This document shows, piece after piece, positions 1-64,000 of a stretch of 64,000 bases of DNA. The notes beneath the pieces were generated by a model. That model ran no database searches and was not told the DNA's origin. It saw nothing but the letters and a program-made list of their open reading frames with translations. This DNA is from Luteimonas sp. MC1572 (lineage in GTDB: Bacteria; Pseudomonadota; Gammaproteobacteria; Xanthomonadales; Xanthomonadaceae): positions 2,604,001-2,668,000 of the forward strand of contig NZ_CP067112.1 of the NCBI RefSeq assembly GCF_016615815.1, written 5' to 3'. The translations under genes and the position numbers were made by a program. Each line of letters begins with the position of its first letter. Within the stretch, counting starts at the first letter, position 1.

Positions 1-183
1 CACACGGCATTAACCAACTCGCCGGCAATCCACGCTAGGCAGGTGCCCACGCCACGCCACTGCGCGCCTGCGGACGCCGCGCCGCACACGCGCGACGGTG
101 AACGCAACACAACGTTTACATCCGGGGATGCGCACCGCGCATCGCTGCCGGATACTTGCGTGCCACCGCCACGGAGACCCGCG

Positions 184-1395
184 ATGAACCGACTCGTCCT
201 CACCGCCGCATGCGCGCTCGCCCTTGCCGGCGCCGCCTGCCACCGCGACGGCGAGGCCGGTGTCCCCGGCTCCGCGCCGGTCGACGCTGCAGCCGCATCG
301 CTGGCCGACGCCGCCACCGACGCCGGCCGCGCCGATGCCGATGCGCGCCCGTTCGCGGTCGACGTCATCGCCAAGTTCGACGAACCGTGGGCGATGGCCT
401 TCCTGCCCGACGGCCGCCTGCTGGTCACCGAGAAGAAGGGCACGCTGCGCCTGGTCGACGTGGAGAGCGGCGCCAGCACGGCCATCACCGGCGTGCCCGA
501 GGTTGCGTACGGCGGCCAAGGCGGCTTGGGCGACGTGCTGCCGCATCCGGGCTTCAGCAACAACGGCCTGGTGTACCTGAGCTATGCGGAGCCGGGACGC
601 GGCGACGAGCGCGGCGCGGCGGTGGCGCGCGCGCGGCTGGTGACCGGTGCCGACGGCGGTCGCCTCGAAGACCTGCAGGTGATCTGGCGCCAGGTGCCGA
701 AGATGACCGGCAACGGCCACTACGGCCATCGCCTGCTGTTCGGCGCTGACGGCAAGCTGTGGATCAGCTCCAGCGAGCGCCAGGCGTTTGACCCGGCGCA
801 GGACATGGCCTCCAACCTCGGCAAGATCATCCGCCTGGAGGACGACGGCAGCGTCCCGGCCGACAACCCGTTTGCCGCACAGGGCGGCGTGGCGGCGCAG
901 GTCTGGTCGCTGGGCCACCGCAACGTGCTCGGCATCGATTTCGATGCGCAGGGCCGGCTGTGGAATACCGAGATGGGGCCCAAGGGCGGCGACGAGCTCA
1001 ACCTCGTCGCGCGTGGCGCCAACTACGGCTACCCGATCGTCTCCAACGGCGACCACTACGACGGCCGCGACATCCCCGACCACGACACGCGGCCCGAATT
1101 CGAGGCGCCGGCGATCTCGTGGACGCCGGTGATCTCGCCCTCGAGCCTGCTGTTCTATTCCGGCAGCGTCTTCCCGGAGTGGCAGGGCAACGCGTTCATC
1201 GGCGGGCTGTCATCGCAGTCGCTGGTGCGCGTGGCGTTCGATGGCGACACCGCACGCGAAGCGGAGCGCTTCGACATGGGTGCGCGCATCCGCGCCGTGG
1301 AACAGGGCCCCGAAGGCGGGCTGTGGCTGCTCGAGGACGGTGGCCGCGACGGCTCGCTCGGCCGGCTGCTGAAGCTGGTGCCCGCGGGCGACTGA
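184..1395 (+). CDS. PQQ-dependent sugar dehydrogenase family protein (secreted)
   Basis: A 403-residue exported protein of the soluble aldose sugar dehydrogenase / YliI-like beta-propeller family, which oxidises sugars in the periplasm using PQQ. The core from about residue 60 carries family signatures: [18 protein letters not shown] near the start, [10 protein letters not shown], the [10 protein letters not shown] and [12 protein letters not shown] blades, and the [14 protein letters not shown] stretch. The N terminus is a signal peptide ending in a possible lipoprotein cysteine (LAGAAC, not a canonical lipobox). The ATG at 184 is chosen because GGAG precedes it by 8 nt; the frame stays open to 43, but that extension looks non-coding. 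It stands alone, convergent with the next gene, so nothing nearby names its substrate. The family call is firm; PQQ use and sugar specificity are inferred. Confidence 0.85.
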
Positions 1396-1410
1396 CCCGC
1401 GCTGCGGTCA
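1393..1410. terminator. Small inverted repeat between convergent stop codons
   Basis: TGACC at 1393-1397 and GGTCA at 1406-1410 pair around an 8-nt loop, and each arm contains the stop codon of one of the two converging genes. There is no T tract, so termination is only suggested by position. Confidence 0.3.
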
Positions 1411-1818
1411 GGGCAGCACCACCCCGCTGCCCACCTCCCGGCCGTCCTCGATGAGGCGGAAGCCGCGGCTTCCGCCTTCGGCAAGGCGCACGGCATCGCC
1501 GCACATGAGCGCGACCTCGTGGCGGCTTCCGGGGGCGATTTCGGGAATGTCGCCGCGGCTCACGGCGCAGCGCGTGGTGGCGGTGCCCTCGAACTCGACG
1601 TCCACGCGATAACCGCCCGCGAACGGCGCGACGCGACCACCATCGGCCGTCGCACGCATCTCCAGCCGCACCGGCACGCGGCTCTTGGCGGCGAAGTCCA
1701 GGCGCGGCGGCCGCGCGGCATTGTCGGCATCGCCCACCTGCTCCGGCGGCTGTGCTCCGCAGGCGACGAGCCCGGACGCCAGCACCACCGCAAGCCAACC
1801 CGCTCCCGCTCCACGCAT
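1408..1818 (-). CDS. Small lipoprotein of unknown function
   Basis: A 136-residue protein with a short signal peptide and a lipobox (LVAC, cysteine about 19 residues in), so probably a lipoprotein. I do not recognise the mature domain; it is rich in beta-type segments (RVPVRLEMRA, YRVDVEFEGT) and holds two further cysteines that could form a disulfide. The ATG at 1818 has GGAG 6 nt upstream, while the longer reading from 1839 begins with TTG and lacks a ribosome binding site. A -10-like GATAAT lies about 28 nt upstream. Single gene, convergent with the sugar dehydrogenase. Confidence 0.7.
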   Translation of the reverse strand: MRGAGAGWLAVVLASGLVACGAQPPEQVGDADNAARPPRLDFAAKSRVPVRLEMRATADGGRVAPFAGGYRVDVEFEGTATTRCAVSRGDIPEIAPGSRHEVALMCGDAVRLAEGGSRGFRLIEDGREVGSGVVLP

Positions 1819-1845
1819 GGCAACTCCACGTTTGGCCAAAGCCGC

Positions 1846-1851
1846 ATTATC
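1846..1851 (-). promoter_or_regulatory. -10 element for the lipoprotein gene starting at 1818
   Basis: GATAAT on the minus strand would place the transcription start near 1839, giving a leader of about 20 nt containing the GGAG. No convincing -35 is present. Confidence 0.4.
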
Positions 1852-1945
1852 CGCGTTTGCGGCGGTGATTCATGCGCCCTGCACGGCGTACTGACATAGT
1901 GGGCGCGCAACCTCCGCCATGTTCCGTAACCGGCAGCCGCTCCCG

Positions 1946-2215
1946 ATGTCCGACGCCAGCCCCGCCATGACCGAATCCGAGCTCGACGATGCGATCGCCG
2001 AACTCGAGGACCAGATGGCCGACTTGCAGCTGCGCCACAAGGACCTGTTCGCCTACGCCAACGCCTGGGCCGAGCGCCATGACGCGATCATGCGCCGCGC
2101 GCCCGAGGAGCTGCGGCCGGATGCCTCCGCGCGGCTGCGGCGCATCGGGATCCGCTGGGGGCTTGCCGACGGCGCGCGGATGACCACGCAGTTCCCGGCA
2201 CTGCGCCGCGCCTGA
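1946..2215 (+). CDS. Small acidic-N-terminus protein, unknown
   Basis: An 89-residue soluble protein without signal peptide or membrane segment. Its first half (ESELDDAIAELEDQMADLQLRHKD) is a likely amphipathic helix or short coiled coil, and the C terminus is basic. I do not recognise a family. Start at 1946 (MSDASPAM) is preferred; an in-frame ATG at 1919 would add nine residues, and neither has a strong ribosome binding site. It lies alone between a divergent lipoprotein gene and a convergent YbjN-like gene. Confidence 0.55.
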   Translation: MSDASPAMTESELDDAIAELEDQMADLQLRHKDLFAYANAWAERHDAIMRRAPEELRPDASARLRRIGIRWGLADGARMTTQFPALRRA

Positions 2216-2223
2216 CCCGCCCC

Positions 2224-2238
2224 CGCGCCACCGGCGCG
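2224..2238. terminator. Bidirectional hairpin between convergent genes
   Basis: A perfect 6-bp GC stem (CGCGCC/GGCGCG) with a 3-nt loop fills the gap between two converging stop codons. It has no T tract. Confidence 0.45.
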
Positions 2239-2239
2239 A

Positions 2240-2710
2240 TCAGAAGTCGATCGCTTCGGTGACCTTTTCCAGCAGTCCGCCGTATATCTCGACCTGGCTG
2301 GTGATGTGCTCGGCGTGGTCGGTGTGCAGCACTTCGAAGTCGTACTGGATGAACGGGTCCATCTCGTCATCGAGGTAGATCCGCGTGTAGCGGTAACGCG
2401 TGTTGAGCATGTTTGCCATCTGCAGGCTGAGGCCGTCGGCCATGTCGATGCCGACCTCGAGTTGCATCGAGCCGCAGGTGCCGTTGTCGCAGTCATAGAA
2501 GTTGGCGTAGGCATTCAGCCCGTTGATCTTGAACTTCACCATCGGATCGCCGACGGAGTCGGTGGTGAGCTCGGGTTCGAGATCCATCTGTGCCAGGACC
2601 GCCACGACCTCCGGGCCGGTCACGCCCTTGCTGGCGGCGTGCGCAGGCACAAGCACCATTCCCGCGCCCAGCAGCAGTGCCAGCGCGCCCTCCATTCCGA
2701 TCTTCGCCAT
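2240..2710 (-). CDS. YbjN domain-containing exported protein
   Basis: A 156-residue protein with a signal peptide (cleavage after PAHAA, about residue 26) followed by a YbjN-like domain. The pattern of a helix near TGPEVVAVLAQMDLEPELT, a FKINGLNAYANFYDC strand pair and a closing helix fits the YbjN fold, which resembles type III secretion chaperones. Two cysteines in NFYDCDNGTC may be disulfide-bonded in the periplasm. Start 2710 has a strong AGGGGGG ribosome binding site; a longer in-frame start at 2731 does not. Function is unknown; the family is loosely tied to stress and motility regulation in other bacteria. Confidence 0.7.
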   Translation of the reverse strand: MAKIGMEGALALLLGAGMVLVPAHAASKGVTGPEVVAVLAQMDLEPELTTDSVGDPMVKFKINGLNAYANFYDCDNGTCGSMQLEVGIDMADGLSLQMANMLNTRYRYTRIYLDDEMDPFIQYDFEVLHTDHAEHITSQVEIYGGLLEKVTEAIDF

Positions 2711-2737
2711 GTTCAACCCCCCTGTGGTCAAGCGGCG

Positions 2738-2743
2738 ATCTTA
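2738..2743 (-). promoter_or_regulatory. -10 element for the YbjN-like gene
   Basis: TAAGAT, about 27 nt upstream of the start codon and overlapping the end of the EcsC-like gene. No clear -35. Confidence 0.35.
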
Positions 2744-3604
2744 CCGGGGCCGCGGTGGCTTGGCATCCGTGGCGGGGGTCTCCGCGGCCAGCGACTCGTA
2801 CGCGCGCCGGACCGTCTCCGCGCCATGGCGGCGCTCCAGCCTGCGCACCACGAAATGGCCGCGCGCCATGCGCTGGAAGTGCCGCATGAACACCGTGTTG
2901 AGCGTGGCGCCAGTGACCGCGCCGACCACCGGCACCGCCTGCAGCGCCAGCTTCTGGCTGACGTTGACCGAGAACCGCGAGGCGATGGCCGACAGCAGCT
3001 GCACGATCGCCGGACCGCCCTTGCCGGCCATGCCGTGCACGGCGACGTACTGGGCGGCGGCCGCGACCTGCTGCGCAAGCAGCGCGCGCGCGGCGAAGTA
3101 GCCGGATTCGCTGCCGTCATCGGCACTGCCGCGCCCGCCCATGGTCAGCACTTCGAAGCACGCGAACGTCGCCTGTGGATCATCGAGCGCCTCGCCCTCG
3201 CTGCGTGCCACGTCGGCGATCGAACGCAGGATCAGCGTGGTGGTGACCGGAAGCTCCAGCGCCAGGCCTGCCATGCCGAACGCACCCCCGACCGCGCCGG
3301 TGGCCGCGGCGGCGAAGGTGTGGCTGCGCGTGTGCGCGGCGCGCGGCGCCCCGCCCTTGGCGAGCGTGGCCATGGCCACGCGCAGCGACTGGTCCAGCGC
3401 CTTGCGGGTAGCGGTATCGACCAGCCGCGACACCGCGGCCGGCAGGCGCCGCGCAAGCACGTATTCCAGCGGCGCGCCGACGGCGTTGGCGAGCTGCGCG
3501 GCCAGGCCGGGGTTCTCGAGCAGGGCGCGCGCCTCGCGCAGTGCGGACAGATCGTCCGCATCCAGCAGCAGCGGCGACGGCAGGGGCACGGGCGCCTCAG
3601 GCAT
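2741..3604 (-). CDS. EcsC family protein
   Basis: A 287-residue protein matching the EcsC family (the third Ecs gene product of Bacillus, function unsettled). Characteristic glycine/alanine-rich hydrophobic helices occur around GAVGGAFGMAGLALELPVTTTLILRSIADVA and again near AVPVVGAVTGATLNTVFM, with the conserved RRLERRHG-type basic tail. The start chosen, 3604 (MPEAPVPLPS), has only a weak ribosome binding site of its own. A 17-codon ORF with a strong one ends 5 nt inside this gene and may couple its translation. Divergent from the PLP decarboxylase. Confidence 0.75.
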   Translation of the reverse strand: MPEAPVPLPSPLLLDADDLSALREARALLENPGLAAQLANAVGAPLEYVLARRLPAAVSRLVDTATRKALDQSLRVAMATLAKGGAPRAAHTRSHTFAAAATGAVGGAFGMAGLALELPVTTTLILRSIADVARSEGEALDDPQATFACFEVLTMGGRGSADDGSESGYFAARALLAQQVAAAAQYVAVHGMAGKGGPAIVQLLSAIASRFSVNVSQKLALQAVPVVGAVTGATLNTVFMRHFQRMARGHFVVRRLERRHGAETVRRAYESLAAETPATDAKPPRPR

Positions 3605-3650
3605 CCGCGTCACCGCGGACGGCGGATGCAGGTACGGCGATGCGGTACAT
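3597..3650 (-). CDS. Candidate leader peptide overlapping the EcsC start (17 aa)
   Basis: ATG at 3650 opens a 17-codon frame (MYRIAVPASAVRGDADA) that ends with TGA at 3597-3599, inside the first codons of the EcsC gene. AGGAG lies 7 nt upstream, the best ribosome binding site in the region. It could be a coupling peptide or a sign that EcsC translation starts here and a frameshift separates the two. No homology recognised. Confidence 0.35.
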   Translation of the reverse strand: MYRIAVPASAVRGDADA

Positions 3651-3788
3651 GGCGGGTCTCCTGCGGGTGCAACCACGCTAGCAGCCTTGCGCGTGCGCGC
3701 ACCGTCACGGCTGCGCTTGACCTCGCTCAATGCGCGCGGGCCGCCGCCGCGACAAGCTCACCCTCGCCGCCGTCCGCCTGCCGCCGCC

Positions 3789-5729
3789 ATGACCGATCCC
3801 GCGCTCCATCCCTGCTTCCTCGGCCCCTACGGCGAGAACGACCAGCTGCTGGAATCGCTGGTGGTCGAGTTCCTGCGCGACCACGTGTACTGGCGCCGCA
3901 ACCTGCACCCCGAGGATCCACCGGCCATCCCCACCGGTGCCAACCGCCGGCCCGACTACATCGACTTCGAGTCGCGCCTGCGCCGCGAGCTGCACCTGCT
4001 GTCGGCGGCGCTGAAGCGCAGCGTGCCGTTCCACAGCCCGCGCTATCTGGGCCACATGGTCAGCGACCTGCTGATCCCGGGCCTGGCCGCGCAGATGCTC
4101 GCGCTGCCCTACAACCCCAACAACGTCAGCGCCGATGCCGCCCCGATCACCATCGACCTGGAGCTGAAGGCCGGGCTGCAGCTGGCGGCGATGGTCGGCT
4201 ACCCCGCCGACCCGGCCGCCGCCGACTGTGCGTTCGGCCACCTCACCTCCGGTGGCACGCTGGCCAACGTGCAGGGCCTGCGCCTGGCGCTCGCGCTCAA
4301 GGCGTTCCCGGTCGCGCTGCGCGCGGCGTCGGTGCCGCTGGCGGGTGTGCCAGGCGACGACTGGGAGGCCTTCAACACCGGCCCGGCCGAGGCGACCACG
4401 CTGTATGCGGCCTGGTGCGCGTGGCGCGACGGCCTGCCGGCGCGCGAGCGCGTGGCCTGGCAACGGCGCGTCGATGCGCAGCGCATCGAGACCCTGGGGC
4501 TGGTCGGCTTCCTCGAGCGGCATCCGGCCCTGTCCACGCCGCTGGTGTTCGCGCCCGCCACCGCGCACTACTCGTGGAGCAAGGGCATGAAGATGCTCGG
4601 CCTGGGCCGTGCGCAGCTGAAACTGGTGCCGGGGCGCGCGATGCGCCTGGACGTCGATGCGCTGGAGGACGCGCTGGACGGCTGCCTGCGCCACCGCCAG
4701 CCGGTGCTGATGGCGGTCGGCGTGCTCGGCAGCACCGAGTTCGGCACGATCGACCCGCTCGACCGCCTGGCCGACGCACGCGCGCGCATGCAGTCGCGCG
4801 GCCTTGGCCTGTCGCTGCATCTCGACGCCGCCTGGGGCGGCTACCTCGCCGCACTGTTCCGCGACCCGGACGGGCGCCTGCGCACGCAGGCGGAAGTCGG
4901 CGCTGGCTTCCGCGACTTCCCGCGGCGCAAGGTGCACGCCGCGTTCTCCGCCATCCCGCGCATGGATTCGATCACCATCGACCCGCACAAGCTCGGCCAC
5001 CTGCCCTATGGCGCCGGTGCGTTCCTGTGCCGCGACCAGCGCGCGATCGGGCTGCTCGCGGAGGACGCGGACTACGTGTTCGACGGCGCGGCCGGCAGCG
5101 ACTATTTCCAGCGCCACGGCCAGCTCGGCCGCTATATCCCGGAAGGCTCCAAGCCCGGTGCCAACGCCGCGGCGGTGTACGTGACGCACAAGGTGCTGCC
5201 GCTGGACCACGCCCACTTCGGCCGGCTGCCCGCGCAGGGGCTGCTCGCCACCGAGGCCTTCATGGAAGAGGCGCGCGGCTTCGTCGCCCGCATCGCGCCG
5301 CTGGCCACCGCGCTGGTGCCGTTCACGCCCGACTGCAACCTGGTGTGCTTGGCCCTCAATCCGCGCGGCAACCGCGACGTCGCGCGCATGAACCGCTTCG
5401 TGCGCGGGCTGCACCGCGCGCTGCGCGCCGACCCCGTGCAACCGACGCAGCGCGGCGAGTACTTCGGCTCGATGACCACGCTGCGGCCCGACGCCATGGG
5501 CGCGTCCGACACCGCGCGCGTGCTGCACGCGCTGCAGCTCGACGCCGACGCGCTGGACGACGCGAGCGAGGACCGCGACCGCATCGCGATCCTGCGCCAT
5601 ACGCTGATGAACCCGTTCCTGCTCGACGCCGGCCCCGCCGGCGGCGGCTACATCCGCGGCTACTTCGACCACCTCGAGCGCCTCGTCGCGGCGGCGCTGG
5701 CGTCCGACGCGCGGCCGGCCTGCGCCTGA
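3789..5729 (+). CDS. Group II PLP-dependent amino acid decarboxylase
   Basis: A 646-residue cytosolic enzyme of the aromatic-L-amino-acid/glutamate/tyrosine decarboxylase family. The PLP-binding lysine is Lys401 in the motif DPHKLG, followed by the typical GAGAFLCRD; the upstream FGHLTSGGTLANVQGLR and HLDAAWGGY segments are the substrate and cofactor pocket signatures. It is longer than the usual 450-520 residues, with an extended N terminus and insertions, like the large bacterial tyrosine-decarboxylase-like proteins. The ATG at 3789 begins the conserved region although the frame is open much further upstream. The substrate cannot be read from sequence; aromatic amino acids or aspartate are possible. 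Confidence 0.85.
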   Translation: MTDPALHPCFLGPYGENDQLLESLVVEFLRDHVYWRRNLHPEDPPAIPTGANRRPDYIDFESRLRRELHLLSAALKRSVPFHSPRYLGHMVSDLLIPGLAAQMLALPYNPNNVSADAAPITIDLELKAGLQLAAMVGYPADPAAADCAFGHLTSGGTLANVQGLRLALALKAFPVALRAASVPLAGVPGDDWEAFNTGPAEATTLYAAWCAWRDGLPARERVAWQRRVDAQRIETLGLVGFLERHPALSTPLVFAPATAHYSWSKGMKMLGLGRAQLKLVPGRAMRLDVDALEDALDGCLRHRQPVLMAVGVLGSTEFGTIDPLDRLADARARMQSRGLGLSLHLDAAWGGYLAALFRDPDGRLRTQAEVGAGFRDFPRRKVHAAFSAIPRMDSITIDPHKLGHLPYGAGAFLCRDQRAIGLLAEDADYVFDGAAGSDYFQRHGQLGRYIPEGSKPGANAAAVYVTHKVLPLDHAHFGRLPAQGLLATEAFMEEARGFVARIAPLATALVPFTPDCNLVCLALNPRGNRDVARMNRFVRGLHRALRADPVQPTQRGEYFGSMTTLRPDAMGASDTARVLHALQLDADALDDASEDRDRIAILRHTLMNPFLLDAGPAGGGYIRGYFDHLERLVAAALASDARPACA

Positions 5730-5736
5730 GACGCCT

Positions 5737-5756
5737 GGCGCGGCCTACGCCGCGTC
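5737..5756. terminator. Hairpin between convergent genes
   Basis: A stem of six perfect pairs (CGCGGC/GCCGCG), extendable to eight with one G-T pair, with a CTAC loop. It overlaps the last codons of the minus-strand gene. No T tract. Confidence 0.4.
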
Positions 5757-6872
5757 GGCCGGCTCCTGCGCGGGCGTCGGTGCGTCGTCGCCGGCCCACT
5801 CGTGCCGGTGGTCGTCATCGAGCAGGCGCATGCGACGGCGCTCGACCTTGAGCTGGCCCGCCGCACGCACGGTGCGCGTGGCCTCGAGCATCTCGACCAC
5901 GCCGGTGGAGCGGCGGAACAGCACGAACCCGTTCTCAATGATCGACAGCTCCGCGGGCAGCTGCGCACGCGCCTCCTCGGGCATCGACTCCAGCAGCATG
6001 CCGAGGAAGTGGCGTGCCGCCTCGGCGGCCTTCGCCGGGTCCACGCGCGTCGTCCATTCCAGGAACACGTCATCGGGATCGGACTCGCGCAGGTGGATGC
6101 CGAACGTCACGCGCGCCGGCAGGCTGCCGCCTGAAAGGGGATTGTCGAGGTCGACGTCGACTTCGTACTCGCGGCCGTCCTCGAGCTCGACGCCGACGAA
6201 ATCGTTGTAGCGCACGGCGTCCTCGGACAGCAGCCGCTCGAGCACCTCGGGCGAGGTGAGCCGTTCGACCATGCCGTCGACCGTCTGCAGCGCGGCCGAA
6301 CGTGCCGCCTGCATGACTGCGGGGTCGACCGCCGCTTCGGCGTCGCCGGGGGCCGCGGCGGCGAACTCGGCGTCCAGCGCCGCGGCGGTCGCCGCAACCA
6401 TTGCCTCCTTCATGACCGGGCGCATGCGCGCGGCGACCCCGGTCAGGTTGCGGATGCGCTGGTAGTTGCCTTCACCATCGAGCTCGACCTCGAGCACCAG
6501 GTCACCCAGCGATTCCATCAGGCCCTGCGTCACCTCGACACCGGCCGGCTCGCCCTCCAGCACCTCGAACCGCGTGTCCGCGAACGACCACTCCTGCAGG
6601 TAGCCGTCCTCGCCTGCCTTGCGGATGCTGACGGTCTCGATGCCGGTGATGCGCGTGCGCTCGCGGCCGTCGCCGTCGTGCTCGTCGTCGTAGTCCTCGG
6701 TGGCATAGCGCAGCGTGACGCCCTCGCGCCACGGCAGCATCCAGCGGATGACGTCCCCGGCGGGCGCCGCGGCACCCTTGCCGTTGCCGACGTTCTTGTC
6801 GGCCGCGTGCGCGCCGGCCGACCACGCCAGCATCAGCAATATCACGGCACACAGGCCCTTTGCGCGTCCCAT
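5745..6872 (-). CDS. Exported protein of unknown function
   Basis: A 375-residue protein with a clear signal peptide (hydrophobic segment at residues 7-23, cleavage after AHA). The mature part starts with a beta-rich domain (WREGVTLRYATEDYDDEHDG), has a long Ala-rich helical middle, and ends in an acidic/basic tail. I recognise no enzyme motif. The start at 6872 has AAGGGGAAC upstream, and a TAGAAT -10 element lies at 6913-6918. It is divergent from a small lipoprotein gene, sharing a promoter region of about 110 bp. Calling it hypothetical is the honest limit. Confidence 0.7.
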   Translation of the reverse strand: MGRAKGLCAVILLMLAWSAGAHAADKNVGNGKGAAAPAGDVIRWMLPWREGVTLRYATEDYDDEHDGDGRERTRITGIETVSIRKAGEDGYLQEWSFADTRFEVLEGEPAGVEVTQGLMESLGDLVLEVELDGEGNYQRIRNLTGVAARMRPVMKEAMVAATAAALDAEFAAAAPGDAEAAVDPAVMQAARSAALQTVDGMVERLTSPEVLERLLSEDAVRYNDFVGVELEDGREYEVDVDLDNPLSGGSLPARVTFGIHLRESDPDDVFLEWTTRVDPAKAAEAARHFLGMLLESMPEEARAQLPAELSIIENGFVLFRRSTGVVEMLEATRTVRAAGQLKVERRRMRLLDDDHRHEWAGDDAPTPAQEPADAA

Positions 6873-6912
6873 CGCGTTCCCCTTGCCGCGCCCCCCCGGC
6901 GCAATGCGGCGG

Positions 6913-6918
6913 ATTCTA
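6913..6918 (-). promoter_or_regulatory. -10 element for the gene starting at 6872
   Basis: TAGAAT on the minus strand, predicting a transcription start near 6906 and a leader of about 34 nt. The -35 is poorly conserved. Confidence 0.4.
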
Positions 6919-6946
6919 CGCGAAGCGGCCCAGCCGCCCGACGGCG

Positions 6947-6975
6947 TTGCCGGCGCAACGGCCAGCGAGCATCAT
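6947..6975 (+). promoter_or_regulatory. Promoter of a probably leaderless lipoprotein mRNA
   Basis: TTGCCG (6947-6952), 17-bp spacer, CATCAT (6970-6975), then exactly 6 nt to the ATG at 6982. This puts the transcription start at or within one base of the start codon, and no Shine-Dalgarno sequence is present. Confidence 0.5.
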
Positions 6976-6981
6976 CGCGAC

Positions 6982-7470
6982 ATGTCCCGATTGCCGCCGC
7001 AACTGCCGCGCAATTCACGATGCGCATGGGTGATGTGTGCGGTGCTGCTGGCCGCGGGCTGCAGCACCGCGCCGCGGATCGATGGCGAGGCGGACAGCGA
7101 CGGGGTCGCACCCGTGCAGGCGCCGCCCGCCATGCGCGACGGCTTCCTCATCACGGCGGACAGGCTTGATACCTGGAATGCGGTCGGCCAGCTGCTGGTG
7201 CGCAGCAGTGACATCCGGCTCGAAGGCCGCTCGGAGATGCTCGACCTCCATGCGGTCACCTATCGTGGCCAGGACATCCTGCTGCTGACCCGTGCCGTGC
7301 CGCTGTCACCCAAGGTCCGCCGATCCACGACGCGCGTCAGCGCCGTGGCCGGGAACGGCGCGGCGCTCGACGGCACCGCCGCTGCGGACCTGCTCACGAT
7401 GCTGCAGCGCAAGCTGCCTGCGGAGATCGAACGGGTCAGGGCATTGCAGGCGTCCAGGCCCGCGCGCTAG
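6982..7470 (+). CDS. Small lipoprotein, unknown
   Basis: A 162-residue protein with a signal peptide ending in the lipobox LAAGC, so an outer- or inner-membrane lipoprotein. The mature domain (DGFLITADRLDTWNAVGQLLVRSSDIRL onward) is not one I recognise. Codon 6982 is chosen because it starts just before the signal peptide and sits 6 nt after a -10 hexamer, which suggests translation from a leaderless mRNA. The frame is open upstream to 6715, but that stretch has no signal-like sequence. Divergent from the exported protein gene at 5745-6872. Confidence 0.7.
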   Translation: MSRLPPQLPRNSRCAWVMCAVLLAAGCSTAPRIDGEADSDGVAPVQAPPAMRDGFLITADRLDTWNAVGQLLVRSSDIRLEGRSEMLDLHAVTYRGQDILLLTRAVPLSPKVRRSTTRVSAVAGNGAALDGTAAADLLTMLQRKLPAEIERVRALQASRPAR

Positions 7471-7518
7471 GCCGCAGTCCGGCGCTCGACCGTCGGCGGC
7501 CCTGCTGCGATCGCTGCC

Positions 7519-8298
7519 TCACCCGCACTTCGAGTAGCCGCAGTTCAGGCACGTCGCGCAGCCATCCATCATCACCAGCGCCTTGGTGCTGCACTTGTGG
7601 CACATGGTGGCCGACGGCGGGAACACCGCACCGTCGCCCGTGACTTCGATGTCCTCGCGCGCACCCTGGCTTCCAGCGGCGGACGCCCCGCGCGGGCTCA
7701 CGTCAGCGTTTTTTTTTAGGTCCAGCTTGGCGAACGCGGCGCGCTTCTCGGCGATGAGCGCCCGGGTGGCATCGCTCATGTCAGGGTCGTGCATCATCCC
7801 GATCGACTTCAGGTGGTCCTCGACGATGCTGCCGAGTTCGGCGACCAGCGACGGCATGTACACGCCACCGGCCTTGAAGTAGCCGCCCTTCGGGTCGAAC
7901 ACGGCCTTCATCTCGTCGACGATGAAGGTGACGTCGCCACCCTTGCGGAACACCGCGGACATGATGCGGGTGAGCGCGACGATCCACTGGAAGTGTTCCA
8001 TCGACTTGGAGTTGATGAATATCTCGAACGGGCGCCGGGACTCGTGTTCGGTGTCGGCGTTGAGCACGATGTCGTTGATGGTCACGTACATCGCGTGCTC
8101 GACCAGCGGCGATTTGATCTTGTAGGTGTTGCCGATCAGGATCTCGGGGCGCTCGATGCGCTCGTGCATCTGGATCACTTCGGCGGTGGGCAACGCGGGC
8201 CCGGACAGCGCGCGGTCGGCGGCATCGGCACTTGCGGCCTTGTCCGCTGCGCTGACGACAGCGTATCCGGTGATTTTCTTCTCGATCTTGACGGCCAT
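7519..8298 (-). CDS. nrdJb: Class II ribonucleotide reductase, C-terminal subunit (NrdJb-like)
   Basis: A 259-residue protein matching the second half of a split B12-dependent ribonucleotide reductase, as described for NrdJb of Pseudomonas aeruginosa, where it is needed together with NrdJa. The central region (EILIGNTYKIKSPL ... YVTINDIV) is the TSCPD-type domain. The C terminus holds seven cysteines in CHKC, CATC and CGYSKC clusters, the family's reducing tail that regenerates the active-site disulfide. Start 8298 (MAVKIEKK) has AGGAAC upstream; the frame is open to 8340. A run of nine A residues interrupts the linker before the tail. It lies downstream of the histone-like gene rather than directly next to nrdJ. 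Confidence 0.85.
   Translation of the reverse strand: MAVKIEKKITGYAVVSAADKAASADAADRALSGPALPTAEVIQMHERIERPEILIGNTYKIKSPLVEHAMYVTINDIVLNADTEHESRRPFEIFINSKSMEHFQWIVALTRIMSAVFRKGGDVTFIVDEMKAVFDPKGGYFKAGGVYMPSLVAELGSIVEDHLKSIGMMHDPDMSDATRALIAEKRAAFAKLDLKKNADVSPRGASAAGSQGAREDIEVTGDGAVFPPSATMCHKCSTKALVMMDGCATCLNCGYSKCG
7709..7717 (-). other. Nine-A slippery tract inside nrdJb
   Basis: The coding strand reads CTA AAA AAA AAC. The heptamer A AAA AAC is in the correct phase for slippage. In the -1 frame the next stop comes two codons later, and in the +1 frame four codons later, so any slip removes the whole cysteine tail. Confidence 0.6.
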
Positions 8299-8328
8299 GA
8301 CGCGGGTTCCTGGTGTTCGTTGGTGCCC

Positions 8329-8352
8329 GTCCTCCCCCATGCGGGGGAGGAC
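8329..8352. terminator. Strong 10-bp hairpin between the histone-like gene and nrdJb
   Basis: GTCCTCCCCC (8329-8338) pairs perfectly with GGGGGAGGAC (8343-8352) around a 4-nt loop. It sits in the 63-nt gap between the two genes. Without a T tract it may act as an attenuator, mRNA stabiliser or processing site rather than a simple terminator. Confidence 0.5.
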
Positions 8353-8361
8353 CTGGCGGGA

Positions 8362-8967
8362 TTACCTGGCGGCGGACTTCCGGGCGCCGGCCTTTTTCGC
8401 GGCCTTCTTCGGTGCGGCCTTGCGGACCGCCTTGCCGACGGCCTTCTTCGCCGCGGCCTTCCTGGGGGCGGCCTTCTTCGTCGCCTTCTTCGCGGCCTTC
8501 TTCGCGACCTTCTTCACCGCGGCCTTTTTCGTGGCCGCCTTCTTCACTACCTTGCGGGTGGCCTTCTTCACCGCGGCCTTGGTCGCCGCCGTCTTCCGGG
8601 CCACCTTCTTCGCGGCCTTCTTCACCGCTTTCTTGGCAGTCGCCTTCTTCGCCGCCTTCTTGGCCGTGGCCTTCTTCGCAGCCTTCTTGCCCACGCCCTT
8701 GCGCTTGAGCGTGCCGGCCTCGGCCTTGGCGCTGGCGCTGGTCGCGGCCAGGCTGCTCTTGGCCTTGGCCACGCGCTTGGTCACGGCCTTCTTCGCCTTG
8801 ACGGCGGATTTGGCCACGGCCTTCTCGGCCTTCTTCGCCGTGGTCTTCGCCGTCTTCACCGCGCTGGAGGCGCGCTTGGACACCGCGGCACCAAGTTCCT
8901 TCGCCTTGTCGGCGACGGCCTCGGCGGCATTGCTGAGGGTCGTGGCGACCCCGTTGCCGTTGCTCAT
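8362..8967 (-). CDS. Histone H1-like Lys/Ala-rich DNA-binding protein
   Basis: A 201-residue, extremely basic protein. After about 50 residues that include an N-terminal helix (LSNAAEAVADKAKELGAAV), the rest is built of repeated short units such as AKKA, VKKAAKK and TAKKAAKK, the pattern of eukaryotic histone H1 tails and bacterial Hc1/AlgP-type proteins. It should bind DNA without sequence preference and condense the chromosome. Start 8967 has GAGGGGAAC upstream; the frame is open to 9042. It lies between the two halves of the ribonucleotide reductase on the same strand, about 130 bp after nrdJ, with its own -10 element. The repeats make copy number unstable between strains. Confidence 0.85.
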   Translation of the reverse strand: MSNGNGVATTLSNAAEAVADKAKELGAAVSKRASSAVKTAKTTAKKAEKAVAKSAVKAKKAVTKRVAKAKSSLAATSASAKAEAGTLKRKGVGKKAAKKATAKKAAKKATAKKAVKKAAKKVARKTAATKAAVKKATRKVVKKAATKKAAVKKVAKKAAKKATKKAAPRKAAAKKAVGKAVRKAAPKKAAKKAGARKSAAR

Positions 8968-9015
8968 CTTGTTCCCCTCGTCGGTCGTGTGGCGGGCAAA
9001 GCGCCCGCGGGGCGA

Positions 9016-9021
9016 AATGTA
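9016..9021 (-). promoter_or_regulatory. -10 element for the histone-like gene
   Basis: TACATT in the gap after nrdJ, about 50 nt upstream of the start codon, suggesting expression independent of nrdJ. The -35 (TTGCAT, 19-bp spacing) is poor. Confidence 0.35.
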
Positions 9022-9099
9022 GCGCGAAGCCGTTCCGTGCATGCAAACGCGGAGTGCACAGCCGTCCGCCCCGTCGACGCGGGGCGGGCGGCGACCGGG

Positions 9100-11259
9100 C
9101 TAGAACTTGCCGTAATAGCCTTCCTTGAGCGCGTCGAAGAGGTTGGCGGCGCTGTGCATCTCGCCGTCGTACTCGATCTCCTCGTTGCCCTTCACCTCGA
9201 CCGTGCTGCCGTCCTCGAGCTCGAAGCGGTACAGGGTGTTCTCGAGGTCGGAATCCTTGACCAGCACGCCCTGGAACGCGGCGGGATTGAAGCGGAACGT
9301 GGTGCAGCCCTTCAGCCCCTGCGCGTGCGCGTACAGGTAGATGTCCTTGAAGTCCTCGTAGGGATAGTCGGTCGGGACGTTGGCGGTCTTGGAGATCGAC
9401 GAGTCGACCCACTTCTGCGCCGCGGCCTGCACGTCGACGTGCTCCTTCGGATTGATGTCGTCGGCGCTGATGAAATAGTCCGGCAGCTTCGCATCCGCCT
9501 CCTCGCTGAACGGCATCGCCTTCGGGTTGACCAGCACCCGGTAGGCGAGCAGCTCGTACGAGAACACGTCGACCTTTTCCTTGGACTTCTTGCCTTCGCG
9601 GATCACGTTGCGGCTGTAGTGGTGCGCGAACGACGGCTCGATGCCGTTGGAGGCGTTGTTGGCCAGCGACAGGCTGATCGTGCCGGTGGGCGCGATGGAG
9701 CTGTGGTGGGTGAAGCGCGCACCGGTCTCGGCGAGCTGCTCGACGAGTTCGGGGGCGACCTCGGCGATGCGCTGCATGTAGCGCGAATAGCGCGCGTGCA
9801 GGACCTTGCCGGGGACCTCCTGGCCGATCTTCCAGCCGTCGCGCGCCATCTCGGGGCGCTTGCGCAGCATTTCGGCGGTAACCTCGAAGCGCTCCTCCAT
9901 GATCGGCGCCGGGCCCTTCTCGCCGGCCAGCGCCAGGCCGGTTTCCCAGCCCGCCACCGCCATGTCGCGGGCGATGCGCTCGGTGAACTCGCAGCTCTCC
10001 TGCGAGCCGTACTTCATGCGCAGCATGGTCAGCGTGGAGCCGAGGCCGAGGAAGCCCATGCCGTGGCGACGCTTGCGGATGATCTCGCGGCGCTGCTCCT
10101 CCAGCGGCAGGCCGTTGACCTCGACCACGTTGTCGAGCATGCGCGTGAACACGCGCACGACCTCCTTGTATTCCTCCCAGTCGAACGTCGCCTGGTCGGT
10201 GAACGCGCCGTGCACGAAGCTGGTCAGGTTGACCGAGCCGAGCAGGCAGGCGCCGTACGGCGGCAGCGGCTGCTCGCCACAGGGGTTGGTGGCGCGGATG
10301 GTCTCGCACCACCAGTTGTTGTTCATCTCGTTGACGCGGTCGATCAGGATGAAGCCCGGCTCGGCGTAGTCGTACGTCGAGACCATGATCATGTCCCACA
10401 GGTGCCGCGCGCGGATGTGGCCGTAGACCTTGCACGCCACCAGGCCGTCGTCGCGGACGATGTAGCCGGCGTGCTGCGGCCACTCGCGCCACACCACCTG
10501 CGCCGGGTCGGCCATGTCGATGTCGCCGGTTTCCTTGTCGCTCACCGGGAACACCAGCGGCCAGTCACCATCGGACTTGACCGCGTCGATGAAGCCGTCG
10601 GTGACCAGCAGCGACAGGTTGAACTGGCGCAGGCGACCATCCTCGCGCTTGGCGCGGATGAAGTCGCGCACGTCCGGATGTCCGACGTCGAAGGTGCCCA
10701 TCTGCGCGCCGCGGCGGCCGCCGGCCGACGATACCGTGAAGCACATCTTGTCGTAGATATCCATGAACGACATCGGGCCGGAGGTATACGCGCCGGCGCC
10801 CGCGACGAACGCGCCGCGCGGGCGCAGCGTCGAGAACTCGTAGCCGATGCCGCAGCCCGCCTTGAGCGTCAGGCCGGCTTCGTGGACCTTCTCGAGGATG
10901 CCGTCCATCGAATCGACGATGGTGCCGGACACCGTGCAGTTGATCGTGCTGGTGGCGGGCTTGTGCGCCAGTGCGCCGGCGTTGGACGTGATGCGGCCGG
11001 CGGGGATCGCCCCGCGGCGCAGCGCCCAGAGGAAGCGCTCGTTCCAGTACTTCTGCTTTTCCGCGGTCGGCTCGGCCTCGGACAGCGCGCGGGCCACGCG
11101 CTGGTAGGTGCCATCGATGTCGGCATCGACGGCGTCGCCCTGCTTGGTCTTCAGGCGGTACTTCTTGTCCCAGATGTCGGCCGAGGCCGGCTGCATCGGG
11201 ATGTCCTGCTCCTTGCCGGCCATGGTGTTCTGTACAGCCTCCAGGCGAACCGTGCTCAT
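9100..11259 (-). CDS. nrdJ: Class II (adenosylcobalamin-dependent) ribonucleotide reductase, catalytic subunit
   Basis: A 719-residue enzyme that makes deoxyribonucleotides using vitamin B12, independent of oxygen. The active-site loop NPCGE gives Asn325, thiyl Cys327 and Glu329; Cys108 and Cys338 are the redox pair, spaced as in Thermotoga NrdJ. TGTISLSLANNASNGIEPSF is the phosphate-binding region. The protein ends after the barrel (DALKEGYYGKF) without the cysteine tail, which is encoded separately at 7519-8298. The ATG at 11259 follows AGGAG by a short spacer; the longer frame to 11361 lies in the leader. Upstream are a good promoter and an NrdR-like box. Confidence 0.92.
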   Translation of the reverse strand: MSTVRLEAVQNTMAGKEQDIPMQPASADIWDKKYRLKTKQGDAVDADIDGTYQRVARALSEAEPTAEKQKYWNERFLWALRRGAIPAGRITSNAGALAHKPATSTINCTVSGTIVDSMDGILEKVHEAGLTLKAGCGIGYEFSTLRPRGAFVAGAGAYTSGPMSFMDIYDKMCFTVSSAGGRRGAQMGTFDVGHPDVRDFIRAKREDGRLRQFNLSLLVTDGFIDAVKSDGDWPLVFPVSDKETGDIDMADPAQVVWREWPQHAGYIVRDDGLVACKVYGHIRARHLWDMIMVSTYDYAEPGFILIDRVNEMNNNWWCETIRATNPCGEQPLPPYGACLLGSVNLTSFVHGAFTDQATFDWEEYKEVVRVFTRMLDNVVEVNGLPLEEQRREIIRKRRHGMGFLGLGSTLTMLRMKYGSQESCEFTERIARDMAVAGWETGLALAGEKGPAPIMEERFEVTAEMLRKRPEMARDGWKIGQEVPGKVLHARYSRYMQRIAEVAPELVEQLAETGARFTHHSSIAPTGTISLSLANNASNGIEPSFAHHYSRNVIREGKKSKEKVDVFSYELLAYRVLVNPKAMPFSEEADAKLPDYFISADDINPKEHVDVQAAAQKWVDSSISKTANVPTDYPYEDFKDIYLYAHAQGLKGCTTFRFNPAAFQGVLVKDSDLENTLYRFELEDGSTVEVKGNEEIEYDGEMHSAANLFDALKEGYYGKF

Positions 11260-11394
11260 GCTGCTCCTATCTCCTTGTCGCTGCCCGGCTGCGCGTGCAC
11301 AGGCCCGTTCTTGTTGTGATGCCGGTCGCGGACCGCGGTGGGCGGATCGCGCCGACGGCAAAGCCGCAGGCGCGCTACGCGCACCGTGCGAAAG

Positions 11395-11430
11395 TCATTC
11401 TTCGTGGTAGCCGGCTGCGACGTCCTGCAT
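11395..11430 (-). CDS. Candidate 11-aa leader peptide in the nrdJ leader
   Basis: ATG CAG GAC ... GAA TGA encodes MQDVAAGYHEE, with AGGGG 9 nt upstream. The AGGGG lies in a small CCAC/GTGG hairpin that could hide it. It is inside the predicted 267-nt nrdJ leader. Evidence is weak: short length and no homology. Confidence 0.2.
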   Translation of the reverse strand: MQDVAAGYHEE

Positions 11431-11504
11431 GCTGAACCACCCCTGTGGCGTCTGCGCTGCCTGAAGCCCATTCAACAACCACTGGGCCCTGCCTGCCTGC
11501 CCGA

Positions 11505-11520
11505 CCCCAACATGTTGTGG
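11505..11520. promoter_or_regulatory. NrdR-like box
   Basis: Read on the minus strand, CCACAACATGTTGGGG fits the NrdR consensus acaCwAtATaTwGtgt at C4, w5, A6, A8, T9, T11, w12 and G13. It lies about +7 to +22 from the predicted nrdJ transcription start, where a repressor would block transcription. NrdR boxes usually come in pairs; I find only one. Confidence 0.45.
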
Positions 11521-11532
11521 CCGAGGGCAGTG

Positions 11533-11561
11533 ACGTTAAGCGCGGTGCGGGGCGAAGTCAA
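11533..11561 (-). promoter_or_regulatory. nrdJ promoter
   Basis: TTGACT (11556-11561), 17-bp spacer, TAACGT (11533-11538). The predicted start near 11526 gives a leader of about 267 nt. The 545-bp gap 11260-11804 thus holds this leader, the promoter, the NrdR-like box and, at its other end, the GTTTCAG repeats. I found no cobalamin riboswitch core in it. Confidence 0.55.
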
Positions 11562-11696
11562 TCGCCCACACGGGCATCCGGACGCCGGCCCAGCGGTGTC
11601 GCGCCGTCCGGCGAAAATCGAGACGCGCGGCACATGCGACACGTCCCACCCACGCGCGCCCGGCCGGAATGCCGGCAAGGACCGCGTCAGTCGGCG

Positions 11697-11723
11697 GTTT
11701 CAGGATGTTTCAGCTTGTTTCAG
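11697..11723 (+). repeat. Three GTTTCAG repeats at 10-bp spacing
   Basis: Perfect GTTTCAG copies start at 11697, 11707 and 11717, one per helical turn, followed by a degenerate TTTTGCAG. They lie about 80 bp upstream of the autotransporter-like gene, suggesting cooperative regulator binding on one DNA face. Confidence 0.5.
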
Positions 11724-11804
11724 TGGATTTTGCAGGCGCAACGGGCCACGTGAGGCGTTGTATCGGACTGGGCAGACACGCCCATCCACGCGAGGAACGC
11801 CGTC

Positions 11805-13730
11805 ATGACCCCCACCCTGCCCCGAGTCTCCATCCTCTGCCTTGCCGCACTGCTCGTGCCCGCCTGCGCCGGCGGGAGCGGCAGCGACCTGGCCTCGTCC
11901 ACGGCCGCCCCATCGCCACCATCATCACCACCCCCTCCTGATCTACCGCCACCGCCGGAGCCCTGCGAGGCCCCGATCACCGATGACTGCGTCCTGGAAG
12001 GCGTGTACACGCTGACCTTCGACGAGTACGGGATGAGCGGAGGCCGCCAGAGCGCGCACAAGCTGTTCGTGCATGGCGGCATGTCGGGCGGCGGGTGGGT
12101 GAACCTGAAGGATGGCGAATACCGCTTTGCCGGTGGCACCGGGATCGCAGGCACCACCCTGGTTGTCTGGGACAGGCTGGTGTCGGACGTGCACATCCAC
12201 CACGACTACACCGGGCTGGGCTTCGCCGGGGAAAGCGAGCTGTGGCTGCTCGGGACCGTGCAGGGCAACGTGGTGAACGAGGAGCGACTCAACCTGACCT
12301 GCTGGAGCGGCATCCACGGCTGCGCGTCAGTCCCGCAGCAGCGCATCGACGGGAACTACACCCAGCTGGCGGAAGGCGTGCTGGAAACCGTGCTGGGCAG
12401 GCACCTGCAGGTCACCGGCACCGCCGCGCTCGACGGTTGGCTGTTGCTGGCCCGCGGTGATGCGCAGTACGTGCTGCCCACCGCTCCCAGCAGCGTGCTG
12501 GTCCTGCATGCCGACGACGGCGTCAGCGGCGCGTTCGATGGCTGGTCCACGACCAGCCTGTTCCTCGAAGGTGCGCTCCGCTACACCGCCAGCGACGTGT
12601 TCTTCGATGCCACCCGGATCTCGTTGCAGGCCGCTTCGGCCTCCAACGGGATCAGCGACCCATTGAGCCTCGCCAGCGCGTCCAACCTCGACAGCGCGCT
12701 CGCCGGCGCCGACCGCTTCGCGCTCCTGCCGCGCACCGCGCTGGACGACGCGCAGCGCAGCTTCCTCGCGTCGGCGGCATCGCTGCTGTGGCTGCAGGAT
12801 CCGGCGCAGGCGAAGCGCAGCTTCGACAGCCTGGCCGGCCACGCCCACACGACCATGCAGGAGGCGCTGCACCGGCGTTCCGCAGAGGCGTCGGCGCAGC
12901 TCGATGCGCGACTGGCCAGCCAGGCCTACGACTACGGGACGGTGTGGTGGGCGGATGCTGCGCGCGCGCATGCGCCCGGCCATGGCCTTGGAGGCCCGGC
13001 CACCGGGCTCGACCGGTGGCTGTCACCGCGCCTGCTGGTCGGTGGCAGCGTCAGCGGCGGACGCGCAGCACTGCAGGTCGACCGGCTGGGCGGCGTGGGA
13101 GAGGGCGAATCGCCGGCGGCGGCCTTCCATGCCCACTACCGCGGCGATGGCTGGCACCTCAACGGCGTGCTTGGCGCCGGCCGCACCTGGCTGCAACTGC
13201 AACGGCCCATCGAACCCGGCGCCGACGGCCGTCATGTCGCCCATTCGCAGCGCAGTTTCGAACACGGGTTCCTGCATGGCGAGATCGGCGGTGCCGTGCC
13301 GCTCGGCGCAGGCAGCCTGGTGCCGTTCCTGGCGCTGGACTACAGCCGCGCGCGGAGCGATGCGTTCGCCGAACAGGGCGACACCGGCTTCGAACTGGTC
13401 GCCGGGCCATCGCGGTCGACACGACTCTCCGCCGCGGTGGGCGCGCGCTACGCCCGCGACTGGACGATTGGCCGGCAACGGCTGCGCCTGGAGCTGGACG
13501 CGCGCTTCCATCGAGACGTGATCGACGACACCACGTTGCGTGCGGCATTCCGCGGCGTTCCAGACGTCGGGTTCGCGCTGCCGGGCGAGCGCAAAGCCGG
13601 CGGCGGCGCGCTGCGCGTGGGCCTGGGCGGCGACATCGGCCGGTATTCGCAATGGCGGATGGATTACGCCGACGGCGCCGACGACCGCCGCGACCGGAGC
13701 TGGATGCTCGCCCTGCGCCATGCGTTCTGA
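11805..13730 (+). CDS. Autotransporter-like outer-membrane protein with lipobox
   Basis: A 641-residue protein. The signal peptide ends in a lipobox-like LLVPAC (Cys21), then a Ser/Pro-rich spacer (residues about 32-52), a beta-rich passenger (about 55-290), and a C-terminal autotransporter beta-barrel domain (about 370-641) with alternating strands and the typical final ALRHAF, ending in Phe. The passenger has LDGWLLLARGDAQYVLPTAP-type strands similar to autotransporter junction regions. Lipidated autotransporters are uncommon; Neisseria NalP is the known case. I see no protease or lipase catalytic motif. GAGGA lies 8 nt before the ATG. Upstream are the GTTTCAG repeats. Confidence 0.75.
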   Translation: MTPTLPRVSILCLAALLVPACAGGSGSDLASSTAAPSPPSSPPPPDLPPPPEPCEAPITDDCVLEGVYTLTFDEYGMSGGRQSAHKLFVHGGMSGGGWVNLKDGEYRFAGGTGIAGTTLVVWDRLVSDVHIHHDYTGLGFAGESELWLLGTVQGNVVNEERLNLTCWSGIHGCASVPQQRIDGNYTQLAEGVLETVLGRHLQVTGTAALDGWLLLARGDAQYVLPTAPSSVLVLHADDGVSGAFDGWSTTSLFLEGALRYTASDVFFDATRISLQAASASNGISDPLSLASASNLDSALAGADRFALLPRTALDDAQRSFLASAASLLWLQDPAQAKRSFDSLAGHAHTTMQEALHRRSAEASAQLDARLASQAYDYGTVWWADAARAHAPGHGLGGPATGLDRWLSPRLLVGGSVSGGRAALQVDRLGGVGEGESPAAAFHAHYRGDGWHLNGVLGAGRTWLQLQRPIEPGADGRHVAHSQRSFEHGFLHGEIGGAVPLGAGSLVPFLALDYSRARSDAFAEQGDTGFELVAGPSRSTRLSAAVGARYARDWTIGRQRLRLELDARFHRDVIDDTTLRAAFRGVPDVGFALPGERKAGGGALRVGLGGDIGRYSQWRMDYADGADDRRDRSWMLALRHAF

Positions 13731-13945
13731 GCGGTGACGCCGGGGCCTGGCGGCAGCTGCCGCTGCGGTTCCTCACGTAGCGGTTACGGTAGCTTAGGCA
13801 CGTTGTCGATCCCGTCCGACCCGGAGACGCTGTCGGGTGCCTCCGGGTTGTCGGGTCGCCACATGCCGCCGTTTTCCAGCCACGCCAGCTTTCAGGGACG
13901 ATTGCACCAGTCCCGGCGAAACTCGACAGGGTTCCCCTCCGCACC

Positions 13946-15406
13946 ATGCCGATGAAGCACTCGACGCGAACCCTCCTCACCCTGACCCTTGCCGCTGCGT
14001 TTGGCGGTTTCGCCGCCACAGCGATCCGCGATGCGCTGCAGGTGCCCGCGCGCGCGGTCGAGCCGGCCTCGCCGACGCTGCTGCTTCCCACGCTGGCGAC
14101 GGTGCCCGCCACGGTCGAAGGCCAGGCCCTGCCCTCGCTTGCGCCGATGCTGCGCCGGGTCACGCCGGCGGTGGTCAGCGTGCATTCCCGCCAGCGCGTG
14201 CGCATCAACAACCCGTTCGCCAACGACCCCTTCTTCCGCCGCATGTTTCCCGACATCCCCGAGGAGCGGATCAACGAGTCGCTGGGCTCGGGCGTCATCG
14301 TCGACGCCGCGCGCGGCTACGTTCTCACCAACCACCACGTGATCGAGGGCGCCGACGAGGTGTCGGTGACGCTGGCGGACGGCCGCACCCTGGCGGCCGA
14401 GTTCGTCGGCTCCGATGGCGACACCGACATCGCGCTGATGAAGATCCCGGTGGCGCCCGACGGCACCCCGCTGCAGGCGATGCCGCTTGCCGACAGCAGC
14501 GCGCTGGAGGTCGGCGACTTCGTGGTCGCGGTCGGCAACCCGTTCGGTGTCGGCCAGACGGTGACCTCGGGCATCGTGTCCGCGGTCGGGCGCAGCAACG
14601 TGCCCGGCGTGGGGTTCCAGAATTTCATCCAGACCGACGCCAGCATCAACCCGGGAAATTCCGGCGGTGCGCTGGTCAACCTGCGCGGCGAACTGGTCGG
14701 CATCAACACCGCAAGCTTCAACCCGCGCGGCAGCATGGCCGGCAACATCGGCCTGGGCTTCGCGATCCCGGCAAACCTGGCGCGTGACGTGCTGCAGCAG
14801 CTCGCCTCCACCGGCGAGGTGCGCCGCGGATCGCTGGGCCTCGACAGCCAGGATCTCGACGACCGGCTCGCCGCCAGCCTCGGGCTGGAGCCGGGCAGCC
14901 GGGGCGCGGTGGTGACCCGCGTCTATCCCGGCTCCGCCGCGGCCGAGGCCGGCATCCGGCCCGGCGACGTGATCGCCGCCGCCAACGGCCAGCGCATCGC
15001 CAACAGCGAGTCGCTGCGCAACTTCCAGGGCCTGCAGCCGGCCAATGCGCGGGTCACGCTCGAGGTACGCCGCGACGGCACGACCCGCCAGGTCGCCACC
15101 ACGCTGCGCGAGCAGCCGCGCATGATCGCCGGACAGCAGCTCGACCCGCGGCTGTCAGGCGCGTCGTTCGCCGACCTGCCCGAGGCGCTGCGGCGCAGTG
15201 GCGCGGGCGGCGTGCTGGTCGAGAGCGTGGCGCCGGACAGCCGCGCCGCGCGCAGCGGACTGCGCGAAGGCGACGTGGTGCTCGCCGTCGGCCGCGCCCG
15301 CGCCGCCGACCTCGCCGGCCTGCGCACCGCGTTGTCCGATCCACCGCAATCGCTTGTGCTGCGCATCCAGCGCGGCCGCAGCCAGGGCAACCTGGCGATC
15401 GAATGA
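13946..15406 (+). CDS. degP: Do family periplasmic serine protease (DegP/MucD type)
   Basis: A 486-residue protease/chaperone of the cell envelope. An N-terminal membrane anchor or signal sequence precedes the trypsin-like domain with the triad His131 (TNHHVI), Asp161 (DTDIALM) and Ser239 (NPGNSGGAL). Two PDZ domains follow (about 285-370 and 390-480). The protein degrades misfolded envelope proteins. It starts a run of membrane genes on the same strand, the next beginning 22 nt after its stop. No clear sigma-E promoter is seen in the 215-bp upstream gap, which contains the sequence CGTAGCGGTTAC, also found upstream of the CsgG-like gene. Confidence 0.92.
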   Translation: MPMKHSTRTLLTLTLAAAFGGFAATAIRDALQVPARAVEPASPTLLLPTLATVPATVEGQALPSLAPMLRRVTPAVVSVHSRQRVRINNPFANDPFFRRMFPDIPEERINESLGSGVIVDAARGYVLTNHHVIEGADEVSVTLADGRTLAAEFVGSDGDTDIALMKIPVAPDGTPLQAMPLADSSALEVGDFVVAVGNPFGVGQTVTSGIVSAVGRSNVPGVGFQNFIQTDASINPGNSGGALVNLRGELVGINTASFNPRGSMAGNIGLGFAIPANLARDVLQQLASTGEVRRGSLGLDSQDLDDRLAASLGLEPGSRGAVVTRVYPGSAAAEAGIRPGDVIAAANGQRIANSESLRNFQGLQPANARVTLEVRRDGTTRQVATTLREQPRMIAGQQLDPRLSGASFADLPEALRRSGAGGVLVESVAPDSRAARSGLREGDVVLAVGRARAADLAGLRTALSDPPQSLVLRIQRGRSQGNLAIE

Positions 15407-15428
15407 CCCCCCAACGGAGATGACCGCA

Positions 15429-15791
15429 ATGACCCCGACCCACACCGAAAACCTGAAGAGCAACCTGTCCACCGCCGGCGGCCACGTGAAGCAGGCGGCG
15501 GTCGATTCCGCCGACGCGCTGCGCGGCGCGGCGGCGGCGGCCGGTGAAGAACTCCGCCTCGGCAGGGCCAACCTGAAGTCGGACCTCGCCGACGGCGCGC
15601 TGGCCGGGCTGTCCGCGCTGGAAGAAGCCGCCGGCGCCGGCGGCGAGCAGGTGGACCAGCTGCTCGACAAGGGCCGCGACCTCCTCGACAGCGCCGCGGA
15701 CCTGATCCGCGAGCGTCCGATCGCATCCTTCGGCGTCGCCTTCGCCGCCGGCTGGATCATCGCCAAGCTCGCGCGCAGCGGCGGCAAGTAA
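15429..15791 (+). CDS. YqjD/ElaB-like (DUF883-type) membrane-anchored protein
   Basis: A 120-residue protein: a long amphipathic Ala-rich helix, an acidic LDKGRDLLDSAADLIRERP segment, and one C-terminal membrane helix (IASFGVAFAAGWIIAKLA). This matches the YqjD/ElaB family, inner-membrane proteins that bind ribosomes in stationary phase in E. coli. The ATG at 15429 is preferred over 15420 because GGAG is 9 nt upstream of it and abuts the other. It lies between degP and a YqjE-like gene, as in the E. coli yqjDE pair, suggesting an envelope-stress operon. Confidence 0.75.
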   Translation: MTPTHTENLKSNLSTAGGHVKQAAVDSADALRGAAAAAGEELRLGRANLKSDLADGALAGLSALEEAAGAGGEQVDQLLDKGRDLLDSAADLIRERPIASFGVAFAAGWIIAKLARSGGK

Positions 15792-15797
15792 TCCGGC

Positions 15798-16439
15798 GTG
15801 CAGGGAACACCGCCCCCGTCCGCACCACCGCCGGGGCCCGCACCCGGCGGGCGGCATGGCCCGACGGCACCCGGCCCCGACGGCAACGCCATGCCGGGTG
15901 AGGGCGCGCCCGACCGCGCGACGGACGGTGCCCCGCCCCCCGACCTGATCGAATCCCTGCGTGGCCTGCGCGACACCGGCAAGTCCGGCGTGGGTGCCGC
16001 GGGCGAAGCCGCCAAGGCATTCCGCAGCCTGGTGGTGGCCGACGTCTCGCTCGCGCGCAGCGCGGCCGGGCGCAGCATCGCGTTCGCGGGCGTGGCGGTG
16101 GTGTTCGGGGCGTCGTCATGGCTGCTGCTGATGGCGGCGCTGATCGTGCTGCTCAGCAGCCAGCTAGGGCTGCCCTGGTGGGTCGCGCTGTGCGGCTGCG
16201 CCATGCTCAGCGCGCTGGGCGCATGGCTGGCCGTCCGCAAGGCGGCCGCGTATTTCGAACACACCCGCCTGAAAACCACCCGGCGCCAGCTCGCTCGCCT
16301 TGGCATCGGCGAGTTGTCGGAACTCGTGCCCGGCGCCGCATCCGCCGAATCCGCACGCGCCGCCGAGGTCCGCGTGCGCGAGGAGGCCAACCGTGCACCG
16401 GTGCGCGACGAGCGCGGCGTCAACGTCACCCCGCCATGA
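15798..16439 (+). CDS. YqjE-like / phage holin family membrane protein
   Basis: A 213-residue protein with a Pro/Gly-rich disordered N terminus (about 50 residues), then an amphipathic helix and two membrane helices (about 95-117 and 124-147) separated by a short loop, typical of the YqjE superfamily. The C terminus is charged. The start is uncertain: GTG at 15798 follows the previous stop by 6 nt, and an ATG at 15891 would remove most of the disordered region. Its position after the YqjD-like gene supports the family call. Confidence 0.7.
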   Translation: MQGTPPPSAPPPGPAPGGRHGPTAPGPDGNAMPGEGAPDRATDGAPPPDLIESLRGLRDTGKSGVGAAGEAAKAFRSLVVADVSLARSAAGRSIAFAGVAVVFGASSWLLLMAALIVLLSSQLGLPWWVALCGCAMLSALGAWLAVRKAAAYFEHTRLKTTRRQLARLGIGELSELVPGAASAESARAAEVRVREEANRAPVRDERGVNVTPP

Positions 16440-16452
16440 GGAAACCGCGCCC

Positions 16453-16929
16453 GTGAGTTTCGACAAGCTGCTCGCCAAGGTGGAACAGGCCGAGGATGCG
16501 CTGGAGGCCCGCGAGCGGCAGGTCGCCGCGGACCTGCGCGTGCTCGGCACCGCGTGGCGCGAGACCCTGACGCCGACGCGCATCGTCATCGCCGGCGTCA
16601 TCGCCGGTTTCCTCGCCGGGCGCGCGCGGCCGGTGCATGCCGGCGCCGCGATCGGCGGCCTCGGCGGCGCCCGCTGGCTGCAGCTGGCCAGCAGCGTGGC
16701 CGGCCTGGTCGGCGCGCTGCAGGCGAAGTTCGCCGCGGAGGGCGCGGAAAGCGCCGCGAAGGGCGCAGAGGCCGAAGTCGCGGCGGCCACCGAGGCTACC
16801 GTGGGCGCGGCGGACGCGGCTTCGGCGCCGACGCTGTCGCCGAGCGAACGCCGCTACAGCGCCGATCCGGCGTGGGATGTTCCACCGGTTGCGGCCGAAG
16901 CCGCCACCGAACTCTCGGAACGGCGCTGA
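16453..16929 (+). CDS. Small membrane protein in the degP-yqjDE cluster, unknown
   Basis: A 158-residue protein with an N-terminal charged helix (FDKLLAKVEQAEDALEARERQVAADLRVL), one or two short hydrophobic stretches (RIVIAGVIAGFLAGR and LQLASSVAGLVGAL), and an Ala/Glu-rich tail. It resembles the third protein of yqjDEK-type clusters but I cannot assign a family. GTG at 16453 is chosen because GAGGAA lies at the right distance; no ATG fits. It is 13 nt after the YqjE-like gene and 17 nt before the AI-2E gene. Confidence 0.65.
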   Translation: MSFDKLLAKVEQAEDALEARERQVAADLRVLGTAWRETLTPTRIVIAGVIAGFLAGRARPVHAGAAIGGLGGARWLQLASSVAGLVGALQAKFAAEGAESAAKGAEAEVAAATEATVGAADAASAPTLSPSERRYSADPAWDVPPVAAEAATELSERR

Positions 16930-16946
16930 CCCGCGGGAGCGGATCC

Positions 16947-18095
16947 ATGAGCGAAGAACCAACACCCGTCACCAAGGTGCCGGTACCTGCCTCCGCGCCG
17001 GCGCCTGCGCCCGCTGCCGCAGGCGTGGCGGATGCCGCGCCGGCACGCCGACCGCCGGCATCGCTCGCCGTGCTGGTGCTGGCCACGCTCGCGATCGGCT
17101 ACACGCTGTGGGTGGCGCAGGACGTGATCCTCCCGGTGCTGCTGGCGATGTTCTTCGCCCTGATCGGCAACCCGGTGATCCGGGCGCTGCGCCGGCTGTA
17201 CCTGCCGCGGTCCCTGGCCGCGCTGCTGGTGCTGGCGGGCGGGCTTGCCGCGGCCGGGCTGCTCGGCCAGCAGCTGCTCGCACCGGCGATCGACTGGATG
17301 CAGGAAGCGCCCAAGCAGATGCGCCAGCTCGGCGGTGAGTTGCGCGACCTGGCCAAGCCCGTGCACGAAGCCAACCGCGTGGCGGAAGACATCGCACGGC
17401 TCGCTGGCGGCGAAGGGGCGGGCGGCCGCCGCCCCGAAGTGATCCGCACCCAGGAGGACGACCCCTACGCGATCTTCAACAAGGCGCCCAAGGCCGTGGC
17501 ATCGGTGCTCGCGGTGGTACTGCTGACGTTCTTCTTCATGGTGTTCGGCGAAGACCTGCAGCGCCGCGCCATCGCGCTTCTGCCCACCCGGCAGCGGCAG
17601 CGGGTCACCGTGGAGATCATGCAGTCGGTGGAGCGCGAGATCTCGCGCTACGTGTTCACCATCAGCCTGATCAACGCGGCCGTCGGCCTGCTGCTGGCGG
17701 CGATCCTGCATTTCGCACTCGGCGTGGGCATGCAGGAGGCGTTGCTCTGGGGCACGCTGGCGATGCTGCTCAACTTCGCGCCGTACGTGGGGCCGATGAT
17801 CGGCATCGTGGCGATGCTGGTGATGGGTTTCGTGACCTGGAAAGAGGTCGGTCCGTCGCTGCTGCCGGCCGCGATCTATCTCGGCCTGCACACCCTGGAA
17901 GGCCAGATCCTCACCCCGCTGGTGCTCGGCCAGCGCATGCGCCTGTCGCCACTGGTGCTGATCCTCGCGCTGATGGTGTTCGGCGCGCTGTGGGGCATCA
18001 TCGGCCTGCTGCTGGCGGTGCCGCTGCTGGCCTGCGCGAAACTGGTGGTCTCGCGCATCGACGGACTCGAAGGCTGGGCCCGGCTGCTGGAGTGA
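16947..18095 (+). CDS. AI-2E family transporter (PerM/YdiK type)
   Basis: A 382-residue integral membrane protein. After a disordered N terminus of about 40 residues come paired membrane helices (LAVLVLATLAIGYTLW; VILPVLLAMFFALIGNPV; LAALLVLAGGLAAAGLLG), a large soluble loop (about 115-180), then five more helices with the signature NFAPYVGPMIG and LEGQILTPLVLGQRM. The family includes AI-2 exporters but also ion antiporters and permeases of unknown substrate, so export of AI-2 is not implied. GGGAGC precedes the ATG by 7 nt. Last gene of the degP cluster. Confidence 0.88.
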   Translation: MSEEPTPVTKVPVPASAPAPAPAAAGVADAAPARRPPASLAVLVLATLAIGYTLWVAQDVILPVLLAMFFALIGNPVIRALRRLYLPRSLAALLVLAGGLAAAGLLGQQLLAPAIDWMQEAPKQMRQLGGELRDLAKPVHEANRVAEDIARLAGGEGAGGRRPEVIRTQEDDPYAIFNKAPKAVASVLAVVLLTFFFMVFGEDLQRRAIALLPTRQRQRVTVEIMQSVEREISRYVFTISLINAAVGLLLAAILHFALGVGMQEALLWGTLAMLLNFAPYVGPMIGIVAMLVMGFVTWKEVGPSLLPAAIYLGLHTLEGQILTPLVLGQRMRLSPLVLILALMVFGALWGIIGLLLAVPLLACAKLVVSRIDGLEGWARLLE

Positions 18096-18103
18096 GGCCC
18101 ACG

Positions 18104-18109
18104 TACAAT
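18104..18109 (+). promoter_or_regulatory. -10 element placing the HAD gene on a leaderless mRNA
   Basis: TACAAT ends exactly 6 nt before the ATG at 18116. There is no Shine-Dalgarno sequence, and the -35 region is weak. Confidence 0.45.
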
Positions 18110-18115
18110 GGCGCC

Positions 18116-18862
18116 ATGGCCTTCGACGTCCGCGCCATCACTCTCGACCTCGACGACACGCTATGGCCGTTCGCCCCGATCGGCGTGCGCATCGAACACG
18201 CGCTCGACGACTGGATGCGCACGCATTGCCCCGCCACCGCTGAGATGTTCCCGGTCGCCGCCATGCGCACGCTGCGCGAGCAGATGTTCGCCCGCCACCC
18301 GCAGCTCGCGCATGACATGTCGGCGCTGCGCCGGCTGACCATCGAACACGCGCTGCGCGAGAGCGGCGCCGACCTGGCGCTCGCCGGACCAGCCTACGAG
18401 GTGTTCTTCGCCGCGCGCAACGAAGTCGAGTTCTATCCCGAGGCGCGCGACGCCCTGGCGCGCATCAGCGCGCGGGTGCCGGTGGTGGCGCTGAGCAACG
18501 GCAACGCCGACCTCGACCGCATCGGCATCCGCCACCACTTCGCCGCCAGCGTCAGCGCGCAGGAACACGGCGCGGCCAAACCCGACGCCAGCATCTTCCT
18601 CGCCGCCTGCGAGCGCGTGGGCCTCGCGCCCGCCGAAGTGCTGCACGTGGGCGACCATCCCGAGGCCGATGTCGCCGGCGCCGCGCGCGCCGGGCTGCGC
18701 AGCTGCTGGATCAACCGTCGCGGCGCGGACGGCCGCCGCCCGCCGTGGCGGCACCGCAGCGCCACGCCGGACCTCAATTTCGACACCCTGTCCGGACTGG
18801 CCGACTGGCTGGAGGCGGCGACCGCCGCGCCGGGCGACGACACACGGAGCACCCCCGCATGA
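18116..18862 (+). CDS. HAD family hydrolase (YigB-like phosphatase)
   Basis: A 248-residue cytosolic phosphatase of the haloacid dehalogenase superfamily. Motif I is DLDDTLW (nucleophile Asp11, acid Asp13), motif II LSNGNADL, motif III the KPD lysine, and motif IV HVGDHPEAD. The helical cap sits between motifs I and II. The closest named relative is E. coli YigB, which dephosphorylates FMN and small sugar phosphates; the substrate here is unproven. Its TGA overlaps the ATG of the aminopeptidase by 4 bp, so the two are translated together. Confidence 0.88.
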   Translation: MAFDVRAITLDLDDTLWPFAPIGVRIEHALDDWMRTHCPATAEMFPVAAMRTLREQMFARHPQLAHDMSALRRLTIEHALRESGADLALAGPAYEVFFAARNEVEFYPEARDALARISARVPVVALSNGNADLDRIGIRHHFAASVSAQEHGAAKPDASIFLAACERVGLAPAEVLHVGDHPEADVAGAARAGLRSCWINRRGADGRRPPWRHRSATPDLNFDTLSGLADWLEAATAAPGDDTRSTPA

Positions 18863-20235
18863 GTTCCACGCCCGTCACCGGCACAGCCGACGCCACTTCC
18901 GCACAGCCGCTGCACCTGGTCGACCGCGACGGCCTCGCCGCCTGGCGCGCCGCGCAACCAGAGGCCGTCGGTGCCTGGCTCGATGCCAACCGTTTCGACG
19001 CGGCACCGGGCAGCCACCTGCTGCTGCCCGCCGACGACGGCGGGCCGGCAAGCGCCGTGCTCGGCATCGGTGACCGCCTCGACCCCGCCAGCTACGCGCA
19101 CGCGCCGATGGCGCTGCCGGGCGGCGACTGGGCGCCGGCGGCAGCACTCGATGACGCCGCACGCCACGCCCTGCAGCTCGGCTGGGGCCTGGGCAGCTAC
19201 GGCTTCGACCGCTACAAGGCGCGCACGCGCCCCCCGGCGCGGCTCGTGCTGGCGCAGCCCGATGCCGAGGCCGCCGACATCCTCGCCGCCTGCGTGCGCG
19301 TGCGCGACCTGGTCAACACGCCGACGCAGGACATGGGGCCGGAACAGCTCGAAGACGTGGCGCGCGGCATGGCCGAGGCGCACGGCGCGGCGTTCGAGGC
19401 GATCACCGGCGACGCGTTGCTGGCGCAGAACTTCCCCGCCATCCACGCCGTCGGCCGCGCCTCGCACCGCGCGCCGCGCCTGCTGGCGCTGCGCTGGGGC
19501 GACGCCGCGCACCCGCATGTGGCGATCGTCGGCAAGGGCGTGTGCTTCGACACCGGCGGCCTGGACATCAAGCCGGCCGACGGCATGCGCAACATGAAGA
19601 AGGACATGGGCGGCGCGGCGCACGCGCTGGCGCTTGCCGAGCTGGTGATGGCACGCGGGCTGCCGCTGCGCATCACCCTGCTGGTGCCGGCAGTGGAGAA
19701 CGCCATCGGCCCGGACGCGTTCCGCCCCGGCGAGGTGATCGCCACGCGCACCGGCGTGAGCGTCGAGATCGACAACACCGACGCCGAGGGCCGGGTGATC
19801 CTCGGCGACGCGCTGGCCTATGCCGGCGAACAGGCGCCCGACCTGATCCTCGACTTCGCCACCCTCACCGGCGCCGCGCGCATCGCGCTCGGCCCCGACC
19901 TGCCTGCGCTCTTCAGCAACGACGACGCGCTGGCGCAAGCCTGGCTCGACGCCGGCGTGCAGGTGCGCGACCCGCTGTGGCGCATGCCACTGTGGAGGCC
20001 GTATCTGCGCTACCTGACCAGCAAGGTCGCCGACCTGGCCAACGCCGGCTCGAAGATGGCCGGCAGCGTGACCGCGGCGCTGTACCTGGAGCGCTTCGTG
20101 CCCAAGGACATGCCGTGGGCGCACCTCGACACCTACGCCTGGAATGACAGCGATCGCCCCGGCCGCCCCGCCGGGGGCGAGGCGCTGGGGCTGCGCGCGG
20201 CCTACGCGATGCTCAAGGCGCGCGCGGCCGGCTGA
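18859..20235 (+). CDS. M17 family leucyl aminopeptidase
   Basis: A 458-residue dizinc cytosolic aminopeptidase. The catalytic region reads VGKGVCFDTGGLDIKP with Lys226, Asp231 and Lys238, then Asp249, and NTDAEGR with Asp308 and Glu310 as metal ligands. The N-terminal domain is divergent from E. coli PepA and more like PepB-type or XF-type family members. It shares an ATGA overlap with the HAD gene upstream and is convergent with the response regulator. The peptidase assignment is secure; the exact PepA/PepB subtype is not. Confidence 0.9.
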   Translation: MSSTPVTGTADATSAQPLHLVDRDGLAAWRAAQPEAVGAWLDANRFDAAPGSHLLLPADDGGPASAVLGIGDRLDPASYAHAPMALPGGDWAPAAALDDAARHALQLGWGLGSYGFDRYKARTRPPARLVLAQPDAEAADILAACVRVRDLVNTPTQDMGPEQLEDVARGMAEAHGAAFEAITGDALLAQNFPAIHAVGRASHRAPRLLALRWGDAAHPHVAIVGKGVCFDTGGLDIKPADGMRNMKKDMGGAAHALALAELVMARGLPLRITLLVPAVENAIGPDAFRPGEVIATRTGVSVEIDNTDAEGRVILGDALAYAGEQAPDLILDFATLTGAARIALGPDLPALFSNDDALAQAWLDAGVQVRDPLWRMPLWRPYLRYLTSKVADLANAGSKMAGSVTAALYLERFVPKDMPWAHLDTYAWNDSDRPGRPAGGEALGLRAAYAMLKARAAG

Positions 20236-20241
20236 GTCCGG

Positions 20242-20844
20242 CTACAGCCAGCCCTTCTGCCGCGCGAGGCGATACGCCTCGATGCGGTTGCCGACGCCGA
20301 GCTTGCCGATCGCTTCCGACAGATAGTTGCGCACCGTGCCATGCGACAGGCCGAGCGCGGTGGCGATGTCGGCGGCCGCCTGGCCTTCGCCGGCCAGGCG
20401 CAGCACCTGGCGTTCGCGCTCGTTGAGCGGGTCGGCCTCCGACCACGCTTCGAGCGCGAGCTGCGGATCGATGGCGCGGCCACCGGCGTGCACCCGGCGC
20501 AGCGCCTCGGCCAGCCGTTCGATCGGCGCGTCCTTCAGCAGGTAGCCGTGCACGCCCGCATCCAGCGCGCGGCGCAGGTAGCCGGCGCGGGCAAAGGTGG
20601 TGACGATGACGACCTTGGTCGCCAGCCCGTGGCGCTGGATGCGCTGTGCGAGCTCCAGGCCGGTGAGGCCGGGCATTTCGATGTCGGTGACCAGCAGGTC
20701 GGGCGAGGTGCCCTGCAGGTCGCGCCAGGCGGCCTCGCCGTCCGCCGCCGCGGCCACCACCTCGATGTCGGCCTCCATCGCGAGCAGCGCGGCGAGCGCG
20801 CCGCGCAGCAGGGCTTGGTCCTCGGCGAGCACGATGCGGATCAT
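20242..20844 (-). CDS. NarL/LuxR-family response regulator (DesR-like)
   Basis: A 200-residue regulator with an N-terminal receiver domain (acidic Asp8/Asp9-type pair in LAEDQ, phosphorylated Asp54 in VTDIEMPG, Lys in YLLKDAP) and a C-terminal LuxR-type helix-turn-helix (LNERERQVLRLAGEGQAAADIATALGLS). It overlaps its histidine kinase gene by 4 bp. It is the last gene of a five-gene operon that begins with an ABC exporter, the layout of DesK/DesR and LnrJK systems in Bacillus, where the regulator activates the adjacent transporter. The palindrome at 25789-25804 is its likely target. Confidence 0.92.
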   Translation of the reverse strand: MIRIVLAEDQALLRGALAALLAMEADIEVVAAAADGEAAWRDLQGTSPDLLVTDIEMPGLTGLELAQRIQRHGLATKVVIVTTFARAGYLRRALDAGVHGYLLKDAPIERLAEALRRVHAGGRAIDPQLALEAWSEADPLNERERQVLRLAGEGQAAADIATALGLSHGTVRNYLSEAIGKLGVGNRIEAYRLARQKGWL

Positions 20845-22103
20845 GCGCCGCCATCCGTGGCGCGGCGCAGGCCAGCGTCGGCAGGGCCGTCAGGATTCTC
20901 GTGGTCGTGGTCGTGGTCGCCGGCAGCGTGCGCCGACAGCGGCAGCCAGGCCTCCACCACCGTGCCTCCGCCGGGCGCCGGGCCGATATCCATGCGCCCG
21001 CCAAGCGACTCGATGCGCTCGCGCATGCCGCCCACGCCGTTGCCCGGCACGATCGCGCCGCCACGGCCGTCGTCGCGGATGCGCAGCGTGATGCCCTCAC
21101 CCGCGGCACGCATGGTGATCTCCGCGCTTTGCGCGCGGGCGTGGCGCTGGATGTTGGTCACGGCTTCGCGCAGCACCAGCGCCAGCGTGGTCTCCACGCG
21201 TGCCGGCAGCGCGCCGCCGGCCAGGCCGCGCTCATCCCAGTCATGGCGCAGCCCCACGCCGTCGCATTCCAGCAGCAGCTTTGCCGATGCCAGCTCGGCG
21301 GCGATGCCCGCCGCGCGGATGCCGCTGACCGCCGAGCGCACCTGCGCCAGCGCATCGCGCGCGACACGGCTCACGGCATCGATCTCGGCGCGCGCCGCCG
21401 CCGGGTCGCGCTCCACCAGGCGCGCGGCCAGGTCCGACTTCAACGCGACCAGCGACAGCGTGTGCCCGAGCAGGTCGTGCAGGTCGCGGCCGATGCGCTC
21501 GCGCTCGGCGAGCGCGGCCAGCCGGCGCACTTCGTCGTGCGACAGCCTGAGCGCCGCGTCCGCGGCATGGCTGGCGTGTTCGACGTGGACGATGGTGCCG
21601 ACGATCAGGGCGACCAGCGGCAGCCACACCACCGCCTGCCACGGGTAGCCGAGCCAAAGCGCGAAGCCGACGAACGCGGCGTTGAGCACGGCCAGCAGCA
21701 ACACGTAGCGGACCAGCGAGCGCGCGCGCTGGCTGCGCAGCATCACGCAGCCGAACACGAAATAGCTCATGCCCGATGGATACCAGGGCAGGAGCAGCAT
21801 GCCGAGCGCGATCATCGCCAGGGCGTAGCGCCAGGCGTTCCGCTCGGGGCGCAGCAGCACGCAGGCGTACAGCAGCACGAACAGCGGATACGTCAGCAGC
21901 GTGAGCAGCGCCCAGCGCGTGCTGTAGCCGTCCGGCGTGAACAGCGGCGTGGTGAACACCCACGCCGACCACATCAAGTGCACCCATTCGGTCCACGCCG
22001 AGCGGCCCTGGCGCTGCACCGCGGCGAGCGCCGAATCGGGCGCCGGCTGCACCCACGCACGCCAGCCGGACAACTTCGCGCGGTGCGCGCCTGCATGTTC
22101 CAT
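20841..22103 (-). CDS. DesK-type membrane sensor histidine kinase
   Basis: A 420-residue kinase with four to six membrane helices in its first 175 residues, almost no extracytoplasmic domain, then a HisKA_3 dimerisation helix ERERIGRDLHDLLGH with phospho-His209, and an HATPase domain (REAVTNIQRHA, DDGRG, GNGVGGMRERI). Intramembrane-sensing kinases of this type read membrane state or lipophilic antibiotics. The C-terminal His/Asp-rich tail (HAAGDHDHDHENPDG) could bind metal. The start is uncertain: GTG at 22121 directly follows the upstream stop; ATG at 22103 is used here. Overlaps the regulator gene by 4 bp. Confidence 0.88.
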   Translation of the reverse strand: MEHAGAHRAKLSGWRAWVQPAPDSALAAVQRQGRSAWTEWVHLMWSAWVFTTPLFTPDGYSTRWALLTLLTYPLFVLLYACVLLRPERNAWRYALAMIALGMLLLPWYPSGMSYFVFGCVMLRSQRARSLVRYVLLLAVLNAAFVGFALWLGYPWQAVVWLPLVALIVGTIVHVEHASHAADAALRLSHDEVRRLAALAERERIGRDLHDLLGHTLSLVALKSDLAARLVERDPAAARAEIDAVSRVARDALAQVRSAVSGIRAAGIAAELASAKLLLECDGVGLRHDWDERGLAGGALPARVETTLALVLREAVTNIQRHARAQSAEITMRAAGEGITLRIRDDGRGGAIVPGNGVGGMRERIESLGGRMDIGPAPGGGTVVEAWLPLSAHAAGDHDHDHENPDGPADAGLRRATDGGA

Positions 22104-22121
22104 GGCGCGATGATGCGCCAC

Positions 22122-23972
22122 TCAGCGCAACTCGACCTGGTCGATGTACAGCTCGAACGCGCCCTGCGGCTGGCCGGCGGTGATCGCCACCGCGCGCAGC
22201 GTGGCCACGTCCGCGCCGGCAAAGGACGCCAGCGGGATCCGCACCTCGCGCCACTCCGGTCCGGCGGTGAATGCCTGCATGCTCGGCAGCGCCTGCATCG
22301 ACGGCCCCGAGAACAGCATCACCTGGTAGCCGCGGCCGTCGCCGCGCGCCTGGAACACCAGTTCGCTGCGCGCCGACGCGTCCACCGGCTGCATCGGCTG
22401 CGCGCCGGGATGGAACATGGTGCCGGCCCAGGGGAAGGCGAAGCCGGGGCGGATCTCGCCCGCCACGCGCAGCGCACCACGCGAGCCTGCGGCGCCGCCT
22501 GCGGCCCAGGCCTGGTCGGCGACCGATGTGCCGCCCGCCATGGCATCGGTGGTGAGCTGCCAGCCGTGGCCGAAGCGCACGCCGGTCGCGCCGTCCTCGA
22601 AGTCGGCGAGCAGCGCGCCTGCGGCGATCGCCGGCGCTGCAGCCGGCGCGTCCATGCGCGGGCGGACGACGGCGTGACCGTTTTTCCAGATGCCGGCGAT
22701 GGCGCGCGTGGCGGCGATGTCCGCGGTGGGGTCGCCATCGACCAGCAGCAGGTCGGCACGCAGCCCGGGCGCGATGCGGCCGCGGTCGTCGAGGCCGAAG
22801 CGACGCGCCGGCACCGAAGTGGCCGCGGCCAGCGCGGCGCGCGGCGACAGGCCGGCGCGGACCAGCAGTGCCAGTTCACCGTGCACGCTGGCGCCGTGGG
22901 TGGTGCCGGGATTGCCCGCGTCGGTGCCGGCAAGCACGTCCACGCCCGCCGCATGCAGCGCGGCGACGCTGCGCAGGGCGTTGTCGAATGCCGCCGGACG
23001 CGGCGCGCCGGGGAATGCGGCTTCGAGCGCACCGCGCTGTTCCGCGGCCAGCCAGGGCGCCAGCCGCGCGTCCGCCGCAAGCGCGCTGCCGCTGCCGTCC
23101 TGCGCGAAGCTTGCGACCACCGACAGCGTCGGCACCACGAAGGCGCCGCTGCTGCGGGCAGCGGCGACGAACTCCGGCGATGCGGCGGCGTCATGGAACA
23201 CGTGCACCAGGCCGTCCGCGCCGGATTCAACCGCATGCAGCGCATCCGCCTGCGACGACGCGTGGACCACCGCGCGGCGCTCGTGCGCATGCGCCGCGGT
23301 GATCGCGGCGGCGACCTGCGCCGGCGTGATCGTCGGCAGGCGGCGCTCGTCGGAGTGGGTGCTGAAATCCTCGACGATCAGCTTGATGTAGTCGGAGCCC
23401 TCGGCCACGCGCGCGGCGACGAACGCCGCGGCATCGCCGTCGGCGGCGAGCGTCGGCACCGGGAAGCCGTATTGCGTGCCGTGGCCGCCGGCGGTGGTGA
23501 CGGTGGCGCCGGCGGTCCACAGGTCGGCCTGCCCGGTGGCACCGAGCGATTCGCGCTGCGCGCGCAGCGCCGGGATGCGGTTCCAGTCGCCGAACATGTC
23601 GAGCTCGGCGGTGACGCCGAAGCGCAGGGCGTCGCGCTGCGCCTCGCCCCAGCTGTGCGTATGCGCGTCGATGAAGCCGGGCAGCAGCGTCCGGCCCGCG
23701 CCGTCCACGACCTCGATGCCGGCCGGGATGGCGACATCGGCACCGACCGCCGCGATGCGGCCATCGCGGATGACGACATTGGCGGCGGGCAACACCCGTT
23801 CGCCGTCGAACACGCGCACGCCGGTGATCGCGAAGGCGGCGCCTTCGCCTCCGGACGGCAGGACGACGTCGGCGGCGACCGCGGGCTCCGCGGACGCGCC
23901 CTGGGCCAGCACGGCGCCGGCAATGGCGGCGGCGATGGCGCCCGCGGCGAGGATTTCAGGCCAGCGATTCAT
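22122..23972 (-). CDS. Exported amidohydrolase with C-terminal CIA30/CBM-like domain
   Basis: A 616-residue protein with a signal peptide (cleavage after ASA, about residue 28). Residues 45-440 form an amidohydrolase TIM barrel with metal-binding DAHTHSW (His104, His106), a YIKLIVED strand where the bridging lysine lies, histidines in VVHASS and HVFHD, and catalytic Asp in LAGTDAG. Residues about 455-616 form a jelly-roll domain like CIA30 (LLADFEDG ... FELYIDQVEL). It is imidazolonepropionase-like by family; the substrate is unknown. Its place between an exporter and a sensor suggests it acts on the compound being sensed. Confidence 0.85.
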   Translation of the reverse strand: MNRWPEILAAGAIAAAIAGAVLAQGASAEPAVAADVVLPSGGEGAAFAITGVRVFDGERVLPAANVVIRDGRIAAVGADVAIPAGIEVVDGAGRTLLPGFIDAHTHSWGEAQRDALRFGVTAELDMFGDWNRIPALRAQRESLGATGQADLWTAGATVTTAGGHGTQYGFPVPTLAADGDAAAFVAARVAEGSDYIKLIVEDFSTHSDERRLPTITPAQVAAAITAAHAHERRAVVHASSQADALHAVESGADGLVHVFHDAAASPEFVAAARSSGAFVVPTLSVVASFAQDGSGSALAADARLAPWLAAEQRGALEAAFPGAPRPAAFDNALRSVAALHAAGVDVLAGTDAGNPGTTHGASVHGELALLVRAGLSPRAALAAATSVPARRFGLDDRGRIAPGLRADLLLVDGDPTADIAATRAIAGIWKNGHAVVRPRMDAPAAAPAIAAGALLADFEDGATGVRFGHGWQLTTDAMAGGTSVADQAWAAGGAAGSRGALRVAGEIRPGFAFPWAGTMFHPGAQPMQPVDASARSELVFQARGDGRGYQVMLFSGPSMQALPSMQAFTAGPEWREVRIPLASFAGADVATLRAVAITAGQPQGAFELYIDQVELR

Positions 23973-24017
23973 GGCAACACTCCTTGGAGATCAGCAGCGG
24001 TGGCGAACGGTGAAGCA

Positions 24018-24797
24018 TCAGCCGCAGCGCGCGAGGCGCGCACGGGCAAGGACGAAAAATCCGATCGCGACCACCGCCAGCACGCCGAGGTGCAGCGCCA
24101 CCGGCTGGCCCGCATCCATGCCCACCACCTTCAGCGCAAGCTGGCCATGATGGTAGGAAGGCCACACCGGCGCCAGCCGGGCCAGCGCGTCCGGCAGCAT
24201 CGCCAGCGGCAGCCACAGTCCGGACAGGAACGACATCGGCAGGTACAGCAGGTTGACCACCACCGGCGCGGCGGAACCGCCGGCCACGGTGCCGATGTAC
24301 AGCCCGATGGCGCAGAACGGCAGCGCGCCGGCCACGTGCACCAGCCACAGCAGTGCCCACTGCCCGGGTGCAAGCGAGACCCCGGCCAGGGTGGCTGCGA
24401 TCACGGCCAGCAGCAGTGCGACGATCGCCGAGAACAGCAGCGCCATCGCCATCTTCGCCAGCAGCCACGCGCCGGGCGGCATGGGCAGCGCGCGCTTGAG
24501 CGCCAGCAGCCCCTGCGCGCGATCCATCGCCACGGTCACGCCGAAGCCGAACAGCGCGGCGCCCATCACGCCGAACACGCCATAGGTGGCCAGCATGTGC
24601 TGCGCGGCACTGCCGTCGCCGCGGTTCATCGCTACCCCGAACAGCAGGTAGAACATCACCGGGAACAGCAGCGTGGGCAGCGCGAACATCGGCGTGCGCA
24701 GCATGCGCAGGAACTCGTACTTCGCTTCCAGCACGTGGCTCTTCAGCAGCGGGTGGCGGCGGGCGGCCGCTGGAACCTCGACCATGGCATGCATCAC
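24018..24797 (-). CDS. ABC-2 type transporter permease
   Basis: A 259-residue inner-membrane permease with six hydrophobic helices (TLLFPVMFYLLFGVAM; GVFGVMGAALFGFGV; MALLFSAIVALLLAVIAAT; LLWLVHVAGALPFCAIGLYIG; PVVVNLLYLPMSFLSGLWLPL; and the C-terminal helix). It pairs with the ATPase at 24794-25708, whose stop overlaps its start by 4 bp. ABC-2 permeases of this size export drugs or lipids, as in the linearmycin and bacitracin-type exporters with DesKR-like sensors. Substrate unknown. Confidence 0.88.
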   Translation of the reverse strand: MMHAMVEVPAAARRHPLLKSHVLEAKYEFLRMLRTPMFALPTLLFPVMFYLLFGVAMNRGDGSAAQHMLATYGVFGVMGAALFGFGVTVAMDRAQGLLALKRALPMPPGAWLLAKMAMALLFSAIVALLLAVIAATLAGVSLAPGQWALLWLVHVAGALPFCAIGLYIGTVAGGSAAPVVVNLLYLPMSFLSGLWLPLAMLPDALARLAPVWPSYHHGQLALKVVGMDAGQPVALHLGVLAVVAIGFFVLARARLARCG

Positions 24798-25708
24798 GCG
24801 GCGTCCTTGAGCGACGTGTCGCGGGTGATTTCCAGGAAGGCCTCGGCGAGGCCGGCGCGGCTGACGTCGAGCCCGGACAGCGCCGGATCGGCGGCGAGCA
24901 GGCCACGCACCACGTCCTCGGCCACGTCGGCCACCACCTCCAGGCGTCCGCCATCGCGATGCACGGCACGAACCCGCGGCCAGCGCGCCACCTCCTCGGC
25001 ATCGACCGTGGTGGTGCAGCGGATGCGGCGCTGGTCGACGCGTGCGCGCACTTCATCAAGACTGCCGCTGGCCACCACGCGGCCATCGGCCAGCACCACC
25101 ACGCGATCGGCCAGCGCCTCGGCCTCTTCCAGGTAATGCGTGGTCAGCAGCACCGAGGTGCCCCCGGCGACGAGATCGCGCAGGCCGCGCCAGAGGCCCT
25201 GGCGTGCTTCGATGTCGAGGCCGGTGGTGGGCTCGTCGAGGAACAGCACGCGCGGCGCGCCGCAGATGGCGAGTGCGAACTGCACGCGACGCTGCTGGCC
25301 GCCGGAGAGCTTGCCGTAGCGGCGCTTGAGCAGGCCGTCGAGCCCGGCGATGGCGACGCAGTCGGCCACGCTGCGCGGCGCGGGGTAATAGCTGCGCGTC
25401 AGGTCGAGCAGTTCGCCGACGGCGAGCGTGTCGGCGATCGCGCCGGCCTGCAGCATCACGCCGATGCCCTGGCGCGCCGCGAGGTCCTGCGGCGAGCGCC
25501 CGAACAGCCGCGCCTGGCCTGCATCCGGCTGCAGCAGGCCGAGCAGCAGCGAGATCGCCGTGGTCTTGCCGGCGCCGTTGGCGCCGAGCAGGGCGAGCAC
25601 CTGGCCGCGATGCAGGTCGAGATCGACGCCGTCGAGCGCGACGACCGTGCCATAGCGCTTGCCCGCGCCCTGCAGTTGGGCGAGTGGCGCGTGATCGGAC
25701 TGGTGCAT
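24794..25708 (-). CDS. ABC transporter ATP-binding protein (drug-export type)
   Basis: A 304-residue ATPase: Walker A LGANGAGKTT (from residue 41), signature LSGGQQRR, Walker B VLFLDEP, and H-loop LTTHYLEE, then a C-terminal accessory domain of about 80 residues, as in CcmA/DrrA-type exporters. The start at 25708 (MHQSDHAP) begins about 10 residues before the conserved core; the longer frame to 26077 crosses the divergent promoter. First gene of the minus-strand operon ATPase-permease-amidohydrolase-kinase-regulator. Confidence 0.92.
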   Translation of the reverse strand: MHQSDHAPLAQLQGAGKRYGTVVALDGVDLDLHRGQVLALLGANGAGKTTAISLLLGLLQPDAGQARLFGRSPQDLAARQGIGVMLQAGAIADTLAVGELLDLTRSYYPAPRSVADCVAIAGLDGLLKRRYGKLSGGQQRRVQFALAICGAPRVLFLDEPTTGLDIEARQGLWRGLRDLVAGGTSVLLTTHYLEEAEALADRVVVLADGRVVASGSLDEVRARVDQRRIRCTTTVDAEEVARWPRVRAVHRDGGRLEVVADVAEDVVRGLLAADPALSGLDVSRAGLAEAFLEITRDTSLKDAA

Positions 25709-25788
25709 GCGGTGAACCCCGGCGATTGGACGGCGCCATGTTCGTCGCCATGCGCGCTGGCCGGCAGTCGCGCCGGTCAGGGATCGCG

Positions 25789-25804
25789 GGTGACAGACGT
25801 CACC
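25789..25804. promoter_or_regulatory. Palindromic operator between divergent exporter operons
   Basis: GGTGAC-AGAC-GTCACC, a perfect 6+6 inverted repeat with a 4-bp spacer, in the 163-bp gap between the two operons. It touches the -35 of the plus-strand promoter, the usual place for a NarL-family activator. The response regulator at 20242-20844 is the obvious candidate. Confidence 0.5.
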
Positions 25805-25832
25805 TGACATCGCATCCTGCGGCGGACACACT
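25804..25832 (+). promoter_or_regulatory. Promoter of the MacA-like operon
   Basis: CTGACA (25804-25809, five of six matches), 17-bp spacer, CACACT (25827-25832, three of six). The weak -10 fits an activated promoter. Predicted start near 25839. Confidence 0.4.
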
Positions 25833-25871
25833 CGGTCACACTCCGCAGCGTCCCTCCGTCCAGATGACCAT

Positions 25872-27110
25872 ATGAACACCAACGCCGACCTGCTCAGGGA
25901 ATTGAGGATCGACCGCAACGCGCCACCGCCGCCATCGCGGCGCGGGCTGTGGATCGCCGTGGCCGTCGCCGCAGCGGTGCTGCTGGTGGCCGGCGCGGCG
26001 TGGGCGTTCCTCGCGCGCGACCGCGGCATCGAAGTGCAGACCGCGCCGGTGGTCGCCGCCGCGGGCGGCGGCAGCACCGCGGCTTCGGTGCTCGATGCCA
26101 GCGGCTACGTGGTGGCGCGGCGCATGGCGACCGTGTCATCGAAGATCACCGGCCGCGTGCGCGAGGTGCTGATCGAGGAAGGCCAGCGCGTGGCCGAAGG
26201 CGAGGTCATGGCGACCCTCGACCCGATCGATGCAGACGCGCAGCGCGACCTGTCGCAGGCGCAGCTCGGTGCCGCGCGCAGCCAGGCCGGCGGCGTCCGC
26301 GCGCAGCTGGTCGAAGCCGAAGCGAATGCGCGGCGGCTGTCGTCGCTGGTGCAGCAGCAGCTGGTGTCGCGCGCGCAGTACGAACAGGCCATCGCACAGC
26401 GCGATTCGCTGCGCGCGCAGCTCGCCACCGCGCAGCGCAACGCGCAGGTCGCCGGCGAACAGCTGCGGATCAGCGGCATCGGCGTCGACAACACCATCGT
26501 GCGCGCGCCGTTCGCCGGCGTGGTGATCGCCAAGGCGGCGCAGCCTGGCGAGATCGTGTCGCCGCTGTCGGCCGGTGGCGGCTTCACCCGCACCGGCATC
26601 GGCACCATCGTCGACATGGACTCGCTGGAAGTCGAAGTCGACGTCGGCGAGGCCTACATCGGTCGCGTGCAGCCGGCCATGCCGGTCGAAGCCACGCTCA
26701 ATGCCTATCCGGACTGGAAGATCCCGGCGGAAGTAATCGCCATCATCCCCACCGCCGACCGCGGCAAGGCCACGGTCAAGGTGCGCGTGGCGCTGAAGGA
26801 GAAGGACCCGCGGATCGTGCCGGACATGGGCGTGACCGTGAGCTTCCTGGAACGCGCACCCGATGCGGCAGCGGATCAGCCGCGCGGCGTGCGCGTACCG
26901 GCCGCGGCGATCGCTGCGCGCGACGGCGGCGACGTCGCCTTCGTGGTCGCCGCCGAGGACCGCGCCGAACTGCGCACGATCCGCACCGTCGCGGGGCGCA
27001 GCGGCGGCGACCGCCAGGTGCTGTCCGGGCTCGCACCCGGCGAAACCGTCGTGCTCGACCCGCCGGCCGACCTGCGCGACGGCGACCGGCTGCGCATCGC
27101 CAACGACTGA
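25872..27110 (+). CDS. Efflux periplasmic adaptor (MacA/HlyD family)
   Basis: A 412-residue membrane fusion protein. One N-terminal membrane helix (residues about 21-45, GLWIAVAVAAAVLLVAGAAW) is followed by a split lipoyl domain (VSSKITGRVREVLIEEGQRV and IVRAPFAGVVIAKAAQPGE), a coiled-coil hairpin (about 120-200) and beta-barrel domains. It bridges an inner-membrane ABC exporter and an outer-membrane channel. The gene leads an operon with an ATPase and two FtsX-like permeases. No TolC-like gene is present, so a channel encoded elsewhere is expected. Confidence 0.9.
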   Translation: MNTNADLLRELRIDRNAPPPPSRRGLWIAVAVAAAVLLVAGAAWAFLARDRGIEVQTAPVVAAAGGGSTAASVLDASGYVVARRMATVSSKITGRVREVLIEEGQRVAEGEVMATLDPIDADAQRDLSQAQLGAARSQAGGVRAQLVEAEANARRLSSLVQQQLVSRAQYEQAIAQRDSLRAQLATAQRNAQVAGEQLRISGIGVDNTIVRAPFAGVVIAKAAQPGEIVSPLSAGGGFTRTGIGTIVDMDSLEVEVDVGEAYIGRVQPAMPVEATLNAYPDWKIPAEVIAIIPTADRGKATVKVRVALKEKDPRIVPDMGVTVSFLERAPDAAADQPRGVRVPAAAIAARDGGDVAFVVAAEDRAELRTIRTVAGRSGGDRQVLSGLAPGETVVLDPPADLRDGDRLRIAND

Positions 27111-27145
27111 CCACGACACCCTTGCAACCACCACGAGGCATGGCC

Positions 27146-27838
27146 ATGACCACCCTGGTATCGATCCGCAACCTCACCAAGTCCTACCAGCGCGGCCCGG
27201 AAAAGGTCGAGGTGCTGCACGGCCTGGACCTGGACATCGCCTCGGGCGATTTCGTCGCCCTGATGGGGCCGTCGGGCTCGGGCAAGACCACGCTGCTCAA
27301 CCTCATCGGCGGGCTCGATGCGCCCAGCGGCGGCGAGATCGAGATCGACGGCCAGCGGATCGATAGCATGGGCGCGGGCCAGCTGGCGACCTGGCGCAGC
27401 CGCAACGTCGGCTACGTGTTCCAGTTCTACAACCTGATGCCTGCGCTGACCGCGCAGAAGAACGTCGAGCTGCCGCTGCTGCTGACCAGGCTCGGCGCAG
27501 CGCAGCGCAAGCGCAACGCGCAGATCGCGCTCGAGCTTGTCGGCCTGTCCGACCGCACCTCGCACAAGCCGGCCGAGCTCTCCGGCGGCCAGCAGCAGCG
27601 CGTGGCGATCGCGCGCGCGATCGTCTCCGACCCGACGATCCTGATCTGCGACGAGCCGACCGGCGACCTCGACCGCCAGTCGGCCGAAGACATCCTCGGC
27701 CTGCTGCAGGAGCTCAACCGCACGCACGGCAAGACCATCGTCATGGTCACCCACGACCCGAAGGCGGCCGAATACGCCAGCCACACCCTGCACCTCGACA
27801 AGGGCACCCTTGTCGAACAGCAGTCGCACGCGGCCTGA
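27146..27838 (+). CDS. ABC transporter ATP-binding protein (MacB/LolD type)
   Basis: A 230-residue ATPase: Walker [10 protein letters not shown] (from residue 41), Q-loop [10 protein letters not shown], signature LSGGQQQR, Walker [13 protein letters not shown], and H-loop VTHD. It is the type that works with FtsX-fold mechanotransmission permeases. ATG 27146 is chosen over 27140 because GAGG lies 7 nt upstream. It is 35 nt after the adaptor gene and 22 nt before the first permease. Confidence 0.92.
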
Positions 27839-27860
27839 AGCACGACCGGAGGAGGCCGAC

Positions 27861-29027
27861 ATGAAGTACTTCCACCTGGTCTGGGCCGCGCTGTTCCGGC
27901 GCAAGACCCGTACCTTCCTGACGCTCGCCTCGATCGTGGCCGCGTTCCTGCTGTTCGGCCTGCTCGACGGCATCCGCTCGAGCTTCGCCCAGCTCGGCCA
28001 GAACGCCGACGGCGCGCAGCGCCTGCAGACGGCGTCGAAGCTGTCCTTCATCGAGACCCTGCCGATCTCGCTGCAGGGGCGCATCGCCAACATCGACAAC
28101 ATCGAAGCAGTGACCTACGCCAACTGGTTCGGCGGCACCTACCAGGGACCGAAGAACCAGCTGTTCACGTTCGCGGTGGCGCCGAACTACCTGGACCTTT
28201 ATCCCGAGATCCTGGTGGATCCGGCCGAGGTCGAGGCCTGGAAGCGCAACCGCACCGGCATGCTGGTCGGCGAGACCATGATGAAGCGCTTCGACTGGAA
28301 GGTCGGGCAGCGCGTGCCGCTGCAGTCGAGCATCTTCCCCAACAGCGACGGCAGCCTGGACTGGGCGTTCGACATCGTCGGCGTGCTGCGTGCCAAGGAC
28401 AAGAAGAGCGCCGGCTTCACCGAATCGCTGATCCTGATGCACTACGACTACTTCGAGGAATCAACGCCGTATGTCGACGGCGACGTCGGCTGGTACATCA
28501 GCCGCGTCTCCGACGTGCGCCGCAGCGACGCGGCGGCCAGGGCGATCGACGCGCTGTCCGCCAACTCGCCGCACGAGACCAAGTCGATGAGCGAACAGGC
28601 GGCGATGGCCTCGCAGCTCAAGCAGATGGCCGACATCGGCCTGATCGTGGGCTCGATCATGGGCGCGGTGTTCTTCACCCTGCTGTTGCTCACCGGCAAC
28701 ACCATGGCGCAGGCGGTGCGCGAGCGCACCTCGGAACTCGCGGTGCTGAAGACGATCGGCTTCTCCAGCAGCAGCGTGCTGTGCATGGTGCTGGCGGAAT
28801 CGATGCTGATCGTGGTCATCGGCGGGGTGCTGGGCCTCGCCCTTGCGGCGGTGATCGGGCCCGCGGCCTCGGCCGGCAGCGGCGGCATGATCAGCCTGCC
28901 ACCGGTGGGCCTGCAGAGCTGGATGCTGGGCCTGGCGCTGATGCTGGCGATCGGCCTGCTGGTGGGCGCGCTGCCGGCGATCCGCGCCATGCGCCTGAAC
29001 ATCGTCGACGCCCTCGCGGGCCGTTGA
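27861..29027 (+). CDS. FtsX-like ABC permease (first of pair)
   Basis: A 388-residue permease with MacB-like topology: an N-terminal membrane helix ([20 protein letters not shown]), a periplasmic domain of about 230 residues, and three C-terminal helices ([61 protein letters not shown]). GGAGGAGG gives a strong ribosome binding site. Two non-identical permeases in one operon suggest a heterodimeric exporter, unlike homodimeric MacB. Confidence 0.9.
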
Positions 29028-29050
29028 AGGCCCTTCCCGAGGACATGCAG

Positions 29051-30376
29051 ATGAATCGTTTGATGAAGGTACTCCGCGCCGCCGGCCTGGTCCTGCTGAT
29101 CGCCCTCGTGCTCGCCGCGTGGATCTTCCTGCCGTGGTGGGCGCTGCTCGGCGTGGCCGCCGCCTTCGCACTGTGGATGCTGCTGGCCCGCAGCGGCCGG
29201 CAGGCCGCTTCGGTGACGATGGTCGGGGTCAGCACGCTGTCGCAGCGCCTCGGCTCGTCATCGGTGGTGATCGTGGGCATCGCCGGCGTGGTCGGCGTGC
29301 TGGTGGCGCTGCTGGCGATGGCCGAGGGCTACCGGCACACGGTCAGCAGCAGCGGCGACGAGCAGACCGCGATCGTGCTGCGCGGCGGCTCGTCGGCGGA
29401 GCTGATGTCGGTGATGACGCGCGACGCCATCACCACCATCGAGCGCGCCCCGGAGATCGCGCGTGACGCCGAAGGCCGGCCGATGGCCTCGCCGGAGCTG
29501 GTGGTGGCGGCCAACCTGCCGGTCCGCGGCGGCGCCGCCGACGAGGATGGCAGCGTGCAGCTGCGCGGCGTCGGCGACATGGCGTGGGCGGTGCGGCCGG
29601 GCATGAAGATCGTCGAGGGACGGCGCTTCGAACCCGGCAAGCGCGAGCTGGTGGTCGGCAAGGGCGCGCGCCGCCAGTTCACCGGCCTCGACCCCGGCAG
29701 CGAGCTGCGCCTGGGCAGCCAGCCGTGGACGGTGGTGGGCGTGTTCGAGTCGGGCGATTCGATGGAGTCGGAGGTCTGGGCCGATGCCGAAGTCGTGGCC
29801 GCCACCTACGGTCGCGGCAGCAGCCGGGCCTCGGTGTTCGCGCGCCTGTCCGCGCCGTCCGCCTTCAACGCCTTCAAGGCCACGCTGGCCGCCGACCCGC
29901 GCCTGCAGGTCGAGGCGAAGACCACGCTCGACTATTTCCAGGGCCAGTCCGAAGGGGTGTCGAAAGTGCTGCGCATCATCGGCATCGTGGTCGGCTCGAT
30001 CATGGCGATCGGCGCGGTGTTCGGCGCGCTCAACACCATGTTTGCCAGCGTCGCCTCGCGTGCACGCGAGATCGCCACGCTGCGCGCGATCGGCTTCCGC
30101 GGCGTGCCGGTCGTGGTCGCGGTGCTGCTGGAGACGATGCTGCTGGCGGCACTTGGCGGCGCCCTCGGCGGCGCGATCGCCTGGCTGGTGTTCAACGGCT
30201 ACACGGCATCGACGCTCGCCGGCGGCGTCGCCCAGCTCACGTTCGAGTTCAAGGTGTCGCCCGCCCTGCTCTGGGAGGGCCTGAAGTGGGCGCTGGCGAT
30301 TGGCTTCGTCGGCGGCCTGTTCCCGGCGCTGCGCGCGGCGACCATGCCGGTGACCGACGCCCTGCGCGCGGCATGA
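29051..30376 (+). CDS. FtsX-like ABC permease (second of pair)
   Basis: A 441-residue permease with two N-terminal hydrophobic segments (VLLIALVLAAWIFLPWWALLGVAAAFALWML) and a third (VVIVGIAGVVGVLVALLAMAEG), then a MacB-type periplasmic domain and three C-terminal helices. The extra N-terminal membrane hairpin distinguishes it from its partner. ATG 29051 fits the GAGGA at 7 nt; 29045 is too close. Its TGA overlaps the ATG of the following small gene. Confidence 0.9.
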   Translation: MNRLMKVLRAAGLVLLIALVLAAWIFLPWWALLGVAAAFALWMLLARSGRQAASVTMVGVSTLSQRLGSSSVVIVGIAGVVGVLVALLAMAEGYRHTVSSSGDEQTAIVLRGGSSAELMSVMTRDAITTIERAPEIARDAEGRPMASPELVVAANLPVRGGAADEDGSVQLRGVGDMAWAVRPGMKIVEGRRFEPGKRELVVGKGARRQFTGLDPGSELRLGSQPWTVVGVFESGDSMESEVWADAEVVAATYGRGSSRASVFARLSAPSAFNAFKATLAADPRLQVEAKTTLDYFQGQSEGVSKVLRIIGIVVGSIMAIGAVFGALNTMFASVASRAREIATLRAIGFRGVPVVVAVLLETMLLAALGGALGGAIAWLVFNGYTASTLAGGVAQLTFEFKVSPALLWEGLKWALAIGFVGGLFPALRAATMPVTDALRAA

Positions 30377-30672
30377 CCGGCGGCGACCTCCACGCGCTGT
30401 CGAACGCGGAGCTGGAGGCGCGCCTGCTGGACCTGCAGCGGCGCGCGTTCGAGGTCTACGAGGATGCCGCGCTCGCCGCCGAGGCGCGCGAGGACCGCAA
30501 GGCCTACGCGCGCGCCGAGGCGGAAGCGGCGCCGCTGATCGCCGAGGCCCGCGCCGTCAACGACGAACGCGTGCGCCGGCTGCGCCGGAGGGCGCGGAAC
30601 TGGCGCAATGCGGGCGTCGCGATCGCAGTCGCCGGCACCGCGGCGATCAGCTGGATCGCGCTGCGGGCCTGA
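30373..30672 (+). CDS. Small C-tail-anchored membrane protein of the MacA operon
   Basis: A 99-residue protein: a charged helical region (SNAELEARLLDLQRRAFEVYEDAAL and EAREDRKAYARAEAEAAPLI) likely to form a coiled coil, then a basic stretch and one membrane helix at the very C terminus (AGVAIAVAGTAAISWIAL). It is unrecognised. The ATGA overlap with the second permease implies it is an accessory subunit. Its last 26 bp overlap the end of the convergent FAD protein gene. Confidence 0.65.
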   Translation: MTGGDLHALSNAELEARLLDLQRRAFEVYEDAALAAEAREDRKAYARAEAEAAPLIAEARAVNDERVRRLRRRARNWRNAGVAIAVAGTAAISWIALRA

Positions 30673-32008
30673 GCCGGGCGGCGATGCGTGCCGCCTGCAG
30701 GCGCAGGTCGGGCACGGCGATGCTTTCCCACTCCGCGCCGATGCGCAGGCTGCCGATCGCGAACAGCGCCGCGGCGGTACTGCCGTCGCGGTCGCGCAGT
30801 GCGCCGTCGCCATCGACATCCACGCCGAGGCCGAACGGACCCGGTCGCGCGAGCCCCGCGGAGAGCAGCGACGCCTGCAGCGCATCGTCCGCCACCGGGA
30901 ACCGCGACTGGATGCCGGTGGCATTGACCACGCGGTCCACCTGCCAATGGCGCGCCGGCTTTCCGCCCTGCGCCACCGCGTGCAGTGCGACGCCGTCGCC
31001 GTCCGCCGTGATCGCCGCCAGCCGTGCGGCCTCGACCCGCAGCTGTCCGTCGGCGCGCATCGCCTCGAGCGCCTCCACGACCTGCGGCGCGATGCGGTGG
31101 CGGTGCACGTCCCAGCCGCGCACCACGTGGCGCAGGAAGCGCGCCTGGTCGGCGGGCGACAGCGACTTCCACAGCCGCACGCCGTGCGGGCGCAGCGCCT
31201 GCATCACGCCCTGCCACGGCAGGCCGGCGGCTGTCGCCTCCGTGGCCAGCGCGCGCAGCCGGCGCATGCGTGCGCGCAGCGGCAGCGCGGCGAGCGCATC
31301 GATGTCGACATCGAGCGCCATGTGCGTGGGCTCGTGCGGCAGCGGCAGCAGCGCGTGCCGCGACAGCGCGATGACCGGGCCGCGATGTCCCTGCCCGCGC
31401 AGCGCCAGCACGATGTCGACCATGCTCAGCCCGGTGCCGACGATGGCGACACGGGCATCCGCCGGGATCGCGGCGATCGCCGCCAGGTCCCAGGCTTCGC
31501 AGACCCGCGCCGCGATCTCCGCCGGCACGGACAACGGCAGCGGGCGCGACGCGTTGCCGGTGGCGAACACGCACACCGCCGCATGCAGGCGCTCGCCCGA
31601 CGCCAGCACCACCGTGCGCCCGCCGTCCTCGCAGGCCACCGCCCGCGCGTGCACGTGCACCACAGCACCGCTGGCCGCGGCTTCGGCGAGGCGCGCGGCG
31701 AGGTAGTCGCCGAAGCGGCGGCGCGGCATGAAGTCGTGGCCCACGTCCGCGGCGCCCTCGCCATCCACGGCCTGCAGCCATGCCACGAAGTCGCCCTGCA
31801 TCGCCGCGTGCCAGCCCATGCGATCGGCGGTGACGTTGAGCAGGTGCTCGTCGCGGGTGGTCGAATACGCCACCCCGCGCGCCAGCGTCGCGCGCGGCTC
31901 GATGATGGCGATGCGCATGCCCGGGTCGCGCGCCAGGCAGTGCATCGCCACCAGCGCGCCCGCGGCGCCGCCGCCAATGACGGCGAGGTCGTAACCTGCG
32001 CCGGTCAT
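30647..32008 (-). CDS. FAD/NAD(P)-binding oxidoreductase
   Basis: A 453-residue flavoprotein. The N-terminal Rossmann motif VIGGGAAGALVA binds FAD, and IVGTGLSMVD is a second dinucleotide site near residue 190. The layout matches the FAD_NAD_binding_9 group (HpyO/YdhS-like), whose members are poorly characterised. The C-terminal ATGIQSRFP and AIGSLRIGAEWESIAVP segments close the FAD site. It overlaps the rarD gene by 4 bp and forms an operon with two DMT transporters. The reaction is unknown. Confidence 0.82.
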   Translation of the reverse strand: MTGAGYDLAVIGGGAAGALVAMHCLARDPGMRIAIIEPRATLARGVAYSTTRDEHLLNVTADRMGWHAAMQGDFVAWLQAVDGEGAADVGHDFMPRRRFGDYLAARLAEAAASGAVVHVHARAVACEDGGRTVVLASGERLHAAVCVFATGNASRPLPLSVPAEIAARVCEAWDLAAIAAIPADARVAIVGTGLSMVDIVLALRGQGHRGPVIALSRHALLPLPHEPTHMALDVDIDALAALPLRARMRRLRALATEATAAGLPWQGVMQALRPHGVRLWKSLSPADQARFLRHVVRGWDVHRHRIAPQVVEALEAMRADGQLRVEAARLAAITADGDGVALHAVAQGGKPARHWQVDRVVNATGIQSRFPVADDALQASLLSAGLARPGPFGLGVDVDGDGALRDRDGSTAAALFAIGSLRIGAEWESIAVPDLRLQAARIAARLRPAARSS

Positions 32009-32898
32009 GCGCGGCCGCTCCGGCGCGCGCGCCGGATGCCATCGATCATGAACACCGCCAGCGCCGCCCAGATCAGCGCGAAGCCGATCGCACGGTCGCG
32101 GTCGAAGTGTTCCTGGAACACCAGCAGCCCGATCAGGAACTGCAGCGTCGGCGCGATGTACTGCAGCACGCCCACCATCGACAGCGGCACGCGCCGCACC
32201 GCGTACGCGAACCCCACCAGCGGCAGCGCGGTCAGCGCGCCGCCGAGCACCAGCAGCAGGTCCACGCCCGCCCCCCAGCCGCCGATGAAGCCACCGGTGC
32301 CCTGGAATTCGAACCAGGCCAGTGCCGCGAGCGCCGGCAGGAACAGGTAGGCGCTTTCCACGCCCAGGCCGGCGACCGCATCGATCGCGGCGAACTTGCG
32401 GATCACGCCGTACAGCGCGAACGAACTTGCCAGCGTCAGCGCGATCCACGGGAAGCTGCCGTAGTTGAAGGTCAGCCAGGCGACGCCCGCGGCGGCGATC
32501 GCCACCGAAACCCACTGCACGGGGTTGAGGCGCTCGCGCAGGAACACCACGCCGATCACCACGTTGAGCAGCGGATTGATGAAGTAGCCGAGGCTGGTCT
32601 CGATGACATGGCCGGCATTGACCGCCCAGATGTACAGCCCCCAGTTGAACGCGATCAGCACGCCGCTGGCCGCGAGCATCCCCGCAAGCCGCGGCTGCGC
32701 GAGCACCGCGCGCAACCAGCCACCGCCCTGCTTCCAGAACAGCCAGGCGGCCACCAGCACCGCGCTCCACACGATCCGGTGCAGGACGATCTGCAGCGAC
32801 GGCACCATCTTGAGCAGGTGCCAGTAGAGCGGCATGACGCCCCACAGCACGAACGCGCCGACGGCCATCCACACGCCCTTGCTGTCGAGCCGGCTCAC
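32005..32898 (-). CDS. rarD: RarD-type EamA/DMT transporter
   Basis: A 297-residue membrane protein with ten predicted helices and two EamA repeats. The opening GVWMAVGAFVLWGVMPLYWHLLK and GLYIWAVNAGHVIETSLGYFINPLLNV match RarD (linked to chloramphenicol sensitivity in other bacteria; transport substrate unknown). It overlaps both neighbouring genes by 4 bp, so all three minus-strand genes 30647-33842 form one translation-coupled operon. Confidence 0.9.
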   Translation of the reverse strand: MSRLDSKGVWMAVGAFVLWGVMPLYWHLLKMVPSLQIVLHRIVWSAVLVAAWLFWKQGGGWLRAVLAQPRLAGMLAASGVLIAFNWGLYIWAVNAGHVIETSLGYFINPLLNVVIGVVFLRERLNPVQWVSVAIAAAGVAWLTFNYGSFPWIALTLASSFALYGVIRKFAAIDAVAGLGVESAYLFLPALAALAWFEFQGTGGFIGGWGAGVDLLLVLGGALTALPLVGFAYAVRRVPLSMVGVLQYIAPTLQFLIGLLVFQEHFDRDRAIGFALIWAALAVFMIDGIRRARRSGRA

Positions 32899-33842
32899 GG
32901 CTGCGTTTCGCCGGCCGCCGCTGCGGCGGCTGGCGCGCGTGGACGCGCGCGCAGCGCCTTGCCCACGGTGATCACCACCACGCCGCCCAGGATCACCACC
33001 ATGGCCCCGATGTCATGGCCACTGAAGCGTTCCGCCGCCAGCCACGTGCCGAGCAGCACCGCGATCACCGGATTGACGTAGGCATAGCTGCTGGCCAGCG
33101 TGGTGCGCACGTTCTGCAGCAGCCAGGCATAGGCGGTGAAGCCGATGATCGAGCCGAACACCGCGAGGTAGGCCAGCGCCGCGCTCGCCTTCGGCGTTGG
33201 CATGGCCGTGATGCGCTCGCCGAACACGAGGCCTGCGACCAGCATCAGCACGCCGCCGCAGAGCATCTGACCGGCTGCCGCCATGAAGGGCGTCGGCAAC
33301 GCGCGGCCGCGGCTCCACACCGAGCCCCAGGCCCATGCCAGCGGCGCGATCAGCAGCGCCAGCATGCCCTGCGGCGATCCGGTGAGCGAGCTGCCGGCGT
33401 TGAGCCAGAGCACGCCGACAAAGCCGATGCCCAGCCCGAAGAGTTCCAGCCGCGTCGGCCGTTCTCCGCGCAGGCTGGCGAACAGCGCGATCCACAGCGG
33501 TGCCGAGGCCACGGCCACCGCCGCCAGGCCGGACGACACCGTCTGCTGCGCGATGCACACCATGCCGTTGCCCAGCCCCAGCAGCAGCAGGCCCATCACG
33601 CCGAGATCGCGCCATTGCGCGCGCGTCGGCGCGGGCACGCCGCGCAGGCGCAGGAATGCGTAGAACACGCCACCGGCGGCGAGGAAGCGCACGCCCGCCA
33701 TCAGCAGCGGCGGATAGCCACCTTCCAGCGCGAAGCGGATCGCCAGGTACGTGGAGCCCCACACGAGGTACACCGCCGCGAGCGCGAGCACGACGGACGG
33801 CCCGGTGGCGTTGCGTGGAGCCGGAAACGGGGCAGCACCCAT
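32895..33842 (-). CDS. EamA/DMT family transporter (YedA-like)
   Basis: A 315-residue inner-membrane exporter of the drug/metabolite superfamily with ten helices. VYLVWGSTYLAIRFALEG is the conserved first helix of the YedA/RhaT-like branch, and the second repeat begins at AWAWGSVWSR. Substrates in this branch are amino acids or metabolites. First gene of the operon with rarD and the flavoprotein. The 190 bp upstream separates it from prc and shows only a poor -10 (GATACC). Confidence 0.88.
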   Translation of the reverse strand: MGAAPFPAPRNATGPSVVLALAAVYLVWGSTYLAIRFALEGGYPPLLMAGVRFLAAGGVFYAFLRLRGVPAPTRAQWRDLGVMGLLLLGLGNGMVCIAQQTVSSGLAAVAVASAPLWIALFASLRGERPTRLELFGLGIGFVGVLWLNAGSSLTGSPQGMLALLIAPLAWAWGSVWSRGRALPTPFMAAAGQMLCGGVLMLVAGLVFGERITAMPTPKASAALAYLAVFGSIIGFTAYAWLLQNVRTTLASSYAYVNPVIAVLLGTWLAAERFSGHDIGAMVVILGGVVVITVGKALRARPRAPAAAAAAGETQP

Positions 33843-34032
33843 CGCAATGTCCAGGGCGTAGAGGTATCGGGAGGGAACGCGGCCCGGACGGACCTGGCGG
33901 CGTGCGGGGATTCTACGCCGCGGGCAGCCGCGGGGCCCGCATCACTGCGGACCAACCACGGAATGGTGGCGCGAATCGTGACCCATGGCCCGGCGCTGCG
34001 GGCTCATGCCGCGCCGGAGCGCGGGGCGCGTT

Positions 34033-36219
34033 TCAGCGCGCCCAGAGCCCCGGACCGGTCGACTCCGGCAGCACCGTGGCCGAAAGCTTGCGGTCGGCAT
34101 CGAGCAGGCGCACCGCATCGGCCAGGATCGCCGCCGACTCGCGCAGCAGCGGATCCGGGCGCTTCTCCGCGGCGGCTTCGCGCGCGGTGTCCTTGGCGAT
34201 GTCGCGCTCGTTCGCGGTCAGGCCGTCGTCGCTGTCGATGTCGGCCAGCGGGTCGAGCTGCAGGCCCAGGCGCTGGCGCTCGGCCTGGCGCTCCTTGCGC
34301 TTGGCGTCCTGGCGGTCGCGCTCGGCGCGGCGCTCGGCCACGTTGAGCGAGATGTACTTCTTTTCGGATTCGGCACGGAACTCGGCCACGTCCTGCGAGA
34401 ACCAGCGGAACTCGTGGTCCTTCGCCACGCGCGCGGTGTGCAGCGCATCCAGCCGCGGCAGCAGCGAGGCGAAGTTGCCGTAGCGCGTGTGCGGCACGGC
34501 GGCGATGCGCGTCCACGGCAGCGCGTTGTCGTAGGTGCTCTCGCCGAACACGCTGGCGTCGACCGTCACCGGGAAGCTGATGTCGGGCACCACGCCCTTG
34601 TTCTGCGTGCTGCTGCCACCCGGCAGGAAGAACTGCGCGATGGTCAGCTTGACCTGGCCGTAGCGCTTGCCTTCGTTGGCCGGCCAGCGGTCGAGGTCGA
34701 CCAGGTTCTGCACCGTGCCCTTGCCGAAGGTGGTTTCGCCGATCACCAGCCCGCGGCCGTAGTCCTGGATGGCGCCGGCGACGATTTCCGAGGCCGAGGC
34801 CGAGCCGCGGTTGACGAGCACCGCGAGCGGGCCGTCCCACGACACACCGGCCTTGCGGTCCGCTTCCACGCTGACGCGGCCACCGGATTCGCGCACCTGC
34901 ACCACCGGGCCCTGGTCGATGAACAGGCCGGTCAGCTCGACCGCCTCGTTCAGCGAACCGCCGCCGTTGCTGCGCAGGTCGAGCACCACGCCATCGACCG
35001 CCTTGCCGCGGAACTCGCCGAGGATGCGCGCCACGTCGCGCGTGGCCGACGCATAGTCGCCATCGCGGCTGCGGCGGCCTTCGAAGTCCTGGTAGAACGC
35101 CGGCAGCTCGATCACGCCGATGCGCTTGGCGGGAGCGCCATCGACGCCCGGGATGTCGAGCATCTTGGACTTGGCCGCCTGCTCCTCGAGGCGCACCTTG
35201 GCGCGCGTCAGGGTGATCCGCACCGGCGCGCTGTCGAGCACGGCCTCCACCGGCACCACGTCCAGGCGCACCTGGGTGCCGGCCTTGCCCTTGATCTTCT
35301 CGACGACATCATCGATGCGCCAGCCGATCACGTCCTCCATCGGCCCGCTCGTGCCCTGGCCGACAGCGACGATGCGGTCGCCGGGCGTGAACTTGTTGCT
35401 GGTCGCTGCCGGCCCGCCGGGGATCAGCTCGCGGATCACCACCACGTCGTCCTGCCGCTGCAGCTGCGCGCCGATGCCTTCCAGCGACAGCGACATGCTC
35501 TGCGTGAACAGCTTGGCGGTGCGCGGGTTGAAGTAGTCGGTATGCGGGTCGATCGACGCGGTATAGGCGTTGAGGAAACTCTGGAACGCGTCCTCGCCGT
35601 TGAGCTGGGCGATGCTGGAGGCGATGTTGGCGTAGCGCTTGTCGAGCGTGGTGCGGATCTCGGCGGCACTCTTGCCGGCCAGGGTCAGGCGCAGCCAGTC
35701 GTTGCGCACCGACTTCTGCCACAGGCCGTCGAGCTCGGCGCCATCGGCCGCCCAGGGCGCGTCCTCGCGGTCGTAGTACCAGCGTTCGTCGCTGCTGAAA
35801 TCGAAGATGTCCTGCTTCAGCAGGCCGCGCGCGTACGCCACGCGCTCGTCGACGCGCTGCTTGTACAGGGCGAAGATCTCGAAGGCCGGGCCCACGTCGC
35901 CCTGGCGGACGGCATCGCCCATGCGCGGCTCGTAGCGCGCGAAGCGCGCGACGTCGCCGGCCGAGAGGAACAGCTTGTTGCCGTCGAGCGATTCCAGGTA
36001 ACGCTTGAAGATGTCAGCCGACATCGCCGCGTCGAGCGCACGCGGGCGGTAGGCGTAGCGGCTGTCGGAGAGCAGGCCGTAGACCAGCTTCGACGTGGTC
36101 GCGTGGTCGGCGGTCGGCGCGGCCGGGATGGCGCCGCCGTCGGCGCGCGCCATCAGCGCCAGCGGGGTGGCGAGTGCGAGGACGATCGCGGAGATGGAAA
36201 TGGCTTGCCTGGCTTTCAT
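34033..36219 (-). CDS. prc: Tail-specific protease (carboxy-terminal processing peptidase)
   Basis: A 728-residue periplasmic S41A protease with a signal peptide (cleavage near residue 26), an N-terminal helical domain, a PDZ domain (about 240-330), and the catalytic domain with Ser475 in GSASASEI and Lys500 in TTFGKGT, 25 residues apart as in E. coli Prc. The C-terminal DUF3340 region is present (about 560-700). It trims or degrades periplasmic proteins from the C terminus, including MepS-type cell wall enzymes and FtsI. Start 36219 begins the signal peptide. A TAGAGT -10-like element lies about 110 nt upstream. Confidence 0.93.
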   Translation of the reverse strand: MKARQAISISAIVLALATPLALMARADGGAIPAAPTADHATTSKLVYGLLSDSRYAYRPRALDAAMSADIFKRYLESLDGNKLFLSAGDVARFARYEPRMGDAVRQGDVGPAFEIFALYKQRVDERVAYARGLLKQDIFDFSSDERWYYDREDAPWAADGAELDGLWQKSVRNDWLRLTLAGKSAAEIRTTLDKRYANIASSIAQLNGEDAFQSFLNAYTASIDPHTDYFNPRTAKLFTQSMSLSLEGIGAQLQRQDDVVVIRELIPGGPAATSNKFTPGDRIVAVGQGTSGPMEDVIGWRIDDVVEKIKGKAGTQVRLDVVPVEAVLDSAPVRITLTRAKVRLEEQAAKSKMLDIPGVDGAPAKRIGVIELPAFYQDFEGRRSRDGDYASATRDVARILGEFRGKAVDGVVLDLRSNGGGSLNEAVELTGLFIDQGPVVQVRESGGRVSVEADRKAGVSWDGPLAVLVNRGSASASEIVAGAIQDYGRGLVIGETTFGKGTVQNLVDLDRWPANEGKRYGQVKLTIAQFFLPGGSSTQNKGVVPDISFPVTVDASVFGESTYDNALPWTRIAAVPHTRYGNFASLLPRLDALHTARVAKDHEFRWFSQDVAEFRAESEKKYISLNVAERRAERDRQDAKRKERQAERQRLGLQLDPLADIDSDDGLTANERDIAKDTAREAAAEKRPDPLLRESAAILADAVRLLDADRKLSATVLPESTGPGLWAR

Positions 36220-36397
36220 TCGTACTCGCTCGTTGCTCGCGTCGCTGCGGGGTGGCGCCTGGGCCACGATCGCCTGCCCTTGGGGCCGGGGACAGTGCTG
36301 GAAGTTGCATCGGGAAGGCGCAAACCCACTCTAACCGCGGGAATGGGCATGGGTGTGAACGATGAACAAGCGCCGTGGCGGCCGCGGCGCGACGGGC

Positions 36398-37405
36398 TCA
36401 GCCCGCGACGCCGGCACCGGCGGCCTGGCGGTCGGCGTGGTACGAGGAGCGCACCAGCGGCCCCGAGGCGACGTGGGTGAAGCCAAGCGCCATGCCGTAG
36501 TCCTCGAAGGCCTTGAACTCCTCCGGCGTCCAGTAGCGCAACACCGGGTGGTGATGCGCGCTGGGCTGCAGGTACTGGCCGATCGTGACCATGTCCACGT
36601 CGTGCGCACGCAGGTCGCGCAGGGTGCCCTGCACCTGCTCCAGGGTCTCGCCGAGGCCGAGCATGATCCCCGACTTGGTGGTGACGTCCGGATGCTGCGC
36701 CTTGAAGCGCTGCAGCAGGGTCAATGACCACTGGTAGTCGGCGCCCGGGCGCACGTTGCGGTACAGCTCCGGCACGGTCTCGACGTTGTGGTTGAACACG
36801 TCCGGCGGATTGGCCGCGAGGATCTCCAGCGCGCGGTCCATGCGGCCCTTGCCGCGGAAGTCCGGCGTCAGCACCTCGACCTTGGTGGTCGGGGTGAGCG
36901 CGCGGATCGCCGCGATGCAGTCGACAAAATGCTGGGCGCCGCCGTCGCGCAGGTCGTCGCGGTCGACCGAGGTCACCACCACGTACTTCAGGCCCATGTC
37001 GGCGACGGTCTCGGCCAGGCGGCGCGGCTCGTCGGCGTCGGGCGGCTTCGGCCGGCCGTGGGCGACGTCGCAGAAGCTGCAGCGGCGCGTGCACACGTCG
37101 CCCAGGATCATGAAGGTCGCGGTGCCGTGGCCGAAGCACTCGTGGATGTTCGGGCAGCTGGCGTCCTCGCACACCGTGACCAGGCGGTTCTCGCGCAGCT
37201 TGGCCTTGAGCGCGGCAACCGCGCCGTTGGACGGGATGCGCACGCGGATCCAGGACGGCTTGCGCAGCACCGGGGTGTCCACGAATTCCACTGGCGAGCG
37301 CCCGATCTTGTCGCCCGCGACCTGCTTGACCCCCGGCACCAGCGACGGCGCGCCGGCATCGGCGATGACGGCGAGCGGGATGGACTTGGCGGAGGTGTTG
37401 GTCAT
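36398..37405 (-). CDS. lipA: Lipoyl synthase
   Basis: A 335-residue radical SAM enzyme inserting sulfur at C6 and C8 of protein-bound octanoate. Both iron-sulfur clusters are visible: the radical SAM CxxxCxxC at Cys105, Cys109, Cys112 and the auxiliary cluster at Cys79, Cys84, Cys90 ([12 protein letters not shown]). The C-terminal RSSYHAD supplies the serine ligand of the auxiliary cluster. The start at 37405 overlaps the end of lipB by 4 bp. The two enzymes act in sequence. Confidence 0.97.
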
Positions 37406-38085
37406 GATCTCGTGGCCGTGGCAAAAACCGCTTCTCGAGGCGCTTCTGACGGCGCCAGGCCGAACTGCGTGGCGAGGGTCGCGACCAGCGCGGGGCCAGC
37501 GATATCGAGGCTTGCGGGACCGCCGCATTCTACCACCGAGGTCACCGCGAGCCCGGCGTAGCCGCAGGGGTTGATGCGGCGGAACGGCTCGAGGTCCATC
37601 GCGATGTTGAACGCGAGGCCGTGGAAAGTGCAGCCGCGGCGCACGCGGATGCCGAGCGCGGCGATCTTGGCGTCGCCCACGTAGACCCCAGGCGCGCCCT
37701 CGCGGCGCGCCGCGGCGATGTCCCAGCCGGCCAGGGTGTCGATGAGCGCCTGCTCGATGCGGCAGACGTAATCGCGCACGCCGATCTTCAGGCGCTTGAG
37801 GTCGAGCAGCGGATAGACCACCAGCTGGCCGGGACCGTGGTAGGTCACCTGGCCGCCGCGGTCGACGTGCAATACGGGAATGTCGCCAGGCAGCAGCACG
37901 TGTTCGGGCTTGCCGGCCTGGCCGAGGGTGAACACCGGATCGTGCTCCACCACCCACAGCTCGTCGGGCGTCGCGTCGTCGCGGCGGTCGGTGAACGCCT
38001 GCATCGCGCGCCACACCGGTTCGTAGGGCTGCCGGCCGAGTTCGCGCAGCAGCGCTGGTCGCGGCGTGGCCGCTACAGCGTCCAC
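37402..38085 (-). CDS. lipB: Octanoyltransferase (lipoate biosynthesis)
   Basis: A 227-residue enzyme moving octanoate from acyl-carrier protein onto lipoyl domains. The catalytic pair is Cys174 (INPCGYAG) and Lys140 ([10 protein letters not shown]); [18 protein letters not shown] is the family signature. It overlaps the ybeD homologue by 13 bp upstream and lipA by 4 bp downstream, so the three genes form one compact operon. Confidence 0.96.
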
Positions 38086-38351
38086 TTCACCTCGGGATGC
38101 TCGCGCAGCGCCGCATGCGCGGTCTCGTACTCCTCGCGCGAGTTGGCGCGGAAGCTGAGCCTGATCGATGCGAACTTGCCGCTGCTCGAGGCCCGCGTGG
38201 TCACGGTTTCGTGCAGCACCGTCAGGCCGGCCGCGCGCAGCAGGTTGGGCACCTCGACCTCGAGGCCCGCGGTGACGGGACCTACCGCGGTGATCTCGAA
38301 ATCACCGGGGAACTGGAAGCCGTGTTCGGGGTTGTCGGATTTGATCTCCAT
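38073..38351 (-). CDS. ybeD: DUF493/YbeD family protein
   Basis: A 92-residue protein of the YbeD family, a small ACT-like ferredoxin fold, conserved next to lipB in many proteobacteria. Segments [33 protein letters not shown] and HPEVKWTL are family-typical. Its function is unsettled; an allosteric role in lipoate metabolism is often proposed. The ATG at 38351 has no Shine-Dalgarno, and a -10 hexamer ends 6 nt upstream, so the operon mRNA is probably leaderless. Confidence 0.9.
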
Positions 38352-38357
38352 TTCGCG

Positions 38358-38385
38358 ATTATGGGGATCGAGGCGCGAAATCCAA
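38358..38385 (-). promoter_or_regulatory. ybeD-lipB-lipA promoter, leaderless type
   Basis: TTGGAT (38380-38385), 16-bp spacer, CATAAT (38358-38363, five of six matches), then 6 nt to the ATG at 38351. Transcription should begin at or next to the start codon. Confidence 0.6.
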
Positions 38386-38460
38386 GCGCCGGACCTGGCC
38401 TGCGACACGGCCTGCCCGCGTTTTCCGCGGTAACCGCTACGCCTTCGGGCAGGAGATGCC

Positions 38461-39423
38461 ATGTTGATCGACCACCGTGCCGCCACCCCGGCCGCCACCC
38501 TCGCACTGTCGTGCGCCATCGGCCTGTTGCTGGCCGCGCCGGCGCAGGCGCAGACCGCGCAGCAGCAGCGGGCGCAGCAGGCCAACCAGATCCCGACCTG
38601 TGCGCAGAGCCTGGGCACCATCTCGGTGGCCGAGCCGCCGGGCCGCAACTGGTGGAGCGGCCAGCAGCTGGCCTCGCCCACCGCGGTGATCAAGGTCTAT
38701 GTGAGCAAGTCGCGCTGCTTCACGCTGGTCGACCGCGGACAGGGCATGGCCGCGATGCAGGCCGAACGCGGGCTGGCCTCCTCCGGCGACCTGCGCGGCG
38801 GCTCCAACCTCGGCAAGGGCCAGATCCGCGCCGCCGACTACGTGCTGGTGCCCGACCTGGTGGCGCAGAACGCCAACTCGGGCGGCAACAGCATCGGCGG
38901 CCTGCTCGGCGGGATGATCGGCAACAGCACCGCCGCGGCGGTGGTCGGCGGGCTCAACCTCAAGCGCAAGACCGCCGATGTGGTGCTGACGGTCACCGAC
39001 ATGCGCTCCTCGGAGCAGGTGGCGATGACCGAGGGCCACGCCAGCAAGACCGACCTCGGCTGGGGCGCGGGCGCGGGCCTGTTCTCGGGCGGCTTCGGCG
39101 GTGGCGGCGCCACCGGCTACGCCAACACCGAGATCGGCCAGGTGATCGCACTGGCCTATCTGCAGGCCTACACCGACCTGGTCGCGCAGCTCGGCGGCCT
39201 GCCCGGCAATGCCTCGGCGGCCAACGCCCAGCAGGCGGTGACCATGCAGAAGCCCGGGCGCCTGCTGAAGCAGGCCGACGGCCGCGGCGGCGCGGTGCGC
39301 GAGCTCGACGTCGGGATGATGCTCTACCCCACCGGCAACCGCTCGGAGCTGATGTGGGAGGTGGACGACGAGCTCGGCAACCGTGGCTGGGTCAACTCGA
39401 CGCTGTTCGGCCTGTCGCGTTGA
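38461..39423 (+). CDS. CsgG/HfaB-family exported protein
   Basis: A 320-residue protein with a signal peptide (cleavage after AQA, about residue 31) and a CsgG-like domain: AVIKVYVSKSRCFTLVDRGQGMAAMQAERGL, the ADYVLVPDL strand, a glycine-rich loop (SGGNSIGGLLGGMIG) and a late VVLTVTDMRSSEQVAMTEGHA strand. CsgG forms the curli secretion pore as a lipoprotein; this protein lacks the lipobox, and no curli genes are nearby. AGGAG lies 6 nt before the ATG. It sits alone on the plus strand between the rod-shape operon and the lipoate operon. Confidence 0.8.
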   Translation: MLIDHRAATPAATLALSCAIGLLLAAPAQAQTAQQQRAQQANQIPTCAQSLGTISVAEPPGRNWWSGQQLASPTAVIKVYVSKSRCFTLVDRGQGMAAMQAERGLASSGDLRGGSNLGKGQIRAADYVLVPDLVAQNANSGGNSIGGLLGGMIGNSTAAAVVGGLNLKRKTADVVLTVTDMRSSEQVAMTEGHASKTDLGWGAGAGLFSGGFGGGGATGYANTEIGQVIALAYLQAYTDLVAQLGGLPGNASAANAQQAVTMQKPGRLLKQADGRGGAVRELDVGMMLYPTGNRSELMWEVDDELGNRGWVNSTLFGLSR

Positions 39424-39434
39424 AGCTGGGGGTG

Positions 39435-39451
39435 GACGGCGTCAGACCGTC
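39435..39451. terminator. Hairpin between convergent CsgG-like and dacC genes
   Basis: GACGG/CCGTC stem with a 7-nt loop, extendable outward by imperfect pairs. It lies across the dacC stop codon. No T tract. Confidence 0.3.
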
Positions 39452-40665
39452 TGCCACCACATCAGCAGTTCGTGCCAGAGGCGCTTGAAGAACCCGGCCT
39501 CTTCCACGCCTTCCAGCGCCACCAGCGGCGCTTCGGCGACGACCTTGCCATCCAGGCTCACGCGCACGGTGCCGATGGCCTGGCCCTTGGCGATCGGCGC
39601 CACCAGGGTCTTGGGCACGTCCATGGTCGGCTTGAGCTGGGTGTACTTGCCGCGGTTCACGCTCACCAGCAGCGGCTGCGCGACGCCCAGGCTCAGCTCG
39701 TTCACCTGGCCCTTCCACACCTTCTGCGTGGCCACGGGCTTTGCCGCGTCGTACAGCTTGTGGGTCTCGAAGAAGCGGAACCCCCAGTTGAGCAGCGCCT
39801 GCGAATCCACGGCGCGCTGGTTCTCGCTGGTGGAGCCCATCACCACCGAGACGAGGCGCTGGTCGCCGCGCTTGGCCGACGCCAGCAGGCAGTAGCCGGC
39901 ACCCGAGTGATGGCCGGTCTTGATGCCATCGACGCTCTGGTCGCGCCACAGCAGCAGGTTGCGGTTGCGCTGGGTGATCGGCCCGACGGTGAATTCCTTG
40001 ATCTTGTTGTACGCGTACTCCTGCGGGAAATCGCGCGCCAGCGCGCGCCCCAGCAGCGCCAGGTCGCGCGCGGTGGAGTAGTGCTCCGGCGCGGACAGGC
40101 CGTGAGCATTGACGAAGTTGGAGTTCTTCATGCCGATGCGCTTGGCGTAGGCGTTCATCAGCATCGCGAACGCCTGCTCGGTGCCGGCGACGTGCTCGGC
40201 CAGCGCGATGGCGGCGTCGTTGCCCGACTGCACCACCATGCCCTTCTCCATCTCCACCAGCTTCGCGGTCTTGTTGACCTCGAAGCCGCTGTAGCTGCCG
40301 TCGGTACCGGCGCCGCCGGTGCGCCAGGCGTTGACGCTCATCAGCACGTCGTCGTCGGCGCCGACCTTGCCGGCCTTCATCTCGGCGGCGATCACGTAGC
40401 TGGTCATCACCTTGGTGATGCTGGCCGGTTCGACGCGCTCGTCGGCGTTGTGGCCCGCAAGCACCTGGCCTGTCGCGTAATCCATCAGCAGCCACGCGGT
40501 ACCGGTGACCGGCGGCGCGTCCGGAACCGGCAGCTCGTCGCTGAGCGCGGCCGGCTGCTGCGGCGTGGGCGACGGCGCGGGCGCCGGGTTCTGGGCGTAC
40601 GCAAAGCCGAGCGCGGCGGTGGAAACAAGGGTGATCAGCGCGACGCGGACGGCGTGGGCATTCAT
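39442..40665 (-). CDS. dacC: D-alanyl-D-alanine carboxypeptidase (PBP5/6 family)
   Basis: A 407-residue class C low-molecular-weight penicillin-binding protein that trims the terminal D-Ala of peptidoglycan stems. A signal peptide (cleavage after YAQ) is followed by a Pro-rich linker, the SxxK motif at Ser82-Lys85, SGN at 147-149 and KTG at 249-251. The C terminus ends with an amphipathic anchor (GFFKRLWHELLMWWQTV) that holds it on the inner membrane. Start 40665 begins the signal peptide. A TAGACT -10 element overlaps the end of rlpA, so it may be read both from the rod operon and from its own promoter. Confidence 0.93.
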   Translation of the reverse strand: MNAHAVRVALITLVSTAALGFAYAQNPAPAPSPTPQQPAALSDELPVPDAPPVTGTAWLLMDYATGQVLAGHNADERVEPASITKVMTSYVIAAEMKAGKVGADDDVLMSVNAWRTGGAGTDGSYSGFEVNKTAKLVEMEKGMVVQSGNDAAIALAEHVAGTEQAFAMLMNAYAKRIGMKNSNFVNAHGLSAPEHYSTARDLALLGRALARDFPQEYAYNKIKEFTVGPITQRNRNLLLWRDQSVDGIKTGHHSGAGYCLLASAKRGDQRLVSVVMGSTSENQRAVDSQALLNWGFRFFETHKLYDAAKPVATQKVWKGQVNELSLGVAQPLLVSVNRGKYTQLKPTMDVPKTLVAPIAKGQAIGTVRVSLDGKVVAEAPLVALEGVEEAGFFKRLWHELLMWWQTV

Positions 40666-40727
40666 CAGGCGTGGAACTCCGGGATTACGGCCATCCGTGA
40701 CCGGGACGACAGGGGGCAAAGGACAGA

Positions 40728-40733
40728 AGTCTA
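40728..40733 (-). promoter_or_regulatory. -10 element upstream of dacC
   Basis: TAGACT overlapping the rlpA stop codon, about 62 nt before the dacC start. The -35 would lie inside rlpA and is weak. Confidence 0.3.
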
Positions 40734-42071
40734 CTCGCGCACGACGTGCGGCGCGCCGAAGCCGAGACCGGCAACGCGGGCACTGAGTTCGGCGACGCTG
40801 GCATTGGCAACCGGGCCGACGCGCAGCCGCCACACCGGCTTTCCGGCGGCGGTGCCGTCGTGCAGGCGCACGGCGGCGATGCCGGCGCGTTCAAGCATCG
40901 CGAGCGCGCGTTGCGCGTTGTCGCGCGAGCCGAAGGCGGCGACCTGCAGCAGCACGCCGCCGGCATCGGCGCGCGCCGCAGCGGCAGGCGTCGGCGAAGG
41001 TGCGGCATCTGCCTTGGCCGGTGCGGCCGCCGCCGCCGAACCATAGGGATCCGGCGTACCTGCACGACCTGTCGCCACGCGCGCGCGGCGCGCCTTCATC
41101 CAGGCATCGAATTCGTCGGCGCTCATCGCCTTGCCGTCCTGGCGCATGTCGAAGCGCCAGTCGTCACCACCGGCGGCCGGTGGCGCCGACGTGGTCCCGC
41201 CTGCCGCAGGCGCCGTGGCCGCGGTGGCGGATGGACGGGCGGTGGCAGCGGCGGACGTGGCCGGCAACGCCTGCACCAGGCCATCGATGGCGCTGGGCTG
41301 CGCCGGTTGCGGCTTGCCGGTGGCGACACGCACGCCCGGTGGCAGGCCGGTGGCAGGGTCGACCTGGACTGCGACCCGCGTATCACGCGTATCGCGTGCG
41401 TTCTCCGCAGGGCTGAGCGCGCGCACTTCGACGCGACCGGTGCCGCGCGGATGCACACCGATCTTCACCGCCGCCGCGTAGCTCAGGTCGATCACCCGGC
41501 CCTCGTGGAACGGGCCGCGGTCGTTGACCCGCACCACCACGGACTTGCCGGTGTCGAGGTTGGTGACGCGGGCGAAGCTCGGCAGCGGCAGCGACTTGTG
41601 CGCCGCGGTGAACGCGTACATGTCGTAGACCTCCTGGTTGGAGGTCTTGCGGCCGTGGAACTTCTGCCCGTAGTACGACGCCAGGCCCTGCTCGACGAAG
41701 CCGCCGGCATCGTCCAGCACCCGGTACGACTTGCCGAGCACGGTGTACGGCGAGCGGTTGCCACTGCGCGAGCGCGCCTCGGCGACCACCTCGGGCTCGG
41801 GAATGGCGTCGACGTCGGGCAGGTAGTCGGGCAGCGTGTCGCGCACGCCAGGCTTGTACAGGCCGCCGGCGACGTAGTCGCCGCGCGTGGACGGATCTTC
41901 CTTGGCCGGCGCGTACGGCGACACCTTGCGGCCGCTTTCCGGCTGCGTCGCAGTGCCCGGCGCGGAACCGGGCGCCGGCGCGTCGGCCTTCTTCGGCGCT
42001 GCGGCACAACCGGCCAGCAGCAGCACGGCGGCGGCGAAGCCCCAGCCGGCAGCGGCACGCCGGCGGATCAT
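40731..42071 (-). CDS. rlpA: Septal ring lytic transglycosylase RlpA
   Basis: A 446-residue outer-membrane lipoprotein (lipobox LLAGC, Cys22). The double-psi beta-barrel catalytic domain spans about 110-215 (GLASYYGQKFHGRKTSNQEVYDMYAFTAAHKSLP ... VNDRGPF). A long Ala/Pro/Thr linker (about 240-345) leads to a C-terminal SPOR domain (about 370-446, VLLQVAAFGSRDNAQRAL) that binds denuded glycan at the septum. It cleaves glycan strands lacking stem peptides. It overlaps mltB by 4 bp. Confidence 0.94.
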   Translation of the reverse strand: MIRRRAAAGWGFAAAVLLLAGCAAAPKKADAPAPGSAPGTATQPESGRKVSPYAPAKEDPSTRGDYVAGGLYKPGVRDTLPDYLPDVDAIPEPEVVAEARSRSGNRSPYTVLGKSYRVLDDAGGFVEQGLASYYGQKFHGRKTSNQEVYDMYAFTAAHKSLPLPSFARVTNLDTGKSVVVRVNDRGPFHEGRVIDLSYAAAVKIGVHPRGTGRVEVRALSPAENARDTRDTRVAVQVDPATGLPPGVRVATGKPQPAQPSAIDGLVQALPATSAAATARPSATAATAPAAGGTTSAPPAAGGDDWRFDMRQDGKAMSADEFDAWMKARRARVATGRAGTPDPYGSAAAAAPAKADAAPSPTPAAAARADAGGVLLQVAAFGSRDNAQRALAMLERAGIAAVRLHDGTAAGKPVWRLRVGPVANASVAELSARVAGLGFGAPHVVRE

Positions 42072-43207
42072 TGCGCCGGCCGGCCGGCGATCGCCTGCGC
42101 GAGCTGGTGCACGGCCAGCGAGTACATCGGCGAGCGGTTGTAGCGGCTGATCACGTAGAAGTTGCGGTAACCGAGCCAGTACTCGGGGCCGGCCTCGCCG
42201 TCGAAGGACAGCAGCGTTGCGCCCTCGGCCAGCGGCTGCCCGGCCTGCGGCCGGTAGCCGCGCGCCGCCAGCGCCGGCAGCGGATGCACCGGCTCCAGGT
42301 TGTCGGGCTTGAAGTCGGCCGCAGCGGCATCGCGCGTGGCGCGCGCCACCACGGGCGCGCCGCGCTGCCAGCCGTGGACCACGAAATAGTTGGCGATGGA
42401 CGCGAACACGTCGGGCCTGTGCGTGAGCAGGTCGCGCTGGCCGTCGCCATCGCCATCCTTCGCCCACAGCCGGTAGCTGGACGGCATGAACTGCCCCATG
42501 CCCATCGCGCCGGCATAGCTGCCCTTGAGCGCACCCAGGTCGAGCTGCGGCTCCTCGGCGGTGAGCGCGAACAGCTGCGCCAGTTCGCCGGCGAAGAACG
42601 GCGCGCGCTTCGGGAATCCGAACGCCAGCGTGTACAGCGCGTCGAGCACGCGGTGGTTGCCGGTGATGCGGCCGTAGCTGGTCTCGACGCCGATGATGGC
42701 GACGATGTACTCGGCCGGCACGCCGGTCTCGGCGGCGACGCGATCGAGCGCCGCGCGGTTTTCCGCATAGAACGCACGCCCGCCGTTGATGCGCGCATCG
42801 TTGATGAAGATCGGGCGGTAGTCGCGCCACGGGCGCACGGCCTCGGCGGGGCGCGACATCGCATCGATGATCGACTGCTTGTGCTCCGCCGTGGCCAGCA
42901 CGTCGCGGATCCGCTGCCGGTCCACGCCATAGGTGGTGGCCGTGTAGTCGACGAACGCGGCGATGCGCTGCTCGAGCGGGAGCGACGGATCGGTGACCGC
43001 GGGCGGCGCCACCGGGCGTTCCGGCGGCTGCGGCACCGCCGGCAACAGGCCCGGCGCGGTCGCCATGGCGGCCTGCGGCGTGGTGGCCGCAGGCGGCACC
43101 GGCGCGCGCGAGGTGGCGGTGGAAGCGCAGGCCGCGAACAGCAGCGGTGCGGCCAGGACCGGCAACAGACGCGGTCGGGACATCGGGAATCGGGGGCTTC
43201 GGATCAT
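42068..43207 (-). CDS. mltB: Lytic murein transglycosylase B
   Basis: A 379-residue outer-membrane lipoprotein (lipobox LFAAC, Cys27) cleaving peptidoglycan with catalytic Glu175 in IIGVETSYGRITGNHRVLDAL. GAMGMGQFMPSSYRLWAKDGDGDGQRDL is the substrate-groove and EF-hand-like region. ATG 43207 is used; an in-frame ATG at 43183 is equally possible, as neither has a clear ribosome binding site. The 64-nt gap after rodA contains an inverted repeat (GCGAGG/CCTCGC). It overlaps rlpA by 4 bp downstream. Confidence 0.92.
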   Translation of the reverse strand: MIRSPRFPMSRPRLLPVLAAPLLFAACASTATSRAPVPPAATTPQAAMATAPGLLPAVPQPPERPVAPPAVTDPSLPLEQRIAAFVDYTATTYGVDRQRIRDVLATAEHKQSIIDAMSRPAEAVRPWRDYRPIFINDARINGGRAFYAENRAALDRVAAETGVPAEYIVAIIGVETSYGRITGNHRVLDALYTLAFGFPKRAPFFAGELAQLFALTAEEPQLDLGALKGSYAGAMGMGQFMPSSYRLWAKDGDGDGQRDLLTHRPDVFASIANYFVVHGWQRGAPVVARATRDAAAADFKPDNLEPVHPLPALAARGYRPQAGQPLAEGATLLSFDGEAGPEYWLGYRNFYVISRYNRSPMYSLAVHQLAQAIAGRPAQ

Positions 43208-43271
43208 CGGGCGCGAGGTTAACACGCAGCCTCGCGGGCCACGGCCGGGCCGTTCAGACCCCGTTGCAGGC

Positions 43272-44387
43272 TCAGCGGCGTGCGCGCACCTGGCCGCTGG
43301 CATGCACCGCCATCACCACGCCCATGCCGGCCAGCAGCGAGACCGCTGCCGTGCCGCCGAAACTCAGCAGCGGCATCGGCACGCCAACCACCGGCAGCAG
43401 GCCCGAGATCATCCCGCCATTGACCAGCACGTACACGAACAGCCCGAGGCCGAGCGCGCCGGCCAGCAGGCGTGCGAAGCCGTCGCGCGCTTCGGCCGCG
43501 ATCCACAGGCAGCGGCCCACGACCACCAGGTACAGCGACAGCACGGTGACCACGCCCAGCCAGCCGAACTCCTCCGAGAGCACCGCGAAGATGAAGTCGG
43601 TGGTGTGCTCGGGCACGTAGTTCAGGTGCGACTGCGAGCCCTCGCCCCAGCCCTGTCCGCGCAGGCCGCCGGAGCCGATCGCGATTTTCGACTGGATGAT
43701 GTTCCAGCCGGTGCCGAGCGGATCGGATTCGGGATCCAGGAAGGTGAGGATGCGGTCCTTCTGGTAGGGCCGCAGCAGCCAGTACCAGGCCACCGGCGCC
43801 GCCGCGGCCACGCCGCCGGCCGCGGCCACCAGCCACCACCAGGACATGCCCGCCAGGAACAGCGCGAATCCGCCGCTGGCCGCCACCAGCATGGCGGTGC
43901 CGAAGTCGGGCTGCATCAGGACCAGTCCGGTCGGCACGCCGATGATCGCCATCGCCGTGACCGTGCGCGCGAAGCCGGGCGGCATCGGGCCGCTGTTGAG
44001 GTACCAGGCCACCGCCATCGGCAGGCTGAGCTTGAGCAGCTCGGCGGGCTGGAAATAGAACACGCCGAGGTTCAGCCAGTGCGCGCCGCTGCGGCCGGTG
44101 CCCACGAACAGCACCGCCACCAGCGGCAGCAGCGACAGCGCGAAGACCACCGGCGCCGCAGCGCGCAGGCGCAGCACCGGCACGCGCGACAGTACCCACA
44201 TGATGCCGAGGCCGACCGCATAGCGCGCGCCCTGCGACTTCACCAGCACCATCTCGCCGCCGCCGGCGCTGTGCAGCACCGCCAGCCCCGCGGCCATCAG
44301 CCCCGCCAGGGCGCCGAGCAGGATCCAGTCGATGCTGCGCGCGAAGGCCTTCAGCAGGTCCAGCAGCCAGCGCAGGATGACGTTCAT
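43272..44387 (-). CDS. rodA: Rod shape-determining SEDS glycosyltransferase RodA
   Basis: A 371-residue SEDS family polymerase with about ten membrane helices that synthesises glycan strands during elongation together with PBP2. Family signatures include RSGAHWLNLGVFYFQPAELLKLSLPMAVAWYL, the large periplasmic loop with YVPEHTTDFIFAVLSEEFGWLG, and the final VPMPLLSFGGTAAVSLLAGMG. Start 44387 overlaps the mrdA stop by 4 bp, coupling polymerase and transpeptidase. Confidence 0.96.
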   Translation of the reverse strand: MNVILRWLLDLLKAFARSIDWILLGALAGLMAAGLAVLHSAGGGEMVLVKSQGARYAVGLGIMWVLSRVPVLRLRAAAPVVFALSLLPLVAVLFVGTGRSGAHWLNLGVFYFQPAELLKLSLPMAVAWYLNSGPMPPGFARTVTAMAIIGVPTGLVLMQPDFGTAMLVAASGGFALFLAGMSWWWLVAAAGGVAAAAPVAWYWLLRPYQKDRILTFLDPESDPLGTGWNIIQSKIAIGSGGLRGQGWGEGSQSHLNYVPEHTTDFIFAVLSEEFGWLGVVTVLSLYLVVVGRCLWIAAEARDGFARLLAGALGLGLFVYVLVNGGMISGLLPVVGVPMPLLSFGGTAAVSLLAGMGVVMAVHASGQVRARR

Positions 44388-46360
44388 GGCGTGCCCTCGG
44401 CGGCCGGGGCGCCAACCACCACCGCCTGCGCGCCGGGCAGCACGTCCGATACCACGCTGTCGAACGTGGCCACCGGCGGCGCGTCGATCGCGGCCTCGGT
44501 GCCGGGGCTCGGCTCGGGCATGGTGCCCAGCAGCCAGGCGTCGAAGATCTTGCGCGCGATGGGTGCCGCGGTGGTGCCGCCGTAGCCACCGTGCTCGACC
44601 ACCACGGCCACCGCGATCGTGGGCGCTTCGGCCGGCGCGTAGCCGACGAACAGCGCCTGGTGGCGCAGGTGGTAGGGCAGGCTGCGCGGATCCATGCGCG
44701 CGGTGCCTTTGCGGCTGATCTTCTGCGCGGTGCCGGTCTTGCCGGCCATGCGGTATTCGGCACCGCGGGCCATGGCGGTGGCGGTGCCGCGGCCGTGGAT
44801 GGTGTTGACCATGCCCTCCTGCACCGCGCGCAGGTGTGCCGGGTTGTCGGTGATCGCCGGCGCCGGCAGGCGCGGCAACGGCGTCCAGGGCGCGTCGTAG
44901 GCGAGGCGGCGTTCGGCCACCAGGCGCAGCGGATGCAGGGTGCCGCCGTTGGCGATGGCCGCCGTGCCGCGCGCAAGCTGCAGCGCGGTGGCGACCCAGT
45001 AGCCCTGGCCGATGCCGGCGATCACGGTCTCGCCGGGATACCAGGGCTCGCTGGTGCGCGACGCCTTCCACTCCGGCGACGGCACGATGCCGCTGGTCTC
45101 GCCGGTCAGGTCGATCCCGGTCGGCTGCCCGAAGCCGTAGCGCGCCATGTACGTGGCAAAGCGCGCGATGCCCATGTCGTAGGCGAGCTTGTAGTAGTAG
45201 TAGTTGATCGAGCGCGAGATCGAATCGCGCAGGTCGACCCAGCCGCCGCCCGCACCGGCGTCGCGATAGCCGCGGCTCTGCCCGGGAATGAAGAACTCGC
45301 CGGTCGAGAACACCTGGCTTTCCGGCGTGCGCACCCCGCTGTCCACGCCTGCCAGGGCCACGAACGGCTTGATGGTCGACCCCGGCGGCCCGCCGCCCAG
45401 CACGTTGCGGTTGAACAGCGGCCGCGCCGGATCGTCCATCAGGCGCCGGTAGTCGACGTTGGCGATGCCGTTGACGAACAGGTTGGGGTCATAGCTCGGC
45501 AGGCTGACCATGGCCAGCACCTGCCCGGTGGCGGGTTCCACGGCGACCGCCGAGCCGTGCAGCCCGCCGAACGCCAGCACCATCGCGCGCTGCAGGTCCA
45601 CGTCCACCGACAGCCGCAGGTCGGCACCCGCCGAGGCCGGCACCATGCCGACGCGGCCCAGCGCGCGGCCTTCCACGTTGGTCTCGACCTGCTCGTAACC
45701 GACCACCCCGCGCAGCGCCTCGTCGTAATAGCGCTCCAGGCCGGTGCGCCCGGTATGCGTGAACACCGCATGCGCCTCGCCGAACTTCACGATGTCGCTT
45801 TCGTCGGTGCGGCCGACGTAGCCGACGATATGCGCAAGCAGGTCGCCCTGCGGGTAGCGGCGATTGAGGTACGGCACCAGGTCGACGCCCGGGAACCGCC
45901 AGCGCTCGACCGCGAAGCGCGCCGCCTCCTCGTCGCTGATGCGCAGCTTCAGCGTGATCGCGCGGAACGATCGTGTGGTCCTGCGCTCGGCCTCGAAGCG
46001 GGCGATGTCCTCCGGCGACAGCGCGACGACCTTGGACAGCGCGGCAAGCAGCACCTGGGGATCGCCGGCGTCCTCCGGGGTCACGTCGAGGCGATAGGCC
46101 GGCACGTTGTCGGCGATGATCCGCCCGGTACGGTCGTAGATCAGGCCGCGCCCGGGCACCACCGGCCGCGGCTTGATGCGGTTGGCCTGCGAGCGCTTGG
46201 CGTAGACGTCGTGGTCGAGCACCTGCAGCTTGAAATACCAGCCGGCCAGGCCGCCCAGCGCCAGCACCACCACGCTGAAGCCGACCAGCGCACGGCGCCG
46301 GAACAGCCGCGCCTCGGCTTCGGGGTTGCGCAGGCGCGTCCGCGCCCGGCCGCCGATCAT
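44384..46360 (-). CDS. mrdA: Penicillin-binding protein 2
   Basis: A 658-residue class B transpeptidase for cylindrical wall growth. One N-terminal membrane helix (about 25-43), a pedestal domain, and the transpeptidase domain with STIK at Ser328-Lys331, SxN at Ser384-Asn386 and KTG at 541-543. The C terminus is extended by a Pro/Ala-rich tail. It overlaps mreD and rodA by 4 bp on either side. Confidence 0.96.
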   Translation of the reverse strand: MIGGRARTRLRNPEAEARLFRRRALVGFSVVVLALGGLAGWYFKLQVLDHDVYAKRSQANRIKPRPVVPGRGLIYDRTGRIIADNVPAYRLDVTPEDAGDPQVLLAALSKVVALSPEDIARFEAERRTTRSFRAITLKLRISDEEAARFAVERWRFPGVDLVPYLNRRYPQGDLLAHIVGYVGRTDESDIVKFGEAHAVFTHTGRTGLERYYDEALRGVVGYEQVETNVEGRALGRVGMVPASAGADLRLSVDVDLQRAMVLAFGGLHGSAVAVEPATGQVLAMVSLPSYDPNLFVNGIANVDYRRLMDDPARPLFNRNVLGGGPPGSTIKPFVALAGVDSGVRTPESQVFSTGEFFIPGQSRGYRDAGAGGGWVDLRDSISRSINYYYYKLAYDMGIARFATYMARYGFGQPTGIDLTGETSGIVPSPEWKASRTSEPWYPGETVIAGIGQGYWVATALQLARGTAAIANGGTLHPLRLVAERRLAYDAPWTPLPRLPAPAITDNPAHLRAVQEGMVNTIHGRGTATAMARGAEYRMAGKTGTAQKISRKGTARMDPRSLPYHLRHQALFVGYAPAEAPTIAVAVVVEHGGYGGTTAAPIARKIFDAWLLGTMPEPSPGTEAAIDAPPVATFDSVVSDVLPGAQAVVVGAPAAEGTP

Positions 46361-46839
46361 CGCCGCACGCCGCGGCCGATGCGCAGCGCGTCCAGCAGCA
46401 GGAACAGCGGCGCCCACAGCAGCATGCCCAGCAGCGGCGCCCACCAGTAGGCCAGCGGCAGCAGCGGCTCGCCGAGCGCGAGATGCAGCACGGTGCTGAT
46501 CACACGGTCGTTGAGCAGCAGCCCGCCGATGGCCAGTGCCTGCTGCGGCATCGGGAAGAAGCGCAGCTGGGTGCGGAAGCGCTGCAGGATGAACGCCATC
46601 ACCACCAGCCGCAGCGACTGCTCGCCGAGCAGGCCGCCGAACGCGAGGTCGGCCAGGATCCCCACGCAGAACGCGAAGCCGAGGCCGACCCTGTCGTGGT
46701 CCTCGATCACGCCGTACGCGACCACCAGCGCCAGCCAGTACGGGCGGAACGGCTGCAGCAGCGCCGGCATCGGCAGCAGGCCGAGCAGCAGTGCGAGCAG
46801 CACGGCCACCGGCAGCACCCAGCTGCGGCCGCGGGTCAT
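46357..46839 (-). CDS. mreD: Rod shape-determining protein MreD
   Basis: A 160-residue inner-membrane protein with five to six hydrophobic helices and the family pattern PYWLALVVAYGVIEDHDRVGLGFAFCVGILADLAFGGLLGEQSL. Member of the MreBCD elongasome scaffold. ATG 46839 overlaps the mreC stop by 4 bp, and its own stop overlaps mrdA by 4 bp. Confidence 0.93.
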   Translation of the reverse strand: MTRGRSWVLPVAVLLALLLGLLPMPALLQPFRPYWLALVVAYGVIEDHDRVGLGFAFCVGILADLAFGGLLGEQSLRLVVMAFILQRFRTQLRFFPMPQQALAIGGLLLNDRVISTVLHLALGEPLLPLAYWWAPLLGMLLWAPLFLLLDALRIGRGVRR

Positions 46840-47732
46840 GGCATGTCCCCCGGCGCGCCCGGCGACGCCGGCGGCGGCGTGCCGTGGGCGGGCGATGCCT
46901 GGTCGCGCAGCAGCAGCACGTCGCGGCCGCGGTCGAGCTGCGCCGCGGCCTGGACATCGCCGACCAGGAAGGCGCGGCTGTCGTCGGGGCGCAGGGCGGA
47001 GATCGTGCCCACCGGGAAGCCCGGCGGGAAGCGCCCGCCCAGGCCGGACGTGATCAGCACGTCGCCGGCGCGGACGTCGCTCGACAGCGGCACGTTGCGC
47101 AGCTCCAGCCGGTCGCTGCGGCCGGTGCCGTACACGATCAGGCGCACGCCGGTGCGCGCCACCGCCACCGGCACGGCGTGGTCGGGATCGGTCAGCAGCA
47201 GGATCACGGCGGTGGTCGGGGTGGCATCGATCACCTGCCCCACCAGGCCGCCGGCGTCGATCACGCTCTGCCCGCGGTGCACGCCGAGGCCGGTCCCGGC
47301 ATTGAGCATCAGCCGCTGGCGGGTGGGATCGAGGTCGACGTCGAGGATCGGCGCCAGCTGCACGTCCAAGCCGCCGCGTTCGGCGGCGCCGAGCAGGCCG
47401 CGCAGGCGGGCGTTTTCCTCGGCCTCGACCTGCAGCCGCGCCTGGCGCGCGGCACCCACCAGCAGTTCGTTGCGCAGGCGGTGGTTTTCCTCGGCCAGGC
47501 GCGTGCGCGTGGCTGCATCGTCGCGCACGCTTTCGCCCAGCCGCGACGGCAGGCCGGCCAGCCACCACACCGGCTGCATCGCCACGCTGGCATGCGACCG
47601 CGCCTGCGCCAGCCAGTCGCCGCGATGGTCGAGCACCAGCAGGGTGACGGACAGCGCAAGGAACGCCAGCAGCTTCAGCGTGCCGGCGACGTCACTGGAG
47701 CGCGGGGTGGCGGGGCCGGCGTAGGAGGACAC
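46836..47732 (-). CDS. mreC: Rod shape-determining protein MreC
   Basis: A 298-residue bitopic protein with a membrane helix at about 18-36 (LKLLAFLALSVTLLVLDHRG), a coiled coil (about 70-105), and two beta-barrel lobes (SVIDAGGLVGQVIDATPTTAVILLLTDPDHAVPV is the conserved core). A Pro/Gly-rich tail follows. It activates PBP2/RodA. It starts 23 nt before mreB ends upstream, so it is transcribed with mreB. Confidence 0.94.
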   Translation of the reverse strand: MSSYAGPATPRSSDVAGTLKLLAFLALSVTLLVLDHRGDWLAQARSHASVAMQPVWWLAGLPSRLGESVRDDAATRTRLAEENHRLRNELLVGAARQARLQVEAEENARLRGLLGAAERGGLDVQLAPILDVDLDPTRQRLMLNAGTGLGVHRGQSVIDAGGLVGQVIDATPTTAVILLLTDPDHAVPVAVARTGVRLIVYGTGRSDRLELRNVPLSSDVRAGDVLITSGLGGRFPPGFPVGTISALRPDDSRAFLVGDVQAAAQLDRGRDVLLLRDQASPAHGTPPPASPGAPGDMP

Positions 47733-47755
47733 TGTCTGGGCCGTGGACGGTCAGG

Positions 47756-50005
<2,250 letters not shown>

Positions 50006-50007
50006 TC

Positions 50008-51375
50008 ATGGCGCCGCGGCTGGCGATGCTGCTGATCGCCTGTACCGCCCTGGTGGCGGACGCCACGTGGTTGCCGGCGCACGGCGCCGGGCCCGAATCG
50101 CGCTACCTGGAACTGGCGGCGGACCGCATCGTCGCTGGCCGTTCCGGCGCGCTGCTCGAGGCGACCGTGGACATGCCCCGCGCCGGCTGGATCTACCTGC
50201 AGTCGGACGGCGTGTATGCGCCGCTCGACGCCGCGCAGGCCAACGTCTACATCACCGTGGACGGAAAGCCGGCGTCCAACGACAGCATCATCGACTGGCG
50301 CGGCTCCAGCGCCCCGAACCGCCACGGGTTCAATGCGGTCGGTGCGGTGCGCGTCTCGGCCGGCAAGGTGCGCGTCGCGCTGCACGCGCGCACCGTGGAC
50401 GGCCGGGCCATGGTCATGGCGGGCGCGAACCTGTCGATCGTCACCACCTCCGCCACCCACGTGGCCGAAGCCCGCCTGCCTGCGGCCTCGCCGTGGCTGG
50501 CGTTCGACACCCGCGATACGCCGGAAGGCACGCCCATTCCGGAACGCGGCCGGCACACGCTGCTGACCGCCGCCGCGCGCAACTCCACCGGGCCGGTGGT
50601 GGCGATGGCGTCCGGGCACAGCTACGTGTCCACCTCCCCGGGCGATGCGATGTGGGGGATCTACCTCAACGGCCGTGAATCCCCGCTCGACTCGGCCACC
50701 TGGTCGATCAACGACCTGTTCGCGCTCGGCGCCGAAGTGCAGGCACCGATGTTCGCGCAGGCGCTGTACCTGTCGCCGCCGCGGGACAGCGAGGTGCAGC
50801 TTGTCGCCAGCGAGTCGCCCTACTACCAGCCGCTGATGGCGAGCACCAACGCCGCACGCTACCGGGTGGGTGCGGACACGCGGCTGGTCGCACTGAGCGG
50901 CGGCATGCGCGTGGTCGGGCGCGGGCTGGCGCCGGGGCACGACTACGCGGAGAAAGGCCGACATCGCCGCTACGCCTATGTCTGCATCGGGACCAATGGT
51001 TTCCGGCCGGAGAAATGCCCGCCGGCCGGCGGCGACGTGGTGCTCGGCCAGGGACGCGCCTGCATCCCGCCAGGCCACAACGGGGTGGTGATGTTCTCGG
51101 CCAAGAGCCGGATCCAGGGCGATGACGCCGATCCGGGCGGCAAGGTCACGCTGCGCATCCGCATCAACGGCAAGGACGTCGGTCGCGCCAGCGAACAGAC
51201 GCTGGGGCCGATTCCGCACTCGGTCAGCACCCGCACCATCGGTGCCAGCTACCTCGCCACCGGCAAGCGCGCACTGGCGCCGGGCTGCCACGACGTCGAG
51301 GCGGTCGCACGCGCGACGGGCGACTTCCGCAACCTGTCGTTGAACGCCGACCTGCCGCTGCTCTGGTTCGACTGA
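50008..51375 (+). CDS. Exported protein of unknown function, coupled to the PfkB kinase
   Basis: A 455-residue protein with a signal peptide (cleavage near AHGAG, residue 27). It appears entirely beta-structured, with repeated strands such as GALLEATVDMPRAGWIYLQSDGVY and GKVRVALHARTVDG; two similar halves (about 35-150 and 205-455) may be tandem jelly-roll domains. The four cysteines past residue 320 could form disulfides. I recognise no family. It starts 2 nt after the kinase stop, so the two share an mRNA. Confidence 0.68.
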   Translation: MAPRLAMLLIACTALVADATWLPAHGAGPESRYLELAADRIVAGRSGALLEATVDMPRAGWIYLQSDGVYAPLDAAQANVYITVDGKPASNDSIIDWRGSSAPNRHGFNAVGAVRVSAGKVRVALHARTVDGRAMVMAGANLSIVTTSATHVAEARLPAASPWLAFDTRDTPEGTPIPERGRHTLLTAAARNSTGPVVAMASGHSYVSTSPGDAMWGIYLNGRESPLDSATWSINDLFALGAEVQAPMFAQALYLSPPRDSEVQLVASESPYYQPLMASTNAARYRVGADTRLVALSGGMRVVGRGLAPGHDYAEKGRHRRYAYVCIGTNGFRPEKCPPAGGDVVLGQGRACIPPGHNGVVMFSAKSRIQGDDADPGGKVTLRIRINGKDVGRASEQTLGPIPHSVSTRTIGASYLATGKRALAPGCHDVEAVARATGDFRNLSLNADLPLLWFD

Positions 51376-51411
51376 GTCCGCCTCCCGCGGCTCAGGCGCC
51401 GGACGGCGTGC

Positions 51412-52188
51412 TCACTTCCAGCCGGGCAGCTTGCCGCGGTCCAGCCCGCCGACCTCGAACACCGCCGTGCGCGTGCCGCCGGCCTTGACCGGGTACTCCA
51501 CCGACAACGTCCTGGCGCCATCGAGCATCCGCCACAGCGCGCGCTCGTCATCGATGAACATGGCGATCGCCTCGTCGGTGTCGGGGCGGTTGGCGGCCAT
51601 GCGCTCGGGCGCGGCGCTGTCCACGGTGACCGCCACGCGGCAGGCGCCGTAGCAGTCGAAGTCGCCGGCTTCCATGACCAGGTAGCTGCTGCGTCCCCAC
51701 GACGGGTGGTCGCGGAAGATCAGGCGCACCGGCTTTGCGCCGCTGCCGTCGCTGTCGACGCGGTCACGGGTGTAGATCGACGCCGACAGCTGGGTGCCGC
51801 CGGTGACCGGCTCCACGTTGTAGATCCACAGGCCGGCCAGGCGCTTGTCCTCGCGCACCGCCTCGGCGCGCGCAGCGGCCTGCTCGTGCAGCGGCGCGAT
51901 GCGCGCGGCCGCGGCGGAATCGGGATGGCGCGCGAGGATCAGGTCGCCGTGGGCCCTTGCCAGCGGCCAGTTCTCCGCCGCGAACGCGGCATCGAACTCG
52001 GCCGCGGCCTTGTCGGCCGCCGCCTCGCTGGCCTGCGCCTGCGCCGCCGCCTGGGCCTCGGCCTGCGCGGCCGGGTCCTGGCAGGCGGACAGCGCCAGCA
52101 GCGCGCCACCCACTGCCGCAGCCAGCGCGCCGCGGCGCGCCGCATGGCGGAGCGCGGTGGCGCGGGCAGACATGCGGTTCACGGCCAT
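51412..52188 (-). CDS. Lipoprotein of unknown function
   Basis: A 258-residue protein with an N-terminal signal and lipobox (LLALSAC, cysteine near residue 39 counting from 52188). An Ala/Gln-rich coiled-coil stretch follows (QAEAQAAAQAQASEAAADKAAAEF), then a beta-rich domain with a Cys pair (DFDCYGACRVAVTVD). No family recognised. ATG 52188 directly follows the stop of the M1 peptidase gene; an internal ATG at 52173 is also possible. Probably translated by reinitiation after the peptidase. Confidence 0.68.
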   Translation of the reverse strand: MAVNRMSARATALRHAARRGALAAAVGGALLALSACQDPAAQAEAQAAAQAQASEAAADKAAAEFDAAFAAENWPLARAHGDLILARHPDSAAAARIAPLHEQAAARAEAVREDKRLAGLWIYNVEPVTGGTQLSASIYTRDRVDSDGSGAKPVRLIFRDHPSWGRSSYLVMEAGDFDCYGACRVAVTVDSAAPERMAANRPDTDEAIAMFIDDERALWRMLDGARTLSVEYPVKAGGTRTAVFEVGGLDRGKLPGWK

Positions 52189-52189
52189 C

Positions 52190-54244
52190 TCAGCGCTTGG
52201 CCGGCGCCGGACGCGTCGGATCGCCATCGGCGACCGGCATCGCGGGACGCTCGGGCTCGGGCGCCACGACCGCGGCATCGGCGGCCGGCGCGGCCGGCGC
52301 CAGCCCGCTGCCCGGCACAGGCTTGGCCTCGGCAATCACCTTCTCCACCGACGCGGTGGTGATCGGGTGGTAGCCCGGGCGTGCCTTGGTAAACACTTCC
52401 CTGGCGAAGGCCAGCCCGCCCTCGGTGGCGACCAGCGCCTCGTAGGTCGGCATGATCAGCTTGCGCCGGCCGATCTTCTCCAGGAACGCCGCGATTGCCG
52501 GATTCGCCTGCACATAGCCACTGCGCACCGCCAGCGGATACCAGCGCATCGCGATTTCGCCGTTCGGCGTACCGGTGAAGGCATAAGCGGTATCGAGCTG
52601 CGACAGCTGTTCGACGGTCAGCGTCGCCGGCATGCCGCCCAAGAAGTGCAGCCATTCCTGGGTGACCCATGCGTCGGTGATCACCGGCGGCGGCAGCTGC
52701 CCGCTGCCCAGCCAGCCCAGGCGCGCGGTGTCCACCACGCCGAAGCGGCGCGACAGCACCTTGGGCGCATCGGCCGGGATGCCCGGCTCGTACAGCCAGG
52801 CGTCGAACTCGGCCATCGACACCTTGCCCGGATGCTTCTCGAGCAGGTTCTTGCGCGCGTAGTCGACGAACGTCGCGGTGGGGATGCTCTGGAACGCGAA
52901 ATGATCGAAGTAGCCGCGCAGGAACACGTCGAATTCGGCGCGGCCGAAGCGCTCCTCGAGGAACTGCAGGAACCACGCGCCCTTGTCGTAGGACACGCCG
53001 CTGAGGCCGTCGTCGGGGTCCTTCATCACGCCGGGGCGCACCGCCAGCGCCTGCAGCTCGGGTGCCATGTCCTTGATCTCCGTGGCCAGCGCGTTGCGCG
53101 CGATCACGTACTCCATGTCGGACAGCTCCTTGCCGTACAGCGCCTCCACGATGCGGTTCTCGACGTAGCTGGTGAAGCCTTCGTTGAGCCAGCCATCCTT
53201 GGCGCTGGAGTTGGTGACCAGGTTGCCGGACCAGCTGTGCGCCAGCTCGTGCGCGATCAGCGACACCAGCGACTTGTCGCCGACGATCACGGTCGGCGTG
53301 ATGAACGACAGGCGCGGGTTCTCCATGCCGCCGTACGGGAACGACGGCGGCAGCAGCAGCAGGTCGTAGCGCTCCCAGCGGTACGGGCCGTACAGCGCCT
53401 CGGTGGTGGCGATCATCTTTTCGGTGTCGGCGAACTCGGCCACAGCGCCGTCCACGGCGGCGGGCTCGGCCCACACGCCCGAACGCGCCGAGATCGGCTT
53501 GAACACCAGGTCGCCGGCGGCGATCGCCATCAGGTACGAAGGGATCTTCTGCGGCATGCAGAAGCTGTACGACCCGTCGCGCGCGGCGGCCGGATCGTTG
53601 TCGGCGCTCATCAGCACCATCACGTCGGCCGGCGCGGTGATCTCGGCGCTGTAGGTGTAGCGCACGCGCGGCGTGTCCTGCAGCGGCACCCAGGAGCGGG
53701 CGTGGATCGCCTGCGACTGGCTGAACATGAAGGGCGTGGCCTTGCCCTGCGTCATCGCCGCATCCAGCCACTGCAGGCCGGAGGCCTCGGGCGAGGTGCG
53801 GTAGGTGACGCGGATGCGCGCGTTGCGCTCGGGTGCGGCGATCACCAGCTTGCTGCCAAGCAGGGCGTCGCGCGCGGCCAGGGTGTGCTGCAGCGGCTGC
53901 CAGGCGCCGCCCTCGGCCTCGCCTTCCACGCGCTCGATGGCCAGGTCGCGGGTGTCGAGCACCAGCTCCTTGGCCTCGGGGTCACGCCAGTCGAGCGTGT
54001 AGGTGGCGGTGCCGGCCAGGGTGCGGGTACCGAAATCGATCGCCAGCGCCAGCGCGAGGTCGTCGATGGCGACCTTGTCCGGCTCGGCGTAGGAGTGTTC
54101 GTCGTAGTCGCCGCTCTTGGCGGCCGCGGCGGGCGGCGGCGTGGCGGCGGACGGCGGCGGCGTGGGTTCGCGCTTGCAGGCGACAACGGCGGCAAGCGCC
54201 AGCGCCGCGAGCGCGGCCAGGCGGAGGGTACGGCTGAGGGTCAT
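52190..54244 (-). CDS. M1 metalloaminopeptidase, leukotriene-A4-hydrolase-like, lipoprotein
   Basis: A 684-residue zinc peptidase. The signal ends in a lipobox (VVAC, Cys23), so it is probably membrane-anchored in the envelope. The catalytic region FPYGGMENP (exopeptidase motif 305-309) and HELAH at 332-336 with Glu355 in NEGFTSY closely match LTA4 hydrolase/aminopeptidase B; the C-terminal helical domain is also present. It removes N-terminal residues from peptides. The last 45 residues are Ala/Pro-rich. A TAGAAT -10 element lies at 54278-54283; the ATG lacks a clear ribosome binding site. Confidence 0.93.
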   Translation of the reverse strand: MTLSRTLRLAALAALALAAVVACKREPTPPPSAATPPPAAAAKSGDYDEHSYAEPDKVAIDDLALALAIDFGTRTLAGTATYTLDWRDPEAKELVLDTRDLAIERVEGEAEGGAWQPLQHTLAARDALLGSKLVIAAPERNARIRVTYRTSPEASGLQWLDAAMTQGKATPFMFSQSQAIHARSWVPLQDTPRVRYTYSAEITAPADVMVLMSADNDPAAARDGSYSFCMPQKIPSYLMAIAAGDLVFKPISARSGVWAEPAAVDGAVAEFADTEKMIATTEALYGPYRWERYDLLLLPPSFPYGGMENPRLSFITPTVIVGDKSLVSLIAHELAHSWSGNLVTNSSAKDGWLNEGFTSYVENRIVEALYGKELSDMEYVIARNALATEIKDMAPELQALAVRPGVMKDPDDGLSGVSYDKGAWFLQFLEERFGRAEFDVFLRGYFDHFAFQSIPTATFVDYARKNLLEKHPGKVSMAEFDAWLYEPGIPADAPKVLSRRFGVVDTARLGWLGSGQLPPPVITDAWVTQEWLHFLGGMPATLTVEQLSQLDTAYAFTGTPNGEIAMRWYPLAVRSGYVQANPAIAAFLEKIGRRKLIMPTYEALVATEGGLAFAREVFTKARPGYHPITTASVEKVIAEAKPVPGSGLAPAAPAADAAVVAPEPERPAMPVADGDPTRPAPAKR

Positions 54245-54277
54245 GGGACGGGGGTCCGCGAATTGGAACAGGCGCCG

Positions 54278-54283
54278 ATTCTA
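54278..54283 (-). promoter_or_regulatory. -10 element for the M1 peptidase gene
   Basis: TAGAAT, predicting transcription from near 54271 and a leader of about 27 nt. The -35 is not recognisable. Confidence 0.4.
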
Positions 54284-54318
54284 TCCCGGTTGCCGCCATC
54301 GCCCCCGTGGCCGGTATC

Positions 54319-55080
54319 TCAGGCCTTGTAGCCGTCGTGGATGGCGACGATGCCACCGGTCAGGTTGCGGTAGCCGCAGCGCGCGAAACCGGCCGCCTCC
54401 ATCATCGATTTCAGCGCCTCCTGCGGCGGATGCTTGCGGATCGACTCGGCGAGGTAGCGGTAGCTGTCGGCGTCCTGCGCGAACAGCCGGCCCAGCCGCG
54501 GCAGCACCTTGAACGAGTGGAAGTCGTAGATCGGCTTGAACCAGTCCATGGTGACCTCCGAGAACTCCAGCACCCGCGCCTGGCCGCCGACCTTGAGCAC
54601 GCGCAGCATCTCGGAGAGCGCCGCGTCCTTGTCGGTCACGTTGCGCAGGCCGAAGGCGATCGTGACCAGGTCGAAGCTGGCATCCGGGAACGGCAGCGCC
54701 TGCGCGTTGCACTGCACGTACTCGAAGCCTTGCACGTTGCCACGGTCGACCATGCGGTCGCGGCCGACGCGCAGCATGCTGCCGTTGATGTCGCCCAGCA
54801 CCAGTTCGCCCGCGTCGCCGACCCGGTCGCGCAGCAGCGCCGCGATGTCGCCGGTGCCGCCGGCCAGGTCGAGCACGCGCGCGCCGCGGCCGACCTGCGC
54901 GGTGGCCACGAAATAGCGCTTCCAGACCCGGTGGATGCCCATCGACATCAGGTCGTTCATCAGGTCGTAGCTGCCGGCCACCGACGAGAACACCTCGCCC
55001 ACCAGCTTCTGCTTGTCGGCCACCGGCACGTCGCGGAAGCCGAAATGGGTGGTGCCGGGGCGCTCGTCGTGTTCGTTCAT
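54319..55080 (-). CDS. ubiE: Ubiquinone/menaquinone biosynthesis C-methyltransferase
   Basis: A 253-residue SAM-dependent methyltransferase for quinone synthesis. The SAM motif is LDLAGGTGDIAA, with the family signatures YDLMNDLMSMGIHRVWKR and DSYRYLAESIRKHPPQEALKSMM. Start 55080 lies 6 nt after a GATAAT extended -10, without a Shine-Dalgarno, indicating a leaderless mRNA. Divergent from a deaminase gene, with 85 bp between. Confidence 0.95.
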   Translation of the reverse strand: MNEHDERPGTTHFGFRDVPVADKQKLVGEVFSSVAGSYDLMNDLMSMGIHRVWKRYFVATAQVGRGARVLDLAGGTGDIAALLRDRVGDAGELVLGDINGSMLRVGRDRMVDRGNVQGFEYVQCNAQALPFPDASFDLVTIAFGLRNVTDKDAALSEMLRVLKVGGQARVLEFSEVTMDWFKPIYDFHSFKVLPRLGRLFAQDADSYRYLAESIRKHPPQEALKSMMEAAGFARCGYRNLTGGIVAIHDGYKA

Positions 55081-55086
55081 GCGGCG

Positions 55087-55092
55087 ATTATC
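55087..55092 (-). promoter_or_regulatory. ubiE extended -10, leaderless layout
   Basis: GATAAT preceded by TGC (extended -10), ending exactly 6 nt before the ubiE ATG. The -35 is weak. Confidence 0.5.
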
Positions 55093-55165
55093 GCACCGTG
55101 GCCACGGGGCCGGCGCGACGCGATCCGTGGCAGGATCGCAGGCCGCCGCTTCCCGGACCCCCGCA

Positions 55166-55621
55166 ATGATCACCACCCCCGACTACCGCGCCCTCCTCGA
55201 CACCGCCATCGCCGAAGCCCGCCAGGGCCTGGCCGAAGGCGGCATCCCGATCGGCGCGGCGCTGTACCACCAGGACGGCCGGATGCTGGGCTGCGGCCAC
55301 AACCGCCGCGTGCAGGAAGGCGACCCCTCGATCCACGGCGAGACCGACGCCTTCCGCAAGGCCGGCCGCCAGCGCTCCTACCGCGACACCATCATGGTCA
55401 CCACGCTGGCGCCCTGCTGGTACTGCAGCGGCCTGGTGCGGCAGTTCAACATCGGCACGGTGGTGGTGGGCGAGGCGGTGAACTTCGCCGGCGGCGTGGA
55501 CTGGCTGCGCGAGGCCGGCACCGAGGTGGTGGTACTCGATGACGAGCGCTGCATCACCATGATGGGCGAGTGGATCGACGCCAATCCGGGGCTGTGGAAC
55601 GAGGATATCGGCGAGGAATGA
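55166..55621 (+). CDS. Nucleoside/cytosine deaminase-family protein
   Basis: A 151-residue zinc deaminase. The metal site is His57 and Glu59 of HGETDA plus Cys84 and Cys87 of PCWYC, the cytidine/deoxycytidylate deaminase fold. The overall pattern (GGIPIGAALYHQDGRMLGCGHNRRVQEGDPSIHGE ... FNIGTVVVGEAVNF) is close to yeast-type cytosine deaminase and bacterial isocytosine/guanine deaminases. It salvages bases or removes damaged ones; the exact base is not predictable. Divergent from ubiE and convergent with the next gene. Confidence 0.87.
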   Translation: MITTPDYRALLDTAIAEARQGLAEGGIPIGAALYHQDGRMLGCGHNRRVQEGDPSIHGETDAFRKAGRQRSYRDTIMVTTLAPCWYCSGLVRQFNIGTVVVGEAVNFAGGVDWLREAGTEVVVLDDERCITMMGEWIDANPGLWNEDIGEE

Positions 55622-55643
55622 GCCCCGCCGGCGGCGCAGCGCA

Positions 55644-56939
55644 CTACACCGTGCAGGGATCCTCCCACGGCGGATCCCGGTTCGCGGCGCGCAGGCTGGC
55701 GCGCGTCGGCAGCACGCCGTCGAGCGCGACGCTCATGTTCTGCTGGGCCGTTGACTGCGCGACGGGCGCGCCACGGGTGTAGATGGTGAGCGCGAACGGC
55801 GGGCGTCCGGGTGCGGTGACCACGTAGACCGCGTTCACTTCGCCCGCGCCGAAGTGGTAGCAGCCCAGCGGCTCGAGCTTCGCCCCGCGCGCCGCCAGTG
55901 CGCCGGGCAGGTCGTAGGGCGGGTCCGCGCCGGTTTCGCTCCAGCCCAGCGCGAGTGACGTGGGCGCGCGGGCGGTACCGCCAACCCAGGCGTCCAGCGT
56001 GCCGAGCCGGCCGGTGGCGGCGGCCGCGGTCGCTCCGGAGACCGGCGCGGCCGCGTCCCAGCGCGCAGTCGGCACGCGCGCGCGGAGATCGGCCAGCGTG
56101 AGCCGCTCGCCGGCACGCGCCGGCACCGCGGCCAGCATCACGTCGGCCACGGGCCCGGCTGTCTCGATCTTGTCCCAGAGGTATCCGCAGGCGCTGTCGA
56201 TGTCCGCGGCGGCCTTCTTCGGGTTGTCGCGGCGCTCGCCGGCGCGGCAGCGTTCGAGGTAGGCGGCGCGCGCATTCGCCGCCATCCGCAGTGGCGCGGC
56301 CGCCGGGCCAGCGGACTTGCCTGGCGCGGACGCAGCGGGCGCGGCTGTCACCGCCGCGCCGCGCGCGGGAACGGCGGCGCGCGCGGCCACCGCCGGGCGC
56401 ACCACGGGCTGGGCCGCTGCGGCGCGGCTGCCGGTGGGTACTTCGTCGAAACGTGCCTGCGCGGCGTTCCAGCGCAGTTCGGCGCCGCACTGGGTGCTTG
56501 CGCCGCTGCCGCCCCCGCAGGCCTCGCCGCGGCGCGCGATCTGCAGCTTCGCCGGGCTGCCGGCCAACACGCGGTACGCGAGCAGGTGATCGGCAAACAC
56601 CAGCTGCGCCCTGGGCGTGCCGGTGCCGGTATAGAGCTCGACCCGTGCCAGCCCGCCCTCGCGGAACAGCTCCGGCGCGCCGACGCAGGGCACGTTGCCC
56701 TCGGAGACCACGAAGTCGGTGTGGCCGTCGCCGTTGAAATCGGCGGGAATCACGAAGCGCCCCTGCCCGGTCATGTCGCCAAGGCGACCACCGGCGCGCG
56801 CGCAGGCCGCGACCAGCTCGTTCACCCGCGCCTTGATCGCGTCGGGCACCACGCCCGGCGCCGCAGCCGCGGGTGCCGCGAACCCGGCGACGGCGAGACA
56901 TGTTGCAAACAGGAGGAAGGCGGGCAGCTCGCGATGCAT
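55644..56939 (-). CDS. Exported protein with VCBS/EF-hand-like calcium motif, unknown
   Basis: A 431-residue protein with a signal peptide (cleavage after AAA, near residue 25). Residues about 50-85 contain DFNGDGHTDFVV, a calcium-binding loop of the FG-GAP/VCBS type. A low-complexity Ala/Pro/Val linker (about 165-220) separates it from a C-terminal domain of about 200 residues that I do not recognise, with CYHFGAGEVNAVYVVTAPG. Start 56939 begins the signal peptide; the frame is open to 56984. Confidence 0.65.
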   Translation of the reverse strand: MHRELPAFLLFATCLAVAGFAAPAAAAPGVVPDAIKARVNELVAACARAGGRLGDMTGQGRFVIPADFNGDGHTDFVVSEGNVPCVGAPELFREGGLARVELYTGTGTPRAQLVFADHLLAYRVLAGSPAKLQIARRGEACGGGSGASTQCGAELRWNAAQARFDEVPTGSRAAAAQPVVRPAVAARAAVPARGAAVTAAPAASAPGKSAGPAAAPLRMAANARAAYLERCRAGERRDNPKKAAADIDSACGYLWDKIETAGPVADVMLAAVPARAGERLTLADLRARVPTARWDAAAPVSGATAAAATGRLGTLDAWVGGTARAPTSLALGWSETGADPPYDLPGALAARGAKLEPLGCYHFGAGEVNAVYVVTAPGRPPFALTIYTRGAPVAQSTAQQNMSVALDGVLPTRASLRAANRDPPWEDPCTV

Positions 56940-57045
56940 GTCTGTGGCCTCGGCGCCGCGGGGGCGGCCCTGCCAATGGCGCAACGCCGGCCACGGCCGT
57001 CCGCGGCCACTGCGGCGACGATCCCGGGGTGCGCGGCGCGCGGGC

Positions 57046-57065
57046 CGCGGCCTGGATCGGCCGCG
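57046..57065 (-). terminator. Hairpin at the end of the hslVU transcription unit
   Basis: A perfect 7-bp stem (CGCGGCC/GGCCGCG) with a 6-nt loop directly after the stop of the gene at 57066-57509. It lacks a T tract. Confidence 0.45.
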
Positions 57066-57509
57066 TCAGCGCGGCTCGATGGTGAACCCGCCGAAGGCCA
57101 CGCCCAGGTCCCAGCCCTCTCCCGTGCCGGCGAGCGCCAGCGACACCTCGCCCTTGGTCATCGCCTGCGCCTTGCTGGACTTGACCGCGCCGGCATGCGC
57201 CTCGGCGGCGACGTACGTGCCGAGCACCTCGCGGATGCTGTTCACCGGCGAGAACTCGCCGCGGCCGCCGCGGATCTCGGACTTGCCGATGGTCAGGCCG
57301 CCGCCCTTGGCGCTGATGCGCACGGCCATGCCCTGCCCGTTGTCGCAGCTCACCCGGCCCGTGCCCGACGCCGTCTTGTAGAACACCGACCAGCCGGACA
57401 TGTCGAAATCGAGGCGGCAGGAGACGCCGCGTGCGGATGCCGGCGCGGCGGCGAGCAGCAGGGCCACCGCCACGGCGGCGACGGGGGCGAATGTCGGGAA
57501 CCTGGACAT
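57066..57509 (-). CDS. Small exported protein downstream of hslU, unknown
   Basis: A 147-residue protein with a signal peptide (cleavage after ASA, near residue 26) and a compact beta-rich mature domain with two cysteines (VSCRLDFDM and GRVSCDNGQG) likely bonded. No family recognised with confidence. GGAGA precedes the ATG at 57509; the longer frame to 57527 would overlap hslU. It is 14 nt after hslU, so it is likely part of the heat-shock unit. Confidence 0.65.
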   Translation of the reverse strand: MSRFPTFAPVAAVAVALLLAAAPASARGVSCRLDFDMSGWSVFYKTASGTGRVSCDNGQGMAVRISAKGGGLTIGKSEIRGGRGEFSPVNSIREVLGTYVAAEAHAGAVKSSKAQAMTKGEVSLALAGTGEGWDLGVAFGGFTIEPR

Positions 57510-57523
57510 GGGGACTCTCCTGC

Positions 57524-58927
57524 TCAAAGGATGTAGCGACTCAGGTCCTGGTCCTGGACCAGCTCGCCAAGCTGCGCGTCGACGTAGGCGCGGTCGATCA
57601 CCACGCGGTCGCTGCGGTCGGGCGCCTCGAAGCTGAGCGTGTCGAGCAGGCGCTCGAGCACGGTGTGCAGGCGGCGCGCGCCGATGTTCTCCTGGCGCTC
57701 GTTGACCTGCGCGGCGATCTCGGCGAGCCGCTCGACCGCGTCGGGCGCGAACTCCAGGTTGACGCCCTCGGTCCTGAGCAGTTCCACGTACTGCCGCGTC
57801 AGCGACGCCTTGGGCTCGGTCAGGATGCGCACGAAATCATCCTTGGTCAGCGCCGACAGCTCGACGCGGATCGGGAAGCGGCCCTGCATCTCCGGGATCA
57901 GGTCGCTGGGCTTGGCGAGGTGGAACGCGCCGGAGGCAATGAACAGGATGTGGTCGGTCTTCACCGAGCCGTACTTGGTGCTGACGGTCGAGCCCTCGAC
58001 CAGCGGCAGCAGGTCGCGCTGCACGCCCTCGCGGCTGACGTCGGCGCCCATGCCCTCGCTGCGCTTGGCGACCTTGTCGATCTCGTCGATGAACACGATG
58101 CCGTGCTGCTCGCAGGCCTCGATCGCGGCCTCGCGCACTTCGTCCTCGTTGACCAGGCGGCCGGCCTCTTCCTCGACCAGCTGCGGGCGCGCGGCGCGGA
58201 TGCTGACGCTGCGCTTCTGGGTCTTGCCGCCGCCGAGGCTGGAGAACATCTGCCGCAGCTGCTGGCCCATCTCCTCCATGCCGGGCGGGGTCATGATGTC
58301 GACGCCGACATTGGCACTCAGCTCGATCTCGATCTCGCGGTCGTCGAGCTCGCCGGCACGCAGCTGGCGGCGCAGCTTCTGGCGCGTCTCGGACTCACGC
58401 GCCGACGGCTCGGCGCCGATGTCGACGGTGGTCGAGGGCTGCGCGACCGGGTTGAAGCCGAAGCCCGGCGTCGACGCCTCGCGCCGCGGCAGCAGCGCAT
58501 CGAGGATGCGGTCCTCGGCGCGTTCTTCCGCCTGCGTGCGCACCTTCTGCTTGGCCTGCTCGCGGTACAGCTTGACCGCGGTGTCGGCGAGGTCGCGGAT
58601 GATCTGCTCGACGTCCTTGCCGACGTAGCCGACCTCGGTGAAGCGCGTGGCCTCCACCTTCACGAACGGCGCGTTGGCGAGCGTGGCCAGGCGGCGCGCG
58701 ATCTCGGTCTTGCCGACGCCCGTGGGGCCGATCATCAGGATGTTCTTGGGCATCACCTCGTTGCGCAGCTCGTCGTCGAGCTGGGCGCGGCGCCAGCGGT
58801 TGCGCAGCGCGATGGCGACCGCGCGCTTGGCGTCCTGCTGGCCGACGATGTGGCGGTCGAGCTCCTGCACGATCTCGCGCGGGGTCATCGAGGCGTGCGA
58901 GTTGTCCACTTTCATGCGCATGTTCAC
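57524..58927 (-). CDS. hslU: HslU ATPase of the HslUV protease
   Basis: A 467-residue AAA+ unfoldase. Walker A GPTGVGKT (67-74), Walker [10 protein letters not shown], pore loop GYVGKD and sensor-2 [13 protein letters not shown] are present, and the C-terminal LSRYIL tail docks into HslV. The I domain (about 120-250) is normal. The start at 58927 overlaps the hslV stop by 4 bp; ATGs a few codons in are alternatives, with the conserved region beginning at MTPREIV. Confidence 0.97.
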
Positions 58928-59475
58928 AGTTCCTCGACCACCACGTTGCGGTTGGTGTAGATGCAGATGTCGCCGGCGATGTTGAGCGCTTCGATGGCGA
59001 CCGATTTCGCATCGAGCGCGGTGTGCGCGAGCAGCGCGCGCGCGGCGGACAGCGCGTAGGGGCCGCCGGAGCCGATCGCGACCAGGCCGTCCTCCGGCTC
59101 GATCACGTCACCCGTGCCGCTGATGATCAGCGAGGTGTCCTTGTCGGCCACCGCGAGCAGCGCCTCGAGCTTTCCGAAGCGGCGCTCGGTGCGCCAGTCC
59201 TTGGCGAGCTCGACGGCCGCGCGAGTCAGCTGGCCGTGCTTCTCGAGCTTGGATTCGAACAGTTCGAACAGGGTGAAGGCATCGGCGGCGGCGCCGGCGA
59301 AGCCCGCGAGGATCTGGCCGTCCTTGCCAAGGCGGCGCACCTTGCGCGCGTTGGACTTCATCACGGTGTGGCCAAGCGTGACCTGGCCGTCGCCGGCGAT
59401 CGCGACGCGGCCGTCGCGGCGCACCGACACGATGGTGGTGGCGTGGAAGACATTGGGGTTCTGGCTGGGGTCCAT
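58924..59475 (-). CDS. hslV: HslV proteolytic subunit
   Basis: A 183-residue threonine protease of the proteasome fold. A 12-residue prosegment ([12 protein letters not shown]) precedes the mature N-terminal catalytic Thr in [18 protein letters not shown] and the Lys of [11 protein letters not shown] complete the site. The longer prosegment resembles that in Xanthomonas. GGAGG lies 5 nt before the ATG. Upstream is a sigma-32-type promoter. Confidence 0.97.
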
Positions 59476-59499
59476 GCGGCCTCCGGGTCTGAACCCTCG

Positions 59500-59527
59500 A
59501 GATGGGGCCGCGATGCCCCGCATCAAC
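59500..59527 (-). promoter_or_regulatory. Sigma-32 (heat-shock) promoter of hslVU
   Basis: GTTGAT (59522-59527), 14-bp spacer, CCCCATCT (59500-59507). The -10 matches the sigma-32 consensus CCCCATNT at every fixed position, and the -35 keeps the TTGA core of CTTGAA. Confidence 0.7.
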
Positions 59528-59580
59528 CTCCCGCGCCACTGGCGCCGGCGCGACCGCCGCCAGCAGCGGCGTCGCGGCCG

Positions 59581-60510
59581 CTAGTCCGCGCCGGCGGCCG
59601 ACTCCGCTGCCCTGCCCGCCGCCTCGAGTTTCAGGAACCGCGCCGCGTTGTCGTGGAAGATCGCGCGCTTCTGCGCGGGCGTGAGAAAGACCGCGCTGTC
59701 CACGCCTTCGACCGCCAGCGTGATCGCTTCCGGCCACACCATCTGGTCGGAGCCGAACATCAGCCGGTCGCCGAGCCCAGCGGTCATCAATGACTGCAGG
59801 TAATCGTGGAACTCCTGGCGCGGGATGATCCAGTTGATCACCGACACATCCGCGTGCAGCTGCGGGTACACGTACATCAGCGCCTTGGTTTCCTGCAGGT
59901 AGGGCCAGCCGGCGTGCATCAGCCACACGCGCAGCTTCGGATGGCGCTTGAGCATCGGCTCGAGCAGCTTCGGGTTGCCGAGTTCGACGCTGAACTCCGG
60001 ACAGCAACCGTAGGGCGTGCCCGGCGGACCGAGGCCGGTATGGATGCCGACCGGGACATCGAACTCCTCGGCCAGCGCCAGGTAGGGTTCGAACCAGGCG
60101 GCGCCGGCGTCGAGGCCGTGGTACTGCGCGCCGATCTCGCCCAGCACCTGCAGCTCGCCGCTGGCGAAGGCCTTGCGCAGCACCTCCGGCGGCGGCAGCC
60201 GCGTGCGCCCGTCATCCATGAACGCACCTGCGCGGATCGCATCGCCACCGGCCTTGCGCATGCTCGCCATGTACGCGTCCGGACCGCTGACCAGGCCGAG
60301 CACGATGCCGTGGCGGCGCATGCGCTCCAGCGTCAGGCGCTCGCGGTCGGCATCGGTGCCTGCACTCGTCGGCTCGCCGGTGGCCGGGTTCGGCGCGCCC
60401 GGCGCGGCCGGTCCAACGTGCAGGTGCACGTCGATGATCGGGCCGTCGTAGGGCTGCGCGGCCACGGGCGCGGCGAGGAGCAGCAGGAACGCGAGCAGGG
60501 TCAGGCGCAT
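59581..60510 (-). CDS. Exported amidohydrolase family 2 (TIM-barrel metal-dependent hydrolase)
   Basis: A 309-residue protein with a signal peptide (cleavage after VAAQ, near residue 19). Metal ligands are in DVHLHVG (His29, His31), GIHTG, LMHAGWPY and GSDQMVW (Asp). This is the decarboxylase/hydrolase branch of the amidohydrolase superfamily (PF04909-like). The exported location is unusual for that branch. Substrate unknown. Stands alone between xerC and hslV on the same strand. Confidence 0.82.
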   Translation of the reverse strand: MRLTLLAFLLLLAAPVAAQPYDGPIIDVHLHVGPAAPGAPNPATGEPTSAGTDADRERLTLERMRRHGIVLGLVSGPDAYMASMRKAGGDAIRAGAFMDDGRTRLPPPEVLRKAFASGELQVLGEIGAQYHGLDAGAAWFEPYLALAEEFDVPVGIHTGLGPPGTPYGCCPEFSVELGNPKLLEPMLKRHPKLRVWLMHAGWPYLQETKALMYVYPQLHADVSVINWIIPRQEFHDYLQSLMTAGLGDRLMFGSDQMVWPEAITLAVEGVDSAVFLTPAQKRAIFHDNAARFLKLEAAGRAAESAAGAD

Positions 60511-60585
60511 GGCGGGATTCCCGGTGGACATCCATGCGTAGTACGCGGCGCGACGGGCGCAACGGCCAGCGGCCCGGTGTGCCGC

Positions 60586-61476
60586 CTATTCCTTCGCGCG
60601 CCGCTTCGCGCGCGGGTGCGCGGCGTCATACACCTTGGCCAGGTGCTGGAAGTCGAGGTGGGTGTAGATCTGCGTGGTGGCGATGTCGGCGTGGCCGAGC
60701 AGCTCCTGCACGCCGCGCAGGTCGCCGGACGACTCGAGCATGTGGCTGGCGAACGAATGCCGCAGCAGGTGCGGGTGCACGCGCTTGAACAGGCCCTGGC
60801 GCTGCGCCAGCAGGCGCAGGCGCAGCTGCACGGCGCGCGCACTGATGGGGCCGCCGCCGCGGCCGGGGAATACCGGCGCATCGGCCGTGGCACCGGTGTC
60901 CGCGCGCCATGCGGCCAGTGCACGGCAGGCATGCGAGCCGACCGGCACGCTGCGTTGCTTGTTGCCCTTGCCGGTCACGGTCACCAGGCCGTCGGCGAGG
61001 TCGAGCTCGCGCCAGCGCAGGTTGCGCAGTTCGGCCAGGCGCAGGCCCGAGGAATAGAACAGTTCCAGCAGCGCGCGATCGCGCAGCCCGAGCGGCGCAT
61101 CGGTGGGCACTTCCACCAGCGCCACGGCTTCATCGGCATCCAGCACCTGCGGCAGCTTGCGCGGTGCCTTGGGCGCGCGCACGCCGGCGGCCGGATTGGC
61201 CGCGATGCGGCCGTGCTTCAGCTGCCACTGGTAGAAGCTGCGGCAGCCGGACAGGCGGCGCTGCAGGCTCTTCGGCGACAGGCCGCGGCGGTGCTCGTCG
61301 GCAACGAACGCACGCAGCTGCAGCGACTGCAGCTTGAGCAGGTCGCGTTCGCCCTGCCCCTCCGCCCAGTGCGCCAGCGCCTGCAGGTCGCGGCGGTAGG
61401 CATCGAGCGTGTGCGCCGACGCACGCCGCTCCACTTCGAGGTGGGCCAGGAAGTCGTCGATCGCGGGATCGGTCAC
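60586..61476 (-). CDS. xerC: Tyrosine recombinase XerC
   Basis: A 296-residue site-specific recombinase resolving chromosome dimers at dif together with XerD. All catalytic residues are present: Arg146, Lys170, His236, Arg239, His262 and nucleophile Tyr271, at spacings matching E. coli XerD. N-terminal core-binding domain residues 1-105. Position behind lptM, dapF and DUF484 is the conserved enterobacterial and xanthomonad order and confirms a housekeeping XerC rather than a phage integrase. Confidence 0.96.
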
Positions 61477-61525
61477 GGCCGCCGGGTCCGGTCGCGCGCG
61501 GTGCAGGCTGCGCCGCGCGCAATGC

Positions 61526-62200
61526 TCATGGCTGGTGGCGCTGCAGGGCGGCCGCGAAGGCCTCGCCCATCATCCGCAGGAACAGCGTGCCCATGCCGGG
61601 GTAGAAGCGGTTGGGATCGCTGCTGCCCACCGCCACCAGGCCCACGCCCTCGACCGGCAGCAGCGCGGTGGACGCGACGTCATCGGAGCGCGTGGCGTAC
61701 AGCACCGCCTGCTTGTCGGGGTGCAGGCGGCCGCAGAGCGGTTCGCAGTCGCGCAGGCAGTCGGCGAACGGCTGCAGCACGCGATCGTCGCGCGCAATGA
61801 CCTGCAGCCACTCTTCCTCGGCCAGCCCCGCTACCGGCGCGAACAGCACCACGCGCACCAGGTCGCCGTTGAAGTCCTCGGCCAGCGTGGCCACCATCGC
61901 CCGCACCACGCCTGCCGGATCCTGCGGGCGCATCAGCGCCAGGGTCAGCTGGTGGGTGCGCACCGCGAGGCGCTCGTTCTCCTGCGACACCGCGTACAGG
62001 TCCTGCAGGCGGCGCGAGAGCTCGCGGTTCTTGTCGCGCAGCACCTCGAGCTGGTAGCTGGCCAGCGATGCCGCCGGGCCGTCCTCGCGCGGCACCACCA
62101 GGCTGATCGCCAGGTCCGGGAACTGCTGCAGGAACTTCGGGTGGCGCCGCAGCCAGGCTGCGACTTCGTGTGCGCCGATCTTCTCGCCGGTCTCGCTCAT
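61526..62200 (-). CDS. DUF484 family protein
   Basis: A 224-residue protein of the DUF484 (YigA) family: an N-terminal helical region ([28 protein letters not shown]), a coiled coil (about 45-85), and a GAF-like domain (about 95-220, [29 protein letters not shown]). It is always found between dapF and xerC; its function is unknown. ATG 62200 overlaps the dapF stop by 4 bp. Confidence 0.92.
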
Positions 62201-63051
62201 GCGTTGAATCTTCCTTCGTAGACGAACGTGGCCGGACCCGCCAGGCGGATGCCGCCGTCCGGACCATGGTAAATGCGCAGCTCGCCGCCGGGCAGCGCAA
62301 CGGTCACGCCGCGCGCGCCATCGACGCGCCCGCGCCGCGACAGCACCGCGACCGCGGCGCACGCGCCGCTGCCGCAGGCCAGCGTTTCGCCGACGCCGCG
62401 TTCGAACACGCGCAGGCGGATGCGATCGGGCGCCACCACCTGGGCGAAGCCGACGTTGGCCGAATCCGGAAACGCCGCGTGGCGCTGGAGTGCCGCGCCG
62501 AGCGTCGCGACCGGTGCGGCGTCGACGTCGTCGACCTCGAGCACGGCGTGCGGGTTGCCCATCGACACGGCGCCGAAATGGACCGCTGCACCGTCGAGCG
62601 TGAGTTCGTAGCCGTCCACAGCGTCGTCGAAACCGGCCAGCGGCACGGCCGCCGGCGCGAAGTCCGGCGCGCCCATGGCAACTTCCACCAGCCCGTCGCC
62701 CAGCATGCGCACGTGGTGCCGCGCCACCGGGCTGTCGAGCATGAAGTCGTCGCCGGCGGCGCCGTCGCGGACCAGCCAGGCGGCGATGCAGCGCGCGCCG
62801 TTGCCACACTGCTGCGAGGGCGAGCCGTCGGCGTTCCAGATCGCATACGACGCGATCGCACCGGGCCCATGCGGCGCGGCGATGGTCAGGATCTGGTCGC
62901 AGCCGACGCCGCGGTGGCGGTCGGCGAGCAGGCGGCACAGCGCGGCATCCGGCGGGGCCGCGCCACCGCGCAGGTCAAGCACCACGAAATCGTTGCCCGC
63001 GCCATGCATCTTGCTGAAGCGCAGCGCCTGCGCGGCGGGGATGGCCGCCAC
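62197..63051 (-). CDS. dapF: Diaminopimelate epimerase
   Basis: A 284-residue PLP-independent racemase converting LL- to meso-diaminopimelate for lysine and peptidoglycan. The two catalytic cysteines are Cys82 (QQCGNGARC) and Cys226 (ACGSGAC), and the N-terminal motif [16 protein letters not shown] is standard. GTG 63051 is chosen because GAGGG lies 7 nt upstream and the length then matches E. coli (274 aa); ATGs at 63090 and 63114 would overlap lptM. It overlaps DUF484 by 4 bp. Confidence 0.95.
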
Positions 63052-63061
63052 CGACCCGCCC

Positions 63062-63337
63062 TCAGCCGTTGTCGTCGTCGCCGTCGTCATCGACGGCGGG
63101 CGGCTCTTCGCCATCCACCGGCACGTCGACCGGCACGGTCACCGGCTCGGTCGGCAGCGGCGGGTCAAGCTCGTCGACGGGGCGAGGATCGGCTTCGGCG
63201 CCGGCATCGATGGCCGCCGCGGACGGCGCGGGCTCGGCATCGGGCGCGGGCGGCGGCAGCAACGGACCCTTGTTGCCGCAGGCGGACAGCAGCAGCGCGG
63301 ACAGCAGGGTGGCGGGCAGCAAAGGGCGAATGTTCAT
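63062..63337 (-). CDS. lptM: LptM-like lipoprotein (YifL family)
   Basis: A 91-residue lipoprotein: signal peptide, lipobox LLSAC (Cys20), then the family hallmark [10 protein letters not shown]. In E. coli LptM (YifL) helps assemble the LPS translocon LptD/E. Here the tail after the conserved dozen residues is long, disordered and ends with a run of acidic residues. It lies immediately upstream of dapF, the conserved position. The mRNA is probably leaderless: TAGACT ends 6 nt before the ATG. Confidence 0.88.
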
Positions 63338-63343
63338 GCGCCC

Positions 63344-63349
63344 AGTCTA
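63344..63349 (-). promoter_or_regulatory. lptM-dapF-DUF484-xerC promoter -10, leaderless layout
   Basis: TAGACT ending exactly 6 nt before the lptM ATG; no Shine-Dalgarno sequence. The -35 is weak. Confidence 0.5.
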
Positions 63350-63396
63350 GCGCCGGCCCGTGGCCGTGACGACCGGCCGGGGCGAGAGAGCGTGCG

Positions 63397-63804
63397 CTAC
63401 GAGACGGGCGGCTCGGGCCGCCGCCACAGCCACGTGGCCACCACCGCCATGCACGCGATCGGCAGCGCCACCGCCCACCAGCGCGCGTAGCCGGTCAGCC
63501 AGGCCACCGCCACCAGCACCAGCGCGCTGGCGGCCATCGCGCTGCTCGCCATCCACTTCGAGCGCCGCGCGACCGCGCCGTGCTCATGCCAGTCGCGGAT
63601 CATCGGGCCGAAGCGCGGATGCGCGAGCAGCCAGCGGTGCAGGCGCGCGGAGCCCTGCGCGGCGGCCCAGGCGGACAGCAGGATGAACGGCACCGTGGGC
63701 AGGCCCGGCACCACGATGCCCACCAGGCCGAGTCCCAGCGCCACATAGGCGAGCAGCCACCAGGCCCAGCGGAACCGCACGCGTCTGTGGGGCATGTCAT
63801 CCAT
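63397..63804 (-). CDS. YbaN/DUF454 family inner-membrane protein
   Basis: A 135-residue protein with three to four membrane helices (WAWWLLAYVALGLGLVGIVV; FILLSAWAAAQG; AMAASALVLVAVAWLTG; WWAVALPIACMAVVATWLW). The G-x-VVPGLPTVPFILLSAWAAAQGS motif is diagnostic for DUF454. Function unknown. ATG 63804 fits a possible leaderless start (CATGAT 6 nt upstream); the next in-frame ATG is at 63795. Confidence 0.85.
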   Translation of the reverse strand: MDDMPHRRVRFRWAWWLLAYVALGLGLVGIVVPGLPTVPFILLSAWAAAQGSARLHRWLLAHPRFGPMIRDWHEHGAVARRSKWMASSAMAASALVLVAVAWLTGYARWWAVALPIACMAVVATWLWRRPEPPVS

Positions 63805-63810
63805 GGCGGC

Positions 63811-63816
63811 ATCATG
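63811..63816 (-). promoter_or_regulatory. Possible -10 for the YbaN-like gene
   Basis: CATGAT, four of six matches to TATAAT, 6 nt before the ATG. Weakest of the leaderless-type candidates. Confidence 0.25.
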
Positions 63817-63860
63817 CCGCGCGCGGCGGGCGACGACCGCCCTGCCGCGCCTGGATACGG

Positions 63861-64000
63861 TCAGCGCGCGCCTGCGGCGCCGGCATCCACCCCGAGCTGG
63901 TCGAGCATGAACGCATACATCTCGGCCAGTTCGCGGTAGCGACGGAAGCGGCCGGACTTGCCGCCGTGGCCTGCGTCCATGTTGGTGCGGAACAGCACCG
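63861..64000 (-). CDS. ptrB: Oligopeptidase B, S9 family (3' end only)
   Basis: The last 46 codons of a gene running off the window. The C-terminal TNMDAGHGGKSGR carries the catalytic His of S9 serine peptidases, followed by a terminal helix ELAEMYAFMLDQLG. The pattern fits oligopeptidase B (protease II), which cuts short peptides after basic residues. The nucleophile and acid lie outside the window. Confidence 0.75.
   Translation of the reverse strand, partial: VLFRTNMDAGHGGKSGRFRRYRELAEMYAFMLDQLGVDAGAAGAR

Follow-up and report, generated by a model that had tools for sequence, protein, structure and literature searches.

An ABC-2 exporter, a likely exported amidohydrolase, and a DesK-type sensor pair encoded together behind a conserved palindromic site in Luteimonas

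We analyzed a window of 64,000 nucleotides of Luteimonas sp. MC1572 (contig NZ_CP067112.1, positions 2,604,001 to 2,668,000), whose 3.02-Mb genome is a single contig. Between positions 20242 and 25708, the window carries five genes, all on the minus strand, preceded by a palindromic site and a predicted promoter (Table 1). Gene coordinates and Pfam domains agree with the preliminary description, which had listed an ABC ATPase, an ABC-2 permease, an amidohydrolase (AH) with a CIA30 domain, a kinase, and a NarL-type regulator on one strand, with three overlapping or abutting junctions. Indeed, the ATPase and permease genes have one base in common (TGATG), the AH and kinase genes are directly adjacent with the GTG at 22121 as kinase start (with the ATG at 22103, 18 bp separate them), and the kinase and regulator genes overlap by 4 bp. 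The gap between the permease and AH genes is 45 bp, and neither a sigma-70 consensus promoter nor a terminator was found inside the module. Past its regulator end lies a leucyl-aminopeptidase-like gene, named by eye from its sequence (18859 to 20235, plus strand), a close relative of which occurs in 23 of 54 module loci compared.

Table 1. Genes and promoter features of the module and its divergent neighbor (window positions)
Feature	Position	Strand	Basis
ABC transporter ATPase, 304 aa	24794..25708	-	PF00005 (ABC_tran); best family match DrrA, under that family's cut-off
ABC-2 permease, 258 aa	24018..24794	-	PF01061 (ABC2_membrane), PF12698
Amidohydrolase (AH), 616 aa, likely exported	22122..23972	-	Pfam: Amidohydro_1 (95-433), CIA30 (470-585)
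DesK-type sensor kinase, 420 aa, likely intramembrane	20841..22103	-	HisKA_3 and HATPase_c; DesK as nearest solved structures; hydropathy
DesR/NarL-type response regulator, 200 aa	20242..20844	-	Response_reg and GerE; DesR 4ldz as nearest solved structure
Palindromic operator GGTGACGTCTGTCACC	25789..25804	-	Core TGACGTCTGTCA at 25791-25802
Second half-box	25765..25779	-	TGAC at 25776-25779, ACTG at 25765-25768; fixed distance from palindrome
Predicted -10 element GAACAT	25738..25743	-	Conservation of A60 and T64
Periplasmic adaptor (HlyD/MacA type) of MacAB-like exporter	25872..27110	+	Profile matches; divergent from operator

The AH consists of an N-terminal hydrophobic helix, a catalytic domain (approximately residues 44 to 437), and the CIA30 domain, which the preliminary description had placed in the middle of the protein and which is in fact C-terminal to the catalytic domain. 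Its structure model (mean pLDDT, 92.2) shows the helix at residues 4 to 24 and a low-confidence linker. The best structural matches, at about 19 to 28% identity over approximately residues 42 to 443 of the 616, are prolidases, arginine/lysine carboxypeptidases, an Xaa-Pro dipeptidase, and ochratoxin amidohydrolases; the bottromycin amidohydrolase (6i5s) is also among the structural relatives. A TIM barrel with the HxH, Lys, His, His, and Asp residues places the AH in the prolidase/carboxypeptidase/ochratoxinase branch of the amidohydrolase superfamily. Residues H104, H106, K197, H237, H257, and D351, which we take to be metal ligands, are invariant in all 50 aligned sequences, and most of them align with the corresponding residues of LlADH. 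Catalytic fold and ligand residues thus match those of LlADH, ADH3, the Aspergillus niger ochratoxinase, the Cc2672-type Arg/Lys carboxypeptidases, and the prolidases, but the AH additionally carries the CIA30 domain at its C terminus and a helix at its N terminus. No meaningful solved relative of the CIA30 part was found by sequence (best E value, 0.2), and the best NCBIfam match of the AH, Xaa-Pro dipeptidase NF051886, reached 83.5 bits versus a cut-off of 500. Judged from these features, the AH is likely a metal-dependent hydrolase exported to the periplasm. The enzymes among these best structural matches hydrolyze an amide bond, setting an amino acid free; similarity of fold, however, does not fix the substrate of the AH.

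The kinase and the regulator are, by sequence, relatives of DesK and DesR. Among solved structures, the kinase is closest to DesK (E value, 2e-29; 3gig and 7ssj nearest) and the regulator to DesR (E value, 4.8e-53), and the pair combines a HisKA_3-HATPase_c kinase with a NarL/GerE-type regulator. As in DesK-type sensors, the kinase has several transmembrane helices and no sizeable extracytoplasmic sensor domain: simple hydropathy gives four segments within residues 66 to 174, ahead of a DesK-like part starting at about residue 184. An additional hydrophobic-looking stretch was seen by eye before residue 66, and the helix count is therefore approximate. The permease is an ABC2_membrane protein with 6 to 7 hydrophobic segments. 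BceB permeases are large, with about 10 helices and an extracellular domain; the small permease found here does not fit a Bce-type peptide-antibiotic module, and we rejected this assignment. The arrangement corresponds instead by position to an ABC exporter-DesKR module, in which ATPase, ABC-2 permease, kinase, and regulator are located together behind a shared regulatory site. An anti-phage function was also considered and rejected: at an E value of 1e-3, the permease, AH, and kinase had no PADLOC match, and the ATPase and regulator matched only the corresponding components (ATPase and helix-turn-helix, respectively) within larger models.

We then compared the module with described systems of Bacillus. 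In Bacillus subtilis, LnrJK-LnrLMN (YfiJKLMN) responds to linearmycin and amphotericin, lnrLMN being under the control of LnrK (PMC7472640, PMC4672918). As far as the consulted sections of these sources describe it, this system likewise joins an intramembrane kinase, a helix-turn-helix regulator, and an ABC transporter; it has, however, three ABC genes and no described hydrolase, whereas the Luteimonas module has two ABC genes and an AH. The main text of PMC4672918 does not contain the word "amidohydrolase." The envelope damage system EdsRS-EdsAB is encoded by one operon of a regulator, a HisKA_3 kinase, an ABC permease, and an ABC ATPase (PMC7157781), and the four-gene core found here has the same architecture. 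In the parts of that report consulted, the Eds operon is nevertheless a four-gene unit without an amidohydrolase, and EdsRS acts via the cardiolipin synthase operon. In titles and abstract openings of the open-licence literature, with few subscription papers covered, we found no description of an AH in an ABC-DesKR module. Compared with Lnr and Eds as these partly consulted sources present them, the ABC-DesKR module itself is thus known, and the addition of an AH is what we did not find described.

These comparisons also bear on membrane homeostasis, according to which the sensor would follow fluidity or thickness, the exporter would move lipids, and the AH would recycle the cell's own N-acyl amino acid lipids or peptides of its envelope. 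The nearest solved relatives of the pair point in this direction, as do the reading of membrane state by DesK and the action of EdsRS through cardiolipin synthesis, both taken from the consulted part of PMC7157781, and nothing in the sequence implies an external compound. However, unlike in the DesK-DesR thermosensor system of B. subtilis, the genes linked to the pair encode an exporter and a hydrolase, with neither a desaturase nor another lipid-synthesis gene in the five-gene module according to Pfam, and none was recognized by eye at 19 further regions in eight genomes. We consider homeostasis an unlikely explanation of the module.

The palindromic operator noted in the preliminary description proved to be real: TGACRNNTGTCA precedes 57 of the 62 AH units whose upstream DNA could be read, in a fixed layout. 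Sixty-five loci were examined, 3 of which had too little upstream DNA, and the 57 comprise 56 exact matches on either strand plus one site with a single mismatch (L044). Among the five remaining units, three (L211, L217, and L235) carry a site with one mismatch where it would be expected and two (L233 and L128) have none. Of 48 regions upstream of the ATPase, 47 gave a site whose score exceeded the 99th percentile for shuffled DNA, using a matrix derived from these very regions; the sole exception (L086) belongs to a paralogous ABC pair. The TGACRNNTGTCA-type site lies upstream of the ATPase in AH-bearing and AH-free modules alike, and we therefore rejected the idea that it is the AH's own element. 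Across nine single genomes scanned for the 12-base pattern, TGACRNNTGTCA occurs at three places in the genome of origin, and its counts in the eight others are similar to those of the reversed control pattern, showing no genome-wide enrichment. With the 12-mer by itself about as frequent as this control, the argument for an operator rests on position and layout. A search of the open-licence literature for the site in the form TGACANNTGTCA returned a single match, an animal study.

The conserved layout consists of TGACRNNTGTCA, 11 bp, TGAC, 7 bp, ACTG, 21 bp, and a -10 hexamer. In 85 aligned sites, numbered from the first T of the palindrome as 0, positions 23 to 26 (TGAC), 34 to 37 (ACTG), 60 (A), and 64 (T) are conserved, with T23 and T36 invariant throughout and A60 and T64 each present in 93%. 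The second half-box is probably a promoter-proximal regulator site. The promoter would thus present a strong and a weaker predicted regulator site followed by a -10 element, with site centers near -65 and -41, positions that suit an activator. We presume that this two-site layout resembles two-site binding by DesR.

We scored eight conserved positions of this layout at 86 gene-directed sites from 92 loci, six loci having no site. Forty-seven sites scored 8, 32 scored 7, six scored 6, and one scored 5; the detached kinase site of G039 scored only 5/8. Read in the opposite direction, 84 of the 86 sites scored 5 or less, one lay at a locus edge, and L127 scored 7, as it did in the gene direction. 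Because the eight positions were chosen on 85 sites that they mostly describe, only nine extra high-scoring sites fall outside this collection. These come from 39 other sites, 30 of which scored 5 or less and nine 6 to 8. Two of the nine are ATPase promoters in AH-free genomes (L186 and L189), one (L237) lies at an exporter locus of G669, five face a MacA-like adaptor or a small periplasmic gene preceding it (G521, G047, G056, G613, and G039), and the ninth, in G806, stands in front of genes for a small periplasmic protein and for an additional kinase and regulator. In the genome of origin, the module copy scored 8/8 and the other two copies of the 12-mer at most 4 and 2. A wide regulon in this genome was therefore rejected, as the two extra 12-mers (end of a pilS-like kinase gene, named by eye; L097) lack the layout.

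The occurrence of the AH was followed in a near set of 61 genomes (60 relatives and the genome of origin), 37 of which represent the genus. An orthologue with at least 56% identity over nearly the full length was present in 20 of the 37 genus genomes, and a relative at 45 to 52% identity in 4 of the 24 others. In two of these four (G055 and G044), the match covers the catalytic part only, and in G044 a stop falls within that match. The ATPase and permease genes adjoin the AH gene in all 24 loci (window included) and the kinase and regulator genes in 22, the exceptions being G039 and G055. The distant AH-like paralogues L060 to L062 have no such permease, kinase, or regulator nearby and no operator. 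The module in G056 (L080, 4906 to 7202) contains two tandem kinase genes, 51% and 43% identical to that of the window.

Wider draws, in which the best 3 to 4 AH candidates per genome were scored, extended this picture. Across the order, the AH was found in 39 of 299 genomes (E value, 1e-80) and the permease in 171 of 299 (E value, 1e-35). At 31 AH loci whose flanks were read, three of which repeat the 61-genome set, the kinase lies beside the AH in 29, the ATPase in 29, and the permease in 28. Across the class, the AH occurred in 3 of 369 genomes (E value, 1e-70), namely, the genome of origin and two members of another order (G203 and G316), both with the full five-gene order; the AH of G316 matches a record carrying the name Arenicella xantha. 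Across the phylum, 5 of 398 genomes had the AH (E value, 1e-60), with the genome of origin counted. Conserved co-occurrence of the AH with the kinase and regulator was thus found in the near set and beyond the family. Our sequence comparisons support conservation of this association across families of the order and in another order, with a detached AH in another class (G977).

The AH is nevertheless optional. Within the genus, the kinase is present in 33 of 37 genomes and the permease in 32, and 12 of the 37 (12 of the 32 with the permease) have ATPase, permease, kinase, and regulator without an AH. No significant match to an AH remnant was found in the 19 measured AH-free loci; 20 loci were given to this check, L075 having no permease, and L082, L083, and L085 were outside it. 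At L075 (5080 to 6990), in G007, the operator stands directly before the kinase-regulator pair, with exporter and AH absent from that place, which looks like a natural deletion. Since four-gene modules without AH are frequent, the AH is not an obligatory step. Of the earlier proposal, the grouping of exporter, AH, and DesKR into one unit behind a conserved palindrome is supported, and hydrolysis as a fixed part of the response is not.

We built a tree of the four core proteins from 47 loci, 27 of them with AH, by a quick method (LG+G4) that gave long-branch warnings. Loci were included if all four proteins exceeded the score limits (L075, L082, L085, and L096 were left out), and G039, G055, and G046 were each assembled from two loci. 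On this tree, presence of the AH requires 11 changes, at least 8 of them forced by well-supported branches. The AH tree (27 rows) has 17 of 24 splits in common with the core tree and disagrees at seven, and AH and core distances correlate across the 22 Luteimonas rows (r = 0.87; none of 999 permutations as high). Split sharing and distance correlation fit shared descent with repeated loss of the AH. Exporter and sensor are thus the core of the module, and the AH is an accessory that lineages kept or dropped.

Membership of AH, exporter, and regulator in one regulon is supported most strongly by the operator, which accompanies them when they are dispersed. Kinase-regulator pairs away from the exporter (L087, L088, and L089) also have the operator upstream. 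In G671 and G657, the order is operator-AH-kinase-regulator with no recognized exporter adjoining, and in G806, operator-exporter-AH lies at one place and operator-kinase-regulator elsewhere. In both G977 and G1014, a single AH gene stands apart behind the operator, and an operator-ATPase-permease-kinase-regulator operon lies elsewhere; in G977, 885 kb along the contig separate the two. G059 has operator-ATPase-permease at a contig end (L082, 3192 to 4955) and no regulator at an E value of 1e-40, in a fragmented assembly.

Other genes near such sites were also recorded. A small, probably periplasmic TPR-like protein adjoins a TGACRNNTGTCA site in G806, G039, and G046 (L171, 4026 to 4757; L175, 4591 to 5307; L182, 3338 to 3979). 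These proteins are 26 to 27% identical to the first one aligned and have a TPxxxGG motif in common, and two of the three sites show the complete layout. The palindromic site of a DUF7010 membrane protein in G806 (L172, 4808 to 5477) scores 0/8, its second box and -10 element looking shifted by one base when inspected by eye. A putative alpha/beta hydrolase of G1014 (L169, 4238 to 5352) was rejected as a regulon member, its palindrome lying 74 bp upstream with a layout score of 2/8.

Together with the conserved context, the box before detached copies led us to reject chance insertion of the AH, which would have been expected had the gene been confined to one genome or set apart from the module; by position, there are 24 AH loci in the near set with ABC genes beside all of them. 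A related possibility is that the AH is a general peptide scavenger captured by chance in the operon. Its frequent absence from the module and a fold family that takes in dipeptidases would fit this, but an AH tree that follows that of the module and detached AH genes under the same promoter box speak against it, and we regard it as very improbable.

The adaptor gene divergent from the operator is followed in the window by an ATPase gene and an FtsX-type permease gene, both named by eye from their sequences, which complete a set of MacAB-like export genes (25872 to 29027, plus strand). In the window itself, the adaptor-facing plus-strand reading has a layout score of 1/8. An HlyD/MacA-like adaptor lies divergent beside the operator in most loci of the genus. 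It was found in 23 of 32 further genomes, being divergent from the ATPase in two; in 5 of the other 21, where it is detached, the same promoter faces the adaptor or the gene preceding it.

We propose that the five-gene unit would respond to a disturbed membrane and that it likely switches on export and periplasmic hydrolysis of an amide-containing, membrane-active compound, a reading to which we give a probability of roughly one-half. The kinase would read the state of the inner membrane as DesK does, reporting either a membrane-active compound or its effect. The phosphorylated regulator would bind as two dimers at the two predicted sites and activate the promoter. The exporter may then draw the amphiphile out of the inner membrane, and the AH, at the periplasmic face, may cleave an amide bond, probably releasing a terminal amino acid in the manner of its prolidase, arginine carboxypeptidase, and ochratoxinase relatives. 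We infer that these parts would form a joint response to one envelope-active compound.

The same gene set could also serve a product of the cell itself: the exporter would secrete an endogenous lipid or peptide, the AH would trim or mature it in the periplasm, and the kinase would tune output to the state of the membrane. ABC-2 exporters do carry endogenous lipids, glycans, and peptides, the bottromycin amidohydrolase, a structural relative of the AH, is a natural-product maturation enzyme, and the AH mostly coexists with the exporter. However, Pfam revealed no precursor or biosynthetic gene among the five, and both the patchy retention of the AH and its occurrence without the exporter under the same box fit an accessory defense better. 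Secretion of an own product is thus improbable in our view, and we favor sensing, export, and hydrolysis of a membrane-active compound.

A broader version of this proposal is possible, though doubtful. Here, a DesK-type sensor in Pseudomonadota would command a modular defense regulon under one promoter code, in which the periplasmic metallo-amidase breaks down a lipopeptide-like antibiotic made by a competitor, and ABC-2 and MacAB-like exporters clear it from the membrane. The code, rather than gene order, would bind the system, and the amidase would be retained or lost in step with changes in the enemy compound.

As far as the consulted literature goes, published ABC-DesKR modules belong to Bacillus and serve sensing and export; here, a likely degrading enzyme is tied to the same kind of sensor. 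This combination is spread over at least three orders and two classes of Gram-negative bacteria, detached copies counted, and its strict promoter layout allows additional members to be proposed from sequence. The AH itself would represent a new metallo-amidase branch beside the ochratoxin-degrading enzymes. Overall, these data now allow a direct test of which compound the sensor reports and whether the AH cuts it.
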